From Ideonella aquatica (lineage in GTDB: Bacteria; Pseudomonadota; Gammaproteobacteria; Burkholderiales; Burkholderiaceae_C), in the NCBI RefSeq assembly GCF_018069755.1, contig NZ_JAGQDE010000009.1:124001-188000 (forward strand): DNA of 64,000 nt. Direction: 5' to 3'. Below, in pieces: positions 1-64,000 of the stretch. The position numbers and the translations under genes were made by a program. Positions within the stretch are counted from its first letter, which is position 1, and each line of letters opens with the position of its first letter. The notes beneath the pieces are model-generated. The model was not told where the DNA came from. It made no database searches and saw nothing but the letters and a program-made list of their open reading frames with translations.

Positions 1-1
1 C

Positions 2-220
2 CTGGTGGCCGATGGCCACTGGGTGCTGACCGCCGACCTGAAGGTGAGCCTGCTGCGCCCGGCCGATGGCGAGCGCCTAGTCTGCGAGGCCTGGGTGGTC
101 AAGCCCGGCCGCACGCTGAGCTTCACCGAGGCCGAGGTCTGGGCCGAGCGCGAGGGCGACCGCACGCTGGTGCTGAAGGCCTCGGCGACGATGGCCGTGG
201 TGCCGCTCGATCGGCGCTGA
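2..220 (+). CDS. Hotdog-fold acyl-CoA thioesterase (PaaI-like), C-terminal part
   Basis: The reading frame is open from the left edge of the window, so only the last 72 or so codons are present and the true start lies upstream. The visible part reads as the last strands of a hotdog fold: an alternating stretch around ADLKVSLLRPA and then VVKPGRTLSFTEAEVW, a pattern common in PaaI/FcbC-type thioesterases that hydrolyse acyl-CoA to free acid and CoA. The catalytic N-terminal half is missing, so substrate cannot be judged. It lies 30 bases upstream of an acyl-CoA dehydrogenase on the same strand, and a second hotdog protein follows at 2921, so a role in acyl-CoA turnover is likely. A GTG at position 5 is an internal codon, not a start. 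Confidence 0.7.
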   Translation: MVADGHWVLTADLKVSLLRPADGERLVCEAWVVKPGRTLSFTEAEVWAEREGDRTLVLKASATMAVVPLDRR

Positions 221-250
221 GAGCGCCCACACCGCAACCAAGGAGGGCGC

Positions 251-2083
251 ATGCGTCCGATCGTCGATTTCCAGCTGAACGACTGGCTGAAGGTGGCTGC
301 GCTGGCCCAGCGCCAGCGCTTTGCCGACCACAGCGCCGAAACCTTCGCCCAGGTGCTGGACACCTGTGAGCGCATCGCGCGCGAGAAGTACGCGCCCTTC
401 AACCGGCTGGTCGACACCCAGGAGCCGTCCTTCGACGGCGAGAAGGTCCACCTGCCTCGGGCCACGCATGACGCCTGGGCGGCCTATGCCGGCAGCGGCA
501 TGCTGGCCGCTGCGCAGGACTACGAGATCGGCGGCATGCAGCTGCCCTACGCGGTGGAGGCGGCGGCCAACGCCTTCTTCGCCAAGGCCTCGGCCAGCAT
601 CGGCGCGGGCATGCTGACCAGCGGCAACGCGAACCTGCTGATGGCGCATGGCACGGCGCTGCAGCAGCAGGTCTTCGCCCACAACGAGTTCAGTGGCCGC
701 TGGGCCGGCACGATGTGCCTGTCCGAGCCGCAGGCCGGCTCCAGCCTGTCGGACATCGCCACCCGCGCCGAGCCCGATGGCGCCGATTTCCAGGACGACC
801 CGCTGGGCCCGCGCTACCGCCTGCGCGGCAACAAGATGTGGATCTCCGCCGGCGAGCACGAACTGACCGAGAACATCGTCCACCTGGTGCTGGCCAAGAT
901 CCCCGGGCCGGATGGCCAGCTGGTGCCCGGCGTCAAGGGCATCTCGCTGTTCATTGTGCCCAAGATGCTGGTGGACACCGACGGTCAGCTGACCGGCGAG
1001 CGCAATGACGTGGCCCTGGCCGGCCTGAACCACAAGTGCGGCTGGCGCGGCACCACCAACACGCTGCTGAACTTCGGGGAAGGCAAGTACCCGGTGCGCG
1101 GCGGTGCCGGCGCCATCGGCTATCGCGTGGGTGCGCCGGGCGAGGGCCTGCGCTGCATGTTCCACATGATGAACGAAGCGCGCATCGCGATCGGCCTGTC
1201 GGCCGCGATGCTGGGCATGGCTGGCTACGAGGCCGCGCTGGCCTATGCGCGGCAGCGGCCGCAGGGTCGTCCGATCGGGGATGGCGGCAAGGATGCCTCG
1301 AAGCCGCAGTCGCTGCTGATCGAACACGCCGACATCAAGCGCATGCTGCTGGCCCAGAAGGCCTACGCCGAGGGCGCGCTGGCGCTGTGCCTGTACTGCG
1401 CGCGCCTGGTCGACGAAAAGCACACCGGCACGCCCGAGGCCAGCGCCGAGGCCGCGCTGCTGCTGGAGGTGCTCACGCCCATTGCCAAGAGCTGGCCCAG
1501 CGAGTGGTGCCTGGAGGGCAACTCGCTGGCGATCCAGGTGCATGGCGGCTACGGCTACACCCGCGACTTCCCGGTTGAGCAGTACTGGCGCGACCAGCGC
1601 CTGAACATGATCCACGAGGGCACGCACGGCATCCAGGCGCTGGACCTGCTGGGTCGCAAGGTGGTGATGCAGGGCGGTGCCGGCCTGAAGCTGCTGGCCG
1701 AGCGCATCAGCGACACGCTGGCCCGCGCCGGCCAGGACGAGCAACTGGCCGCCTATGTGCCCGCGCTGGGCGGTGCGGTGCAGCGCCTGGGGGCTGCCAC
1801 CAAGGCGGCCTGGTCCACCGGCGTGCCCGAGGAGGCGCTGGCCAATGCCACGCCCTACCTGCAGGCCTTCGGCCATGTGGTGCTGGCCTGGGTGTGGCTG
1901 GAGCTGGGCCTGGCGGCCCGCGCCGCGGCGCCCGCCAGCGACGCCGAGCGCGCCCGCAACGCCGGCCTGCTGTCGGCGCTGCGCTTTTTCCATGTGTACG
2001 AGCTGCCCAAGATCGACGCCTGGCTGGGCGTGGTCAGCAGCCGCGAGGCGGTCTGCCGCGAGATGCAGGACGCCTGGTTCTGA
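251..2083 (+). CDS. Acyl-CoA dehydrogenase (long form, 610 aa)
   Basis: This is an FAD-dependent acyl-CoA dehydrogenase that introduces the alpha-beta double bond into an acyl-CoA and passes electrons to ETF. At 610 residues it belongs to the long subgroup with an extra C-terminal domain (often named FadE- or DmdC-like), longer than the usual 380-400. The central FAD/substrate segment GTMCLSEPQAGSS and the C-terminal motif IHEGTHGIQALDLLGRK are both present; Glu456 in the second motif aligns with the position that holds the catalytic base in this subgroup. The start is ATG 251, preceded by a strong Shine-Dalgarno AAGGAGG at 240-246. A homologous dehydrogenase lies at 58926-60716 next to etfBA. 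The exact chain-length preference cannot be read from sequence. Confidence 0.93.
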   Translation: MRPIVDFQLNDWLKVAALAQRQRFADHSAETFAQVLDTCERIAREKYAPFNRLVDTQEPSFDGEKVHLPRATHDAWAAYAGSGMLAAAQDYEIGGMQLPYAVEAAANAFFAKASASIGAGMLTSGNANLLMAHGTALQQQVFAHNEFSGRWAGTMCLSEPQAGSSLSDIATRAEPDGADFQDDPLGPRYRLRGNKMWISAGEHELTENIVHLVLAKIPGPDGQLVPGVKGISLFIVPKMLVDTDGQLTGERNDVALAGLNHKCGWRGTTNTLLNFGEGKYPVRGGAGAIGYRVGAPGEGLRCMFHMMNEARIAIGLSAAMLGMAGYEAALAYARQRPQGRPIGDGGKDASKPQSLLIEHADIKRMLLAQKAYAEGALALCLYCARLVDEKHTGTPEASAEAALLLEVLTPIAKSWPSEWCLEGNSLAIQVHGGYGYTRDFPVEQYWRDQRLNMIHEGTHGIQALDLLGRKVVMQGGAGLKLLAERISDTLARAGQDEQLAAYVPALGGAVQRLGAATKAAWSTGVPEEALANATPYLQAFGHVVLAWVWLELGLAARAAAPASDAERARNAGLLSALRFFHVYELPKIDAWLGVVSSREAVCREMQDAWF

Positions 2084-2103
2084 CCCACCAAGGAGACCGA
2101 CCG

Positions 2104-2895
2104 ATGAGCACCCCCGTGATGAAACTCTTCGACCTCAGCGGCCAGACCGCCGTGGTCACCGGCGGCTCGCGCGGCCTGGGCCTGCAGATTGCCGAGGCGT
2201 TGGGCGAGGCTGGTGCGAAGATCCTGCTGAGCTCGCGCAAGGCCGCCGACCTGGAGGAGGCCGCGGCCCACCTGCAGGCCAAGGGCATCGATGCCCGCTG
2301 GGTGGCCGCCAACGCTGCCCAGCCCGAGGACGGCCGACGCATCGTGGCCGACGCGATGGAGCGCCTGGGCCGCATCGACATCCTGGTCAACAACGCCGGT
2401 GCCACCTGGGGCGCCCCGGCCGAGGAGCATCCGCTGGAGGCCTGGGACAAGGTGATGGACCTGAACATCCGCAGCCTGTTCGTGATCAGCCAGGCGGCGG
2501 CGGTGACCAGCATGATCCCGCGCCGTTCGGGCCGCATCATCAACGTGGCCTCGATCGCCGGCCTGGGCGGCAACCCGTCGGCCATGAAGACCATCGCGTA
2601 CAACACCAGCAAGGGCGCTGCGGTCAACTTCACCCGCGCGCTGGCCACCGAGTGGGGCCGCTACGGCATCACCGTCAATGCGCTGGCGCCGGGCTTCTTC
2701 CCCAGCAAGATGACCAAGGGCCTGCTGGATACCCTGGGCGCCGACAAGATGGCCGCCCACGCGCCGCTGAACCGCCTGGGCGATGACGATGACCTCAAGG
2801 GCGCCACGCTGCTGTTCGCCAGCGCCGCTGGCAAGCACATCACCGGCCAGATCCTGCCCGTGGACGGGGGTGTCAGCGCCCTGATCGGCGGCTGA
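2104..2895 (+). CDS. SDR family NAD(P)-dependent oxidoreductase
   Basis: A classical short-chain dehydrogenase/reductase of 263 residues. The cofactor glycine motif TGGSRGLG is at residues 19-26, NNAG follows in the central sheet, and the catalytic Ser150, Tyr166 and Lys170 (YNTSK) are in place. The C-terminal segment GQILPVDGGVSAL is typical of gluconate 5-dehydrogenase or 3-oxoacyl reductase-like SDRs. I chose ATG 2104 because it has an AAGGAG ribosome site just upstream and puts the Rossmann motif at the normal distance; a longer open frame runs back into the dehydrogenase gene. It follows that gene by 20 bases, so the two are probably one operon, and a 3-hydroxyacyl-CoA or ketone substrate is plausible but unproven. 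Confidence 0.92.
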   Translation: MSTPVMKLFDLSGQTAVVTGGSRGLGLQIAEALGEAGAKILLSSRKAADLEEAAAHLQAKGIDARWVAANAAQPEDGRRIVADAMERLGRIDILVNNAGATWGAPAEEHPLEAWDKVMDLNIRSLFVISQAAAVTSMIPRRSGRIINVASIAGLGGNPSAMKTIAYNTSKGAAVNFTRALATEWGRYGITVNALAPGFFPSKMTKGLLDTLGADKMAAHAPLNRLGDDDDLKGATLLFASAAGKHITGQILPVDGGVSALIGG

Positions 2896-2920
2896 GCTGT
2901 CCTTCGGCGATGATCCCGGC

Positions 2921-3382
2921 ATGAGCCATCGCAAGCCCCCCATCCCGTTTCCCGTCCGCATCCCCTTCGTCGAGCAACTGGGGCTGGAACTGCACAGCTG
3001 CGCCGACGGTGCGGCCGAGTTGCGTGTCGACCTGGCCGAGTCGCATCTCAACTCCTGGGAAGTGGCGCATGGCGGCGTGCTGATGACCATGCTGGATGTG
3101 GTGATGGCCCACGCCGCGCGCAGCCATGACATGCTGGCCGGGCCCGGCGTGGCCACCATCGAGATGAAGACCAGCTTCATGCGCCCCGGCGAGGGCGAGC
3201 TGCGGGCCCTGGGCACGCTGCTGCACCGCACCTCGACCATGGCTTTTTGCGAGGGCCGCGTGATCAACAGCGATGGCCAGCTGTGCGCCCATGGCACAGC
3301 CACCTTCAAGTACCTGCGTGCGCTGCCCGCCAAGGGCCGCCATGTCAAACCCCTGCAGCGCGCCGATGGCCCTGCGTCCTGA
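2921..3382 (+). CDS. PaaI family (hotdog) thioesterase
   Basis: A 153-residue single-domain hotdog protein. The PaaI signature is visible: Asn44 (SHLNSWEVAHGG), the HGG turn at residues 50-52, and Asp59 in the following helix, which supplies the usual catalytic carboxylate. The family hydrolyses acyl- or aryl-acyl-CoA thioesters as tetramers in the cytoplasm. It is the second thioesterase in this run (another ends at 220), separated by the dehydrogenase and SDR. It lies 25 bases after the SDR and 15 bases before the MDR oxidoreductase, consistent with one operon. The ribosome site before ATG 2921 is weak (no clear GGAG), so translation may depend on the upstream gene. Confidence 0.9.
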   Translation: MSHRKPPIPFPVRIPFVEQLGLELHSCADGAAELRVDLAESHLNSWEVAHGGVLMTMLDVVMAHAARSHDMLAGPGVATIEMKTSFMRPGEGELRALGTLLHRTSTMAFCEGRVINSDGQLCAHGTATFKYLRALPAKGRHVKPLQRADGPAS

Positions 3383-3397
3383 ACGAAAGAGCACCCG

Positions 3398-4417
3398 ATG
3401 AGCACCCTCAACCGCCAGATCCACCTCGTCTCGCGCCCGCAGGGCGAGCCCAGCACCGCCAACTTCGCCCTGGTCGAGGCGCCCGTCGAGGCGCTGGCCG
3501 ATGGCGAGGTGCTGGTGCGCAACCACTACCTGAGCCTGGACCCGTACATGCGCGGCCGCATGAACGAGAGCAAGAGCTACGCCCAGCCGCAGCCGCTCAA
3601 CGAGGTGATGATCGGCGGCACTGTGGGCGAGGTGGTGGAGTCGCGCAACGAGCACTTCAAGGTCGGCGACAAGGTGGTGGGCATGGGCGGCTGGCAGGAG
3701 TACCAGCGCGTCAACGCCAGCCAGCGCGGTGTGCTGCAGAAGGTGGACACCACCCACATCCCGCTGTCGGCCTACCTGGGCGCTGTGGGCATGCCGGGTG
3801 TCACCGCCTGGTACGGCCTGACCCAGATCATCGCCCCCAAGGCCGGCGAGACCGTGGTGGTCAGCGCGGCCAGCGGTGCGGTGGGCGGTGCGGTGGGCCA
3901 GCTGGCCAAGGCGCGCGGCTGCCGCGTGGTGGGCCTGGCCGGCGGCCCGGCCAAGTGCGAGGCGGTGGTGAACGAGCTGGGCTTCGATGCCTGCATCGAC
4001 TACAAGGCCCATCCGGACCTGCGCTCGCTCAGCAAGGCGCTGAAGGACGCCTGCCCCGATGGCGTCGACGGCTACTTCGAGAACGTCGGCGGCATGATCC
4101 TGGACGCGGTGATGCTGCGTGCCAACGCCTTCAGCCGCATCGCCTTCTGCGGCATGATCGCCGGCTACAACGGCGAGCCGATCCCGATGGCCAACCCGGC
4201 GCTGATTCTGGTCAACCGCATGAAGCTCGAGGGCTTCATCGTCAGCGAGCACATGCAGCTCTGGCCCGAGGCGCTGAAGGAGCTGGGCACGATGGTGGCC
4301 ACCGGCAAGTTCAAGTACCGCGAGACCGTGGCCCAGGGCCTGGAGAGCGCGCCCGAGGCCTTCCTGGGCCTGCTCAAGGGCAAGAACTTCGGCAAGCAGC
4401 TGGTCAAGCTCGTCTGA
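3398..4417 (+). CDS. NADP-dependent oxidoreductase, MDR family (CurA/prostaglandin-reductase-like)
   Basis: A 339-residue zinc-free medium-chain dehydrogenase/reductase. The N-terminal GroES-like domain contains NHYLSLDPYMRGRM, characteristic of the leukotriene B4 12-hydroxydehydrogenase/CurA group, and the Rossmann domain carries AASGAVGGAVGQLAK. These enzymes use NADPH to reduce alpha,beta-unsaturated carbonyls. No cysteine ligands for a structural zinc are seen, as expected. Starts 15 bases after the thioesterase; its TGA stop shares its last base with the ATG of the next gene (TGATG at 4415-4419), which implies translational coupling. A role in enoyl or enone detoxification during lipid breakdown is inferred from context. 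Confidence 0.92.
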   Translation: MSTLNRQIHLVSRPQGEPSTANFALVEAPVEALADGEVLVRNHYLSLDPYMRGRMNESKSYAQPQPLNEVMIGGTVGEVVESRNEHFKVGDKVVGMGGWQEYQRVNASQRGVLQKVDTTHIPLSAYLGAVGMPGVTAWYGLTQIIAPKAGETVVVSAASGAVGGAVGQLAKARGCRVVGLAGGPAKCEAVVNELGFDACIDYKAHPDLRSLSKALKDACPDGVDGYFENVGGMILDAVMLRANAFSRIAFCGMIAGYNGEPIPMANPALILVNRMKLEGFIVSEHMQLWPEALKELGTMVATGKFKYRETVAQGLESAPEAFLGLLKGKNFGKQLVKLV

Positions 4418-4905
4418 TGGCTGAGCGGCCGCCCATCGCCTGGACGGCAGCGCGCTTCGAGGGCCTGTCGACAGACGACCTGTACGACGCGCTGCAACTG
4501 CGCGCCCGCGTCTTCATCCTGGAGCAGGGGCCCTACCTGGACCTGGATGGCCTGGACCGCCACAGCCTGCACCTGCTGGGCCGCCTGGCCGCGCCCTGGG
4601 GCGCGCTGCCGGCGGGCGAGGCGGTGCTGTACCTGCGGGTGGTGGATCCCGGCCTGAAATACGACGAGCCCTCGATCGGCCGCGTGGTGGCGCACGCTGC
4701 ATTGCGCGGCACCGGCCTGGGCCGCGCGCTGGTGGCCGAGGGCCTGCGCCACACCGACGCCGCCTGGCCCGGCCAGGCCAACCGCATCAGCGCGCAGGCG
4801 CATCTGCAGCGCTTCTACGCCGAGTTCGGCTATGCGCCCGTGGGCGAGCCCTACAGCGAAGACACCATTCCCCACATCCAGATGCTGCGCCCGGCGCAGC
4901 GCTGA
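4417..4905 (+). CDS. GNAT family N-acetyltransferase (ElaA-like)
   Basis: A 162-residue GNAT protein that resembles ElaA: the N-terminal LRARVFILEQGPYLDLDG is the family hallmark and the acetyl-CoA pyrophosphate loop is RGTGLGRALV. The acceptor substrate of ElaA proteins is unknown. The start at ATG 4417 overlaps the previous stop by one base. The frame is open well upstream, but this start gives the usual ElaA length and alignment of the first strand (WTAARFEGLSTDDLY). It is followed after 11 bases by an SDR gene whose ribosome site overlaps this stop codon. Confidence 0.9.
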   Translation: MAERPPIAWTAARFEGLSTDDLYDALQLRARVFILEQGPYLDLDGLDRHSLHLLGRLAAPWGALPAGEAVLYLRVVDPGLKYDEPSIGRVVAHAALRGTGLGRALVAEGLRHTDAAWPGQANRISAQAHLQRFYAEFGYAPVGEPYSEDTIPHIQMLRPAQR

Positions 4906-4916
4906 AGGAGTTCACG

Positions 4917-5822
4917 ATGAAACGATTGGCAGGCCGCGCGGCGGTCATCACCGGTGCCGGTTCGGGCTTCGGCCTGGAACTCTCGCGGCTGCTGGCCGGG
5001 CAGGGCATGCACCTGGTGATGGCCGACGTGCAGGCGGCGGCGCTGGAAGCCGCTGCACAGGAGATGCGCGGCCTGGGCGCCGAGGTGCTGGCCCAGGTGG
5101 TGGATGTCTCCAAGGCCGATCAGGTTGAGGCGCTGGGCGCGGCCACGCTGGCGCGCTTCGGTGCCCCGGGCGTGGTTTTCAACAACGCCGGCGTGGGCGC
5201 CGGTGGCCTGATCTGGGAGCACACCCTCAAAGACTGGGAATGGGTGGTGGGCGTCAACCTGATGGGCGTGGCCCACGGCGTGCGCGTCTTCACGCCGATG
5301 ATGCTGGCTGCTGCCCAGGCCGATCCGACCTTTGAGGGCCACATCGTCAACACCGCGTCGATGGCCGGGCTGCTGAACGCGCCCAACATGGGCGTCTACA
5401 ACGTCACCAAGCACGCGGTGGTGTCGATGAGCGAGACGCTGTACCAGGACCTGCGCCTGGTGACCGACCAGATCAGCGCCAGCGTGCTGTGCCCATATTT
5501 TGTGCCCACCGGCATCCACCAGAGCGAGCGCAACCGGCCGGCCGAGATGGCCAATGCCGGCGCTGGGCCCACGCGCAGCCAATTGATCGGCGCGGCCATG
5601 GCCGAGAAGGCGGTGACCAGCGGCAAGGTCAGCGCGGCCCAGGTGGCACAGTTCGTGGTGGATGCCATCCTGGCCGATCGCTTCTACATCTACAGCCACC
5701 CGCACGCTTTGGGCGGCGTGCAGGTGCGGCTGGAGGACATCATGCTGCAGCGCAACCCGACCGACCCGTTCAAGGAGCGGCCGGAGCTGGGCGAGCGGCT
5801 GCGCGCCCAGCTGCGTGGCTGA
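4917..5822 (+). CDS. SDR family NAD(P)-dependent oxidoreductase
   Basis: A 301-residue short-chain dehydrogenase with the cofactor motif TGAGSGFG at residues 12-19, NNAG in the middle, and catalytic Ser148, Tyr161 and Lys165 (YNVTK). It is longer than the 263-residue SDR at 2104 and has a C-terminal extension beyond the substrate loop (residues about 250-301), as in SDRs of lipid or steroid metabolism. The Shine-Dalgarno GAAGGAG sits directly on the stop of the GNAT gene. It is the last plus-strand gene of the acyl-CoA cluster; the following gene is convergent with only 9 bases between. Confidence 0.91.
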   Translation: MKRLAGRAAVITGAGSGFGLELSRLLAGQGMHLVMADVQAAALEAAAQEMRGLGAEVLAQVVDVSKADQVEALGAATLARFGAPGVVFNNAGVGAGGLIWEHTLKDWEWVVGVNLMGVAHGVRVFTPMMLAAAQADPTFEGHIVNTASMAGLLNAPNMGVYNVTKHAVVSMSETLYQDLRLVTDQISASVLCPYFVPTGIHQSERNRPAEMANAGAGPTRSQLIGAAMAEKAVTSGKVSAAQVAQFVVDAILADRFYIYSHPHALGGVQVRLEDIMLQRNPTDPFKERPELGERLRAQLRG

Positions 5823-5831
5823 GCGGCGGGG

Positions 5832-6656
5832 TCAGCGGGCGGGCAGGGCCGACAGGCTGCCCAACGCGCTGCGGCCGAACAGGGTCACGGTGTGCACCTT
5901 GGCTGAGCCGCCTGCGGGCACCACCACGGTGGTCTGGTTGTTGATGGCCTTGTCCCAGCTTGCTTCGCTGACGCCGTCCCCGTCGAGGTCATCCGCCACG
6001 GTGTTGTTTTCCTCCGGCGTGATGTCGTTGAGGTTATCGCAGCAGTAGCGGACCACGCGCATGGTGTTGGCGCCGCCGGTGAGTTGGATGCCGACGTACC
6101 GGGTCAGGGACTCGGGCGACGGCGTCGCGGTGGAGACGACGTAGCTGAAGCGACCCCCGGCCGGCTGATACCCGTAGTCGCCGACATCGCTGTCGTTGTA
6201 GCGCATCAGGTTCACGCTGACCGGCTCCGTGCCCGGGTTGGTCAGCGTGTAAACCTGCTTCAGCTGGTAGCTGCCCGCCACCGCGCCGAGGGTCAGTGCC
6301 TGCTTCAGGTCGACCTGCAGCGACCCTACCACGTAGCTGCTCTTGGCCTTGTTGCCTTGGCTCTGCTTGACGCTTTCAACGCCGTAGAGGGCGCCGTCGA
6401 AGTACATACCGGACTTGTAGCTCATGTCGTAGGTGTCATCGTCGGCGGTGGTGTAGACCAGCGCCTCCATGAAGCTGCCAGCGCCATCGACGGTGACCTG
6501 GGCGGTGCCGCTGGGCGACGACTGGCTCAGGACCGCCGTCGGGCCATTCAGCACCATGGGCTGCGCCTTGGGGGCTGCCTGCAGCAGCGGCGTGGCCAGC
6601 GCCGCCAGCAGCGCGGCGCACAGCGGCAGATGGCGGGTGATCGGGGTGTGGTTCAT
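5832..6656 (-). CDS. Secreted protein of unknown function
   Basis: I do not recognise this 274-residue protein. It starts with a clear Sec signal peptide (LCAALLAALATPLLQAAP, cleavage probably after residue 27 or so). The mature part is polar and rich in Thr, Ser, Asp, Asn and Tyr, with beta-strand-like alternation, an adjacent cysteine pair (RYCCDNLND) and an Asp-rich loop DLDGDGV that matches a calcium-binding DxDxDG loop. No C-terminal PEP-CTERM or autotransporter signal is visible. A ribosome site (AGGAGAGGA) precedes the ATG. Third-position GC looks lower than in neighbouring genes. It is divergent from tex and convergent with the SDR gene, so it is probably a single-gene unit. Confidence 0.75.
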   Translation of the reverse strand: MNHTPITRHLPLCAALLAALATPLLQAAPKAQPMVLNGPTAVLSQSSPSGTAQVTVDGAGSFMEALVYTTADDDTYDMSYKSGMYFDGALYGVESVKQSQGNKAKSSYVVGSLQVDLKQALTLGAVAGSYQLKQVYTLTNPGTEPVSVNLMRYNDSDVGDYGYQPAGGRFSYVVSTATPSPESLTRYVGIQLTGGANTMRVVRYCCDNLNDITPEENNTVADDLDGDGVSEASWDKAINNQTTVVVPAGGSAKVHTVTLFGRSALGSLSALPAR

Positions 6657-6810
6657 GGGTCCTCTCCTGTGCTTGAGGGTGATGGGGTGAAGCGGATCCT
6701 AGGCAGGGGCGGTGGCCGGCACATCCTCTGATCTGTGGAAGAGGCCAGTTCGGCGGTGCTGCGCGCGCATCTGGCACACTCCCGCGCTTCCCGCGACTTC
6801 TCCCTTTCCC

Positions 6811-9165
<2,355 letters not shown>

Positions 9166-9170
9166 CGGCC

Positions 9171-10253
9171 ATGGCCGCGCCCGCGCTGCGTGTGCTCGCC
9201 GGCCTGACGGCGCGCCGCTGGCTGCAAGAGCGCGGCTGGCGGCCGCAGGATGTGCGCGTGGTGCCGGCCGCCGCGGGCGGCCCCAAGGGCCTGGTGCTGA
9301 ACCCGCTGGACCGCTTCCTGTTTGGCCACTGGCTGGCCGGCGACGGGCCGACGGTCCACCTGCTGGGCGCTTCGATCGGCGCCTGGCGCATGGCCGCTGC
9401 CTGCTGTGCCGATGCCGACACGGCGCTGGCCCGACTGGCTGACGCCTATGTTGCCCAGAACTATCCGCATGCCCCTGGCCGCTCGCCGACCGCGGCGACC
9501 GTCAGCGCGGTTTTCAACGACACCCTCGTGCCGCACGTCGGCGCCGTGGCCGATGAGCTGTTGTCGCACCCGCGGCGGCGCCTGCATGTGTTCACCAGCC
9601 GCGGCCGCCACCTGCTGAGCCGCGAGGGGCGGTGGCGCACGCCGCTGGGCTATGGCGCCGCCTTCTTCAGCAACCTGGCCAGCCGCCGGGCGCTGGGCGG
9701 CTGGCTGGAACGCGTGGTCTTCTCCGACCCGCGTGACCCGCTGCCGCTGCCGTTGGACGACTTCCGCACCCGCCAGGTGGCGCTGTCAGCAGGCAACCTG
9801 CAGCCCGCGGTGCTGGCCAGCTGTTCCATCCCCTTCTGGCTGAAGGCAGTGCACGACATCCCGGGTGCGCCGCCCGGTGCCTACTGGGACGGCGGCATCA
9901 CCGACTACCACCTGCACCTGCGCTATGACCAGTTGGCAGGCGACGGCCTGGTGCTGTACCCGCACTTCCAGCCCAGCGTGGTGCCTGGCTGGCTGGACAA
10001 GGGCCTGCGGGCGCGCCACCGCGCCAGCCGCGCGCTCGACCGCGTGGTGCTGCTGGTGCCCTCGGCCGAGTGGATCGCCCGCCTGCCCGGCGGCAAGCTG
10101 CCCGACCGGGACGACTTCAAGCGCTTTGGCGACGACCTGACCGGCCGGATGCGCTGCTGGCGCGCCGCGATCGACGCCAGCCGCCAACTGGCCGATGAGT
10201 TCGCCAACGCGGTGCAAGGCGGCCGCCCGCTGCCGATCGAGCCGCTGCACTGA
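9171..10253 (+). CDS. Patatin-like phospholipase/hydrolase
   Basis: A 360-residue protein with the parts of a patatin Ser-Asp dyad enzyme: a glycine-rich oxyanion loop AAGGPKG near residue 40, the nucleophile elbow GASIGAW with Ser68, and a DGG motif with Asp240 (YWDGGITDYH). Patatins hydrolyse acyl esters of phospholipids or neutral lipids. No signal peptide is visible, so it is probably cytoplasmic. It begins 6 bases after tex and is probably cotranscribed, although no functional link to Tex is known to me. The elbow is separated from Asp240 by 172 residues, within the normal patatin range. Substrate unknown. Confidence 0.82.
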   Translation: MAAPALRVLAGLTARRWLQERGWRPQDVRVVPAAAGGPKGLVLNPLDRFLFGHWLAGDGPTVHLLGASIGAWRMAAACCADADTALARLADAYVAQNYPHAPGRSPTAATVSAVFNDTLVPHVGAVADELLSHPRRRLHVFTSRGRHLLSREGRWRTPLGYGAAFFSNLASRRALGGWLERVVFSDPRDPLPLPLDDFRTRQVALSAGNLQPAVLASCSIPFWLKAVHDIPGAPPGAYWDGGITDYHLHLRYDQLAGDGLVLYPHFQPSVVPGWLDKGLRARHRASRALDRVVLLVPSAEWIARLPGGKLPDRDDFKRFGDDLTGRMRCWRAAIDASRQLADEFANAVQGGRPLPIEPLH

Positions 10254-10345
10254 ACCGGCGGTTACATCCTCGGCCAACCGGCACGGGGGCTCGTGCGTTG
10301 AGGGCTCAGGAGCGGCCCTTCGAGCCGTGTTGCACACTCACTGCC

Positions 10346-10804
10346 ATGAACACTCGTCTGATTCGCCTGTCCTCCGTCATCGTCTGCGCCGGCCTGCTGG
10401 CCGCTTGCGCCAACCCGCGCCAGGCGCCGGTCTATGAAGAAGGCGCCACCTGGTCGAGCCAGCGCGCCGGCCTGCAGTACGGCACGATCCGCGCCATCGA
10501 CGATGTCGCCCCGCGTGAGAACACCAGCGGCGCGGGTGCGCTGATCGGCGGTGTCGTGGGCGCCGTGGTCGGCCGCCAGTTCGGCTCCGGCAGCGGCCGC
10601 ACCGCGGGCACCATCGTCGGCGCGGTGGGCGGCGCGGTGGCCGGCAACGAGATCGAAAAGCACAACACCCAGCCGGCTGCTCGCTTCCGCGTGCAGGTGG
10701 CGATCGACGGCGGTCAGATGCGCACCTTCAACCTAGCGCAGATCGGTGACCTGCGACCCGGCGACCGCGTGGTGGTCGACGGCCAGACCGTGCGCCGGTA
10801 CTGA
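10346..10804 (+). CDS. Glycine-zipper lipoprotein (SlyB/Rick17kDa-like)
   Basis: A 152-residue outer-membrane type lipoprotein. The signal peptide ends in the lipobox LAAC with Cys21 as the lipidated residue. Residues about 62-106 form a glycine zipper with two hydrophobic halves (GALIGGVVGAVVG and GTIVGAVGGAVAG), typical of the glycine-zipper 2TM family that includes SlyB/PcpY. The C-terminal part ends RPGDRVVVDGQTVRRY, which is the usual tail of these proteins. ATG 10346 is chosen because it places the signal peptide at the N-terminus; the frame is open upstream from 10298. Likely role: envelope integrity. It is followed by the thrS control region. Confidence 0.88.
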   Translation: MNTRLIRLSSVIVCAGLLAACANPRQAPVYEEGATWSSQRAGLQYGTIRAIDDVAPRENTSGAGALIGGVVGAVVGRQFGSGSGRTAGTIVGAVGGAVAGNEIEKHNTQPAARFRVQVAIDGGQMRTFNLAQIGDLRPGDRVVVDGQTVRRY

Positions 10805-10820
10805 TCACGCCCAGGGCGGC

Positions 10821-10826
10821 TACAAT
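10821..10826 (+). promoter_or_regulatory. Candidate -10 box of the thrS operon
   Basis: TACAAT matches the sigma-70 -10 consensus at five of six positions and lies about 44 bases before the leader peptide start. No convincing -35 hexamer is seen 17 bases upstream. Transcription would begin near 10833, giving an untranslated leader of about 37 bases with a ribosome site (AAAGG at 10854-10858). Confidence 0.4.
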
Positions 10827-10869
10827 CGGGCCATCCCCACCACAAGAGCAGAGAAAGGCGACACGGGTT

Positions 10870-10908
10870 ATGACACCGCGAACTACGAGCTTCGTCACTG
10901 AGGTTTAG
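10870..10908 (+). CDS. thrS leader peptide (threonine-rich, 12 aa)
   Basis: A 13-codon frame, ATG to TAG, encodes [12 protein letters not shown]. Four of the twelve residues are threonine (codons ACA, ACT, ACG, ACT), with two in a row; ACA and ACT are uncommon codons in this GC-rich genome. It is preceded by AAAGG 11 bases upstream and is followed after 50 bases by a strong intrinsic terminator placed directly before thrS. This is the layout of a ribosome-mediated attenuator: slow decoding at Thr codons when charged tRNA-Thr is scarce would favour an antiterminator. CGGCCGCG at 10910-10917 can pair with CGCGGCTG at 10963-10970 in the 5' arm of the terminator, and so could serve as that antiterminator. 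Inference from sequence only. Confidence 0.65.
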
Positions 10909-10958
10909 TCGGCCGCGGCTGGAATACACACGACCCCACGTCACCCCTGTTCCTGAAG

Positions 10959-10988
10959 AAAGCGCGGCTGCATCAGCTGCGCTTTTTT
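10959..10988 (+). terminator. Intrinsic terminator/attenuator before thrS
   Basis: A near-perfect stem pairs AAGCGCGGCTG (10960-10970) with CAGCTGCGCTT (10974-10984) around a 3-base loop, with one G-U pair, followed by a run of six T (10983-10988). The thrS start codon is only 20 bases further on, so this hairpin is positioned to control thrS and not to end the upstream lipoprotein gene. Confidence 0.85.
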
Positions 10989-11008
10989 CTTTTCCGAAGG
11001 ATGTCTCG

Positions 11009-12928
11009 ATGATCACGATCACGCTGCCCGATGGCTCCCGACGCGAATTCCCCGCGCCTCTGACCGTGGCCGAGGTGGCCGCCTCGATCGGCACCGGCCT
11101 GGCCAAGGCCGCGCTGGGCGGCAAGGTGGGCAGCGGCGCCGCGGCGCGCCTCGTTGACACCAGCTTCCTGCTGGAGCAAGACAGCGCACTGGCCATCATC
11201 ACCGACAAACAGCCCGAAGGCCTGGAGCTGATCCGCCACTCCACCGCCCACCTGCTGGCCTATGCGGTCAAGGAGCTCTTCCCTGAGGCCCAGGTGACGA
11301 TCGGCCCGGTGATTGACAACGGCTTCTACTACGACTTCTCGTACAAGCGCCCGTTCACCCCGGAGGACCTGGCCGCCATCGAGAAGAAGATGGCCGAGCT
11401 GGCCAAGAAGGACGAGCCGGTGGTGCGCCGCGTGCTGCCGCGCGACGAGGCGGTGGCGTACTTCAAGGGCCTGGGTGAGCACTACAAGGCCGAGATCATC
11501 GGCAGCATCCCGGCCGACCAGGACGTGTCGCTGTACCGCGAAGGCGCCTTCGAGGACCTGTGCCGCGGCCCGCACGTGCCCAGTACCGGCAAGCTCAAGC
11601 ACTTCAAGCTGATGAAGGTGGCCGGCGCCTACTGGCGCGGCGACCACCGCAACGAGATGCTGCAGCGCGTCTACGGCACCGCCTGGGCCACCAAGGAAGA
11701 GCTGCAGCAGTACCTGACCATGCTGGAGGAGGCCGAGAAGCGTGACCACCGCCGTCTGGGCCGCGAGCTGGACCTGTTCCACATCGACGAGCACAGCCCC
11801 GGCACGGTGTTCTGGCACCCCAAGGGCTGGGCCGTGTGGCAGGAGGTGGAGCAGACCATGCGCCGCGTCTACCGCGACAACGGCTACCAGGAGGTCAAGG
11901 GTCCGCAGCTGCTGGACCAGGGCCTGTGGGAGAAGACCGGCCACTGGCAGAAGTACCGCGAGAACATGTTCACGACGGAATCGGAGAAGCGCGACTACGC
12001 GCTCAAGCCGATGAACTGCCCCGGCCACATCCTGATCTTCAAGCAGGGCATCAAGAGCTACCGCGACCTGCCGCTGCGCTTTGGCGAATTCGGCCAGTGC
12101 CACCGCAACGAGCCCACCGGTGGCCTGCACGGCATCATGCGGGTGCGCGGCTTCACGCAGGACGATGGCCACATCTTCTGCACCGAGGACATGATCCTGC
12201 CCGAGTGCCTGGCCTACACCACGCTGCTGCAGAAGGTCTACCGGGACTTTGGCTTCACCGAGATCCTCTACAAGGTGGCCACCCGCCCCGAGCAGCGCAT
12301 CGGCAGCGAGGAGGCCTGGGACAAGGCCGAGCACGCGCTGATGGAAAGCCTGCGCCAGAGCGGCGTGGACTTCGTCGTCTCGCCGGGCGACGGCGCCTTC
12401 TACGGCCCGAAGATCGAGTACACGCTGAAGGACGCGCTGGGCCGCCAGTGGCAGTGCGGCACGATGCAGGTCGATTTCTTCATGGCCGAGCGCCTGGGTG
12501 CCGAGTACGTGGCCGAGGACGGCAGCCGCCGCCACCCGGTCATGCTGCACCGCGCCATCGTCGGCAGCCTGGAGCGCTTCATCGGCATTCTGATCGAGCA
12601 GCACGCCGGCGCGCTGCCGCTGTGGCTGGCGCCGACCCAGGTGGTGGTGGCCAATATCACCGACGCCCAGGCCGATGCTGTGCAGGAAGTGGTGAAAACG
12701 CTGCAAAAACAAGGAGTTAGGGTCCAGGCAGATTTGCGCAACGAGAAAATCACGTATAAAATCCGTGAGCATTCCATGCAGAAGGTCCCGTTCATCCTGG
12801 TCATTGGTGACAAGGAGAAGGCAAGCGGGGCCGTCGCGGTGCGCGCCCGGGGCAACCAGGATCTGGGGGTGATGCCGGTCAGCGACTTCCTCGCGAAGCT
12901 CGCGTCCGACATCGCAGCCAAGGTCTGA
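11009..12928 (+). CDS. thrS: Threonine-tRNA ligase
   Basis: ThrRS charges tRNA-Thr and edits mischarged Ser-tRNA-Thr. At 639 residues it has the full bacterial layout: N-terminal TGS domain ([15 protein letters not shown]), the editing domain with HSTAHLL near residue 75, the class II catalytic core with [11 protein letters not shown], whose Cys is one of the zinc ligands, motif 2 (FRHEP-type region [19 protein letters not shown]), motif 3 ([17 protein letters not shown]), and the anticodon-binding domain at the end. The ATG has GAAGGA eight bases upstream. It leads the operon thrS-infC-rpmI-rplT-pheS-pheT-ihfA and appears to be controlled by the leader peptide and terminator just upstream. 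Confidence 0.98.
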
Positions 12929-13010
12929 GGACGCCTCGGCTTTTTTGCGCTCCAGAGTTTTTGTGTCGGGTCCCGTCCTTGCCTCGGGGCCTGTTGCAGG
13001 GGTTTGAACC

Positions 13011-13562
13011 ATCGCTACCTTTCTCGACCGCCGGATTCCCAATGTCGAGCGCAAGCACCGACTGAACCGCGAGATCACCGCTTCCTCCGTGCGCCTGAAC
13101 GGCCTCGAGAACGAGCCGCTGGGCATCGTCAGCATCCAGGAGGCGCTGCGCTTGTCGGCCGAACACGACGTGGATCTGGTTGAGATCGCGGCCCAGGCCG
13201 ATCCGCCGGTATGCCGGCTGATGGACTACGGCAAGTTCAAGTACCAGGAGCAAAAGCGCGCCGCCGAAGCCAAGTCCAAGCAAAAGATCATCGAGGTCAA
13301 GGAAGTCAAGTTCCGGCCCGGCACCGACGAAGGCGACTACAACATCAAGATGCGCAACCTGCGCCGCTTCATCGCCGAGGACGGCGACAAGGGCAAGGTC
13401 ACTTTGCGCTTCCGGGGCCGTGAGATCACCCACCAGGACATCGGCATGCGCCTGCTGGAGCGCATCCGCGACGAACTGGCGGATGTGGCAGTGGTCGAGC
13501 ACATGCCCAAGCTGGAAGGCCGCCAGATGATCATGGTGCTGGCGCCCAAGAAGAAGTCGTAA
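13011..13562 (+). CDS. infC: Translation initiation factor IF-3, AUC start codon
   Basis: IF-3 binds the 30S subunit, checks start-codon pairing and keeps the subunits apart. The normal IF-3 N-terminus ([21 protein letters not shown]) is encoded in frame from 13011, where the codon is ATC and not ATG, GTG or TTG. With this start the protein is 183 residues, the expected family length; a GTG at 13089 would delete the first 26 residues, including part of the N-terminal domain. A purine-rich AGGGG lies just upstream. Rare starts (AUU in E. coli) make infC translation sensitive to IF-3 itself, so the same autoregulation is inferred. The N-domain, basic linker ([15 protein letters not shown]) and C-domain are intact. 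Confidence 0.93.
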
Positions 13563-13675
13563 CCGATTCGCGCCCTGGTCTGGTCACCGGGGCGATGAAG
13601 AAAAGCCGCTGCAGGCCATCAAGCGCACCACGCCCGTGGGGCCGCCCAGCAGAGGTCATTGATAAGGAGCATCAC

Positions 13676-13879
13676 ATGCCCAAGATGAAGACCAAGAGCA
13701 GCGCCAAGAAGCGCTTCCGCGTCCGCCCGGGTGGCACCGTCAAGCGCGGCCAAGCCTTCAAGCGTCACATCCTGACCAAGAAGACCACCAAGAACAAGCG
13801 TCACCTGCGTGGTGCAGCCAATGTGCATGAGACCAACATGGGTCACATGGCGCAGATGCTGCCGTTCGCTGGTCTGTAA
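13676..13879 (+). CDS. rpmI: Ribosomal protein bL35
   Basis: A 67-residue basic protein starting [14 protein letters not shown], the canonical bL35 N-terminus, and ending at [11 protein letters not shown] 13676 is preceded by AAGGAG at 13664-13669; the longer open frame from 13595 is not conserved-looking and would add 27 residues. bL35 is a 50S protein and in many bacteria is translationally controlled by bL20 together with rplT, which follows 24 bases later. The 113-base gap from infC may hold that control region. Confidence 0.97.
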
Positions 13880-13903
13880 TCACCACCAAGAAGGAGTCAA
13901 CAT

Positions 13904-14260
13904 ATGCCTCGCGTCAAACGTGGTGTGACCGCCCGCGCTCGTCACAAGAAGGTTCTGGCCCTCGCCAAGGGTTTCCGCGGCCGCCGCAAGAACGTCTTCC
14001 GCATCGCCAAGCAGGCGGTGATGAAGGCGGGCCAGTACGCCTACCGTGACCGCCGCACCAAGAAGCGCGTCTTCCGCCAGCTGTGGATCGCCCGTATCAA
14101 CGCTGCCACGCGTGGTCTGGGTCTGACCTACAGCAAGTTCATCGCCGGCCTGAAGAAGGCCCAGATCGACCTGGACCGCAAGGTGCTGTCGGACATGGCG
14201 ATCCACGATCCGGCCGCTTTTGCTGCCATCGTCGACAAGGTGAAGGCCCAGCTCGCTTGA
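13904..14260 (+). CDS. rplT: Ribosomal protein bL20
   Basis: A 118-residue very basic 50S assembly protein starting [16 protein letters not shown], the full expected length. bL20 binds 23S rRNA and, in Gammaproteobacteria and Firmicutes, represses its own operon; whether that applies here cannot be read directly. Strong AAGGAG ribosome site seven bases upstream. Followed by an intrinsic terminator that separates it from pheS. Confidence 0.98.
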
Positions 14261-14314
14261 TCCTCTGGAGGCTGCCGCCGGTGCCCGCGCGCCGGCAGCG
14301 CCCTCAGGACCTCG

Positions 14315-14344
14315 AAGGCCTCACCTGCCGGTGCGGCCTTTTTT
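14315..14344 (+). terminator. Intrinsic terminator between rplT and pheS
   Basis: The stem AAGGCC/GGCCTT (14315-14320 with 14335-14340) continues, after one T-C mismatch, into CACC/GGTG with loop TGCC, and is followed by six T. The pheS start is only 20 bases downstream, so the hairpin is probably an attenuator or partial terminator that separates ribosomal protein genes from pheST expression. Confidence 0.8.
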
Positions 14345-14363
14345 CATTTTTTCCCTGCTTGCA

Positions 14364-15422
14364 ATGAACGATCTCGAACAACTGGTGCAGGCCGCGCGCG
14401 AGGATTTCGCCGCCGCCGTGACACCGGCCGAGCTGGAGAACGCCAAGGCCCGCTTCCTGGGCAAGGCTGGTCGCGTCACCGACCTGCTCAAGGGCATGGC
14501 CGCGCTCAGCCACGAGGACAAGAAGACCCGCGGCGCCGAGATCAACCAGACCAAGCAGGCGATCGAGTCGCTGCTGAGCGAGCGCCGTGCCGCGCTGGCC
14601 GACGCCGAGCTGCAGGCGCAGCTGCGCGCCGAGGCGCTGGATGTCACGCTGCCCGGCCGCCAGCCGCGCGCCCAGGGGGGGCTGCACCCGATCACCCGCA
14701 GCATGGAGCGCGTCGAGGCGATCTTCGGCTCGATGGGTTTTGATGTGGCCGACGGCCCCGAGATCGAGGAAGACTGGTTCAACTTCACCGCGCTGAACAC
14801 GCCGGCCGACCACCCGGCGCGCTCGATGCACGACACCTTCTACGTCGACACGGTGGCGCCCGATGGCTCAGGCCACCTGCTGCGCACGCACACCAGCCCG
14901 ATGCAGGTGCGCTACGCGGTGCAGCACGTCAAGCGCCACCAGGCGCTGCTGGATGCCGGCCAGACCATGCCCGAGATCCGCGTCATCGCGCCGGGCCGCA
15001 CCTACCGCGTCGACAGCGATGCCACCCACTCGCCGATGTTCCACCAGTGCGAAGGCCTGTGGATCGGCGAAAACGTGTCGTTCAAGGACCTGAAGGCGGT
15101 GTTCGCCGACTTCTTCCGCACCTTCTTCGAGACCGACGACCTGACGATCCGCTTCCGGCCGTCCTTCTTCCCGTTCACCGAGCCTTCGGCCGAGGTGGAC
15201 ATCGCTTTTGCCTCGGGTCCGCTCAAGGGCCGCTGGCTGGAGGTGGCCGGCTCTGGCCAGGTGCATCCGAACGTGGTGCGCAACTTCGGCCTCGACCCCG
15301 AGCGCTACATCGGCTTCGCCTTCGGCATGGGCTTTGATCGCCTGACCATGCTGCGCTACGGCGTCAACGACCTGCGCCAGTTCTTCGACGGCGACCTGCG
15401 CTTCCTGGCCCAGTTCCAGTGA
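14364..15422 (+). CDS. pheS: Phenylalanine-tRNA ligase alpha subunit
   Basis: The alpha subunit of the (alpha-beta)2 PheRS, 352 residues. An N-terminal coiled coil (residues about 1-90, which binds tRNA) leads into the class II catalytic core: motif 2 region [21 protein letters not shown], motif 3 [12 protein letters not shown] (written here as [16 protein letters not shown]), and the conserved ending [14 protein letters not shown] take ATG 14364 as the start; upstream in-frame codons only translate the T-run of the terminator. There is no strong ribosome site, which fits coupling with upstream translation (a small frame ending in the overlapping ATGA is described in the findings). Confidence 0.97.
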
Positions 15423-15460
15423 GCCCGCGCGTCCCCGAGAACCCCCAACGGATCTGAAGC

Positions 15461-17881
15461 ATGCAATTCCCCGAGTCCTGGTTGCGCGAGTTCTGCAACC
15501 CCGCCATCACCACCGCCGAACTGGCCGAGCTGCTGACCATGGCCGGCCTGGAGGTCGAAGAGCTGCGCCCGGTGGCGCCGGCCTTCTCGAAGATCGTGGT
15601 GGCCGAGATCGTCGAAGCCGAACAGCACCCCAATGCCGACCGCCTGCGCGTGTGCCGTGTCGATGCCGGCCCGCACAGCAAGGACGGTCCGCTGCAGATC
15701 GTCTGCGGCGCGCCCAATGCGCGCGCCGGCATCCGCGTGCCGCTGGCCCTGGTGGGGGCTGAGCTGCCGCCAGCGGAAGAGGGCGGTGCGCCCTTCGCGA
15801 TCAAGGTGGGCAAGCTGCGTGGCGTCGAGAGCTTTGGCATGCTGTGCTCGGCGCGCGAGCTCCAGCTCAGCGAGGACCACGGCGGTTTGCTCGAGCTGCC
15901 GCTGGATGCGCCGCTGGGCCAGGACATCCGCCAGTTCCTGAACCTGGATGACACGCTGTTCACGCTCAAGCTCACGCCCAACCTGGCGCACTGCCTGAGT
16001 GTCTACGGCATTGCGCGCGAGGTGAGCGCGCTGACCGGTGCGCCGCTCGTCACGCCCGCGATCGCCCCGGTGGCGCCGGCCATCGACGCCACGCTGCCGG
16101 TCGACGTGCAGGCCAGCGACCTGTGCGGTCGTTTCAGCGGCCGCATCGTGCGCGGCGTCAACCCGAAGGCGGCCACGCCGGCCTGGATGGTCGAGCGCCT
16201 GGCGCGCTGCGGCCAGCGCGCGGTGAGCCCGCTGGTCGACATCTCGAATTACGTGATGTTCGAGTACGGTCGGCCCTCGCACATCTTCGACCTGGACAAG
16301 ATCCACGGCGGCCTGCAGGTGCGCTGGGCGCGCGCGGGCGAGTCGCTCAAGCTGCTCAACGGCAACACCGTCGAGCTCGATGGCCAGGTCGGCATCATCG
16401 CCGACGACCAGGCGGTGGAGTCGCTGGCCGGCATCATGGGCGGCGACGCCACGGCCGTGTCGGACGACACCGCCAACATCTACATCGAAGCCGCCTTCTG
16501 GTGGCCGACCGCGGTGGCCGGACGCTCGCGCCGCTACCACTTCGCCACCGACGCCGGCCACCGCTTCGAGCGGGGTGTTGATCCGCAGGGCACGGTCGAA
16601 CACATCGAGCGCATCACCGCGCTGGTGCAGCAGATCTGCGGCGGCCAGGCCGGCCCGGTGACCGATGTGCAGCCGGCGATGCCGCAGCGCGCACCGGTGC
16701 GCCTGCGCGTGGCGCGTGCCGCCAAGGTGATCGGCATGCCGGTCACCCAGGCCCAGTGCGCAGGCGTGCTGCAGCGCCTGGGCCTGCCGTTCACACAAGC
16801 CGACGGCGAGCTCACCGTGACGCCGCCCAGCTGGCGCTTTGACATCACGCTCGAGGAAGACCTGATCGAGGAGGTGGCGCGCGTGCTGGGCTACAACAGC
16901 CTGCCCGACACCCCGCCGCAGGCGCCGGTCACCGCGCGCGTGCGCCCCGAGGCGCGCCGCGGCGCCCACGGCGTCCGCCATGCGCTGGCCGCACTCGACT
17001 TCCAGGAGACGATCAACTTCAGCTTCGTCGAGGCACGCTGGGAGCAGGAGCTGGCCGGCAACCCCGACCCGATCAAGGTGCTGAACCCGATCGCCGCGCC
17101 GCTGGCCGTGATGCGCTCCAGCCTGCTGGGCAGCCTGGTGGGCGTGCTGAAGTACAACCTGGCGCGCAAGGCGCCGCGGGTGCGGGTGTTCGAGCTGGGC
17201 CGCGTGTTCCGCCGCGATGCCTCGGTGGCCTCCACTGACGCCAGCGTGGCTGGCGTGTCGCAGCCGATGCGCGTGGCGGGCCTGAGCTGGGGACCGGCCA
17301 CGCCGCTGCAGTGGGGCCAGCCCGAGCGCCCTGTTGACTTCTTCGACCTCAAGGCTGATGTCGAGCGCCTGCTGGCGCCGCGCGTGGCCCGCTTCGTCCC
17401 GGCCGAACACCCGGCCATGCACCCGGGCCGCTGCGCCGAGGTGCTGCTGGATGGCGTGAGCATCGGCCACCTGGGCGAGCTGCACCCGAAGTGGCGTCAG
17501 GCCTACGAGCTGCCGTCGGCGCCGATGCTGTTCGAGCTGGACCTGGCGGCGGTGCAGCAGCGCAATGTGCCGCTGGCCCAGCCAGTACCGCGTCAGCAGG
17601 CGGCACTGCGCGATCTGGCGCTGGTGGTGTCCGATCAGGTGGCGCACGACGCGCTGGTGGCCACGCTGGCCGATGATCCGCTGGTGCGCCAGGTCACACT
17701 GTTCGACATCTACCGGCCCAAGGCCCCCAGCGCCGACATCGGCGCCGGCGAGCGCAGCCTGGCCCTGCGCCTGGCGCTCCTCGACGACGAGGCCACACTG
17801 ACCGACGAGCGCATCGACGCCGCCGTGGCCGCCGCCGTGGCCCGCGCCCAGGCCGCGTTTGGCGCTCGCCTGCGCGGCTGA
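15461..17881 (+). CDS. pheT: Phenylalanine-tRNA ligase beta subunit
   Basis: The beta subunit of PheRS, 806 residues, full length. The order is: N-terminal EMAP/tRNA-binding domain ([20 protein letters not shown], residues about 45-65), B3/4 editing domain that clears Tyr-tRNA-Phe (region with [19 protein letters not shown]), the B5 DNA-binding-like domain, the inactive class II core, and a C-terminal ferredoxin-fold anticodon-binding domain ([16 protein letters not shown] to the end). It starts 38 bases after pheS on the same transcript. No unusual residues seen. Confidence 0.97.
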
Positions 17882-17913
17882 GCCCCTGCATGACATCCGG
17901 TGCGAGACACACC

Positions 17914-18300
17914 ATGAACACAGAACAGCCGATCGACGACACCTCTGCCGCCGGTGCCGCACCGCTGGTCATCCTGCCCAGCCTGGAGACGCCCACGCTG
18001 ACCAAGGCCGAGCTCAGCGAGCTGCTGTTCGAGCGCCTGGGCCTGAACAAGCGCGAGTCGAAGGACATGGTCGAGGCCTTCTTCGAGATCGTCAACGCCG
18101 CGCTGGTGTCGGGTGAGGACGTCAAGCTCTCGGGTTTCGGCAACTTCACGATCCGCCGCAAGGCGCCCCGGCCCGGCCGCAACCCGCGCACCGGCGAAGC
18201 CATCCCGATCGCCGCACGCAATGTGGTCACATTCCACGCCAGCCAAAAGTTGAAGGCTCTTGTCCAAGGCGACGTGTCTCCGGACGAAGACTTCGAGTAA
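17914..18300 (+). CDS. ihfA: Integration host factor subunit alpha
   Basis: A DNA-bending histone-like protein that pairs with IHF-beta. The 128-residue product has the HU/IHF fold: [21 protein letters not shown] at the dimer helix, [19 protein letters not shown] with the Pro-containing beta-ribbon that intercalates DNA, and TFHASQKLK near the end. It has about 28 extra residues at the N-terminus compared with E. coli IhfA, common in Burkholderiales. ATG 17914 is chosen; an ATG at 17890 is in frame and would add eight residues, and neither has a good ribosome site. The place after pheT is the conserved location of ihfA (himA). Confidence 0.95.
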
Positions 18301-18336
18301 AGTCTCAAGTCCTCTGGGCCAGGGCCTTGATTTGTC

Positions 18337-18774
18337 ATGGAAGAGCGGGACCAACGCCTGCCGGATATACCGGCCAAGCGCTACTTCACCATCGGTGAGG
18401 TCAGCGAGCTCTGTGGCGTCAAACCCTATGTGCTGCGTTACTGGGAGCAGGAGTTCACCCAGCTCAAGCCGGTCAAGCGGCGCGGCAACCGCCGTTACTA
18501 CCAGCACCACGAGGTGCTGCTGATCCGTCGCATCCGTGACCTGCTCTACGACCAGGGCTTCACGATCAGCGGTGCCCGCAACCGGCTCAGCGATGCCGCC
18601 GCGGTGGCGTCTGGCGCCGGCGCTTCCGAACTCACCGCGCAGGAGTCCGACCTGTCGGACGCCACGGCCGGTATCGAGGTCATCGAGCTGAGCCTCGACG
18701 ATCTGCCCGTGCATCTGAGCACCCGCCATGTCCGCCAGGAGCTTTTGGCGATTCGCGAATTGCTCGATGTCTGA
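18337..18774 (+). CDS. MerR family transcriptional regulator
   Basis: A 145-residue MerR protein. The winged helix-turn-helix is at the N-terminus (RYFTIGEVSELCGVKPYVLRYWEQEF, residues about 15-40), and the wing continues with KRRGNRRYYQHHEVLLIRRIRDLL. The C-terminal part lacks the cysteines of metal sensors and is acidic, so the inducer, if any, is unknown. Genes of this type are regularly found between ihfA and a tRNA-Pro gene in Proteobacteria. It starts 36 bases after ihfA and is probably the last gene of the operon. Confidence 0.93.
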   Translation: MEERDQRLPDIPAKRYFTIGEVSELCGVKPYVLRYWEQEFTQLKPVKRRGNRRYYQHHEVLLIRRIRDLLYDQGFTISGARNRLSDAAAVASGAGASELTAQESDLSDATAGIEVIELSLDDLPVHLSTRHVRQELLAIRELLDV

Positions 18775-18792
18775 AAACGCCTGATTTCAGGC

Positions 18793-18808
18793 TATACTGC
18801 GAGCTTCG
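18793..18808 (+). promoter_or_regulatory. tRNA-Pro promoter: -10 box and GC-rich discriminator
   Basis: TATACT (18793-18798) followed at once by GCGAGCTTCG. The tRNA starts at 18810. The same discriminator follows the TATAAT box of the tRNA-Gly cluster at 55361, so this is a repeated stable-RNA promoter type, probably stringently controlled. Confidence 0.6.
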
Positions 18809-18809
18809 T

Positions 18810-18886
18810 CGGGGTGTAGCGCAGCCTGGTAGCGCACTTGCATGGGGTGCAAGGGGTCGCGAGTTCGAATCCCGCCACCCCGACCA
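18810..18886 (+). tRNA. tRNA-Pro (anticodon GGG)
   Basis: A 77-base cloverleaf with encoded CCA. The acceptor stem pairs CGGGGTG (18810-18816) with CACCCCG (18876-18882); the anticodon stem CTTGC/GCAAG encloses the loop ATGGGGT, so the anticodon is GGG, reading CCC (and CCU). The T-arm has the standard GTTCGAAT. Placed directly after the MerR gene. Confidence 0.96.
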
Positions 18887-18897
18887 TTGAAAAAGCC

Positions 18898-18929
18898 AAG
18901 GCCCGGTACCGCAAGGTGCCGGGCCTTTT
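18898..18929 (+). terminator. Strong intrinsic terminator after tRNA-Pro (bidirectional)
   Basis: A 13-base-pair stem (18898-18910 with 18915-18927, one G-U) closed by a GCAA tetraloop, followed by TTTT on the plus strand. On the minus strand it is followed shortly by a T-rich stretch, so it can also serve rmuC, which converges from the right. Confidence 0.9.
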
Positions 18930-19002
18930 GCTTGTGTGTGCCGTTGTCGAGTGCGCCGCTGTTGAGTGCGCCGCGTACGGTGTACGCCGCGAAAAGGGGG
19001 GC

Positions 19003-20466
19003 TCAGGCGCTGGCCGGCGGATCGGCGTCCTGGGCCAGCTGCAGCAGTCCCTCGGGCAGCTGCTTGGTGGGCTTCACGCCCAGCTCGCGCAGCATCTCGG
19101 CCTGGCGGATCACGTTGCCGCGACCGCTGTGCAGCTTGGCCTGCGCGCCGTCGTAGGCGTCGCGTGCCTGCTTCAGACGCTCGCCTACCTTCTCCAGGTC
19201 GGTCACGAAGCCGCAGAGCTTGTCGTAGAGCTCTGCACCGCGCCGCGCGATGTCCTGCGCGTTGCGGTTCTGGGCCTCCTGGCGCCACAGGTGGGCCACG
19301 GTGCGCACCACGAACAGCAGCGTCGACGGACTCACCAGCAGCACGTTGCGCTGCCAGGCATCCATGAAGAGCTCGCTGTCGCTGGTCACGGCCAGCATGA
19401 AGGCCGGCTCTACCGGCACGAAAGCCAGCACGAAGTCCAGCGACTGCAGCCCGTAGAGCTGCTGGTAGCCTTTCTCGGACAGATCGCGGATGTGCTTGCG
19501 CACCGATTCGAGGTGCAGGCGCAGTGCCGCCGCGCGGGCGTCGTCGTCAGCGGCGTTGACGAAGCGCTCGTAGGCCAGCAGCGAGACTTTGGCGTCGACC
19601 ACCAGGCTGCGTCCCTCGGGCAGCTCGATCACCACGTCGGGCTGGGCGCGGCTGCCGTCCTCGCGGGTCTGGCTGTCCTGCACCTTGTATTCGTGGCCCT
19701 TGCGCAGGCCCGAGGCCTCCAGCACGCGCTCCAGCACCAGCTCGCCCCAGTTGCCCTGGGTCTTGGCCTGGCCCTTGAGGGCGCGTGTCAGGTCCTTGGC
19801 ATCCTGGCTCAGTGCCTGGTTCAGCGCGGCCAGCTGGCGCACCTGTTCGGCCAGCGCGCTGCGGTCCTTGCCTTCCTGGACATAGACCTCCTCGACCTTG
19901 CCCTTGAACTCGCCCAACTGCTGTCGCAGCGGATCGAGCAACTGGGAGAGGCTGGCCTGGTTCTGCTCGGCAAAGCGGCGCGACTTGTCCTCAAGGATCT
20001 CGTTGGCCAGCGCCTTGAATTGCAGGGAGAGCGCCTCGCGCGCGTCCTGCAGCTCCTTCAGGCGCAGCTCGGCGCTGCGGCGCTCGCTGTCCAGGCGGGC
20101 GCGGGTGTCGGCCAGTTCGGCCTGGGCGCTGGCCTGGGTGTCAGTCAGCGCGGTGATGCGCGCCTGGTTCTGCGCCAAGGTGGCCTGTGCGCTTGCCAGC
20201 TGCTCGCCCAGCGATTCAGCACGCTCCTGCCAGCGGGCCAGGTGGTTGCTGCCCTCGTCCAGTTCGCGGCGCCAGGCCTCGGACTGGGCGCGCAGGGCCT
20301 GGTGCTGGCTGCGCTCCAGGCCCAGGCTCTGGGTGAGGCCCGCCACGCGTTCGTGGAGCGCGGCGCTGTCAGCGCGTGCGCGGGCCGTGGCCAGCCACCC
20401 ACCCAGCAGGGCACCGGTGAGCAGGGCCCCGAAGAGCAGGGCCAGCAGCAGGGGATCGAGGGACAT
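19003..20466 (-). CDS. rmuC: DNA recombination protein RmuC
   Basis: RmuC limits recombination between inverted repeats and is thought to be a membrane-anchored nuclease-like protein. This 487-residue product has the family layout: one N-terminal transmembrane helix (LLLALLFGALLTGALLGGWL, residues about 6-25), a long coiled coil to about residue 190, and a PD-(D/E)XK-like C-terminal domain with PDVVIELPEGRSLVVDAK. The C-terminus is normal. It is the last gene of a minus-strand run and converges on tRNA-Pro. Confidence 0.95.
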   Translation of the reverse strand: MSLDPLLLALLFGALLTGALLGGWLATARARADSAALHERVAGLTQSLGLERSQHQALRAQSEAWRRELDEGSNHLARWQERAESLGEQLASAQATLAQNQARITALTDTQASAQAELADTRARLDSERRSAELRLKELQDAREALSLQFKALANEILEDKSRRFAEQNQASLSQLLDPLRQQLGEFKGKVEEVYVQEGKDRSALAEQVRQLAALNQALSQDAKDLTRALKGQAKTQGNWGELVLERVLEASGLRKGHEYKVQDSQTREDGSRAQPDVVIELPEGRSLVVDAKVSLLAYERFVNAADDDARAAALRLHLESVRKHIRDLSEKGYQQLYGLQSLDFVLAFVPVEPAFMLAVTSDSELFMDAWQRNVLLVSPSTLLFVVRTVAHLWRQEAQNRNAQDIARRGAELYDKLCGFVTDLEKVGERLKQARDAYDGAQAKLHSGRGNVIRQAEMLRELGVKPTKQLPEGLLQLAQDADPPASA

Positions 20467-20522
20467 CGGGCGGCGGGTGGAGCGGATCGGCCACCCACTA
20501 TAGCCAGCCCGACGGGCGTTGC

Positions 20523-20861
20523 TCAGGGCGCCGGTTCGGCGGTGGGTGGACGCAGCTCGTCGACGCGGTAGCCTTCTTGCAGCAGCGCCTTGCGCAGCCA
20601 GTCAGGGTGCGGACCCTGGCCGTCCCAGGTGTCGCCGCTGATCGGGTGCCGGTACTTGACGGCGGCCGGCTGCGCAGGCGCAGGCGCGGGGGCGGGCAGC
20701 GCGGACTCGTCGGTCAGGTCGGCGGTGGTGATGCCCCAGTACTCCATCAGGGCCTCAATGCGGGCGATGACGGCGGCGCGTTCACGCCGGGACAGCGGGG
20801 TCGGCGCCGCGGGCGCGAAGAGCGCCTCGGCGGTCTCGGGCAGGGGATCGGGATCGGACAT
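20523..20861 (-). CDS. Small H-NS family DNA-binding protein
   Basis: A 112-residue protein whose C-terminal third carries the H-NS DNA-binding domain as found in Burkholderiales: VKYRHPISGDTWDGQGPHP followed by DWLRKALLQEG. In H-NS the loop between WDGQG and HP inserts an AT-hook-like segment into the minor groove. The N-terminal part is not the usual basic coiled coil but an acidic, proline-rich region with one helix (RRERAAVIARIEALMEYWGI) and an Ala-Pro linker (ALPAPAPAPAQPAA). It may therefore dimerise differently. It is 56 bases upstream of rmuC on the same strand. Function as nucleoid protein is inferred from the domain. Confidence 0.8.
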   Translation of the reverse strand: MSDPDPLPETAEALFAPAAPTPLSRRERAAVIARIEALMEYWGITTADLTDESALPAPAPAPAQPAAVKYRHPISGDTWDGQGPHPDWLRKALLQEGYRVDELRPPTAEPAP

Positions 20862-20872
20862 CGTGAAAAGGA

Positions 20873-20906
20873 ACGGGGCCCGGCACCTGTCGGTGGCGGG
20901 CCCCGT
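20873..20906 (-). terminator. Terminator hairpin downstream of the small Cys gene
   Basis: ACGGGGCCCG (20873-20882) pairs with CGGGCCCCGT (20897-20906) and the stem continues inward as CACC/GGTG after one mismatch. On the minus strand it is followed by TTCCTTTTC, a weak U-tract. It sits between the 105-aa gene and the H-NS-like gene and contains only ordinary terminator features. Confidence 0.7.
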
Positions 20907-20912
20907 GGGCCA

Positions 20913-21230
20913 TCAGGCCTTCTTGGACAGGAGCTCCTCAAGCTCCTTGCAGGACGGTGCACACACCGCCTGTGCCTTGCCCAGCAGCTTGCGGGTCTTC
21001 AGCTGCGCCCGAGGGCGGTGCTTGCCGCAGAGAAAGCAGGACATCGTGGCGGCGCCGAAGGCACCTGTCGCCGAGAACGGCGAACCAGCCACTTTGGAAC
21101 GGTAACGTAGACCACCGGCATCGATGGCCGTCTTGGGATCGTCCTTGGCCAGAATGACCTCCTTGATTTCGAGTCGTCGACGACAGCCGATGCCGCAGCG
21201 GTCTGGCCAACCTGTCAGGGTATCCTTCAC
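20913..21230 (-). CDS. Small cysteine protein of unknown function
   Basis: I do not recognise the full product. The last 44 residues begin MSCFLCGKHRPRAQLKTRKL and end CAPSCKELEELLSKKA, with a CxxC pair followed about 27 residues later by a CxxxC pair, a plausible four-Cys zinc site. The frame is open from a GTG at 21230 (105 residues), but the upstream half (EIKEVILAKDDPKTAIDAGG) does not look like part of the same domain, and the ATG at 21044 would give a 44-residue zinc-ribbon miniprotein. Neither start has a clear ribosome site. Short Cys-rich proteins of this kind next to rmuC/H-NS genes may bind nucleic acid, but that is only a guess. Confidence 0.5.
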   Translation of the reverse strand: MKDTLTGWPDRCGIGCRRRLEIKEVILAKDDPKTAIDAGGLRYRSKVAGSPFSATGAFGAATMSCFLCGKHRPRAQLKTRKLLGKAQAVCAPSCKELEELLSKKA

Positions 21231-21284
21231 AGGAAGCCGTCAGCGTGCATCGGGCAACTCCTGATTATCTCATGCCGACGATCA

Positions 21285-21330
21285 CCGGGCATGCCCGGCA
21301 CGGCGCGACTTTCTGGGGGTTTGCCCCCGG
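21285..21330. repeat. Two adjacent inverted repeats in a 133-base gap
   Basis: The gap between two minus-strand genes (21231-21363) holds a perfect 14-base palindrome, CCGGGCATGCCCGG (21285-21298), and 14 bases further a hairpin CTGGGGG-TTTG-CCCCCGG (21313-21330). Neither is followed by a T-run on either strand. They may be a terminator for the DUF2807 gene without U-tract, an operator, or RNA-processing elements. Confidence 0.45.
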
Positions 21331-21363
21331 AATGCGCCACATCAAGAAGAGCAAGCCGCCTGC

Positions 21364-22050
21364 TCAGTCGGCCGACGACACCGAACCACTGCCCGCCACC
21401 TGGCGCGTGACCTGCGCCGGGCGGCCGCGGTAGCGCACATCGCCAGAACCGGCCACCGAGGCACTGACGCGCTCGCTGGCGCGTACCTCGGCATCACCGC
21501 TGCCCGCCACGCTGATGGTGACGTCTCGGCAGTTCAGCTCCGACGCCGCCACGTTGCCGGAGCCGGCCACCGACATCGCGGCCTGTTCGCAGCGCCCGGA
21601 CAGGCGGATGTCGCCCGAGCCGGCCAGCTTCAGCTCGAGGCGGCCAATGTCGAGGGTCTGGCCCTGCAGGTCGCCGGAGCCGGCCACGCGCAGCGCCAGC
21701 GCCGGCAGCTTGAAATCCTGCAGCCGCACGTCACCGCTGCCCTTGAGGTCCAGCGCCGCCAGGCTGGGCACCTGCACTTGCACGGTGACGGGTCCGCTGC
21801 GTTGGGGGTAGGACTCGGTCTGGCGGATCACCAGGGTGTCGCCATCCAGTTCGGTCAGCACCTGCCGCACCGCGGCGGGTTCGCCGCGCACGGTGGCGCG
21901 CAGCGTGCCCGGTGACACCTGGACATCGATCGCGGCCTCGACGCGCAGGCGTTGGAACGCTCCCACGTTGCGTGGCTCCTCGACGGGAGCGGCGTGGACG
22001 GCGTTGGCCAGGCTCAGCAGGCAGGACACCAGAGCAAGGGAGTGGCGCAT
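21364..22050 (-). CDS. DUF2807 (GIN domain) periplasmic protein
   Basis: A 228-residue exported protein. The signal peptide is ALVSCLLSLANAVHAAP. The mature protein is a repetitive beta-solenoid: the motif VAGSGD/LAGSGD or close variants recurs at roughly 18-20 residue steps (DLKGSGD, VAGSGD, LAGSGD, VAGSGN, VAGSGD, VAGSGD, VAGSGS), as in the putative auto-transporter adhesin 'head GIN' family. I chose ATG 22050 because it gives the signal peptide and has GGAG upstream. The function of this family is not established; surface or periplasmic binding is assumed. It stands alone between two intergenic gaps. Confidence 0.88.
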   Translation of the reverse strand: MRHSLALVSCLLSLANAVHAAPVEEPRNVGAFQRLRVEAAIDVQVSPGTLRATVRGEPAAVRQVLTELDGDTLVIRQTESYPQRSGPVTVQVQVPSLAALDLKGSGDVRLQDFKLPALALRVAGSGDLQGQTLDIGRLELKLAGSGDIRLSGRCEQAAMSVAGSGNVAASELNCRDVTISVAGSGDAEVRASERVSASVAGSGDVRYRGRPAQVTRQVAGSGSVSSAD

Positions 22051-22139
22051 GGGAGGGGCTCCAAGGTGAGAATGCCGCCACCTTAAGGCCGGGCGAACGC
22101 ACCCGCCAGCGTGCTGCGACAGACGGCAGCCTGGCCCGA

Positions 22140-22883
22140 TCAGGCGTCGCTGACGTCGACCCAGCGCTGGTCGACCAGGCGCTGGTGCGGCCGGAACTGC
22201 GCCTTGTAGGCCATCTTCGGGCTGTCGGTGATCCAGTAGCCCAGGTACAGGTAGGGCAGCTGCATTTGCCGCGCCTGCTCGATCTGCCACAGCACGCCAT
22301 AGGTGCCGTAGCTGGCCCGCACGTCGGGGTCGTAGAAGGTGTAGACCGCGGACAGTCCATCGCTGAGGATGTCGACGATCGAGACCATGCGCAGGGTGCC
22401 CGGCCCGCCGTCGTCCGCTGGCTCACGAAACTCCACCAGCCGCGAGTTGACGCGGCTTTGCAGCAGGAACTGGGTGTACTGGTCCACGCTGTCATGGTCC
22501 ATCCCGCCGCCGGCATGGCGCCCCGCCTGGTAGCGCAGGTACAGCGCGTAATGCTCCTGGGCAAAGCCCAGGCGCATGACCCGCGCGCGCAGCTCACCGT
22601 GGCTCTTCCAGCAGCGGCGCTGGCTGCGATTGGGCATGAAGCGCTCAACCGGCAGGCGCATCGGCTCGCAGGCGCGGCAGCCGTCGCACAGCGGCCGGTA
22701 GGTGAACAGCCCGCTGCGGCGAAAGCCACAGGCGACCAGCGCCGAGTAGGTCTCGGCGTGGATCAGGTGGCCAGGGGTGGCGACCTGTGAGCGGGCCTGC
22801 CGGTGGGGCAGGTAGCTGCACGGATAGGGGGCGGTTGCGTAGAACTGCAACGACGCGAACGGGGCTTCCTTGGGGTGCGTCAC
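22140..22883 (-). CDS. bpt: Aspartate/glutamate leucyltransferase (ATE family)
   Basis: Bpt transfers leucine from Leu-tRNA to proteins with N-terminal Asp or Glu, making them N-degrons for ClpS/ClpAP. The 247-residue product is of ATE/Bpt type: N-terminal [16 protein letters not shown] with the conserved Cys, then [14 protein letters not shown] with the CxxC cluster, and FRPHQRLVD near the end. It was formerly annotated as arginyl-transferase, and the two activities cannot be told apart with certainty by eye. Its ATG overlaps the stop of aat by four bases, so the two N-end-rule transferases are translationally coupled. Confidence 0.93.
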
Positions 22884-23626
22884 AACGGCTCGGACCAGGG
22901 CAGCAGGTGGTTCCAGTGGCGCCGATCATAGGTCCAGGCGGGCGGCTCGGCATCGACCCGGTCGGCCAGCAGGGCTTCAAAGCGGCTGCGACCGATCGGC
23001 CGGGCGCCCAGGCTGGCCAGGTGGGCGGTCTCCTGCTGACAGTCGATCCAGTCCAGGCCGTGGCCACGGCACCAGGCCACCAGGGCGCACAGCGCGAGTT
23101 TCGAGGCATCGGTGCGGTGCGCGAACATCGACTCGCCGAACACCATGCGGCCGACCAGGTTCAGGTAGAGGCCACCGACCAGTTGGCCGTTGATCCAGGT
23201 CTCGACGCTGTGCGTGACACCGGCGCGGTGCAGCTCGGTGTAGGCCGCCACCATGGCCGGCACGATCCAGGTGCCGCGCTGGCCGTGGCGCGGCGTGGCG
23301 GCGCAGGCGCTGATGACGGCGCGCACGTCGTGGTCGAAGCGGATCTCGCAGGCCGGATCGGCCAGGAAGCGCTGCAGGCTGCGACGCAGCGAGCGCGAGA
23401 GCTTGAACTCGGCCACCGGCAGCACCATGCGCGGATCGGGCGTCCACCACAGCACCGGCTGACCCGGGCCGAACCACGGGAAGATGCCGTGGCGGTAGGC
23501 CTCGATCAGCCGCCGCACCGACAGGTCACCGCCCGCCGCCAGCAGACCGGGGGCGTCGGTGCGCTCATCCAGGGCCAAGGCGGTGGGCGGGAAGGGGGTG
23601 TCGTCGTGCAACCAGGGCAGGGCCAT
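22880..23626 (-). CDS. aat: Leucyl/phenylalanyl-tRNA-protein transferase
   Basis: Aat adds Leu or Phe to proteins with N-terminal Lys or Arg, which directs them to ClpS/ClpAP. The 248-residue protein has the family core: [47 protein letters not shown], and [30 protein letters not shown]. It is upstream of bpt in the same minus-strand unit with a four-base overlap. Together with ClpX/ClpP and Lon elsewhere in the window it belongs to the protein-turnover machinery. Confidence 0.96.
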
Positions 23627-23662
23627 GGTGCGAGCATAGCCACAAGCGGCGCCGGCCCCATG

Positions 23663-23685
23663 AAAAAGGCCGCCCGAGGGCGGCC
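23663..23685 (-). terminator. Intrinsic terminator of hppA
   Basis: On the minus strand the stem GGCCGCC (23679-23685 read in reverse) pairs around loop CTCG with GGCGGCC (23668-23674) and is followed by TTTTT (23667-23663). It lies 22 bases after the hppA stop and ends just before the aat gene. Confidence 0.9.
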
Positions 23686-23707
23686 AGGATGCACGGCGTG
23701 TGCGGGT

Positions 23708-25897
23708 TCAGTTGGATGCGGCGCTGGCCACCACGGCCGGCGCCGGGGCCGCCGGCTCGGCCGTGGCCGGCGCGGTGACCGCCGGCGGGGACGCGTGGCT
23801 GGCGGCTGCGCCGTGGTTGGCCGCGCCAGCGCCCGGCAGCAGCGGCACGATCAGCAGCGCGACGATATTGATGATCTTGATCAGCGGGTTGACGGCCGGA
23901 CCGGCGGTGTCCTTGTAGGGGTCGCCCACGGTGTCGCCGGTCACCGCGCTCTTGTGCGCCTCGGAGCCCTTCTTGTGCAGGGTGCCGTTGCTGTCGGTGA
24001 AGCCTTCCTCGATCAGCTTCTTGGCGTTGTCCCAGGCGCCGCCGCCAGTGCACATGCTGATGCCGACGAACAAGCCGGTGACGATGGTGCCCATCAGCAG
24101 GCCGCCCAGCGCGGCCGGGCCCAGCAGCTTGCCGACGATGATCGGCACCACCACCGGCAGCAGCGACGGGACGATCATCTCCTTGATCGCGGCGGTGGTC
24201 AGCATGTCGACCGCGGCGCTGTAGTCCGGCTTTTTCTTGCCGGCCATGATCTCGCCACCCTGGAACTGCCGGCGCACTTCCACCACCACCGAGCCGGCGG
24301 CGCGGCCGACGGCCTCCATCGCCATGGCGCCGAACAGGTAGGGGATCAGGCCGCCGATGAACAGGCCGACGATCACCATGTGGTTCGACAGGTCGAAGGT
24401 GACATTCAGGCCATGGGCTTCCAGCGCATGGGTGTAGTCGGCGAACAGCACCAGCGCGGCCAGACCGGCCGAGCCGATCGCGTAGCCCTTGGTCACCGCT
24501 TTGGTGGTGTTGCCCACGGCGTCCAGCGGGTCGGTCACGTCGCGCACGCTGTCGGGCAGCTCGGCCATTTCGGCGATGCCGCCACCGTTGTCGGTGATCG
24601 GGCCGTAGGCGTCCAGCGCAACGATGATGCCGGCCATGCTGAGCATGGCGGTAGCGCCGACGGCAATGCCGTACAGACCGGCCAGCGCGTAGGCGGCGAT
24701 GATGGCCAGGCAGACCATGATCACCGGCCAGGCGGTGGACTTCATGCTGACGCCCAGACCGGCGATCACGTTGGTGCCGTGGCCGGTGGTGGAGGCCTGC
24801 GCCACGTGCTGCACCGGCGCGTACTGGGTGCCGGTGTAGTACTCGGTGATCCAGACCATGCCGGCGGTCAGCACCAGGCCCACGGCACAGCTGCCGAACA
24901 GCGCCATGGCCGACACCGAGCCGCCCGCAGCCAGCGCCAGGCCGGCCGGGAACATCATCGTGGTGACGAAATAGAAGGCCACCAGCGAGATCACGCCCGC
25001 GATGATCAGGCCCTTGTACAGCGCCGGCATGACGTTCTTCATGCCGGGGCTGGCCTTGACGAAGCTGCAGCCGATGATCGAGGCGATGATCGACACGCCG
25101 CCCAGCATCAGCGGGTAGACCGCCGCAGCCATGCTGGCCGACGAGGCCACCAGCAGCGCGCCCAGCGCCATCGTGGCGATCAGCGTGACCGCGTAGGTCT
25201 CGAACAGGTCGGCCGCCATGCCGGCGCAGTCGCCCACGTTGTCGCCCACGTTGTCGGCAATCACCGCGGGGTTGCGGGGGTCGTCTTCCGGGATGCCGGC
25301 CTCGACCTTGCCCACCAGGTCGGCGCCCACGTCGGCGCCCTTGGTGAAGATGCCGCCGCCCAGGCGGGCGAAGATCGAGATCAGGCTGGAGCCGAAGGCC
25401 AGACCCAGCAGCGGCTTGAGCGTGGCCGAGTCAGCCTGCGTGCCGCCGCTGAGGTACCAGAAGAAGGCGCCCACGCCCAGCAGGCCCAGGCCGACCACCA
25501 GCATGCCGGTGATGGCGCCGCCCTTGAAAGCCACATCCAGCGCCGGGCCGATGCCCTTGGTCGCCGCCTGCGTGGTGCGCACATTGGCGCGCACCGAGAC
25601 GTTCATGCCGATGAAGCCGCAGGCGCCCGAGAGCACCGCGCCCAGCACGAAGCCCACCGCGGTGGTGCTGCCGAGCTGCCAGAAGATCAGCACGGCCAGC
25701 ACGACGCCGACGATGCTGATGGTCTTGTACTGTCGCGCCAGGTAGGCTGCGGCACCCTGCTGGATGGCGCCAGCAATCTCCTGCATGCGGGCATTGCCCG
25801 CGTCCTGACTCAGGATCCAGCCTCGTTGAACGAAGCCATAGACGACGGCCAGCAGGCCGCACGCGAGCGCAACATAAAGCGCCACGGTGGTGGACAT
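23708..25897 (-). CDS. hppA: K+-insensitive proton-translocating pyrophosphatase
   Basis: A membrane H+-PPase that couples PPi hydrolysis to proton export. The 729-residue protein has about 16 transmembrane helices and the acidic substrate-binding motifs, including [22 protein letters not shown]. The cation signature [17 protein letters not shown] has Lys and, three residues on, Thr, which is the K+-independent type; K+-dependent enzymes have Ala and Gly/Ala there. The C-terminus ends in about 45 extra residues rich in Ala, Pro and Val after [13 protein letters not shown] use ATG 25897, which has AAGGAG upstream; a TTG one codon earlier is possible. It is divergent from the soluble pyrophosphatase ppa. 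Confidence 0.96.
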
Positions 25898-26123
25898 CAA
25901 GCGTTCTCCTTCCTCTCACAGACCCATTGAATGATCTGATCCCGGCGGCGTGGCGCACTCGACGCCGAGCCCCCGGGGTCGGCGCCGGCCATGCTAGTGG
26001 AGGAAGTCCTGGCTCAGCATGGTGTTTTCCTGCGGTGCGTCAAGGACAGGCGCATGTCAGGGCGCGGCAAGGGCGACCCGTAGAATCCGGGTTTTCCCCT
26101 CCAATCGCACCGAGAGAACCACC

Positions 26124-26669
26124 ATGAGCCTGCACAACGTGACGCCCGGGGACAAGGCGCCCGAAGAGTTCAACGTGATCATCGAGATCCCGATGAACGG
26201 CGACCCGATCAAGTACGAGGTCGACCATGAATCGGGCGCGCTGTTCGTCGACCGCTTCATGTCGACGGCGATGCACTACCCGACCAACTACGGTTACGTG
26301 CCCAACACCTTGGCCGCCGATGGCGACCCGGTCGATGTGCTGGTGATCACCCCCGTGCCGCTGATCCCCGGCGTGGTGGTGACCTGCCGCGCGATCGGCA
26401 TGCTGAAGATGGACGACGAGGCCGGCGGCGACAACAAGCTGATCGCGGTGCCCATCCAGAAGATCCTGCCGCTCTACAGCGGCTGGAACAAGCCGGAAGA
26501 CCTGAACCCGATGCGCCTGAAGAGCATCCAGCACTTCTTCGAGCACTACAAGGACCTGGAGCCCGGCAAGTGGGTCAAGGTGACCGGCTGGGAAGGCCCT
26601 GAGGCGGCGAAGAAGGAAATCGTCGACGGCATGGCCGCCTACGACGCCGAGAAGGCCAAGAAGGCCTGA
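26124..26669 (+). CDS. ppa: Inorganic pyrophosphatase (soluble, family I)
   Basis: A 181-residue family I PPase that hydrolyses PPi with Mg2+. The catalytic core [21 protein letters not shown] contains the signature aspartates, and [16 protein letters not shown] and [12 protein letters not shown] are typical. The start is ATG 26124, 35 bases after a TAGAAT -10-like box at 26081-26086. Its stop TGA directly abuts the stop of the next, convergent gene (TGATCA at 26667-26672). Together with hppA, PPi can be either hydrolysed to heat or used to pump protons. Confidence 0.97.
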
Positions 26670-27860
26670 TCAGCCTCGATCGGTGGGCGCAGCCTTGAAG
26701 GGACTGTGCTCGCCGAGTTCGTCGAGGTAGGCCTCGATGCCGCGCCCCTCGCGGCCCAGATGGTCGGCGATCGCCCCGGAGAAGCCCTGGTGGGCAATCC
26801 AGTGGGCCGAGCCTGTGGGCTCGGGCAGCAGGCCGCGGGCCATCTTGTGCTCGCCCTGTGCACCGCCCTCGAAGCGCTGGAAGCCCTGGTCGATGCACCA
26901 CTCCAGCGGTCGGTAGTAGCAGGCGTCGAAGTGCAGGCAGGGCACCTGGGCCAGTGCGCCCCAGTGCCGGCCCCAGGCGATGCCGCGGGCGCGGTCGATG
27001 GCCAGCAGCGAGGCCGCAATGCGCTCGCTGCCCTGGGTGGCCACCACCATCAGCCAGTGCGCCGGCAGCGTGCGGCCCACACGCTGGAAGAAGGCCTGGT
27101 CCAGGTAGGGCGCATGGCCGTGCGCCAGGTAGGTGGCGGTGTAGCAGCGGTGGAAGAATGCCCAGTCCTCGTCGCGGATGGACGGGCCTTCGATCACCTG
27201 CAGTGACACCCCGGCCTGCGCCACGCGCCGTTGCTCCTGCTGGATTTTCTTGCGCTTCTCGCGCTTCAGGTCGGCCAGGTAGGCCGGCCAGTCCGCCCAA
27301 CCCTCCCCCGGCTGGTTGTGCCAGTGGAACTGCACGCCGGTGCGCGCCAGCCAGCCGGCCTCGCCCGCGGTGGCCTGGTCGGCCGCGTCGCCGAACAACA
27401 GGTGTACGCCGGAGGTCTCTTCCTGGCGCGCCACGGCCTGCAGCGCCGCCAGCAGCGCTGCGCGCGCCGCAGCGTCTGCAGCCAGCAGCCGGCTGCCGCG
27501 CACCGGCGTGAACGGCACCGCCACCACCAGCTTCGGGTAGTAGGGCAGCGCGTGGCGCTGGTAGGCCTGGGCCCAGGCCCAGTCGAAGACGTACTCGCCC
27601 CAGGAGTGCGACTTCAGCCAGGCCGGTGCCGCCGCCACCAGCCGGCCCTGGCTGCGCAACAGCACGAAGCGCGGTGCCCAGCCGGTCTCGGCCGCAGCAC
27701 AGCCGCCGGCGTGCAGCGCCACCAGGAACTCATGGCGCATGAAGGGCGTTGGCTCGGTCTGGCGCGCCAGCAGCGCATTCCAGTCATCGGCCTCGATGGC
27801 CGCAGGGTCGGTGCAGACCTCGATGGAATAATCGGCGCTGTCCACGTCATCCTTGTCCAT
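26670..27860 (-). CDS. FemAB/GNAT-like N-acyltransferase (DUF482 family)
   Basis: A 396-residue protein of the peptidogalycan biosynthesis/DUF482 type: two tandem GNAT folds, with LKREKRKKIQQEQRRVAQAG near the middle, a conserved CLHFDACYYRPLEWCIDQGFQRFEGGAQGEHK in the second half, and the end of the FSGAIADHLGREG segment. The acceptor is unknown; similar proteins are linked to lipid or peptidoglycan aminoacyl transfer. Start: ATG 27860, with GGAGG five bases upstream. That ribosome site lies inside the first codons of nadE, because the two start codons overlap as CATG. The stop abuts the ppa stop. Confidence 0.88.
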   Translation of the reverse strand: MDKDDVDSADYSIEVCTDPAAIEADDWNALLARQTEPTPFMRHEFLVALHAGGCAAAETGWAPRFVLLRSQGRLVAAAPAWLKSHSWGEYVFDWAWAQAYQRHALPYYPKLVVAVPFTPVRGSRLLAADAAARAALLAALQAVARQEETSGVHLLFGDAADQATAGEAGWLARTGVQFHWHNQPGEGWADWPAYLADLKREKRKKIQQEQRRVAQAGVSLQVIEGPSIRDEDWAFFHRCYTATYLAHGHAPYLDQAFFQRVGRTLPAHWLMVVATQGSERIAASLLAIDRARGIAWGRHWGALAQVPCLHFDACYYRPLEWCIDQGFQRFEGGAQGEHKMARGLLPEPTGSAHWIAHQGFSGAIADHLGREGRGIEAYLDELGEHSPFKAAPTDRG

Positions 27861-29562
27861 GAGCACCTCCCAGGCCCCTGTCAGCGTCGCGCTGGCGCAG
27901 ATCAACGCCACGGTCGGCGATCTGGCCGGCAATGCCCGCTTGCTGGCCGAGGCGGCCCGCAAGGCGCATGCCAGCGGTGCCCGCCTGGTGCTGGCGCCCG
28001 AATTGAGTCTGACCGGCTATCCGCCCGAGGACCTGCTGTTGCGTCCGGCCTTCATGGCGGCCTGCGATCGCACGCTGCTGGCGCTGGCGATGGAACTGTC
28101 CGATTGCGAGGGCCTGCATCTGGTGGTGGGGCATCCGAGTTCGTGGACCGAGGCCCAGGGGCCTGCGTCGCGGTCGTTCTCTCTGCCCCGGCGCTTCAAT
28201 TCGGCCTCGGTGCTGGCGGGTGGCCAGGTGCTGGCGACCTACCACAAGCGCGAACTGCCCAATTACCAAGTCTTTGATGAACGCCGCTACTTTGCCACCG
28301 GTCGAGAGGCCGGGCAGGGCGCGGTGGTGTTCGAGGTGCAAGGGGTGCGCTTCGGGCTGCTGATCTGCGAGGACGCCTGGTTCGACGAACCCGCCGCGCT
28401 GGCCCGGGCCGCCGGCGCCCAGGTGCTGTGTGTGCTCAATGCCTCGCCCTTTCATGTCGAGAAGCACGACGAGCGCGAGGCCCGCATGGCCGAGCGGGCG
28501 CGCCAGACCGGCCTGCCGCTGCTGTACGCCCATTTGGTGGGCGGCCAGGACGAAGTGGTCTTCGATGGCGCCTCGTTCGCGGTGGATGCCACTGGCGTGG
28601 TGCGGGCCCGCGCGCCGGCCTTCGAGCCGGCGGTGTGGCCGCTGCAGGTGACGGCCGACGGACTGGTGTCGGGCGAACTGGCACCGATCCCGGGCCCCGA
28701 GGAGCAGGTCTGGCGCGCGCTGGTCACCGGTGTGCGCGACTACCTGGGCAAGAACGGCTTTCCCGGCGCCATCATCGGCCTGTCCGGCGGCGTCGACTCG
28801 GCGCTGGTGCTGGCGGTGGCGGTGGATGCGCTGGGCGCCGACCGCGTGCGCGCGGTGATGATGCCCTCGCCCTACACCGCCGACATCTCCTGGATCGACG
28901 CCCGCGACATGGCCGAGCGCCTGGGCGTGCGCTATGACGAGATCGGCATCACGCCGATGTTTGACGCCTTCAGGACCTCGCTGGCAGACCAGTTCACCGG
29001 CCTGCCCGAGGACACCACCGAGGAAAACATCCAGGCCCGCATCCGCGGCACGCTGCTGATGGCGCTGTCCAACAAGACCGGCGCCATCGTGCTGACCACC
29101 GGCAACAAGAGCGAAATGGCCACCGGCTACTGCACGCTCTACGGCGACATGGCCGGTGGCTTTGCGGTGATCAAGGACGTGGCCAAGACCCTGGTCTACC
29201 GCCTGTGCGAGTGGAAGAACCGCCAGCCCACACGGCGCGCCGATGGCAGCCTGGGTCCGGTCATCCCCGAGCGCATCATCACCCGGCCGCCCTCGGCCGA
29301 GCTGCGGCCCGACCAGACCGACCAGGACAGCCTGCCGCCCTACGAGGTGCTCGATGCCATCCTGGCGCGCTACATGGAGGACGACGAGCCGATCGAGGCG
29401 ATCGTTGCCGCCGGCTTCCATGCGGCCGACGTCGACAAGGTCACCCGGCTCATCAAGATCAACGAGTACAAGCGTCGCCAGGCGCCGATCGGCATCCGCA
29501 TCACCCACCGCGCCTTCGGACGCGATTGGCGCTACCCGATCACCTCGAAGTTCCGTGCTTAA
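27859..29562 (+). CDS. nadE: Glutamine-dependent NAD+ synthase
   Basis: The last step of NAD synthesis, amidating nicotinic acid adenine dinucleotide. The 567-residue protein has two domains: an N-terminal nitrilase-type glutaminase (ALAQINATVGDLAGN, then LLICEDAWF with catalytic Cys170) and a C-terminal ATP-pyrophosphatase synthase (GLSGGVDSALVLAV, Ser309 in the P-loop). Length and motifs are normal. The ATG at 27859 overlaps the start codon of the divergent gene by two bases and has no ribosome site; no better in-frame start is visible. glnB follows 36 bases downstream, which fits a nitrogen-sensing context. Confidence 0.95.
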   Translation: MSTSQAPVSVALAQINATVGDLAGNARLLAEAARKAHASGARLVLAPELSLTGYPPEDLLLRPAFMAACDRTLLALAMELSDCEGLHLVVGHPSSWTEAQGPASRSFSLPRRFNSASVLAGGQVLATYHKRELPNYQVFDERRYFATGREAGQGAVVFEVQGVRFGLLICEDAWFDEPAALARAAGAQVLCVLNASPFHVEKHDEREARMAERARQTGLPLLYAHLVGGQDEVVFDGASFAVDATGVVRARAPAFEPAVWPLQVTADGLVSGELAPIPGPEEQVWRALVTGVRDYLGKNGFPGAIIGLSGGVDSALVLAVAVDALGADRVRAVMMPSPYTADISWIDARDMAERLGVRYDEIGITPMFDAFRTSLADQFTGLPEDTTEENIQARIRGTLLMALSNKTGAIVLTTGNKSEMATGYCTLYGDMAGGFAVIKDVAKTLVYRLCEWKNRQPTRRADGSLGPVIPERIITRPPSAELRPDQTDQDSLPPYEVLDAILARYMEDDEPIEAIVAAGFHAADVDKVTRLIKINEYKRRQAPIGIRITHRAFGRDWRYPITSKFRA

Positions 29563-29937
<375 letters not shown>

Positions 29938-29952
29938 CGGCCGATCCGCGGC

Positions 29953-30540
29953 TCAGGTGCCGCGGTAATCGGCGGCCTGTCGCGAGGGCGCGGCCGCCAG
30001 TTGCGTCAGCAGCGCCGCCGGATCGGCCTGCAGGGCCAGCATGGTCATCTGGCTGTCGTCCATGAAGCCGGCCGCCACCGTGCCGCGCAGAAAGCCCACC
30101 AGCGGCGCCCAGAAGCCCTGCACCTCCAGCAGGCCGAGCGGCTTGCCGTGGTAGCCCAGGTGGCGCCAGCTCCACATCTCGAACAGCTCCTCAAAGGTGC
30201 CGATGCCGCCGGGCAGCGCCACAAAGGCGTCGGCCTCCTCGGCCATGCGCATCTTGCGCTGGTGCATGTTCTGCACCACGACCAGCTCGGTCAGGCCATG
30301 GTGGCCCACCTCGCGCTGCAGCAGGCGCTCGGGGATGACGCCTAGCACGGTGCCGCCAGCCGCCAGCGTGGCGTCGGCCACTTCGCCCATCAGGCCGACG
30401 TTGCCACCGCCGTAGACCAGGCGCCAGCCGCGCTCGCCGATCGCCTGGCCCATGGCGCGGGCGGCGGCGGTGTACTCAGGCCGCACGCCGTGGCGCGAGC
30501 CGCAATAGACGCACACGCTGAAGGGCCGCACGGCGCTCAT
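29953..30540 (-). CDS. LOG family protein (TIGR00730 Rossmann-fold)
   Basis: A 195-residue LOG-type nucleoside 5'-monophosphate phosphoribohydrolase. Motifs: VYCGSRHG at the start, [17 protein letters not shown], and the signature [16 protein letters not shown]. The family releases a free base from cytokinin or AMP-like nucleotides; in bacteria the substrate is often uncertain. I use ATG 30540, which overlaps the stop of dgkA by four bases (ATGA), so translation is coupled. A slightly longer start at 30555 would enter the dgkA frame. Confidence 0.91.
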
Positions 30541-30914
30541 GCCAGACGCTGCCACAGGGCGGCAGCCCAGATACCGGCCGTCAGCAGCAGGGCCAGCATC
30601 ACGGCGGCGCTGCCGAAATCCTTGGCCCGGCCAGACAATTCGTGGTGCTCGAAGCCGATGCGATCAATCGCCGCCTCGACGGCCGAGTTCAACAACTCGA
30701 CCACCAGCACCATCACCACCGAGCCCGCCAGCAAGGCCACCTCGACCCAGCTGCGTCCGACGACAAAGGCCAGCGGCAGCATCACCACGGCCAGCCAGGT
30801 CTCCTGACGGAAGGCGCTTTCGCCCTGGTAGGCCTGGCGCAGGCCGGCGGCCGAGTAGCCCGCGGCATGCAGGATGCGATCGAGGCCGGTGCGCCCCTTG
30901 TGTGGATTGCTCAT
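30537..30914 (-). CDS. dgkA: Diacylglycerol kinase (membrane, DgkA)
   Basis: A small integral-membrane kinase, 125 residues, that phosphorylates diacylglycerol to phosphatidate. The protein has three transmembrane segments and the conserved [15 protein letters not shown] active-site helix, followed by [11 protein letters not shown]. The first 40 residues ([23 protein letters not shown]) are the amphipathic N-terminus of the family. The stop overlaps the next gene's ATG by four bases. Preceded, after 25 bases, by the RDD gene on the same strand. Confidence 0.94.
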
Positions 30915-30939
30915 CAGGGGCGGGATTGTGCCAGCGGCC

Positions 30940-31461
30940 TCAGGCCCGCACGGGCGGGGCAGGGCGCCAGTCGATCAGGCGGGTGCCACACAGCACATCG
31001 TGCCAGTACTGGCGCTCGGGGTGAAGGCGCGTGAGGCCGGCGTACACCAGCGCCCACAGCGCCATCCAGCCAAAGATCGTGCCGGTGTCGGCCCAGTGCA
31101 GCGCCGCTGCCGACGCCAGCGCCGGCAGGAACCAGACATAGCTGGCCAGGTAGCGGGCCACGGCGCGGCCCTGGCTCACCGGTTGGCCGTGCACATCGAC
31201 CACGCGGATGTGCCAGGCGCGCATGGCCACCGTCTGACCGCTGCGCGACCAGAACCAGCCGAAGTAGATGCCCAGCACCAGGAACATGAAGGCCTGCAGC
31301 GCCTCACGGCCGCGCAGGGCATGGGTCTGATGGGTCAGGGCCGAAAACAGATAGCCGGCGATCATCACCACGCCGAACAGCAGCACGCCCTCGTAGGTGA
31401 GGCAGGCGAGGCGGCGTCGCAGCGAGGGCGCCCGCTGCGTGGGTGCGGCAGCCGCGCTCAC
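30940..31461 (-). CDS. RDD family membrane protein
   Basis: A 173-residue protein with the RDD fold. Near the N-terminus LRRRLACLTYEGVLLFG holds the first helix (the family Arg and Glu/Asp positions), FWSRSGQTVAMRAWHIRVV is the conserved central loop, and LPALASAAALHW the third helix region. RDD proteins have 3-4 transmembrane helices; some are Na+/H+ antiporters and most are uncharacterised. It is the last gene of a cassette with a sigma factor, DUF3619 and DUF3106, each overlapping the next by four bases. Confidence 0.9.
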   Translation of the reverse strand: MSAAAAPTQRAPSLRRRLACLTYEGVLLFGVVMIAGYLFSALTHQTHALRGREALQAFMFLVLGIYFGWFWSRSGQTVAMRAWHIRVVDVHGQPVSQGRAVARYLASYVWFLPALASAAALHWADTGTIFGWMALWALVYAGLTRLHPERQYWHDVLCGTRLIDWRPAPPVRA

Positions 31462-32237
31462 GGTGTGGACGCCGTGGGCCGTTCAGCGGCGGGCGGTGGC
31501 GTCGCCTCGACCCGCTTGGGTGCCTCGGGGGGCTTGGGTGGCAGCGGCTTGGGCAACAGGGTGGTGCGGTCCACCACCTGCGGGCTGACCTCGATCTTGG
31601 GTCGCGGTGCGCTGGCGACCGGCTTGACCGGCGGCGACTGGGTGATCAGGCGCGTGGTGGCGCCCGGACCGGCCTGCACCAGCGACGGACCCACGGCGCG
31701 CGGGGCCGGCGCCGGCGTCGGTGCGAGGGTGTTGGCCTTGGCCGCCTGGGCGTCGACCGGGGCGCGTCGCAGCTTGCCCGCTGCCGTCGACTGGGGCGAC
31801 GACGCCGGGGCGACCTGGCGCTGTGCCAGCGCCTGCTTGCGCTCGGCGGGCAGGGCCTGGTAGGCCTCCCACTGGGCTTGGCGATCAGGGGCCGGGATGG
31901 CTCGGGCCTGCTGGAAATTGATGCGCGCCTGACCCCGCTGGGCAGGCGACATGCGGGCCCACTCGCTCATGCGCTGTTGCATGCGCTGCTGCTGGTCGGC
32001 AGACATCGACGGGTAGCGGTTGGCCAGTTCCAGCCATTTTTGCCGCTGGATGGCATCGAGGCTGTTCCAGTCGCTTTTCAACGGCGCCAGGACCGTTTTC
32101 TGCGACCCCTGCAGCGACGACCAGTCTGGGCTGGGCGCCAGCGCCTGGGCCTGGGCCACGCCCGCCCCGACCAGGGCGCTGACCAGCAGCAGGCGGCCCA
32201 GCCAGGCCACGGGCATCAGCAGACGGCTCCGGGGCAT
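31458..32237 (-). CDS. DUF3106 periplasmic protein
   Basis: A 259-residue exported protein. Signal peptide: PVAWLGRLLLVSALVGAGVAQAQA. Residues about 28-125 are a helical region full of Trp, Gln and Arg in a periodic pattern (DWNSLDAIQRQKWLELANRY, then SMSADQQQRMQQRMSEWARM), the DUF3106 domain; the spacing resembles LTXXQ/CpxP-like stress sensors, which is my inference. Residues about 125-259 are a disordered proline- and alanine-rich tail (KPLPPKPPEAPKR). It is the third gene of the sigma factor cassette and its stop overlaps the RDD start (ATGA). Confidence 0.9.
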   Translation of the reverse strand: MPRSRLLMPVAWLGRLLLVSALVGAGVAQAQALAPSPDWSSLQGSQKTVLAPLKSDWNSLDAIQRQKWLELANRYPSMSADQQQRMQQRMSEWARMSPAQRGQARINFQQARAIPAPDRQAQWEAYQALPAERKQALAQRQVAPASSPQSTAAGKLRRAPVDAQAAKANTLAPTPAPAPRAVGPSLVQAGPGATTRLITQSPPVKPVASAPRPKIEVSPQVVDRTTLLPKPLPPKPPEAPKRVEATPPPAAERPTASTP

Positions 32238-32238
32238 G

Positions 32239-32700
32239 TCACTCCTGGGGCGCATGCAGGTACTCGGCGAAGCCGGGGTCCGAGTAGGCCTCGGGCGGCA
32301 GGTCGTCGGTGAGCAGCGCGGCGTCGACATCGGCGGCGGCGCCGATCTGCACGCCATCTTGCCAGGCATCAATGGCCACCAGGGCGCCCAGCAACATCAG
32401 CAGCGGCAGCACCGACGCGATGCGGCCCCACCAGTCGGCTGGGTGGCGGCCCAGCACGGCGGAACCGGCCGCCGACCTCCCCACCACCGGCGCGGCCGAG
32501 GCCGTCACCGGCGCGGTGGCCAGGCGGCTGGCGCGGGCACGAGCCAGCGCCTGCTCGCGCGAGATGCGCAGGCGTTCGGAGATGTCGTGGTCGGCGCCGC
32601 TGCGGGTGTCATTGAGCAACGAAGCGATGCGCAGGCCGAACCGTGCCTCCAGGGCGGCCGAGGTCGGGTCTGCCGTCGTGCGGTCGATGAAGGTGGTCAT
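32239..32700 (-). CDS. DUF3619 membrane protein, candidate anti-sigma factor
   Basis: A 153-residue protein with a soluble, helical N-terminal part (residues 1-95, LEARFGLRIASLLNDTRSG and SERLRISREQALARARASR), a single transmembrane helix (IASVLPLLMLLGALVAIDAW, about 104-123) and a short acidic outside tail. This is the topology of a membrane-bound anti-sigma factor, but it lacks the classical zinc-binding HxxxCxxC motif. Its ATG overlaps the stop of the sigma factor by four bases, which supports a stoichiometric partner. Function is not established; anti-sigma activity is inference. Confidence 0.85.
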   Translation of the reverse strand: MTTFIDRTTADPTSAALEARFGLRIASLLNDTRSGADHDISERLRISREQALARARASRLATAPVTASAAPVVGRSAAGSAVLGRHPADWWGRIASVLPLLMLLGALVAIDAWQDGVQIGAAADVDAALLTDDLPPEAYSDPGFAEYLHAPQE

Positions 32701-33263
32701 GGTGCGATTCCCTTGGCTCTGAGCGACTTGGCCAATGCATGAACGGCTCGGGAGCAGTGCGTCTTGACACTGCCCTCCGAGCAGCCCATCACGGCCGCCG
32801 TCTCGGATACATCCAGTTCCTCCCAGTAACGTAGCAGAAAGGCTTCTCGTTGACGCGCTGGGAGTTGTTGCACTTCGGTATCGATGATATGCAAGATCTG
32901 TTCCCGACCAAAGGTGTCGGCGGCACTCTCGGCGCCCAGGGCGCCGTCCAGGCTTTCCAGGGCCTCCAGCAGGTCGAAATCCTCGTCCTCGGCATTGCCC
33001 TGGAACTCGGACATGTTCTGCATCACCGAGCGGCGCACCTTCTGACGCCGGAACCAGTCCATCGTGGCGTTCGACAGGATGCGCTGGAACAGCATCGGGA
33101 ACTCGGCTGACGGGCGGTCGGCGTACTTCTCGGCCAGCCGGAACATCGCGTCCTGCACGATGTCGAGCGCGGCTTCCTCGTCGCGCACGGTGAACAGTGT
33201 GCGCTTGAAGGCCCGCTTCTCGGTGCCTTTGAGGAAATCGGACAGTTCTTTGTCGGTGGCCAA
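32697..33263 (-). CDS. RNA polymerase sigma factor (ECF type)
   Basis: A 188-residue ECF sigma factor. Region 2 is ALDIVQDAMFRLAEKYADRP with FQRILSNATMDWFRRQK; region 4 is LPARQREAFLLRYWEELDVSETAAVMGCSEGSVKTHCSRAVHALAKSL, containing the helix-turn-helix that reads the -35 element. There is no C-terminal regulatory extension. It starts the four-gene minus-strand cassette with DUF3619, DUF3106 and RDD. The local codon use around 32820-32890 is less GC-rich than the surroundings. The ATG start has no strong ribosome site. The adjacent ilvB gene is divergent. Confidence 0.94.
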   Translation of the reverse strand: MATDKELSDFLKGTEKRAFKRTLFTVRDEEAALDIVQDAMFRLAEKYADRPSAEFPMLFQRILSNATMDWFRRQKVRRSVMQNMSEFQGNAEDEDFDLLEALESLDGALGAESAADTFGREQILHIIDTEVQQLPARQREAFLLRYWEELDVSETAAVMGCSEGSVKTHCSRAVHALAKSLRAKGIAP

Positions 33264-33350
33264 GTGCCGGCGGGCACGCGGGGTGCCATTGCTGCGTTGT
33301 TACCGCATTATGCAATGTCCCTGTGCGTCTGGCCGACAGGCTCGAAGGAA

Positions 33351-33359
33351 TGCGATAAT
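33351..33359 (+). promoter_or_regulatory. Candidate extended -10 promoter of ilvB
   Basis: TGCGATAAT is an extended -10 (TGN plus GATAAT). Transcription would start near 33366 and give an untranslated leader of about 145 bases before ilvB. No good -35 is visible, as is allowed for extended -10 promoters. I see no terminator hairpin in this leader. Confidence 0.4.
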
Positions 33360-33510
33360 GCTGAGTTCGCGCATAGCGATGAGATCTCCAGGGCGCCCCG
33401 ACAGCGGGTGCCGCTCCCTTGTTGATCGCGCAGGTTCCAAGTCCGCCTCATGAGGGCGCGAGGAGGGGCACCGAAGGTTTTTCGTCAGAGAAATTCACAG
33501 AGGTTCGAAA

Positions 33511-35298
33511 ATGAACATGTCTGCCGCGGAAGTCAAACGCGCCCCAATGGCGCAACCGCAAACCACTCCCCCCGCCACCCCTGCCGCCGAGCCCAATGGC
33601 TCGGAGATCCTCGTGCGCTGCCTGCAGGCCGAGGGTGTCAAGTTCATCTGGGGCTACCCAGGCGGCTCGGTGCTCTACATCTACGACGCCCTGTACGGGC
33701 AAGAGTCGATCCAGCATGTGCTGGTGCGCCATGAGCAGGCCGCCGTTCACGCCGCCGATGGCTATGCCCGCGCTACCGGCGATGTCGGCGTGGCCCTGGT
33801 CACCTCGGGCCCCGGTGTCACCAATGCCGTGACCGGCATTGCCACCGCCTACATGGACTCGATCCCGATGGTCATCATCACGGGCCAGGTCCCCACGGCG
33901 GCGATCGGCCTCGATGCCTTCCAGGAGTGCGACACCGTGGGCATCACCCGCCCGGTGGTCAAGCACAACTTCCTGGTCAAGGATGTGCGCGACCTGGCCA
34001 TGACCATGAAGAAGGCCTTCCACATCGCCCGCACCGGTCGCCCGGGGCCGGTGGTGGTGGACATCCCCAAGGATGTCTCGTTGAAGACCGCGCCCTACCA
34101 CTACCCGGACACGATCGAGATGCGGTCGTACAACCCGGTGAAGAAGGGCCACGGCGGCCAGATCCGCAAGGCGGTGCAACTGCTGCTGCAGGCCAAGCGC
34201 CCCTACATCTACACCGGTGGCGGCGTGGTGCTGGGCAATGCCGCACCCGAGCTGCGCGAGCTCTGCGACCTGCTGGGTTTCCCGGTCACCAACACCTTGA
34301 TGGGCCTGGGCGCCACCGCGGCCTCCGACCCGAAGTTCCTGGGCATGCTGGGCATGCACGGCACCTACGAGGCCAACATGACGATGCAGCACTGCGATGT
34401 GCTGCTGGCCGTCGGGGCGCGCTTCGATGACCGGGTGATCGGCAACCCCAAGCACTTCGCCTCGGTCGAGCGCAAGATCATCCACGTCGACATCGACCCT
34501 TCGTCGATCTCCAAGCGGGTGAAGGTCGACATCCCGATCGTCGGCGACGTCAAGGACGTGCTGCAGGAGCTGATCGCCCAGGTCCGCGAGGCCCAGGCGC
34601 GGCCCGACAAGGCCGTGATCTCGGCCTGGTGGGGTCAGATCAACGAATGGCGCAAGCGCGAGTGCCTGAAGTACCGGCCTGGCACCGACGTCATCAAGCC
34701 GCAGTACGTGGTGCAGACGCTGGCCGAACTGACCCGCGGCCAGGACTGCTACATCACCTCGGATGTGGGCCAGCACCAGATGTGGGCGGCGCAGTTCTAC
34801 GGCTTTGAGGAGCCGCGCCGCTGGATCAACTCGGGCGGTCTGGGCACGATGGGTGTGGGCCTGCCGTATGCCATGGGCATCAAGCTGGCCAAGCCGGACT
34901 CGGACGTCTTCTGCATCACCGGCGAAGGCTCGATCCAGATGTGCATCCAGGAGCTGTCCACCTGCCAGCAGTACAAGACGCCAGTCAAGGTGATCTCGCT
35001 GAACAACCGCTACCTGGGCATGGTGCGGCAGTGGCAGGAGCTGATCTACGACAAGCGCTACGCCCACAGCTACATGGACGCGCTGCCCGATTTCGTCAAG
35101 TTGGCCGAGGCCTATGGCCATGTCGGCATCAAGATCGAGAAGCCCTCCGAGGTCGAGCCCGCGCTCAAGGAGATGATCCGCCTGAAGGACCGCACGGTCT
35201 TCCTGGACGTGCGCACCGACCCCACCGAGAACGTCTGGCCGATGGTGCAGGCCGGCGCCGGCATCACCGAGATGCTGCTGGGGTCCGAGGACCTGTGA
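33511..35298 (+). CDS. ilvB: Acetolactate synthase large subunit
   Basis: Catalytic subunit of AHAS, a ThDP/FAD enzyme making acetolactate and acetohydroxybutyrate, the first common step of branched-chain amino acid synthesis. The 595-residue protein has GYPGGSVLYIYDAL, the catalytic Glu in HEQAAVHAADGYARATG, and the ThDP site with GEGSIQMCIQELST...NN. The usual GDG is GEG here, a variant I associate with Burkholderiales enzymes. An N-terminal extension of about 25 residues precedes the fold. It forms ilvB-ilvN-ilvC with the next genes. Confidence 0.97.
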   Translation: MNMSAAEVKRAPMAQPQTTPPATPAAEPNGSEILVRCLQAEGVKFIWGYPGGSVLYIYDALYGQESIQHVLVRHEQAAVHAADGYARATGDVGVALVTSGPGVTNAVTGIATAYMDSIPMVIITGQVPTAAIGLDAFQECDTVGITRPVVKHNFLVKDVRDLAMTMKKAFHIARTGRPGPVVVDIPKDVSLKTAPYHYPDTIEMRSYNPVKKGHGGQIRKAVQLLLQAKRPYIYTGGGVVLGNAAPELRELCDLLGFPVTNTLMGLGATAASDPKFLGMLGMHGTYEANMTMQHCDVLLAVGARFDDRVIGNPKHFASVERKIIHVDIDPSSISKRVKVDIPIVGDVKDVLQELIAQVREAQARPDKAVISAWWGQINEWRKRECLKYRPGTDVIKPQYVVQTLAELTRGQDCYITSDVGQHQMWAAQFYGFEEPRRWINSGGLGTMGVGLPYAMGIKLAKPDSDVFCITGEGSIQMCIQELSTCQQYKTPVKVISLNNRYLGMVRQWQELIYDKRYAHSYMDALPDFVKLAEAYGHVGIKIEKPSEVEPALKEMIRLKDRTVFLDVRTDPTENVWPMVQAGAGITEMLLGSEDL

Positions 35299-35462
35299 TC
35301 GCCTGAGGCCAGCCGGCCGCGGCGGGTGACCGCCCGCTGCGGCGCTGCTGGCCGATGCGATCCGGCGACCGGACCGACCCTGACACCGTAACGATCGACA
35401 GGCGTGGCCAAGGGCCGGCGGTTACCGCCGCCGGTCTGAAGAGCGCGCCAGGAGTTGAAACC

Positions 35463-35954
35463 ATGAAACACATCATCGCCGTGCTGCTCGAGAACGAGCC
35501 CGGCGCCCTCTCGCGGGTGGTGGCCTTGTTCTCCGCCCGCGGCTACAACATCGAGAGCCTGACGGTGGCGCCGACCGAGGACGCCTCGCTGTCGCGCATG
35601 ACCATCGTCACCACCGGCTCCGACGAGGTCATCGAGCAGATCACCAAGCACCTCAACCGCCTGGTCGACGTGGTCAAGGTGGTCGACCTCACCGAGGGTC
35701 AGTACACCGAGCGCGAGCTCATGCTGATCAAGGTCCGCGCGGTGGGCAAGGAACGCGAGGAGATGAAGCGCATGGCCGACATCTTCCGTGGCCGCATCAT
35801 CGACGTGACCGAGAAGAGCTACACGATCGAGCTCACCGGCGACGCAGGCAAGCTCGATGCCTTCATCGAGGCCATCGACCGCACCGCCATTCTTGAAACC
35901 GTGCGCACCGGCTCCAGCGGGATCGGTCGCGGCGAGCGCATCCTGAGAGTCTGA
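35463..35954 (+). CDS. ilvN: Acetolactate synthase small (regulatory) subunit
   Basis: A 163-residue regulatory subunit. The N-terminal ACT domain (HIIAVLLENEPGALSRVVAL, then RGYNIESLTVAPTED) binds valine and passes feedback inhibition to IlvB; the C-terminal domain (DVTEKSYTIELTGDAGKLDAFI) activates it. Called ilvH or ilvN depending on the species. ATG 35463 has AGGAG upstream; longer frames from 35355 are not conserved-looking. The 164-base gap after ilvB contains a GC-rich hairpin (GGCGG-TTA-CCGCC near 35416-35430) but no clear terminator. Confidence 0.96.
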   Translation: MKHIIAVLLENEPGALSRVVALFSARGYNIESLTVAPTEDASLSRMTIVTTGSDEVIEQITKHLNRLVDVVKVVDLTEGQYTERELMLIKVRAVGKEREEMKRMADIFRGRIIDVTEKSYTIELTGDAGKLDAFIEAIDRTAILETVRTGSSGIGRGERILRV

Positions 35955-37028
<1,074 letters not shown>

Positions 37029-37066
37029 TGCGGGTGGCGGCCACGGCGCCGCCGCCAACATCACCG

Positions 37067-37094
37067 ACAAGGCCGCCCCTGTGGGCGGCCTTGT
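37067..37094 (+). terminator. Hairpin after ilvC (terminator-like)
   Basis: ACAAGGCCGCCC (37067-37078) pairs perfectly with GGGCGGCCTTGT (37083-37094) around the loop CTGT. There is no T-run (GCTTGAGG follows), so termination may be weak or factor-assisted on the way to pssA, 30 bases further. Confidence 0.65.
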
Positions 37095-37123
37095 GCTTGA
37101 GGCCCTGAGTTATCCTCCCAACC

Positions 37124-37948
37124 ATGACTGAACCCGTGAACGACGACCTCGACGACGAGCCGGCGCAGCCCCTGCGCCCGCGCCGCCGGGGCATCTACAT
37201 CCTGCCCAACCTGTTCACACTGGGTGCGCTGTTCGGCGGCTTTTACGCCATCGTGATGGCGATGAACGGCCGCTTCGAGAACGCCTGCATCGGCATCTTC
37301 TGCGCCGCCGTGCTCGACAGCCTGGACGGCCGCGTCGCACGCATGACCAACACGCAAAGCGCCTTTGGCGAGCAGATGGACAGCCTGTCGGACATGGTCA
37401 GCTTCGGCGCCGCGCCGGCACTGATCGTTTACGAATGGGCGCTCAAGGGTCTGGGCAAGGCCGGCTGGATCGCCGCCTTCGTCTACTGTGCCTGTGCCGC
37501 GCTGCGCCTGGCGCGCTTCAACACCAACATCGGCGTGGTCGACAAGCGCTACTTCCAGGGCCTGCCCAGCCCGGCGGCGGCGGCCATCGTGATCGGCTTC
37601 ATCTGGGTGCTGGACGACGCTGGCTACAAGGGCGTGTCGGTGCTGCCGGTGCTGCCCTGGGTGGCCTTCTCGGTGGCGCTGTACGCGGGCCTGACGATGG
37701 TCACCAACGTGCCGTTCTACAGCTTCAAGGACGTCAGCTTCAAGCGCAGCGTGCCCTTCATCGTGATCGTCGCGATCGCGCTGGGCATTGCGGTGATCAA
37801 CATCCACCCGCCCGCGGTGTTGTTCGGCCTGTTCTGCGTCTACGGCCTGTCGGGCTATGTGATCTATGCGATGCGCAAGGCCAAGGGGAAGCCGGTGAGC
37901 GTGATCGCCACGTCGACCGACGAGCCGGACGAACGCGGCTTGCACTGA
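37124..37948 (+). CDS. pssA: CDP-diacylglycerol-serine O-phosphatidyltransferase
   Basis: Membrane enzyme that makes phosphatidylserine, the precursor of phosphatidylethanolamine. The CDP-alcohol phosphotransferase motif DG(x)2AR(x)8G(x)3D(x)3D is visible as LDGRVAR then FGEQMDSLSD around residues 68-88, so this is the membrane-type (B. subtilis-like) PssA. About seven transmembrane helices and a 25-residue acidic N-terminus (MTEPVNDDLDDEPAQPLRPR). It lies between ilvC and the leuA leader, a common arrangement in Burkholderiales. Confidence 0.95.
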   Translation: MTEPVNDDLDDEPAQPLRPRRRGIYILPNLFTLGALFGGFYAIVMAMNGRFENACIGIFCAAVLDSLDGRVARMTNTQSAFGEQMDSLSDMVSFGAAPALIVYEWALKGLGKAGWIAAFVYCACAALRLARFNTNIGVVDKRYFQGLPSPAAAAIVIGFIWVLDDAGYKGVSVLPVLPWVAFSVALYAGLTMVTNVPFYSFKDVSFKRSVPFIVIVAIALGIAVINIHPPAVLFGLFCVYGLSGYVIYAMRKAKGKPVSVIATSTDEPDERGLH

Positions 37949-37961
37949 GTGCGCGGCTGCG

Positions 37962-37970
37962 TGCTATATT
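37962..37970 (+). promoter_or_regulatory. leuA promoter, extended -10
   Basis: TGCTATATT is an extended -10 element (TGN plus TATATT). TTGCAC at 37940-37945 is a partial -35 with 19-base spacing. The predicted start falls at 37977-37978, that is, at or next to the ATG of the leader peptide. Confidence 0.55.
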
Positions 37971-37977
37971 CAGGCCC

Positions 37978-38040
37978 ATGTCTTCGATCACCACCTCCTC
38001 GCTGCTGCTAGCGCTGCTAGGCACCCGCCGGGCGCGCTGA
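37978..38040 (+). CDS. leuL: leuA leader peptide (leucine-rich, 20 aa)
   Basis: A 21-codon frame from ATG 37978 to TGA encodes MSSITTSSLLLALLGTRRAR. Leu codons form two close groups (CTG CTG CTA, then CTG CTA), including the rare CTA codon, five Leu in six codons. The strong terminator at 38081-38115 and leuA follow. This is the layout of a leucine attenuator. No ribosome site precedes the ATG and the predicted transcription start is almost on it, so translation may be leaderless. Name leuL is by analogy with the enteric leader. Confidence 0.85.
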   Translation: MSSITTSSLLLALLGTRRAR

Positions 38041-38080
38041 TCGAATTCGTCCGTACCTCACCCGTACCTCCTCACCGATC

Positions 38081-38115
38081 AACGGCCCGCATTGCGCACG
38101 CAGCGGGCCGTTTTT
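38081..38115 (+). terminator. leuA attenuator terminator
   Basis: AACGGCCCGC (38081-38090) pairs with GCGGGCCGTT (38103-38112), with a smaller inner stem TGC/GCA, followed by a T-run at 38111-38115. It lies 40 bases after the leader peptide stop and 40 bases before the leuA ATG. Confidence 0.88.
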
Positions 38116-38154
38116 CTTTGTCCAACATTTCCCACCGCAACCGAAGAGCCTCCC

Positions 38155-39696
38155 ATGTCCGACAAGCTGATCATCTTCGACACCACCTTGCGTGACGGCG
38201 AGCAATCGCCCGGCGCCTCGATGACCAAGGACGAGAAGCTGCGCATCGCGCGGCAGCTCGAGCGGCTGCGCGTCGATGTGATCGAGGCCGGCTTCGCCGC
38301 CTCGTCCAACGGCGACTTCGAGGCCGTCAAGGCGATTGCCGACGTCATCAAGGACTCCACCGTCTGCTCGCTGTCGCGGGCCAATGACCGTGACATCAGC
38401 CGCGCCGCCGAGGCGCTGGCCGGCGCCAACCGCGGCCGCATCCACACCTTCATCGCCACCAGCCCGCTGCACATGGAAAAGAAGCTGCGGATGTCGCCCG
38501 ACCAGGTGTTCGAGCAGGCCAGGCAGGCGGTGCGCTTCGCCCGCAACCTGTGCGGCGACATCGAGTTCAGCGCCGAGGACGGCTACCGCTCGGACATGGA
38601 CTTCCTGGCGCGCGTGGTCGAGGCCGTGATTGCCGAGGGTGCCACCACGATCAACATCCCCGACACCGTGGGCTACGCCATCCCCGAGCTCTACGGCCAG
38701 TTCATCCGCACGCTGCGCGAGAAGGTGCCCAACTCCGACCAGGCGATCTGGTCGGTGCACTGCCACAACGACCTGGGCATGGCGGTGGCCAACTCGCTGG
38801 CCGGCGTGAAGATCGGCGGTGCGCGCCAGGTGGAGTGCACGATCAATGGCCTGGGCGAACGTGCGGGCAACTGCTCGCTGGAAGAGGTGGTGATGGCGGT
38901 GCGCACGCGCCGCGACCACTTCGGCCTGGAGGTGGGCATCGACACCAGCCAGATCGTGCCGGCCAGCCGCATGGTCAGCCAGACCACCGGCTTCGTGGTG
39001 CAGCCCAACAAGGCAGTGGTGGGCGCCAACGCCTTTGCGCATGCCAGCGGCATCCACCAGGACGGCGTGCTCAAGGCGCGCGACACCTACGAGATCATGC
39101 GTGCCGAGGACGTGGGCTGGAGCGCCAACAAGATCGTGCTGGGCAAGCTCTCGGGCCGCAACGCGTTCAAGCAGCGCCTGCAGGAGCTGGGCATCGAGAT
39201 GGACTCCGAGGCCGAGATCAACGCCGCCTTCGCGCGCTTCAAGGACCTGGCCGACCGCAAGAGCGAGATCTTTGACGAGGACATCATCGCCCTGGTGGGT
39301 GACGAGAGCGTGACCTCCGAGCAGGAGCACTACCGCCTGGTGGCGCTGAGCCAGCGCTCGGAAACGGGCGAGCGCCCGCACGCCAAGGTCAGCTTCTTCG
39401 TCGGCGCCAAGGAGGTGACCAGCGAGGCCGACGGCAACGGCCCGGTCGATGCCAGCCTAAAGGCGATCGAGGCCCATGTGCAAAGTGGCGCCGAGATGCT
39501 GCTCTATTCGGTCAATGCGATCACCTCGGGCAGCACAGAATCGCAGGGCGAGGTGACTTTCAGGCTGCAGCATGGCGGCCGGGTGGTCAACGGCGTCGGT
39601 TCGGATCCCGACATCGTGGTGGCATCTGCCAAGGCCTATCTGGCGGCTCTGAACAAGCTGCAGGGCAACGTGGAGCGCACCTCGGCCCAGTGGTAA
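38155..39696 (+). CDS. leuA: 2-isopropylmalate synthase
   Basis: First committed enzyme of leucine synthesis: condenses 2-oxoisovalerate with acetyl-CoA. The 513-residue protein has the TIM-barrel [12 protein letters not shown] at the N-terminus, the metal motif [32 protein letters not shown], and the C-terminal LeuA allosteric (leucine-binding) domain from about residue 390. ATG 38155 is chosen; upstream codons belong to the attenuator. It is regulated by attenuation (leader upstream) and probably by leucine feedback. Confidence 0.97.
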
Positions 39697-39735
39697 GCCG
39701 GCCGCGGCGCCGCAAGCGCCGACAGCTACTTTAGG

Positions 39736-39771
39736 AAAGACACGCAAGTTTTTGATCTTGCGTGTCTTTTT
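39736..39771 (+). terminator. Intrinsic terminator after leuA
   Basis: A 13-base-pair perfect stem, AAAGACACGCAAG (39736-39748) with CTTGCGTGTCTTT (39757-39769), loop TTTTTGAT, followed by a T-run to 39771. It ends the leu transcript 40 bases after the stop. Confidence 0.93.
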
Positions 39772-39834
39772 GGTTTCCAATAGACTGTCATCTCGCAAAA
39801 GCCCGATCCCCAGCCCCGACACCGGTTGCGATAC

Positions 39835-40887
39835 ATGTTGAATTCGAAGTTGCGCGTGTTTTCTCTGGCCTGGCTGGCGGCGCTGGCCTTGGCCGTGTCG
39901 GGTGTATCGGCGTCGGCTGCGGTCCGCAAGCCGGCTGCGCCTGCCAAGGTCAGCAAGTCGGCCAAACCGGTGCGCGCTGCCGCAGCGCCCACGGCCCGTG
40001 CCAAGGCCCGCCCGGCAGCGGTGCGCCGGCCGGTGGCTGTGCGCGCCGAGGCGCCGGCCAAGCCCTCTTTCGGGCAGCTCTATGGCCTGCACGAGTCCGA
40101 CGACCCGCTGGACCTGCGCTCCAGCGTGGCCTTCGTGATGGACCAGGACACCAACGAGATCCTGCTCAGCAAGAACCCCGACGCGGTCCTGCCGATCGCC
40201 TCGATCACCAAGCTGATGACGGCGATGGTCGTCACGGAAGCCCGCCTGTCGATGGACGAGACGCTGACCATCTCGGACGACGACGTCGACACCGAGAAGG
40301 GCACCCGCTCGCGCCTGGTGGTGGGCACCCAGCTCACCCGTGGCGAGATGCTGCATCTGGCGCTGATGTCCTCCGAGAACCGAGCGGCCCATGCCCTGGG
40401 TCGCCATTACCCGGGTGGCCTGCAGGCCTTCGTGTTGGCCATGAACGCCAAGGCCCGCATGCTGGGCATGCACGACACCCGCTATGTCGAGCCCACCGGC
40501 CTGTCCAGCTCCAACCAGTCCAGCGCGCGTGATCTGGCCACGCTGGTCAAGGCGGCCTACCAGGTGTCGCTGATCCGCGAGCTGTCCACCTCGCCCGAGT
40601 ACCAGGTGTCGCTGGGCCGTCGCCAACTGCAGTTCCACACCACCAACCGCCTGGTCAAGAGCCCCGAGTGGGACATCGGCCTGCAAAAGACCGGCTATAT
40701 CAGCGAAGCCGGCCAGTGCCTGGTCATGCAGGCCCGTCTGGCGGGCCGCAAGCTGATCATGGTGCTGTTGGATTCGGCCGGCAAGTACTCGCGCATCGGT
40801 GATGCCGAGCGCATCCGCCGCTGGCTGACCGGCGCGCCGGACCAGGTCTCGGCCCAGCCGGTGGCTGCGGGTCGCAGCGCCGGCTGA
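39835..40887 (+). CDS. pbpG: D-alanyl-D-alanine endopeptidase (PBP7-like)
   Basis: A 350-residue low-molecular-weight penicillin-binding protein that cleaves peptidoglycan cross-links. Signal peptide at the N-terminus (FSLAWLAALALAVSGVSASA), then a basic Ala/Pro/Lys-rich linker (about residues 25-75), then the peptidase S11 domain: the nucleophile SITK with Ser123 and Lys126, SSSNQ, and KTGYISEAG. Length and order fit PbpG. ATG 39835 is chosen; there is no strong ribosome site. Preceded by the leuA terminator, so it has its own promoter. Confidence 0.92.
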   Translation: MLNSKLRVFSLAWLAALALAVSGVSASAAVRKPAAPAKVSKSAKPVRAAAAPTARAKARPAAVRRPVAVRAEAPAKPSFGQLYGLHESDDPLDLRSSVAFVMDQDTNEILLSKNPDAVLPIASITKLMTAMVVTEARLSMDETLTISDDDVDTEKGTRSRLVVGTQLTRGEMLHLALMSSENRAAHALGRHYPGGLQAFVLAMNAKARMLGMHDTRYVEPTGLSSSNQSSARDLATLVKAAYQVSLIRELSTSPEYQVSLGRRQLQFHTTNRLVKSPEWDIGLQKTGYISEAGQCLVMQARLAGRKLIMVLLDSAGKYSRIGDAERIRRWLTGAPDQVSAQPVAAGRSAG

Positions 40888-40893
40888 CGCGCT

Positions 40894-41676
40894 TCAGGGC
40901 GACGGGGTGGGACCCCGAAAGCCCAGCGACGCCGAGATCTGCGCCGCGGTCGCCTTGACCCGGTCCACCCAGGCTTCCTCGATGCGGTCGGCGGGCGACG
41001 AGATCGACAGCCCGGCCACCAGCTTGCCCTGGTCGTCGAAGATGCCGGCGGCCATGCAGCGCACGCCCAGTTCCAGCTCCTCGTCATCGCGCGCCAGCGT
41101 CTCGCGGCGCACCCGCACCAGTTCGCGTTCCAGCGAGGGCAGGTCGGTCAGGCTGTTGCGCGTGTGGCCGGCCAGGCCGGTGCGGGTGGCGTAGGCGCGC
41201 ACCCGCTGCGGATCGTCCCAGGCCAGAAAAAGCTTGCCCACCGAGGTCAGATGCAGCGGCGCCCGGCCGCCCACAGCGCGCACCACCTGCATGCCCGAGC
41301 GTTCGCTGTAGGTGCGCTCGATGTAGACGATCTCGTCGCCCTGGCGCACCGACAGGTTCACCGGCTGGTGGGTCAGCTTGTGCAGCTCGCGCATCGGACC
41401 CAGTGCGGCGTCGCGCACATCCAGACGCGCCTTGACGAGGTTGCCCAGCTCCAGCAGGCGCATGCCCAGGCGGTAGCTGCCAGCCTCGGGGCGATCGACG
41501 AAGCGACCCACGGCCAGGTCGTTCAGGATGCGGTGGGCGGTGGATGGGTGCAGCCCGGTGCGTTCGCTGAGTTCCTTCAGGGGCACCGGATCCTGGTGGG
41601 CGGCCAGCTCATCGAGCAGCGAGAACGCGCGGGCCAGCACCTGGATGCTGGGGGACTGGTTGTCTTTGCGGGTCAT
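40894..41676 (-). CDS. IclR family transcriptional regulator
   Basis: A 260-residue IclR protein: N-terminal winged helix (VLARAFSLLDELAAHQDPVPLKELSERTGLHPSTAHRILNDL) and a C-terminal effector domain (ARDDEELELGVRCMAAGIFDDQGKLVAGLSISSPADR). The effector is unknown. It stands between pbpG (convergent) and hpnE; a 15-base palindrome 28 bases upstream of the ATG may be its own operator. It is not obviously connected with hopanoid genes. Confidence 0.93.
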   Translation of the reverse strand: MTRKDNQSPSIQVLARAFSLLDELAAHQDPVPLKELSERTGLHPSTAHRILNDLAVGRFVDRPEAGSYRLGMRLLELGNLVKARLDVRDAALGPMRELHKLTHQPVNLSVRQGDEIVYIERTYSERSGMQVVRAVGGRAPLHLTSVGKLFLAWDDPQRVRAYATRTGLAGHTRNSLTDLPSLERELVRVRRETLARDDEELELGVRCMAAGIFDDQGKLVAGLSISSPADRIEEAWVDRVKATAAQISASLGFRGPTPSP

Positions 41677-41703
41677 GGTGCGGCGATCACGGGGTTGACC
41701 CTA

Positions 41704-41718
41704 TTTTGCATGGCGAAA
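41704..41718. promoter_or_regulatory. Candidate IclR-type operator
   Basis: TTTTGC-ATG-GCGAAA is an imperfect palindrome (11 of 12 arm positions symmetric) in the 99-base gap between hpnE and the IclR gene, just upstream of the regulator's start on the minus strand. IclR proteins often bind 15-base palindromes and repress their own gene. Inference. Confidence 0.35.
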
Positions 41719-41775
41719 CGCCGATGTCGTCAAGTGAATGGAGATTTCATGCGCGACCTCTGCGTGGACACCCAT

Positions 41776-43053
41776 TCATGCCACGGCCTGCGCCGCCAGG
41801 CGACCGGCCCGGATCGCGCCCTCCAGGGTGGCCGGGTAAGGGCCGTCGACATAGTCGCCGGCCGCCCACAGGCCGGGGGCGATCTGCATCGACGGACGCC
41901 TCAGGCCGGGTGTGCAGGCGAAGGTGGCGCGTTTCTCGTTGCGCACGCTGCGCAGGCGAGCGCCGCCGCCAAAGACGCGCTGCCAATGGTCCAGCAGCGC
42001 CTGACCCGCTGCCGCCGCACCCTGGGCCGCCAGCTCGGCCGCGCCGCTGGCCACCAGGGTGTAGCAACCGGCCGGGCCACCCAAGGCGCCCAGGTCAAAG
42101 GCGAACTGGGCCGGACCGTCGGCGAGGCGCAGCATCGGCGCCGCCCAGCGCGTGGCCGGCGCATCAATCCAGGCGGTGACGATCGGTTGGTAGTGGATCG
42201 CCTGGGTCAGGGCGCTCCAGTGCGGTGCCCAGGGCTGCGCCAGCCGGGCCGCCTCGGTGGCGCTGCAGGCCAGCACCACCTGGTCGACCGGCGGCAGCCC
42301 ATCGATCTGCCAACCCGCGCCGGGGTCGTGGCGCAGGCACCGCACCGGATGGCGCGGGTGCCAGCTCACGCCGCGCTGGGTGAGCCAGGCCAGCGCCGGC
42401 TGCGGGAACAGCGCGTCCAGTGGCACACGGGGCAGCAGCAGGTCGGCGCTGCCCGCGCCGCCGAACAGCGCATCGCGCAGCACGGTGAGCATCACCTGGG
42501 CGCTGGCCTCGGATGCCGGGGTGTTCAGGGCGGCCACGCACAGCGGCTCGAGCAGGGCCTGGTAGACCGAGGCCGGGCAGCCGTGGGCAAAGGCCTGCAC
42601 GCTTCGGTCAGGCTGGCAGCGAAAGCCCCCCAGACGCCACGACAGGGCCATGCGCAGCAGCGTGAAGCGGTCCGGCCACGGGCAATCCTGCCAGCGCAGC
42701 ACGCCCATGGCAAAGGCCCAGGTCGCCGGGCCGCGGCCCAGTGCCAGCCCACGTCCCTGCGGGTCGCGCAGCGACAGGGGGGTGCGCAGCAGCACCGTGT
42801 CGGGGTCGACACCGACGCGGCGCATCATCGCCAGCGTGTCCCGGTAGGCGCCCACCAGGATGTGCTGGCCGTTGTCCTGCGCGGCGAGCGTGCTGGACGG
42901 CGTGGAGCGCGCCCGCCCACCCGGCTGGGAGGCCATGTCGATCAGCGTGACCGCATGGCCGGCATCGACCAGCTCGACCGCCGCGGCCAGCCCGGCCCAG
43001 CCGGCGCCGATCACGGCCACACGACGGGACGCCGGTGTCAGCGACCTCGCCAT
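41776..43053 (-). CDS. hpnE: Hydroxysqualene dehydroxylase
   Basis: FAD-dependent amine-oxidase-like enzyme that reduces hydroxysqualene to squalene, the third step in the HpnCDE route. The 425-residue protein starts with a Rossmann dinucleotide motif VAVIGAGWAGLAAAVEL and ends with GLWAAGDYVDGPYPATLEGAIRAG, a typical FAD-binding closing motif. ATG 43053 is chosen; this overlaps the end of hpnD by 16 bases. A GTG at 43074 is a possible alternative. Third and last gene of the squalene unit; a downstream hopene cyclase is not in this window. Confidence 0.93.
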   Translation of the reverse strand: MARSLTPASRRVAVIGAGWAGLAAAVELVDAGHAVTLIDMASQPGGRARSTPSSTLAAQDNGQHILVGAYRDTLAMMRRVGVDPDTVLLRTPLSLRDPQGRGLALGRGPATWAFAMGVLRWQDCPWPDRFTLLRMALSWRLGGFRCQPDRSVQAFAHGCPASVYQALLEPLCVAALNTPASEASAQVMLTVLRDALFGGAGSADLLLPRVPLDALFPQPALAWLTQRGVSWHPRHPVRCLRHDPGAGWQIDGLPPVDQVVLACSATEAARLAQPWAPHWSALTQAIHYQPIVTAWIDAPATRWAAPMLRLADGPAQFAFDLGALGGPAGCYTLVASGAAELAAQGAAAAGQALLDHWQRVFGGGARLRSVRNEKRATFACTPGLRRPSMQIAPGLWAAGDYVDGPYPATLEGAIRAGRLAAQAVA

Positions 43054-43886
43054 TGGGTGCGCGCGGCGATCCACAGCTTGCGCAGCGGGGTCAGCGAGAT
43101 GCGCTGGTGCAGCACCTGGAAGCCTCCGCGCTCGATCTCGTCGAGCAGCGCACGGTAGATGTTGGCCATCATCAGGCCGGGCCGCTGCGCGGCGCGGTCG
43201 GCCTCGGGCAGCAGCGCCAGGGCTTCGGCAAACAGCGTGCGGGCGCGTTCGGCCTGGAACTGCATCAAGGCCTGGAAGCGCTCGCTGTAACCCCAGGGCG
43301 ACTGGCGCATCAGCAGCTCATGGGCCTTGACGTCAAAGCGCTGCAACTCGTCGATCGGCAGGTAGATGCGGCCGCGGCGCGCATCGTCACCCACATCGCG
43401 GATGATGTTGGTCAGCTGCATCGCCAGGCCCAGGCGGTGGGCGTAGCGGGTGGTCTGCGGATCGGTCTGGCCGAAGATCGACGCGGCCACTTCGCCCACC
43501 ACGCCGGCCACCAGATGGCAGTACTGGGCCAGGTTGGCAAAGTCCAGGAAGCGGTTTTGCTCCAGGTCGGTCTGGCAGCCCTGGACCACGGCCTGCAGGT
43601 GTTCGGCCCGAATGCCGTAGGTGGAGGCCAGCGGCATCAGCGCCTGCATCACCGGGTGGCTGGGCTGGCCGGCGTAGGCGCGCGCCACCTCCTGCTGCCA
43701 CCAGGCCAGTTTGGTCGCGGCCACGCTGGGCTCGACCATGTCGTCCACCACATCGTCCACCTCACGGCAGAAGGCGTAGAAGGCGGTGATGGCCGCGCGG
43801 CGCTCAGGCGGCAGGAAGAGGAAGGCGTAGTAGAACGACGAGCCGCTGGAGGCGGCCTTCTCCTGGACATATTGCTGGGGCGTCAT
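43038..43886 (-). CDS. hpnD: Presqualene diphosphate synthase
   Basis: Condenses two farnesyl diphosphates to presqualene diphosphate. The 282-residue protein has both Asp-rich motifs of the squalene/phytoene synthase family: CREVDDVVDDMVEP and NIIRDVGDDARRGRIYLP. It starts with SSFYYAFLFLPPERR, as is usual. Its ATG overlaps the hpnC stop by four bases. Middle gene of the hpnC-hpnD-hpnE unit for squalene, the precursor of hopanoids. Confidence 0.96.
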   Translation of the reverse strand: MTPQQYVQEKAASSGSSFYYAFLFLPPERRAAITAFYAFCREVDDVVDDMVEPSVAATKLAWWQQEVARAYAGQPSHPVMQALMPLASTYGIRAEHLQAVVQGCQTDLEQNRFLDFANLAQYCHLVAGVVGEVAASIFGQTDPQTTRYAHRLGLAMQLTNIIRDVGDDARRGRIYLPIDELQRFDVKAHELLMRQSPWGYSERFQALMQFQAERARTLFAEALALLPEADRAAQRPGLMMANIYRALLDEIERGGFQVLHQRISLTPLRKLWIAARTQWRGR

Positions 43887-44719
43887 GACACGGTCCGGCG
43901 CATGCACAGGGCGGCCCAGCCAATGGCCAGCCAGTCGGCACCCCGCAGCTGGGGGCGGGTCTGGAACGAGTGCGGGTTCATGCGGCGGATTGTCGCCAGA
44001 ACGTGCAGACCGCCCTGGACCACCGCGCGCAGCTCCCAGCCGACTCGGCCCGGCAGTTGATGCACCAGGGGCGCGCCGCGGCGCATCAGGCCTTCGGTCC
44101 AATCCAGCAGGTCGGTCAGCAGCGCGGCCTCGGTGCGGCCGGGGACGCGCCCGGCCAGCAGGGCGGCGCGGTCCACGCCGTGACGGGCGCAATCCTCCGC
44201 CGGCAGGTAACAGCGGCCGCGCGGGTGGTCGACGCTGAAGTCCTGCCAGAAGTTGATCAGTTGCAGCGCGGTACAGATGTCGTCCGAGCGCTGCAGCGCC
44301 TTGGGCTCGTCCACGTGATAGAGGTGCAGCAGCAGCCGACCGATCGGGTTGGCCGAGCGGCGACAGTAGTCCAGCAACTGATCACGGCTGTCATAGAGCG
44401 GGTTGCCGCAGTCCTGGCGGAAGGCATCCAGCAGATCTTCGAGCAGCGTCTGCGGCAGGGCGTGGCGGCGCTGTTCGCGCACCAGGGTGGCCAGCATCGC
44501 GGCCCAGCGCGGGTCGGCCGGCTCGCCGCGCAGGTGGGCATGCCAGCTGTCGCGCAGTTGCTGCAGCCAGGCGCGGCGCTGCTCCGGCGGGGCGCTGCCT
44601 TCGTCGGCCAGATCGTCGGCGGTGCGCGCAAAGTGGTAGATCGCGGTGATCGGCGGGCGCAGGGCCGGCGGGCACAGCCAGGAGGCCACGGGAAAGTTTT
44701 CGTAGTGATCGACGCTCAC
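43883..44719 (-). CDS. hpnC: Hydroxysqualene synthase
   Basis: Converts presqualene diphosphate to hydroxysqualene. The protein has FARTADDLADEG as the first Asp motif and LINFWQDFSVDHPRGRCYLP as the second, where the second Asp cluster is shorter than in HpnD, as is typical of HpnC. I use GTG 44719, giving the usual N-terminus SVDHYENFPVASWL and 278 residues; an ATG at 44767 would add 16 residues not typical of the family. Neither has a good ribosome site. The promoter gap is shared with the RND operon in the opposite direction. Confidence 0.93.
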   Translation of the reverse strand: MSVDHYENFPVASWLCPPALRPPITAIYHFARTADDLADEGSAPPEQRRAWLQQLRDSWHAHLRGEPADPRWAAMLATLVREQRRHALPQTLLEDLLDAFRQDCGNPLYDSRDQLLDYCRRSANPIGRLLLHLYHVDEPKALQRSDDICTALQLINFWQDFSVDHPRGRCYLPAEDCARHGVDRAALLAGRVPGRTEAALLTDLLDWTEGLMRRGAPLVHQLPGRVGWELRAVVQGGLHVLATIRRMNPHSFQTRPQLRGADWLAIGWAALCMRRTVS

Positions 44720-44785
44720 GCCGCGATTGTCGGGGCACAGATCATGGGTTCGGCGGTTGACGCGCATCAGACGGCTTCGTATATT

Positions 44786-44799
44786 ACTGACCAGTCAGT
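44786..44799. promoter_or_regulatory. TetR-type operator between hpnC and the RND pump
   Basis: ACTGAC-CA-GTCAGT has perfect 6-base inverted arms. The sequence on either strand (TGACTGACTGGTCAGT in reverse) resembles operators of TetR-family repressors of RND pumps. It lies 20 bases before the membrane fusion protein start. No TetR gene is present within this window. Confidence 0.6.
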
Positions 44800-44818
44800 C
44801 ATTAATCGAGATCCATCG

Positions 44819-45934
44819 ATGGCCGCCATCCCTTTTCGCGCCGTGCTCCTGGTCCTGGTGGCCGCCGCGGCGCTCACCGCCTGCCAGCCCAAGACCCCGG
44901 CGCCCGAGCCCGAACGCGCCGTGCGCCTGTTCAAGGTGGGCGACTCGGGCACACCGCCCGGACAGATTTTTGCGGCCGAGATCCGCGCGCGGACCGAGAC
45001 CGTGCTGTCCTTCCGAGTGCCCGGCCGGCTGGAGAGCCGCCTGGTGGACAACGGCCAGGCCGTGAAGGCGGGCCAGGTGCTGGCGCGCCTGGACCCAGCC
45101 GACCTGCAACTGGCCCAGCAGGCGGCCGATGCCGGCGCGCTGGCCGCCAAGACCAACCTGGATCAGCTGGAAGCCGACCTGCTGCGCTACCGCGAGCTGC
45201 GCGCTCAGGGCTTTGTCGGCCCGGCCGAGCTGGAGCGGCGCGAAGCCGCTGCCAAGGCCGCCCGTGCGCAATGGGACCAGGCCCGGGCCTCGGCGCAGGC
45301 GCAGGGGCGTCAGGCCGGCTACACCACGCTGGTGGCGCCCGCTGCTGGTGTGGTCACCGGTGTGCTGGCTGAGCCGGGCCAGGTGCTGGCCGCCGGCACG
45401 CCCTTGCTGCGCCTGGCGCAGGACGGGCCGCGTGACGTGGTGTTCAGCGTGCCCGAAGGCCGCATCGACACACTGCGCACGCTGAAGGGCCGAGCGGACG
45501 CGCTGCTGATGCAGCTGTGGGGCCAGACCGAGGACATCCCGGTCACGCTGCGGGAGCTGGCCGCCGCGGCGGATCCGGTGACCCGCACCTTCCAGGCCAA
45601 GGCCGATCTGGGCCGCGCCAACCCGCCGCTGGGCCAGACCGCCCAGGTGCGCCTGGTCAGCGCCGGCGCGGCGCGCGGCTGGCGGCTGCCGCTGGGCGCC
45701 ATCTTCGCCCATGAGGCGGGCAGCGCGGTCTGGGTGTTTGACCGCGCCGCCTCGGTCATCCGGCTGCGCCCGGTACAACTGGCCGGGGCCGATGGCAACT
45801 GGGCCCTGGTGGTGGGCGGCCTGAAGGAAGGCGAAGAAGTGGTCAGCGCCGGCACCCACCTGCTGGCGGCCGGCCAGAAGGTCAAGCCCTGGCTGCCGCC
45901 GGGCACCTCGGCTGCCGCTTCGGGGAGCCGCTGA
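44819..45934 (+). CDS. RND efflux membrane fusion lipoprotein
   Basis: The periplasmic adaptor of a tripartite RND pump, 371 residues. The signal peptide ends in lipobox LTAC (VLLVLVAAAALTACQPK), so it is lipid-anchored. Lipoyl half-motifs flank a helical hairpin (SFRVPGRLESRLVDNGQAVKAGQVLARLDP and AGYTTLVAPAAGVVTGVLAEPGQVL), then the beta-barrel and membrane-proximal domains. ATG 44819 is chosen to give the lipobox near the start; the frame is open upstream but antisense to hpnC. The stop overlaps the start of the transporter gene (TGATG). Confidence 0.93.
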   Translation: MAAIPFRAVLLVLVAAAALTACQPKTPAPEPERAVRLFKVGDSGTPPGQIFAAEIRARTETVLSFRVPGRLESRLVDNGQAVKAGQVLARLDPADLQLAQQAADAGALAAKTNLDQLEADLLRYRELRAQGFVGPAELERREAAAKAARAQWDQARASAQAQGRQAGYTTLVAPAAGVVTGVLAEPGQVLAAGTPLLRLAQDGPRDVVFSVPEGRIDTLRTLKGRADALLMQLWGQTEDIPVTLRELAAAADPVTRTFQAKADLGRANPPLGQTAQVRLVSAGAARGWRLPLGAIFAHEAGSAVWVFDRAASVIRLRPVQLAGADGNWALVVGGLKEGEEVVSAGTHLLAAGQKVKPWLPPGTSAAASGSR

Positions 45935-48900
45935 TGAGTGCCGGACAGGGGGGAGCCGGCGGCGGCTTCAACATCTCGCGCTGGGCGCTGGAGCATGCGC
46001 CGCTGACGCGCTACCTGATGGTGGTGCTGATGCTGCTGGGCGTGGCGGCCTACCTGCAACTGGGCCAGGACGAGGACCCGCCGTTCACCTTCCGGGCGAT
46101 GGTGGTGCAGGCCTACTGGCCGGGCGCCAGTGCCCAGCAGGTGGCCGAGCAGGTGACCGACAAGATCGAGCGCACGCTGCAGGAGGTGCCCCACAGCGAC
46201 ATCATCCGCAGCTTCACCAAGCCGGGCGAATCGCTGACCATCCTGCAGCTGAAGGACTCGTCGCCGGCGGCCGACGTGCCCGACACCTGGTACCAGGTGC
46301 GCAAGAAGATCGGCGACATGCGCGGCACCTTGCCGCAGGGGGTGATCGGGCCCTTCTTCAATGACGAGTTCGGCGAGGTCTACGGCTCGATCTACGCGCT
46401 GGCGGGCGACGGCTTCACCAACGAGGAGCTGCGCCAGTTTGCCGAGCGTGTGCGCGGCGAGCTGCTGCGGGTGCATGACGTGGCCAAGGTCGAGCTCTTC
46501 GGCGTGCAGGCCGAGAAGCTGTTCATCGAGCTCTCGCACAAGCGCGTGGCGACGCTGGGCCTGGACATGAACCAGGTGCTGGTCCAGCTCTCGGCGCAGA
46601 ACGCGGTGGAAAGCTCCGGCGTGCTCAATGCCGGCACCGAGAACCTGCAGGTCCGCGTGGCCGGCCAGCTGCGCACCGTGGACGACCTGCGCGCGCTGCC
46701 GATCCGCGGCGTCAACCCGAGCACCGGCCAGGCCAGCGCGCTGCGGCTGGGCGACATCGCCGAGATCCGCCGCGGCTATTCTGATCCGCCGGGCGTGATG
46801 GTGCGCCACCAGGGCCGCCAGGTGGTGGCGCTGGGTGTGGCCATGGCCAAGGGCGGCGACATCATCGCGATGGGCAAGGCGCTGCGCGCGAAGGTCGAGG
46901 CCATCCAGGCCGAGCTGCCGGTGGGTGTGGAGCTGTCGCAGGTGCAGGACCAGCCCAAGGCGGTGAGCCTGTCAGTGGGCGAGTTCATCCGCGTGCTGGT
47001 GGAGGCGGTGGCGGTGGTGCTGGCGGTCAGCTTCATCAGCCTGGGTCTGCACTTCAAGCCGCTGCGCATCGACATCTGGCCCGGCCTGGTGGTGGCGATC
47101 ACCATTCCGCTGGTGCTGGCGATCACCTTCGTGACGATGTTCTACTGGGGCGTCGGGCTGCACAAGATCTCGCTGGGCTCGCTGATCATCGCGCTGGGCC
47201 TGCTGGTGGACGACGCGATCATTGCGGTCGAGATGATGGTGCGCAAGCTGGAAGAGGGCTACGACCGCATGCGTGCCGCGACCTACGCCTACGAGGCCAC
47301 GTCGATGCCCATGCTCACCGGCACGCTGATCACGGCCGCAGGCTTCCTGCCGATCGGCATGGCCAAGTCCACGGTGGGCGAGTACACCTTCGCGATCTTC
47401 GCGGTCACCTCGGCGGCGCTGCTGATCTCCTGGGTGGTGTCGGTGTACTTCGTGCCCTACCTGGGCGCCTGGCTGCTGAAGACCCGCCAGGGCCATGACG
47501 GTGAGGCCCACGAGCTGTTTGACACGCCGTTCTACCAGCGCTTTCGCGCGATGGTGACCTGGTGCGTGGAGCACCGCTGGAAGACCATCGCCATCACGCT
47601 GGCGATCTTCGCGCTCGGCCTGGTTGGCATGGGCCGGGTGCAGCAGCAGTTCTTCCCCGATTCCAGCCGCCCGGAGATCCTGGTCGATCTGTGGCTGCCC
47701 GAGGGCTCAACGATCCAGCAGAGCGAGCTGCTGGCGCACCGATTCGAGCAGCGCATGGCCAAGGAAGCGGGCGTGGCCACGGTCACTGCCTGGGTGGGCA
47801 GCGGCGTGCCGCGCTTCTACCTGCCGCTGGACCAGGTGTTCCCGCAGGCCAACGTGAGCCAGTTCATCGTCCTGCCCAAGGACCTGACAGCCCGCGAGGA
47901 GCTGCGCCTGCGCCTGCCGCAATTGCTGGCCAGCGAATTCCCGGAGGCGCGCGGCCGCGTCAAGCTGCTGCCCAACGGACCGCCGGTGCCGTACCCGGTG
48001 CAGTTCCGCGTGGTGGGCCCCGACATGGCATCGGTACGCCAGTGGGGCACTGAGGCCCGTGCTGTGCTGCAGGCGCATCCCAGCATGCGCGGCGTCAACG
48101 ACAACTGGAACGAGCCGGTCAAGGCGCTGCAGCTGGAGGTGGACCAGGACAAGGCACGCGCGTTGGGTGTCAGCAGCCAGTCGATCGCCCAGGCGGCGCG
48201 CGTGCTGCTGTCAGGCAGCACGGTGGGCCAGTTCCGCGAGGGCGACCGCCTGATCGACATCGTGCTGCGCCAGCCCGCCGACGAGCGCGACACCATCACC
48301 GCGCTGGGCAATGCCTACGTGCCCACGGCCAGCGGTCGCTCGGTGCCGCTGAACCAGGTGGCCACCTACCGTTTCGGCTGGGAGCCCGGTGTGCTGTGGC
48401 GCGAAGGCCGGCTCTACGCGGTGACGGTGCAGGGCGACGTGATCGAAGGCGTGCAGGGCGCCACCGTGACCAACGAGGTCTGGCCGCAGATGCAGGCCCT
48501 GGCGCAGCGCATGCCGCCGGGCATGCACATCGAGGTGGCCGGTGCGGTGGCCGAGAGCCAGAAGGGCCAGGGCTCGATCGCCGCCGGCGTGCCGGTGATG
48601 GGCTTCATCATGCTGACCCTGCTGATGCTGCAGCTGCAGAGCTTCGGCCGCGCGATGCTGGTGGTGCTGACCGCGCCGCTGGGCATTGCCGGTGTGGCCG
48701 GCGCGTTGCTGCTGCTGAACCGACCCTTCGGCTTCGTGGCGCTGCTGGGCTTCATCGCGCTGCTGGGCATGATCATGCGCAACTCGGTGATCCTGATCGA
48801 CCAGATCGAGCAGGACCGCAGCGCCGGCGTGTCGGCAGCCAAGGCCATCGTCGAGTCGGCGGTGCGCCGCTTCCGGCCGATCGTGCTGACAGCGGCGGCG

Positions 48901-49077
48901 GCGATGCTGGCGATGATCCCGCTGTCACGCAGCCTGTTCTGGGGGCCGATGGCGGTGGCCATCATGGGTGGATTGCTGGTCGCCACGGTGCTGACGCTGC
49001 TGGCGCTGCCCGCCATGTATGCGGCCTGGTTCCGCATTGAGAGGCCGTCGGCGTCGGAAACGCCCGCGGGACGATAG
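45934..49077 (+). CDS. RND efflux transporter permease
   Basis: A 1047-residue inner-membrane RND transporter of the HAE-1 type. There are 12 transmembrane helices with two large periplasmic loops. The proton-relay pair in TM4 is visible as LGLLVDDAIIAVEMM, and a conserved Lys follows in the second half. It starts one base within the stop codon of the fusion protein. No outer-membrane factor gene follows, so it probably uses an unlinked TolC-type channel. Substrate unknown; the N-terminal DEDPPFTFRAMVVQAYWPGAS is of the CusA/AcrB-neighbouring, 'acriflavin resistance' subgroup. Confidence 0.94.
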   Translation: MSAGQGGAGGGFNISRWALEHAPLTRYLMVVLMLLGVAAYLQLGQDEDPPFTFRAMVVQAYWPGASAQQVAEQVTDKIERTLQEVPHSDIIRSFTKPGESLTILQLKDSSPAADVPDTWYQVRKKIGDMRGTLPQGVIGPFFNDEFGEVYGSIYALAGDGFTNEELRQFAERVRGELLRVHDVAKVELFGVQAEKLFIELSHKRVATLGLDMNQVLVQLSAQNAVESSGVLNAGTENLQVRVAGQLRTVDDLRALPIRGVNPSTGQASALRLGDIAEIRRGYSDPPGVMVRHQGRQVVALGVAMAKGGDIIAMGKALRAKVEAIQAELPVGVELSQVQDQPKAVSLSVGEFIRVLVEAVAVVLAVSFISLGLHFKPLRIDIWPGLVVAITIPLVLAITFVTMFYWGVGLHKISLGSLIIALGLLVDDAIIAVEMMVRKLEEGYDRMRAATYAYEATSMPMLTGTLITAAGFLPIGMAKSTVGEYTFAIFAVTSAALLISWVVSVYFVPYLGAWLLKTRQGHDGEAHELFDTPFYQRFRAMVTWCVEHRWKTIAITLAIFALGLVGMGRVQQQFFPDSSRPEILVDLWLPEGSTIQQSELLAHRFEQRMAKEAGVATVTAWVGSGVPRFYLPLDQVFPQANVSQFIVLPKDLTAREELRLRLPQLLASEFPEARGRVKLLPNGPPVPYPVQFRVVGPDMASVRQWGTEARAVLQAHPSMRGVNDNWNEPVKALQLEVDQDKARALGVSSQSIAQAARVLLSGSTVGQFREGDRLIDIVLRQPADERDTITALGNAYVPTASGRSVPLNQVATYRFGWEPGVLWREGRLYAVTVQGDVIEGVQGATVTNEVWPQMQALAQRMPPGMHIEVAGAVAESQKGQGSIAAGVPVMGFIMLTLLMLQLQSFGRAMLVVLTAPLGIAGVAGALLLLNRPFGFVALLGFIALLGMIMRNSVILIDQIEQDRSAGVSAAKAIVESAVRRFRPIVLTAAAAMLAMIPLSRSLFWGPMAVAIMGGLLVATVLTLLALPAMYAAWFRIERPSASETPAGR

Positions 49078-49212
49078 AATCCACGGTTTACCGGTTCGCA
49101 GGGGCCGGGACGGCCAGGGCAGGGTGCCTCGGCTTGTCCAGGTCCCGCACTGCCGTACAAGGAGCGCCCGTGGGTTGGCCTGACCGCCGCCGACGGGCTC
49201 GTGATCGGATCC

Positions 49213-49299
49213 GCGCGGGTGGCGAAATTGGTAGACGCACCAGGTTTAGGTCCTGACGCCTTCACGGGCGTGCCGGTTCGAGTCCGGCTCCGCGCACCA
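49213..49299 (+). tRNA. tRNA-Leu (anticodon UAG)
   Basis: An 87-base class II tRNA with encoded CCA. Acceptor GCGCGGG (49213-49219) pairs with TCCGCGC (49289-49295); the anticodon loop is TTTAGGT, so the anticodon is UAG reading CUN, chiefly CUA/CUG. A long variable arm (CGCC-TTCACG-GGCG) and the T-loop GTTCGAGTC are present. It is placed between the RND gene and tig. Confidence 0.96.
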
Positions 49300-49345
49300 T
49301 CGGAACCGATCACGTTCAGAGACACCCCAACCCCAGAGTTTGTCC

Positions 49346-50656
49346 ATGGCCGTCACTGTTGAAACCCTCGAGAAGCTGGAGCGTCGCATCACGCTGAACC
49401 TGTCGGCCACCGACATCAATGCGGAGGTCGAGGCCCGTCTGAAGAAGCTGTCGCGCACCGTCAAGGCCGATGGCTTCCGCCCCGGCAAGGTGCCGATGTC
49501 GGTCGTGGCCCAGCGCTACGGCTACTCGGTCCAGTACGAGGTGATGAACGACAAGCTCGGCGAGGCCTTCGCCCAGGCCGCCGGCGAGGCGCAGCTGCGC
49601 GTGGCTGGCGTGCCCAGCATCAGCCAGAAGGACGGCGCCGCCGAAGGCACGATGGCCTTCGACGCCACCTTCGAGGTCTACCCCGAGGTCAAGATCGGCG
49701 ACCTGGCTACGGCCGAGGTCGAGCGCGTCAACGCCGAAGTTGACGAGGCCGCCGTGGACCGCACGATCGAGATCCTGCGCAAGCAGCGTCGCAGCTTCGC
49801 CCAGCGCCCGGCCGCCGAAGGCGCGCAGGCCGGTGACCGCGTCACCATCGACTTTGAAGGCAAGATCGACGGCGAGCCCTTTGCCGGCGGCAAGGCCGAG
49901 GCCTTCCAGTTCCTGGTCGGCGAAGGCCAGATGCTGGAGCAGTTCGACGCCGCCGTGCGCGGCATGAAGGTCGGCGACAGCAAGACCTTCCCGCTGCAGT
50001 TCCCGGCCGACTACCACGGCCAGGATGTGGCCGGCAAGGAAGCCGACTTCCTGGTCACGATGAAGAAGATCGAGGCCCAGCACCTGCCTGAGGTGACGGC
50101 TGAGTTCGCCAAGTCGCTGGGCATTGCCGATGGCACCGTCGAGGCGCTGCGCGCCGACGTGCGCAAGAACCTCGAGCGCGAGGTCAAGTTCCGCGTGCTG
50201 GCCCGCAACAAGGCGGCCGCGATGGATGCGCTGGTCAAGGTGGCCGAGCTGGACCTGCCCAAGGCCCTGGTCGACAGCGAGCTGGAGCGCCTGGCCGAAG
50301 GCGCCCGCGCCGACCTGAAGGCGCGCGGTGTCAAGGACGCCGACAAGGCGCCGATCCCCAAGGAAATCTTCCAGCCGCAGGCCGAGCGCCGCGTGCGCCT
50401 GGGCCTGGTGGTGGCCGAGCTGGTCAAGGCCAACAACCTGCAGGCCAAGCCCGAGCAGCTGCAGGCCCACATCGAGGAGATGGCCCAGAGCTACGAAAAG
50501 CCGGCCGAGGTGATCCGCTGGTACCTCTCTGACCGCGAGCGCATGGCCGAGGTCGAAGCCGTGGTCATCGAGAACAACGTCACCGGCTTCGTGCTGGCCC
50601 AGGCCAAGGTCAGCGACAAGCAGCTGCCCTTCGAGGAGCTGATGTCCGCCTCCTGA
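49346..50656 (+). CDS. tig: Trigger factor
   Basis: Ribosome-associated chaperone and prolyl isomerase, 436 residues. The N-terminal ribosome-binding domain contains the signature [12 protein letters not shown] near residue 45; the FKBP-type PPIase domain follows ([23 protein letters not shown], about 160-240), and then the long helical arms. ATG 49346 is used. First gene of tig-clpP-clpX-lon; an intrinsic terminator separates it from clpP. Confidence 0.97.
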
Positions 50657-50693
50657 TGCCGCCCTGTGCGCACCCGCGTACACGCACCAAATC

Positions 50694-50720
50694 AGCCCGG
50701 CCCAGTTGCCGGGCTTTTTT
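50694..50720 (+). terminator. Intrinsic terminator between tig and clpP
   Basis: AGCCCGGC (50694-50701) pairs with GCCGGGCT (50708-50715), loop CCAGTT, followed by TTTTTT. clpP starts 73 bases later, so it must have its own promoter; CATAAT at 50748-50753 is a candidate -10. Confidence 0.9.
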
Positions 50721-50792
50721 CTGGATCAGGGGCTTGCTGGCGCGCCGCATAATGGGCGCATCCTTCGCAACGATCTCTTCTCAAGGACATCC

Positions 50793-51401
50793 ATGAGTGC
50801 ACTGGACACCCAAGCCCTGGGCATGGTCCCGATGGTCATCGAGCAGTCGGGCCGCGGTGAGCGCGCCTACGACATCTACTCGCGCTTGCTGCGCGAGCGC
50901 ATCATCTTCCTGGTCGGTCCGGTGAACGACCAGAGCGCGAATCTGGTGGTCGCGCAGCTGCTGTTCCTGGAGAGCGAGAACCCGGACAAGGACATCTCGT
51001 TCTACATCAACTCGCCCGGCGGCAGCGTCAGCGCCGGCATGTCGATCTACGACACCATGCAGTTCATCAAGCCGGATGTGTCCACGATGTGCATGGGCAT
51101 GGCGGCCAGCATGGGCGCCTTCCTGCTGGCGGCCGGTGCCAAGGGCAAGCGCTTCTCGCTGCCCAACAGCAAGATCATGATCCACCAGCCGCTGGGCGGC
51201 ACCCAGGGCCAGGCCACCGACATCGAGATCCACGCCCGCGAGATTCTCAAAACCCGCGAGCAGCTCAACCGCATCCTGGCCGAACGCAGCGGCCAGCCGC
51301 TGGAGAAGATCCAGGCCGACACCGAGCGTGACTACTACATGAGCGCGGCCGAAGCCCAGACCTACGGCCTGATCGACCAGGTGCTCGACAAGCGCGGCTG
51401 A
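50793..51401 (+). CDS. clpP: ATP-dependent Clp protease proteolytic subunit
   Basis: ClpP forms the 14-subunit peptidase barrel used by ClpX and ClpA. The 202-residue product has the catalytic triad Ser106 ([11 protein letters not shown]), His131 (MIHQPLGG) and Asp180 (DTERDYYM). ATG 50793, just after CAAGGAC, gives the usual short propeptide; the frame is open further upstream, but that part lies in the terminator region. Followed by clpX at 97 bases. Confidence 0.97.
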
Positions 51402-51498
51402 GCCCGGCCGCAGGCGGATTTCCCCCTCTTTTCGCACCCGAAGGGCGATCCGTACTTGCACTATCATTGAACGACCACTTCCCCAGCCAGCCGAGCCC

Positions 51499-52767
51499 AT
51501 GCCCGAGAAGAAAGGCACTTCTGCCGAAAAGGTCCTCCACTGCTCTTTCTGCGGGAAGAATCAGCACGAGGTCAAAAAGCTCATCGCAGGGCCGTCGGTC
51601 TTCATCTGCGACGAGTGCATCGAGCTGTGCAACGACATCATCCGTGACGAGGTCCCGGCGGAGGTGGGTGGGGCGAAGGCCGCCAAGTCTGACCTGCCCA
51701 CGCCAACCGAGATCAAGTCCAGCCTGGACCAGTACGTGATTGGCCAGGAAGCCGCCAAGCGCACGCTGGCGGTGGCGGTCTACAACCACTACAAGCGGCT
51801 CAAGCACCTGGGTGGCTCCAAGGACGAGGTCGAGCTCGCCAAGAGCAACATCCTGCTGATCGGCCCCACCGGCTCGGGCAAGACCCTGCTGGCGCAGACC
51901 CTGGCGCGCCTGCTGAACGTGCCCTTCGTGATCGCCGACGCCACCACGCTGACCGAAGCCGGCTACGTGGGCGAGGACGTCGAAAACATCATCCAGAAGC
52001 TGCTGCAGAACTGCAACTACGATGTGGAACGGGCCCAGCGCGGCATCGTCTACATCGATGAGATCGACAAGATCACCCGCAAGTCCGACAACCCCAGCAT
52101 CACCCGCGATGTCTCGGGCGAGGGCGTGCAGCAGGCGCTGCTGAAGCTGGTGGAAGGCACCATGGCCAGCGTGCCGCCGCAGGGCGGCCGCAAGCACCCC
52201 AACCAGGATTTCCTGCAGATCGACACGACCAACATCCTGTTCATCTGCGGCGGCGCGTTTGACGGCCTGGAAAAGGTCATCCAGAACCGCACCGAAAAGT
52301 CCGGCATCGGCTTTGGTGCCACGGTGCATTCCAAGTCGGAGAAACGCGCGTCGGAGCTGTTTCGCCACGTCGAGCCCGAAGACCTCGTTCGGTTCGGCCT
52401 GATCCCCGAACTGGTGGGCCGCCTGCCGGTGGTCGCCACGCTGGGCGAGCTGACTGAGGACGCGCTGGTGCAGATCCTCGTCGAGCCCAAGAACGCGCTG
52501 CTCAAGCAATACCAGAAACTCTTCTCGATGGACGGTGTGGAGCTGGAGATCCGGCCGTCCGCGCTGGCCGCCATCGCCCGCCGCGCGCTCAAGCGCAAGA
52601 CCGGCGCGCGCGGCCTGCGTTCCATCATGGAGCAGGCGCTGATCGACACCATGTTCGACCTGCCCACGCTCGACGGCGTGGCCAAGGTGGTGGTCGACGA
52701 GCACATCATCGACGAAGGCGGCAAGCCTTTGCTGGTGTACCGCGAGCAGGCCAAGGCCAGCGCCTGA
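51499..52767 (+). CDS. clpX: ATP-dependent Clp protease ATPase subunit ClpX
   Basis: AAA+ unfoldase that feeds ClpP. The 422-residue protein begins with the zinc-binding domain ([20 protein letters not shown], then CDECIELC) and has Walker [12 protein letters not shown], Walker [11 protein letters not shown], and the ClpP-contact loop IGFG. Full length and normal. Stops 105 bases before lon. Regulation: no clear heat-shock promoter seen in front of clpX. Confidence 0.98.
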
Positions 52768-52820
52768 CCCTCGCCAACGCCTCACCCCCCAGATCGACCA
52801 GCCCCCGATGACGCTGGTCA

Positions 52821-52848
52821 CTTGCAAACACCCGCTCGGCCCCCAGAT
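52821..52848 (+). promoter_or_regulatory. Candidate sigma-32 (heat-shock) promoter of lon
   Basis: CTTGCAA (52821-52827), 13 bases, then CCCCAGAT (52841-52848) matches the heat-shock consensus CTTGAAA-N(12-15)-CCCCATNT at 6 of 7 and 6-7 of 8 positions. The transcription start would be near 52855, 18 bases before the lon ATG. It also shows that an upstream in-frame TTG at 52822 cannot be the start. Confidence 0.6.
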
Positions 52849-52872
52849 GGGTTCGAGAAAGTGAGGCCCTTG

Positions 52873-55305
<2,433 letters not shown>

Positions 55306-55328
55306 TCGTTCGCCCGTCGAAAAAATCT

Positions 55329-55357
55329 CATGGCCGCTTCATGGCGGCCATGTTTTT
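55329..55357 (+). terminator. Intrinsic terminator of lon
   Basis: CATGGCCGC (55329-55337) pairs with GCGGCCATG (55344-55352), loop TTCATG, followed by TTTTT. It lies 24 bases after the lon stop, and its T-run ends just before the -10 box of the tRNA promoter. Confidence 0.92.
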
Positions 55358-55360
55358 GCC

Positions 55361-55376
55361 TATAATGCGAGCTTCG
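55361..55376 (+). promoter_or_regulatory. Promoter of the tRNA-Gly/Cys/Leu cluster
   Basis: Perfect TATAAT (55361-55366) followed by GCGAGCTTCG, the same discriminator as at tRNA-Pro (18799-18808). The -35 (TTCATG, 55338-55343, 17-base spacing) is poor and falls in the loop of the lon terminator. A 90-base leader precedes the first tRNA. Confidence 0.7.
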
Positions 55377-55464
55377 CTGCTGCGGCAGGGCGCTCTTGCA
55401 AGAGAGCGACAGGCCGAGCGACACCAAGCGCGTCAGCAGCGAAAGTGTTCCGAGAGGAGCCCCT

Positions 55465-55540
55465 GCGGGAATAGCTCAGTTGGTAGAGCGCAACCTTGCC
55501 AAGGTTGAGGTCGCGAGTTCGAGCCTCGTTTCCCGCTCCA
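55465..55540 (+). tRNA. tRNA-Gly (anticodon GCC), copy 1
   Basis: A 76-base tRNA with encoded CCA. Acceptor GCGGGAA pairs with TTCCCGC; anticodon stem CAACC/GGTTG encloses TTGCCAA, so the anticodon is GCC (reads GGC/GGU). Identical to the copies at 55708 and 55844. Followed within 10 bases by an intrinsic terminator. Confidence 0.97.
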
Positions 55541-55550
55541 GATGCCCAAG

Positions 55551-55574
55551 AGGGAAGCCCCGGCTTCCCTTTTT
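55551..55574 (+). terminator. Intrinsic terminator inside the tRNA cluster
   Basis: AGGGAAGC (55551-55558) pairs with GCTTCCCT (55563-55570), loop CCCG, followed by T to 55574. It separates tRNA-Gly copy 1 from tRNA-Cys. The remaining tRNAs would need read-through or another promoter. Confidence 0.85.
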
Positions 55575-55618
55575 CATCGGGGGAGCCTGGCGGCGCACGC
55601 CTCCTTCGGGAATCCGAA

Positions 55619-55692
55619 GGCGCGATAGCAAAGCGGTTATGCAACGGATTGCAAATCCGTCTAGTCCAGTTCGACTCTGGATCGCGCCTCCA
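55619..55692 (+). tRNA. tRNA-Cys (anticodon GCA)
   Basis: A 74-base tRNA with encoded CCA. Acceptor GGCGCGA pairs with TCGCGCC; anticodon stem ACGGA/TCCGT encloses TTGCAAA, anticodon GCA. The hairpin CCTTCGG-GAAT-CCGAAGG (55603-55620) overlaps its first two bases. Confidence 0.97.
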
Positions 55693-55707
55693 GTCTCTTG
55701 AAGCGAC

Positions 55708-55783
55708 GCGGGAATAGCTCAGTTGGTAGAGCGCAACCTTGCCAAGGTTGAGGTCGCGAGTTCGAGCCTCGTTTCCCGCTCCA
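55708..55783 (+). tRNA. tRNA-Gly (anticodon GCC), copy 2
   Basis: Identical over all 76 bases to copies 1 and 3, with encoded CCA and anticodon GCC. Only 15 bases after tRNA-Cys, so the pair is clearly cotranscribed. Confidence 0.97.
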
Positions 55784-55843
55784 GATCACCAACCGGTGAG
55801 CCTTCGGGCGCATCGGCGGGGCCGGCAGGCCCACGCATCCCAA

Positions 55844-55919
55844 GCGGGAATAGCTCAGTTGGTAGAGCGCAACCTTGCCAAGGTTGAGGTCGCGAGTTCG
55901 AGCCTCGTTTCCCGCTCCA
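55844..55919 (+). tRNA. tRNA-Gly (anticodon GCC), copy 3
   Basis: Third identical copy, 76 bases, 60 bases after copy 2. Followed by a perfect 12-base-pair hairpin at 55925-55951. Confidence 0.97.
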
Positions 55920-55924
55920 ATCCC

Positions 55925-55951
55925 CAACGGCCGCACTCTGTGCGGCCGTTG
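55925..55951. terminator. Hairpin after the tRNA-Gly array
   Basis: CAACGGCCGCAC pairs perfectly with GTGCGGCCGTTG around a TCT loop. There is no T-run on either strand, so it may end transcription only with help, or may serve processing before tRNA-Leu at 55991. Confidence 0.6.
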
Positions 55952-55990
55952 CGCTGTGTGGCACCGCCTATCATGGGCCCCACGTGTGCC

Positions 55991-56079
55991 GCCTGGATGG
56001 CGAAATCGGTAGACGCAGCGGACTTAAACTCCGCAGCCCTGCAAGGGGCGTACGGGTTCGAGTCCCGTTCCAGGCACCA
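55991..56079 (+). tRNA. tRNA-Leu (anticodon UAA)
   Basis: An 89-base class II tRNA with encoded CCA. Acceptor GCCTGGA pairs with TCCAGGC; anticodon stem GCGGA/TCCGC encloses CTTAAAC, anticodon UAA, reading UUA/UUG. Long variable arm (GCCCT-GCAA-GGGGC). Fifth tRNA of the cluster; murI converges 13 bases downstream. Confidence 0.97.
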
Positions 56080-56092
56080 GCGCCCAGACGCC

Positions 56093-56902
56093 TCAGACCA
56101 CCACGCGACGCGCCGCGGTCGTCAGACCCAGCCAGTCGCGGGTCAGCCGCTCCAGCACCTCGGTCGGGCCGGTGTTCTCCAGGCGCAGGCCGGTCCAGGG
56201 CGCCTCGGCGCTGGCCGCAGGGGCTTCGCCCAGCAGGCGGATCGCCTGGCGCGCCACGGCCTCGGCGGTGTCCAGCAACTGCACGCCGGGTTGCAGTCGC
56301 TGCGCAATGCGCTCGGCCACAAAGGGGTAATGGGTGCAGCCCAGCACCACCACATCCACGGCGGCGGCGTTCAGTGGCGCCAGATGGCGGTCGAGCAGGC
56401 GCTCGATCTCGGCGCGGCCGTCCTCGCCCTGCTCGATGGCGGCGGCCAGGCCGGGGCAGGGCAGGCGCATCACCTCGCAGTGACCGGCGTGGCGCTGCAC
56501 CAGGGCGTCAAAGCGGGGGCTGGCCAGCGTGGCCGTGGTGGCCATGACGGCGATGTGACCGCTTCGGCTGAGTGCTGCCGCGGGCTTCACGCCTGGCTCC
56601 ACGCCGACCAGCGGCAGTGTGGGATAGCGCGCCCGCAGGTGATCGATCGCCCAGGCGGTGGCGGTGTTGCAGGCCACCACCAGCATGCCGGCGCCGCTGT
56701 TGAGCAGGTGCTCGGCCAGGCGCTGGCTGCGATCAATGACCTGCGCGGGATCCTTGTCACCGTAGGGGGCGTGGGCCGAGTCGGCAAGGTAGTGCAGCGG
56801 ATGTTCGGGCCGCAGGCGGTGCAGCGCGCGCAGCACCGACAGGCCGCCCACGCCGGAGTCGAAGACGCCGATGGCGCGGGGCGGGCGGGGCAGGTCGTAC
56901 AT
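56093..56902 (-). CDS. murI: Glutamate racemase
   Basis: Makes D-glutamate for peptidoglycan. The 269-residue protein has both catalytic cysteines of the Asp/Glu racemase family: VVACNTATAWA and LGCTHYPFV, plus the N-terminal GVFDSGVGGLSVL. Normal length. It is transcribed towards the tRNA cluster with only 13 bases between, and divergently from etfB. Confidence 0.96.
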   Translation of the reverse strand: MYDLPRPPRAIGVFDSGVGGLSVLRALHRLRPEHPLHYLADSAHAPYGDKDPAQVIDRSQRLAEHLLNSGAGMLVVACNTATAWAIDHLRARYPTLPLVGVEPGVKPAAALSRSGHIAVMATTATLASPRFDALVQRHAGHCEVMRLPCPGLAAAIEQGEDGRAEIERLLDRHLAPLNAAAVDVVVLGCTHYPFVAERIAQRLQPGVQLLDTAEAVARQAIRLLGEAPAASAEAPWTGLRLENTGPTEVLERLTRDWLGLTTAARRVVV

Positions 56903-56956
56903 GCGGGCGGGAGTCTACCTGCTCGCATCGTCCCTTCGGGTTTTCACCGAGTTGGC

Positions 56957-57000
56957 TTGTGCGATCGACCGGCTGACACCTAAAATAGAACGAACGTTCG
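56957..57000 (+). promoter_or_regulatory. Candidate etf promoter with TetR-like palindrome
   Basis: TTGTGC (56957-56962), 18 bases, TAAAAT (56981-56986), then the perfect palindrome CGAACGTTCG (56991-57000) over the expected transcription start, extended by weaker symmetry (AGAACGAACGTTCGATTT overall). This is a typical repressor position. TetR-family regulators of fatty acid genes in Betaproteobacteria use GAACG/CGTTC-type sites as far as I recall; identity not confirmed. Confidence 0.5.
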
Positions 57001-57089
57001 ATTTAAAAGACGGGTGCCGCGCGCCCGTCCACGCGAGTTTCCACGAGGGAAGATGCCGTGCGGCACGCATCGCCCCTAGAATCGCTTGG

Positions 57090-57105
57090 TTTACGTTAAC
57101 GTCAA
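57090..57105. promoter_or_regulatory. LiuR-like operator upstream of etfB
   Basis: TTTACGTTAACGTCAA contains a perfect palindrome ACGTTAACGT with near-symmetric flanks (TTn...nAA). From memory this resembles the motif of LiuR, a MerR-family regulator of branched-chain amino acid and fatty acid degradation genes in Proteobacteria. It lies 36 bases before the etfB start. Confidence 0.55.
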
Positions 57106-57141
57106 TTCAACAACCTCGACATCCGACAGGAGCAACGCAGC

Positions 57142-57891
57142 ATGAAGGTACTGGTACCCGTCAAGCGCGTCGTCGACTACAACGTGAAGGTTCGCGTGAA
57201 GTCCGACGGCACGGGGGTGGACATCGCCAACGTCAAGATGAGCATGAACCCCTTTGACGAGATCGCCGTCGAAGAGGCCGTTCGCCTGAAGGAAAAGGGC
57301 GCCGTGACCGAGGTGATCGCCGTCTCCTGCGGCGTCACCCAGTGCCAGGAAACCCTGCGCACCGCGATGGCCATCGGCGCCGACCGCGCCATCCTGGTCG
57401 AGACCGACGCCGAGCTGCAGCCGCTGGCCGTGGCCAAGCTGCTCAAGGCCCTGGTCGACAAGGAACAGCCCGGTCTGGTGATCCTGGGCAAGCAGGCGAT
57501 CGACGATGACTGCAACCAGACCGGCCAGATGCTGGCCGCGCTGGCCGACCTGCCGCAGGCCACCTTCGCCTCGAAGGTGGAAGTCGCTGACGGCGCCGCT
57601 ACCGTGACCCGCGAGGTGGACGGCGGCCTGGAGACGCTGAAGCTGGCGCTGCCCGCGGTGATCACCACCGACCTGCGCCTGAACGAGCCGCGTTACGTCA
57701 CGCTGCCCAACATCATGAAGGCCAAGAAGAAGCCCCTGGAGACGGTCAAGCCGGCCGACCTGGGTGTGGACGTGGCCCCGCGCATCAAGACGCTCAAGGT
57801 CTCCGAGCCGCCGCAGCGCGGCGCCGGTGTGAAGGTGCCCGACGTGGCCACCCTGGTGAGCAAGCTGAAGAACGAAGCGAAGGTGATCTGA
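57142..57891 (+). CDS. etfB: Electron transfer flavoprotein beta subunit
   Basis: ETF-beta, 249 residues, carries AMP and part of the FAD pocket of the heterodimer that takes electrons from acyl-CoA dehydrogenases to ETF:ubiquinone oxidoreductase. The start [18 protein letters not shown], the AMP-binding region [19 protein letters not shown] and the ETF-beta signature [21 protein letters not shown] are normal. AGGAG precedes the ATG. etfA follows after one base of spacer. Two palindromes upstream suggest control by lipid or amino acid degradation regulators. Confidence 0.97.
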
Positions 57892-57892
57892 G

Positions 57893-58825
57893 ATGAGCGT
57901 CCTCGTCATTGCTGAACACGACAACGCCAGCGTCAAGGGCGCCACGCTGAACACCGTGACCGCCGCTGCGGCCTGCGGTGGTGATGTGCACGTGCTGGTG
58001 GCCGGCCACAACGCCGGCGGCGCCGCCGCGGCTGCCGCGCAGATCGCCGGTGTGGCCAAGGTGCTGCACGCCGATGGCGCCAGCCTGGGCGACCAACTGG
58101 CCGAGGCCGTGGCGTCCCAGGTGCTGGCCATCGCCTCTGGCTACAGCCACATCCTGTTCCCGTCCACCGCCAACGGCAAGAACGTCGCGCCGCGCGTGGC
58201 CGCCAAGCTGGATGTGGCGCAGCTGTCCGACGTCACCAAGGTGGTCTCGGCCGACACCTTCGAGCGTCCGATCTACGCCGGCAACGCCATCGCCACAGTG
58301 CAGAGCGCCGATGCGGTCAAGGTGATCACGGTGCGCACCACCGGCTTCGATGCCGCCGCTGCCAGCGGTGGCGCGGCCGCGGTCGAGACCGTGGCCGCCG
58401 CCGCGGCTGCCGGCAAGAGCAGCTTTGTCGGCCGCGAGATCGCCAAGAGCGACCGCCCCGAGCTGACCGCCGCCAAGATCATCGTCTCCGGTGGCCGGGC
58501 GATGGGCAGCAGCGAGAAGTTCAACGAGGTGCTGACGCCGCTGGCCGACAAGCTGGGCGCCGCGCTGGGCGCCAGCCGCGCCGCGGTGGACGCCGGCTAC
58601 GCGCCCAACGACTGGCAGGTCGGTCAGACCGGCAAGATCGTCGCGCCGCAGCTGTATGTCGCCTGCGGCATCAGCGGTGCGATCCAGCACCTGGCCGGCA
58701 TGAAGGACTCCAAGGTGATCGTCGCGATCAACAAGGACCCGGAAGCGCCGATCTTCAGCGTCGCCGACTACGGCCTGGAGGCCGACCTGTTCGCCGCCGT
58801 GCCCGAGCTGATCAACGCCCTCTGA
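57893..58825 (+). CDS. etfA: Electron transfer flavoprotein alpha subunit
   Basis: ETF-alpha, 310 residues. The C-terminal FAD-binding half contains [20 protein letters not shown] followed by [29 protein letters not shown], the family signature. Cotranscribed with etfB. A terminator follows at 58868, so the acyl-CoA dehydrogenase downstream is partly separated. Confidence 0.97.
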
Positions 58826-58867
58826 TCCGCGCCTGAGGTGCCGCCGCGCGGCCCTCGCCAACACAGC

Positions 58868-58893
58868 AAGGGCGCCCGTCGTGGCGCCCTTTC
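58868..58893 (+). terminator. Terminator between etfA and acyl-CoA dehydrogenase
   Basis: AAGGGCGCC (58868-58876) pairs with GGCGCCCTT (58883-58891) around a 6-base loop and is followed by TTTCTTTC, an interrupted T-run, so termination is probably incomplete. Confidence 0.75.
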
Positions 58894-58925
58894 TTTCGCC
58901 CCCTGCCTTTCCCCGGAGACATTTC

Positions 58926-60716
58926 ATGAGCTACCGCGCCCCCGTCAAGGACATGCTGTTCGCGATGAAGGAACTCGCCAACATCGACGCCATCGCCCAG
59001 CTGCCCGGCTTCGAGGACGCGGGCTATGACACCGCCCAGGCCGTGCTGGAGGAGTGCGCCAAGCTCAACGAGGACGTGGTCGCGCCGCTGAACTGGGAAG
59101 GCGACATCAATCCCTCGCACTTCAGCGACGGCAAGGTCCACGCCACGCCCGGTTTCAAGGCCGCGTTCGACCAATACACCCAGGGCGGCTGGCAGGGCCT
59201 GCACCACCCGGCCGATGTGGGTGGCCAGGGCCTGCCCAAGCTGATCCATGCCGCCTGCCAGGAAATGGTCAACGCCGCCAACCTGAGCTTCGCGCTGTGC
59301 CCGCTGCTGACCGACGGCGCGATCGAGGCCCTGCTGACCGCCGGCTCCGACGAGCAGAAGGCCACCTTCATCCCGAAGATGATCGACGGCACCTGGACCG
59401 GCACGATGAACCTGACCGAACCGCAGGCCGGCTCCGACCTGGCCGCGGTGCGCACCCGTGCCGAGCCGCAGCCGGATGGCACCTACCGCGTCTTCGGCAC
59501 CAAGATCTTCATCACCTGGGGCGAGCACGACATGGCCGAGAACATCGTCCATCTGGTGCTGGCCCGCGTGGTCGGGGCGCCGGAGGGCGTCAAGGGCATC
59601 TCGCTGTTCATCTGCCCGAAGTTCCTGGTCAACGCCGATGGCTCGCTGGGCCCGCGCAACGACGTGCACTGCGTCAGCATCGAGCACAAGATGGGCATCA
59701 AGGCCAGCCCCACCGCGGTGCTGCAGTTCGGTGACAACGGCGGCGCGGTGGGTTACCTGGTGGGCCAGGAGAACCGCGGCCTGGAGTACATGTTCGTGAT
59801 GATGAACGCCGCGCGCTTCGGCGTGGGCGTGCAGGGCCTGGCGGTGTCGGACCGCGCCTACCAGCGCGCCGTGGCCTACGCCCGCGACCGCGTGCAGTCG
59901 CGTCCGGTGGACGGCTCGGTGCCGGGCGCTGCCGCCATCATCCACCACCCCGACGTGCGCCGCATGCTGCTGACGATGCGCGCCACGGCCGAAGGCTGCC
60001 GCGCGATGTCGCTGGTGGCCGCCGCCGCCTACGACGCCGCGCACCACCACCCCGACGCCGCAGTGCGCCAGCAGAACCAGGCCTTCTACGAGTTCATGGT
60101 GCCGCTGGTCAAGGGCTACTCCACCGAGACCAGCCTGGAGGTCACCAGCCTGGGTGTCCAGGTCCATGGCGGAATGGGATTCATCGAGGAAACCGGCGCC
60201 GCCCAGCACTACCGCGACGCCAAGATCCTGACCATCTACGAAGGCACCACCGCGATCCAGGCCAACGACCTGATCGGCCGCAAGACGGCGCGCGACGGCG
60301 GCCAGACCGCCAAGGCCATCGCGGCGCAGATCGCTGCCACCGAGGAAGCGCTGGCCGCGCGTCCCAGCGACGACGCCAAGGCCTTTGCCAGGCGCCTGGC
60401 CGCGGCGCGCGCCGATTTCCTGGCGGTGGTCGACTTCGTCGCCGGTCAGACCAAGGCCAGCCCCAACGCCGTGTTCGCGGGCAGCGTGAACTACCTGATG
60501 CTGGCCGGCAACCTGATGGCCGGCTGGCAGATGGGCCGCGCGCTGATGGCCGCCGAAGACCGCCTGGCCGCGGGTGACGATGCGGCCTTCATGCAGGCCA
60601 AGATCGCCACTGCGCGCTTCTACGCCGACCACCTGCTGACCCGCACCGCCGGCCTGCGCGAAAGCATCGTCGACGGCCATGCCGGTGTCACCGCGATGGC
60701 GCTGGAGGCCTTCTGA
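58926..60716 (+). CDS. Acyl-CoA dehydrogenase (long form, 596 aa)
   Basis: Second acyl-CoA dehydrogenase of the window, of the same long subgroup as 251-2083. GTMNLTEPQAGSDLAAVRT binds FAD; TIYEGTTAIQANDLIGRK contains Glu439 at the likely catalytic position. The C-terminal domain (residues about 460-596) is the extra 'C-terminal domain' of the subgroup. ATG 58926 (MSYRAPVKDMLFAMKEL) is chosen; upstream codons run through the terminator. Its stop overlaps the next ATG by one base (TGATG). Location next to etfBA suggests direct partnership with ETF. Confidence 0.95.
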   Translation: MSYRAPVKDMLFAMKELANIDAIAQLPGFEDAGYDTAQAVLEECAKLNEDVVAPLNWEGDINPSHFSDGKVHATPGFKAAFDQYTQGGWQGLHHPADVGGQGLPKLIHAACQEMVNAANLSFALCPLLTDGAIEALLTAGSDEQKATFIPKMIDGTWTGTMNLTEPQAGSDLAAVRTRAEPQPDGTYRVFGTKIFITWGEHDMAENIVHLVLARVVGAPEGVKGISLFICPKFLVNADGSLGPRNDVHCVSIEHKMGIKASPTAVLQFGDNGGAVGYLVGQENRGLEYMFVMMNAARFGVGVQGLAVSDRAYQRAVAYARDRVQSRPVDGSVPGAAAIIHHPDVRRMLLTMRATAEGCRAMSLVAAAAYDAAHHHPDAAVRQQNQAFYEFMVPLVKGYSTETSLEVTSLGVQVHGGMGFIEETGAAQHYRDAKILTIYEGTTAIQANDLIGRKTARDGGQTAKAIAAQIAATEEALAARPSDDAKAFARRLAAARADFLAVVDFVAGQTKASPNAVFAGSVNYLMLAGNLMAGWQMGRALMAAEDRLAAGDDAAFMQAKIATARFYADHLLTRTAGLRESIVDGHAGVTAMALEAF

Positions 60717-61669
60717 TGAGCCGTCTGCCTGCCGCGCTGCAACGCGTGCGCCTGCCGGTGATCGGCTCGCCGCTGTTCATCATCTCCAACCCGAAGCTGG
60801 TGATCGCCCAGTGCCAGGCCGGCATCATCGGCTCGATGCCGGCGCTCAATGCGCGTCCGGCCTCGCAGCTGGATGAGTGGCTGGCCGAGATCACCGAGAC
60901 CCTGGCGGCCTGGGACCGGGCCCACCCCGACACGCCGGCCGCGCCGTTTGCGATCAACCAGATCGTGCACAAGAGCAATGACCGGCTGGAGCACGACCTG
61001 GAGGTTTGCGCCCGTTACAAGGTGCCGGTGGTGATCACCTCGCTGGGCGCGCGCACCGACGTCAACGAGGCGGTGCACGCCTGGGGCGGCGTGGTGCTGC
61101 ACGACATCATCAACAACGCCTTCGCCCACAAGGCCATCGAGAAGGGCGCCGACGGCCTGATCGCGGTGGCTGCCGGCGCCGGTGGTCACGCGGGCGTCAA
61201 GAGCCCGTTCGCGCTGATCCAGGAGATTCGCCAGTGGTTTGACGGCCCGCTGGCCCTGTCGGGCTCGATCGCCAGCGGCGGCGCCATCCTGGCCGCGCAG
61301 GCCATGGGGGCCGACTTTGCCTACATCGGCTCGGCCTTCATCGCCACCGATGAAGCGCGTGCGGTGGACGCCTACAAGCAGTGCATCGTCGACAGCAGCA
61401 GCGACGACATCGTCTACTCCAACCTCTTCACCGGCGTACACGGCAACTACCTGAAGCCGTCGATCCGCGCCGCCGGCCTGGACCCGGAGAACCTGCCCGA
61501 GAGCGACCCGTCGAAGATGAACTTCGGCGGCGACGCCAAGAAGGCCTGGAAGGACATCTGGGGCTGCGGTCAGGGCATTGGCGCCATCACCCGGGTGCAG
61601 CCGGCGGCCGATCTGGTGGCGCAGCTGGCCCGCGAGTACGCCGCGGCCCGCGCGCGCCTGATGGGCTGA
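60716..61669 (+). CDS. NAD(P)H-dependent flavin oxidoreductase (nitronate monooxygenase-like)
   Basis: A 317-residue FMN TIM-barrel protein of the 2-nitropropane dioxygenase/FabK-like family: PVIGSPLFIISNPKLVIAQC at the start, the phosphate-binding loop AAGAGGHAG, and SGSIASGGAILAAQAMGADFAYIGSAF. Function of such proteins next to acyl-CoA dehydrogenases is not established; enoyl reduction or nitronate detoxification are both possible. It is translationally coupled to the dehydrogenase. Its stop directly abuts the stop of the convergent gene (TGATCA, 61667-61672). Confidence 0.91.
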   Translation: MSRLPAALQRVRLPVIGSPLFIISNPKLVIAQCQAGIIGSMPALNARPASQLDEWLAEITETLAAWDRAHPDTPAAPFAINQIVHKSNDRLEHDLEVCARYKVPVVITSLGARTDVNEAVHAWGGVVLHDIINNAFAHKAIEKGADGLIAVAAGAGGHAGVKSPFALIQEIRQWFDGPLALSGSIASGGAILAAQAMGADFAYIGSAFIATDEARAVDAYKQCIVDSSSDDIVYSNLFTGVHGNYLKPSIRAAGLDPENLPESDPSKMNFGGDAKKAWKDIWGCGQGIGAITRVQPAADLVAQLAREYAAARARLMG

Positions 61670-61951
61670 TCAGTCGCTGCGAGCGGCCGTCAGGTCGGCG
61701 TCACAGCCGCTGGCGGCCGAGATCCAGCGCCGCGCCAGGCGCTGCAGCGCCGGCTCGGCCCACCGCGGCCACCAGCGCCACACGCGGCGCGGCTGGCTGA
61801 CCATGGCACAGCGGTACAGGCGCTGCGTCGCATCCCAGCGCAACGCACGGCAGCGCCCGCGGCGCCGGCCACTGACCAGCATGCCCAGCGGGCAGGGCGC
61901 CCAGGCGCAGCACACGCCGCAGCCGTTGCAGGCCACCCCGGGCGCAGGCAT
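61670..61951 (-). CDS. Small cysteine-cluster protein (YkgJ-like)
   Basis: A 93-residue protein beginning MPAPGVACNGCGVCCAWAPC, with five Cys in the first 20 residues in a CxxCGxCC pattern, then RGRCRAL and LYRCAM, seven Cys in all, a likely zinc or iron-sulfur site as in YkgJ-type proteins. The remaining part is Trp- and Arg-rich. ATG 61951 is chosen because GGAGG lies eight bases upstream; the frame is open further up, but that region lies in the promoter gap. Function unknown. Confidence 0.8.
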   Translation of the reverse strand: MPAPGVACNGCGVCCAWAPCPLGMLVSGRRRGRCRALRWDATQRLYRCAMVSQPRRVWRWWPRWAEPALQRLARRWISAASGCDADLTAARSD

Positions 61952-62154
61952 GGCGGGTGCCTCCGAGCGCAGCCGGATCACGCGCAACCGGGCAGGGGGA
62001 CGGGATTCCACCGACGCATTTTTCAACCCCGGCGCCGATTTGTCAGGAAAGTAAAGGGATTGGAGGCGCGTAATACGCCCCACAACAACAGGTCACAGCG
62101 GTGTTAAAGTGCTGGATGTGACTTGAATAGGTCCTTCTGTGTCCCCTTGCTGGT

Positions 62155-62268
62155 AGTCGAGACAAACCGAGCAAGGCGGGTCGCAATCCGCCAACCGGTG
62201 AAGCCGGGTCGCGGAAGGTTGATCAACCCATCGGAGTCCTGGGAACCGGGACGAAAGGTGAGCGAAAG
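62155..62268 (+). ncRNA. Structured 5' leader of odhA, candidate sucA RNA motif
   Basis: The 317-base gap between the small Cys gene and odhA holds a densely structured leader directly before the start codon. Three clear hairpins are: GGCGGGT-CGCA-ATCCGCC (62175-62192), GGTTGATCAACC (62217-62228) and GTCCTGG-GAA-CCGGGAC (62236-62252); the ribosome site AAAGGTGAG follows at once. From memory, the 'sucA RNA motif' is a cis-regulatory RNA known only in Burkholderiales, always in the 5' UTR of sucA and overlapping the ribosome site. Position, host and hairpins agree; I could not align it to the model. The ligand is not known to me. The rest of the gap (61952-62154) contains no gene and one short hairpin (GGCG...CGCC near 62066-62080). 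Confidence 0.65.
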
Positions 62269-64000
62269 ATGATGCAGCAATACAGGTCGAACTCGTACCT
62301 GTTCGGGGGCAATGCGCCCTACGTCGAGGAGATGTACGAAGCCTACCTCGACAACCCGGGCTCCGTGCCCGACAACTGGCGCGCCTACTTCGACGCGCTG
62401 CAACACGTCCCCGCCACCGACGGCACCGAAGCCCGCGACGTCGCCCATGCGCCGGTCGTCGAGTCCTTCGCCCAGCGCGCCAAGGCCAACGCCTTCGCCG
62501 CCAAGGCCAGCTCGGCCGATCTGGCCGTCGCCCGCAAGCAGGTTCATGTCCAGTCGCTGATCGCCGCGTACCGCAACGTGGGCGCCCGCTGGGCCGACCT
62601 GGACCCCCTCAAGCGCACCGAGCGCCCCAAGATCCCCGAACTCGAGCCGGCGTTCTACGACCTGACCGAGTCCGACATGGACATCTCGTTCTCGGCGGCC
62701 AACAGCTATTTCAGCAAGGCCGAGAACATGACGCTGCGGGACATCCTGCAGGCCCTGCGCGAGACCTACTGCGGCACGCTGGGCGTCGAGTTCATGCACA
62801 TCACCGACCAGACGCAAAAGCGCTGGTGGCAGGAAAAGCTGGAATCGATCCGCTCCAAGCCCAGCTTCAGCCCCGAGAAGAAGAAGCAGATCCTCGAGCG
62901 CCTGACCGCGGCCGAGGGCCTGGAGCGCTTCCTCCACACCAAGTACGTTGGCCAGAAGCGCTTCTCGCTGGAAGGCGGCGAAAGCTTCATCGCGGCGATG
63001 GACGAAGTCGTCCAGCGTGGTGGCGAGCAAGGCGTGCAGGAAATCGTCATCGGCATGGCCCACCGCGGCCGCCTGAACGTGCTGGTCAACACCCTGGGCA
63101 AGATGCCCAAGGATCTGTTCGCCGAATTCGACCACACCGCCCCTGAGGAACTGCCCGCCGGTGACGTGAAGTACCACCAGGGTTTCAGCTCCGACATCTC
63201 CACCGCTGGCGGCCCGGTCCACCTGAGCCTGGCGTTCAACCCCTCGCACCTGGAAATCGTCAACCCGGTGGTCGAGGGCTCGGTGCGCGCCCGCATGGAC
63301 CGCCGCGGCGACAAGGTCGGCGCGCAGGTGCTGCCGGTGCTGGTGCACGGTGACTCGGCCTTCGGTGGCCAGGGTGTGAACCAGGAAACCCTGATGCTGT
63401 CCGAGACCCGTGGCTACTCCACGGGCGGCACGGTGCACCTGATCATCAACAACCAGATCGGCTTCACCACCAGCGATCCGCGTGACCTGCGCTCCACGCT
63501 GTACTGCACCGACATCGTCAAGATGATCGAGTCGCCGGTGCTGCACGTCAACGGCGATGATCCGGAAGCGGTCGTGCTGGCCACCCAGCTGGCGCTGGAG
63601 TTCCGCATGACCTTCCGCAAGGACGTCGTGGTGGACATCATCTGCTTCCGCAAGCTGGGCCACAACGAGCAGGACACGCCGGCGCTGACCCAGCCGCTGA
63701 TGTACAAGAAGATTGCCCAGCACCCGGGCACCCGCAAGCTGTACGCCGACAAGCTGGCCGCGCAAGGCCTGGGCGACACGCTGGGCGATGACATGGTCAA
63801 GGCCTACCGCGCCGCCATGGACGCCGGCCGCCACACGGTCGACCCGGTGCTGAGCAACTTCAAGAGCAAGTTCGCCGTCGACTGGCTGCCCTACCTGGGC
63901 AAGAAGTGGACCGACTCGGCCGACACCGCGATCCCGCTGACCGAGTGGAAGCGCCTGTCCGAGCGCCTGACGACGATTCCCGCCACCGTCAACATGCACC
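62269..64000 (+). CDS. odhA: 2-oxoglutarate dehydrogenase E1 component (partial)
   Basis: E1 (ThDP) component of the 2-oxoglutarate dehydrogenase complex of the TCA cycle (also named sucA). The N-terminal E2-binding segment (SNSYLFGGNAPYVEEMYEAY, NPGSVPDNWRAYFD) and the catalytic core (IGMAHRGRLNVLVNTLGKMP, HGDSAFGGQGVNQETL, NNQIGFTTSDPRDLRST) are visible. About 577 codons are present and the gene runs off the right edge; the full protein should be about 950 residues. ATG 62269 is immediately followed by a second in-frame ATG; the upstream structured RNA may control translation. odhB and lpd are expected next. Confidence 0.97.
   Translation, partial: MMQQYRSNSYLFGGNAPYVEEMYEAYLDNPGSVPDNWRAYFDALQHVPATDGTEARDVAHAPVVESFAQRAKANAFAAKASSADLAVARKQVHVQSLIAAYRNVGARWADLDPLKRTERPKIPELEPAFYDLTESDMDISFSAANSYFSKAENMTLRDILQALRETYCGTLGVEFMHITDQTQKRWWQEKLESIRSKPSFSPEKKKQILERLTAAEGLERFLHTKYVGQKRFSLEGGESFIAAMDEVVQRGGEQGVQEIVIGMAHRGRLNVLVNTLGKMPKDLFAEFDHTAPEELPAGDVKYHQGFSSDISTAGGPVHLSLAFNPSHLEIVNPVVEGSVRARMDRRGDKVGAQVLPVLVHGDSAFGGQGVNQETLMLSETRGYSTGGTVHLIINNQIGFTTSDPRDLRSTLYCTDIVKMIESPVLHVNGDDPEAVVLATQLALEFRMTFRKDVVVDIICFRKLGHNEQDTPALTQPLMYKKIAQHPGTRKLYADKLAAQGLGDTLGDDMVKAYRAAMDAGRHTVDPVLSNFKSKFAVDWLPYLGKKWTDSADTAIPLTEWKRLSERLTTIPATVNMH

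Follow-up and report, generated by a model that had tools for sequence, protein, structure and literature searches.

The thrS gene of Ideonella aquatica is preceded by a short threonine-rich frame and an intrinsic terminator, which together very probably act as a transcription attenuator of the classic ribosome-mediated kind, with charged tRNA-Thr as its signal, as judged by comparative sequence analysis and model folding. The original prediction, made from one stretch of 64,000 nucleotides (hereafter the window), had proposed a set of parts sufficient for attenuation by tRNA-Thr, and this proposal is now supported by conservation, by selection for threonine and by model folding. Comparison across genomes establishes, at the sequence level, a conserved Thr-selected frame, a linked terminator and a conserved geometry; the folding states of the leader are predictions of the model only. 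We infer a response to charged tRNA-Thr, translation of the leader frame and an effect on infC-rpmI-rplT-pheST.

Organization of the thrS leader region

The leader frame (10870–10908, forward strand) encodes 12 residues and reads ATG ACA CCG CGA ACT ACG AGC TTC GTC ACT GAG GTT TAG. As originally described, it contains four threonines, two of them adjacent, at positions 2, 5, 6 and 10, encoded by ACA, ACT, ACG and ACT. These codons had been called rare in the genome, which is true for three of them (ACA and both ACT) but not for ACG: among the 140 Thr codons of eight genes in the window, ACA occurs 4 times, ACT 3 times and ACG 48 times. The codon of Arg4, CGA, is likewise rare (4/280 in the same eight genes). 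A Shine-Dalgarno-like AAAGG (10854–10858, forward strand) provides the putative ribosome binding site expected ahead of an attenuator frame. Its position is conserved: 123 of 140 loci have AAAGG no more than 30 nt from the leader ATG, and in 116 of those 123 it starts 15–16 nt ahead of the ATG. Further upstream, TACAAT (10821–10826, forward strand) is a possible -10 element of a thrS promoter, for which no good -35 was seen by eye. Of 140 loci, 84 have a TANA(A/C)T sequence no more than 75 nt from the leader ATG, a count made without a chance control, and in 64 of these it is located 48–55 nt upstream. A consensus scan for promoters gave none.

The predicted intrinsic terminator (10960–10988, forward strand) consists of a stem-loop, AAGCGCGGCTG-CAT-CAGCTGCGCTT, at 10960–10984 with an 11-bp stem, including one G-U pair, and a 3-nt loop, and a U-tract TTTTTT at 10983–10988. 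The end of the U-tract is 20 nt from the thrS ATG (11009), so that the hairpin and its six T are indeed directly ahead of thrS, as the original prediction had stated. The A-rich 5' flank of the terminator can also pair with the U-tract in the predicted fold, giving 16 bp in all, and this probably explains why the terminator is not among the matches listed by a simple terminator scan. The region 10860–11008 folds better than all of 200 dinucleotide shuffles (z -3.39). When no minimum score is imposed, a stem with a T-rich tail is present in 179 of 180 loci, the window's own included, which places the intrinsic terminator of an attenuator between the leader and its first gene; the remaining locus (L136) ends 43 nt past the motif.

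The gene behind the terminator, thrS (threonine--tRNA ligase; 11009–12928, forward strand), matches TIGR00418 with 717 bits against a cut-off of 384. It is followed on the same strand by infC, rpmI, rplT, pheS and pheT (13011–17881), all with NCBIfam matches above cut-off, and read-through into thrS could, judging from this gene order, affect all five. Several additional features were observed in this run of genes. Between thrS and infC, a terminator-like hairpin with TTTTTT (12925–12950) extends over the stop codon of thrS. The infC start at 13011 appears to be ATC, which is unusual, and the list of open reading frames contains a later GTG. The gap between rplT and pheS (14261–14363) contains a long GC-rich hairpin and then, immediately ahead of the pheS ATG, a terminator-like GGCC...GGCCTTTTTTC; inspection by eye showed no leader rich in Phe there.

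Conservation of the leader and selection for threonine

All 60 genomes searched matched thrS, 36 of them from the same family as I. aquatica. One family member (G023) was left out, having only a weak partial match that may belong to another synthetase. The remaining 35 form a set chosen without regard to the motif, and the leader is present before thrS in 34 of them, the window's own included, with the start pattern ATG(A/G)CACCGCG(A/G)AC. Loss of the frame with persistence of the terminator had been named in advance as the pattern contrary to attenuation; instead, the frame is kept in these 34 of 35 family genomes, and the Thr codons are conserved in the leader frame only, with synonymous changes. 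The single exception (G034/L023) lacks an MTPRT leader. A terminator-like hairpin is retained before thrS at this locus. Another family member (G008/L032) has a leader that begins MAPRT and contains a single Thr.

The leader can also be followed outside the family. Among 300 genomes of the order, 35 contain a single match each to an 18-base core with at most one mismatch, and these 35 include all 9 members of the family. The reversed pattern gave no match in the same 300 genomes. The exact 19-base core was found in at least 118 stretches of named genomes; Comamonas, Acidovorax, Variovorax, Polaromonas, Roseateles, Massilia, Janthinobacterium, Herbaspirillum, Collimonas and Cupriavidus are among the matches listed. 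The core is also present in two metagenome-assembled genomes labelled as bins from outside this group, 'Alphaproteobacteria' and 'Chitinophaga'; these labels are probably binning errors. We assembled 148 core loci from the 118 named-genome stretches among the matches listed and from the 30 of 35 order genomes that came with their locus. A thrS start follows the core at a distance of 113–306 nt in 146 of these 148 loci, among the matches listed; in the other two the sequence runs out 347 and 43 nt past the start of the leader, too early to tell. The parts described originally lie at the positions given for them, and their presence is not accidental.

This linkage bears on a reading in which the hairpin is an ordinary terminator of the upstream gene and the leader frame a chance ORF. 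The upstream reading frame in the window ends at 10804, and in many other families the upstream gene is tRNA-Val; several families have thrS behind tRNA-Val with the terminator alone between them, as that reading would predict. It is nevertheless highly improbable, given that the core is followed by thrS in nearly all of the loci listed and that the frame is selected for Thr, as described below.

The 180 loci, less the short L136, were thinned to 141 non-redundant leaders of 10–30 residues. Since most of them were fetched by the core, codons 2–5 are fixed by the way in which they were found, and selection was assessed from codon 6 to the end. Thr accounts for 275 of 1252 codons (22%) in frame 0, compared to 29/1252 and 43/1252 (2–3%) in the two shifted frames. 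At codon 6, 105 of the 141 leaders have Thr, spelled ACA in 23, ACC in 23, ACG in 42 and ACT in 17. The family set, which was not selected by the core, gives 74/289 Thr codons in frame and 6/289 and 9/289 in the shifted frames. The frame is therefore enriched in the cognate codons of the synthetase, with two or fewer Thr in 21 of the 141 leaders. By these codon counts the leader frame is coding and selected for Thr.

The leaders with only one or two Thr would also suit an arrest peptide or a general sensor of translation stress, in which the invariant MTPRT start, with its rare ACA, CGA and ACT codons, pauses ribosomes in response to a signal other than Thr-tRNA charging, with the same antiterminator logic. 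Such a device could likewise account for codons 2–5 being fixed to the nucleotide in the unselected family set (ACA 33/34, CCG 34/34, CGA 34/34, ACT 32/34), although pairing by strand 1 (see below) may explain part of this fixity. Past codon 5, however, Thr occurs at 6 to 10 times its shifted-frame frequency with free choice of synonyms, divergent families drop M-T-P and retain runs of Thr (MQLNRTTTTS, MSFRTTTTGTLNQG), and the gene downstream is thrS. We therefore consider an arrest peptide quite improbable, and attenuation by charged tRNA-Thr the better explanation of the leader.

Thr-rich leaders that diverge from the core sequence were found ahead of thrS in several other families of the order; in addition to the two just mentioned, MFKRTTTTRISR and MFRTSTTTQS are examples. 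The survey drew on thrS regions from 95 of 125 genomes with a thrS match that belong to the order but lie outside the family, and from 40 of 86 genomes of other orders of the class. Regions without a terminator above threshold were excluded (24 of 95 and 25 of 40, respectively), and a short ATG or GTG frame ahead of the terminator was counted when it had at least three Thr and at least 20% Thr. Such frames occur in 23 of 35 family regions (mean 1.0 and maximum 4 in 100 shuffles) and in 23 of 71 regions from the rest of the order (mean 1.2, maximum 4), and in both sets Thr is the residue most often enriched. The next residues by the same criterion are Ala in the family (4/35) and Arg in the rest of the order (16/71); the latter, we think, stems partly from tRNA-Val remnants and a conserved Arg. 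Other orders of the class yielded 1 of 15 (mean 0.25, maximum 2 in 100 shuffles), with Ala and Ser leading at 3/15, and thus make no case for a spread beyond the order. In many families of the order, thrS was observed directly behind tRNA-Val with only a terminator separating the two; no leader frame was seen in these cases (L242, L264, L229, L272 and others).

In E. coli, ThrRS binds its own mRNA at a translational operator, and no leader peptide is known to take part; the gene is the same as in the window, and the mechanism differs from the one proposed here. If ThrRS repressed its mRNA through a tRNA-like operator here as well, the small frame would be incidental. This reading has the E. 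coli precedent in its favor and is most improbable for the window: the terminator leaves only 20 nt before the thrS start, and it is linked to a leader frame under selection for Thr.

Pairing strands and ribosome-dependent folding

Three strands, all on the forward strand of the window, could form mutually exclusive structures. Strand 1 (CCGCG, CCGCGAAC; 10876–10880) lies within the leader frame and, in the minimum-energy fold of the full leader, pairs with 10914–10918 when not covered by a ribosome. Strand 2 (CGGCCGCG; 10910–10917), the 5' half of the predicted antiterminator in folds with a ribosome at Thr5/Thr6, begins after a single base (10909) behind the stop codon. Strand 3 (CGCGGCTG; 10963–10970) is common to the predicted antiterminator and the terminator. 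The antiterminator proposed originally, 10910–10917 with 10963–10970, is recovered by the fold with a ribosome at Thr6, as 8 bp with one G-U. The spacing appears to be constrained, as 101 of 141 loci have strand 2 starting within -15 to +9 nt of the end of the stop codon, compared to a mean of 59.7 and a maximum of 75 in 30 shuffles.

The proposed mechanism is as follows. RNA polymerase would transcribe the leader, and a ribosome would begin the 12-residue frame. When Thr-tRNA is scarce, the ribosome would pause at Thr5/Thr6 and cover strand 1. Strand 2 would then be available for pairing with strand 3, which belongs to the 5' arm of the terminator, so that thrS would be transcribed. When Thr-tRNA is ample, the ribosome would reach the stop codon and cover strand 2, allowing the terminator to form. 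With no translation, strand 1 would pair with strand 2, and the terminator would again form.

To model these states, a ribosome was placed with its A site either at codon 5, which is Thr in all 141 core leaders used, or at the stop codon, and the RNA beneath it was removed; the cover reached 12 nt past the first base of the A-site codon. The RNA ended before the 3' arm of the terminator, and the measure was the probability, averaged over leaders, of upstream pairing by the inner 5' arm. For the core leaders this probability is 0.543 with no ribosome, 0.832 with a ribosome at codon 5 and 0.619 at the stop, compared to means of 0.681, 0.708 and 0.648 for 40 dinucleotide shuffles of the region from codon 5 to the terminator. 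Codon 5 exceeds the stop by 0.213 (shuffle maximum 0.103) and the ribosome-free state by 0.289 (maximum 0.052); the stop value alone falls inside the shuffle range of 0.608–0.675. The 24 divergent leaders, which were picked by hand and in which codon 5 is not always Thr, behave similarly: values of 0.660 (none), 0.757 (codon 5) and 0.554 (stop) give differences of 0.204 from the stop (shuffle maximum 0.162) and 0.097 from the ribosome-free state (maximum 0.044). The leader of the window itself displays a pronounced switch, with 0.463, 0.990 and 0.168, respectively, matched by none of the 40 shuffles. In the model, therefore, an antiterminator that depends on ribosome position and excludes the terminator is found for the mean of the leaders and for the window. 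Taken one at a time, 87 of 141 core leaders and 14 of 24 divergent ones have a codon 5 value higher than the stop value by 0.1, with the reverse in 4 and 1, and 100 of 141 core leaders have one higher than the ribosome-free value by 0.1, with the reverse in 7; many leaders thus show no clear drop. The shuffle statistics ignore kinship among leaders.

In the predicted fold of the window without a ribosome, the terminator forms and 10876–10880 is paired with 10914–10918. As long as the 3' arm has yet to be synthesized, pairing between the leader and strand 3 is possible too. In all states folded for the window, the complete terminator is the more stable structure, and the antiterminator must therefore act kinetically.

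Folding with the ribosome in place was a sharper test than duplex energies or the exchange of partners between genomes. Duplex energies for strands 1:2 and 2:3 are mildly better than those of shuffles, with a rank of at most 5 in 100 in 35 and 26 of 165 leaders, respectively. Upon partner exchange, pairing of strand 1 with the strand 2 of its own genome shows no advantage over pairing with those of other genomes (mean rank 0.48), and pairing of strands 2 and 3 shows only a slight one (mean rank 0.42 for 139 core and 0.37 for 24 divergent leaders); these negative or weak results provide no sign of compensatory covariation, which strand 1, hardly varying, could not reveal.

Relationship to known systems

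A close parallel in principle is the pheST attenuator of E. coli (pheM), which has a short leader rich in the cognate Phe followed by an intrinsic terminator. The leader in the window shares this arrangement of a synthetase operon, a cognate-rich short leader and an intrinsic terminator, but differs in that it concerns Thr and thrS, heads the whole thrS-infC-rpmI-rplT-pheST run and has an MTPRT start fixed at the nucleotide level. The leader of the E. coli thr operon, thrL, also combines Thr codons with a terminator, controlling biosynthesis genes and sensing Ile as well; the principle is the same, whereas the leader in the window precedes a synthetase gene. The T-box of Firmicutes senses tRNA charging through transcription attenuation as well, with the RNA binding tRNA directly and no leader peptide known to take part. 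No T-box was among the covariance-model matches listed for the leader (E up to 1 and up to 5), and no Rfam family reaches its cut-off there. Thr_leader (RF00506), the family of the E. coli thr operon leader, was rejected at 16.3 bits against a cut-off of 55. Two Burkholderia sRNAs, ncS025 and ncS16, gave weak full-length matches and were also rejected (14.5 and 18.8 bits against cut-offs of 46 and 48). ncS025 matched none of 100 genomes of the order, and its control genomes were also silent.

Vitreschak (2004) and Lopatovskaya (2010) are said to be earlier comparative surveys of attenuators in proteobacteria. For Streptomyces lividans, a leader peptide thrL (MKRVRPFLETTPGFVPAR) of 18 residues with two adjacent Thr has been proposed ahead of thrS, on a leaderless transcript described with one hairpin and no U-rich terminator (PMC8079986). 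The two systems are alike in having a Thr-containing leader peptide ahead of thrS; unlike that of the window, thrL, as presented there, is actinobacterial and without a clear terminator, and the peptides bear no likeness by eye (PMC8079986). PMC5688073 describes attenuated 5'UTRs in B. cenocepacia, including those of two tRNA synthetase genes given by locus tag (BCAL3373 and BCAL3436), and assigns ncS16 its own start site in the ompA 3'UTR; a porin is the reported target of ncS25 (PMC10117139). A survey of premature terminators (PMC2965389) does not name thrS in its main text and mentions threonyl-tRNA synthetase once, in passing, for E. coli autoregulation. The main text of a survey of leader genes (PMC4833913) names neither thrS nor threonine, and PMC4603805 contains none of the terms sought. 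No beta-proteobacterial thrS attenuator was found in the titles and text passages of the literature searched, which covers few subscription journals. The kind of regulation is thus known, and a Thr leader on thrS is not wholly new in view of what is presented for Streptomyces (PMC8079986); the beta-proteobacterial member seems undescribed in the literature searched.

A more far-reaching proposal, which we offer tentatively and regard as unlikely in its entirety, is that the attenuator predates the split of many beta-proteobacterial families and that the MTPRT start, fixed in its nucleotides and with the rare codons ACA, CGA and ACT, is itself a pausing device coupled to strand 1. The leader would then read several Thr-tRNA isoacceptors, as its codons suggest, and would couple the supply of ThrRS, IF3, L35, L20 and PheRS to the charging of Thr-tRNA.

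If attenuation by charged tRNA-Thr is correct, thrS of a large beta-proteobacterial group, including Comamonas, Variovorax, Massilia, Janthinobacterium, Cupriavidus and others, would be regulated unlike that of E. coli, and an operon of translation-factor and ribosomal-protein genes would be under Thr-tRNA control. The tiny leader gene is worth annotating, and its natural variants would offer a ready series for testing how leader peptides evolve.
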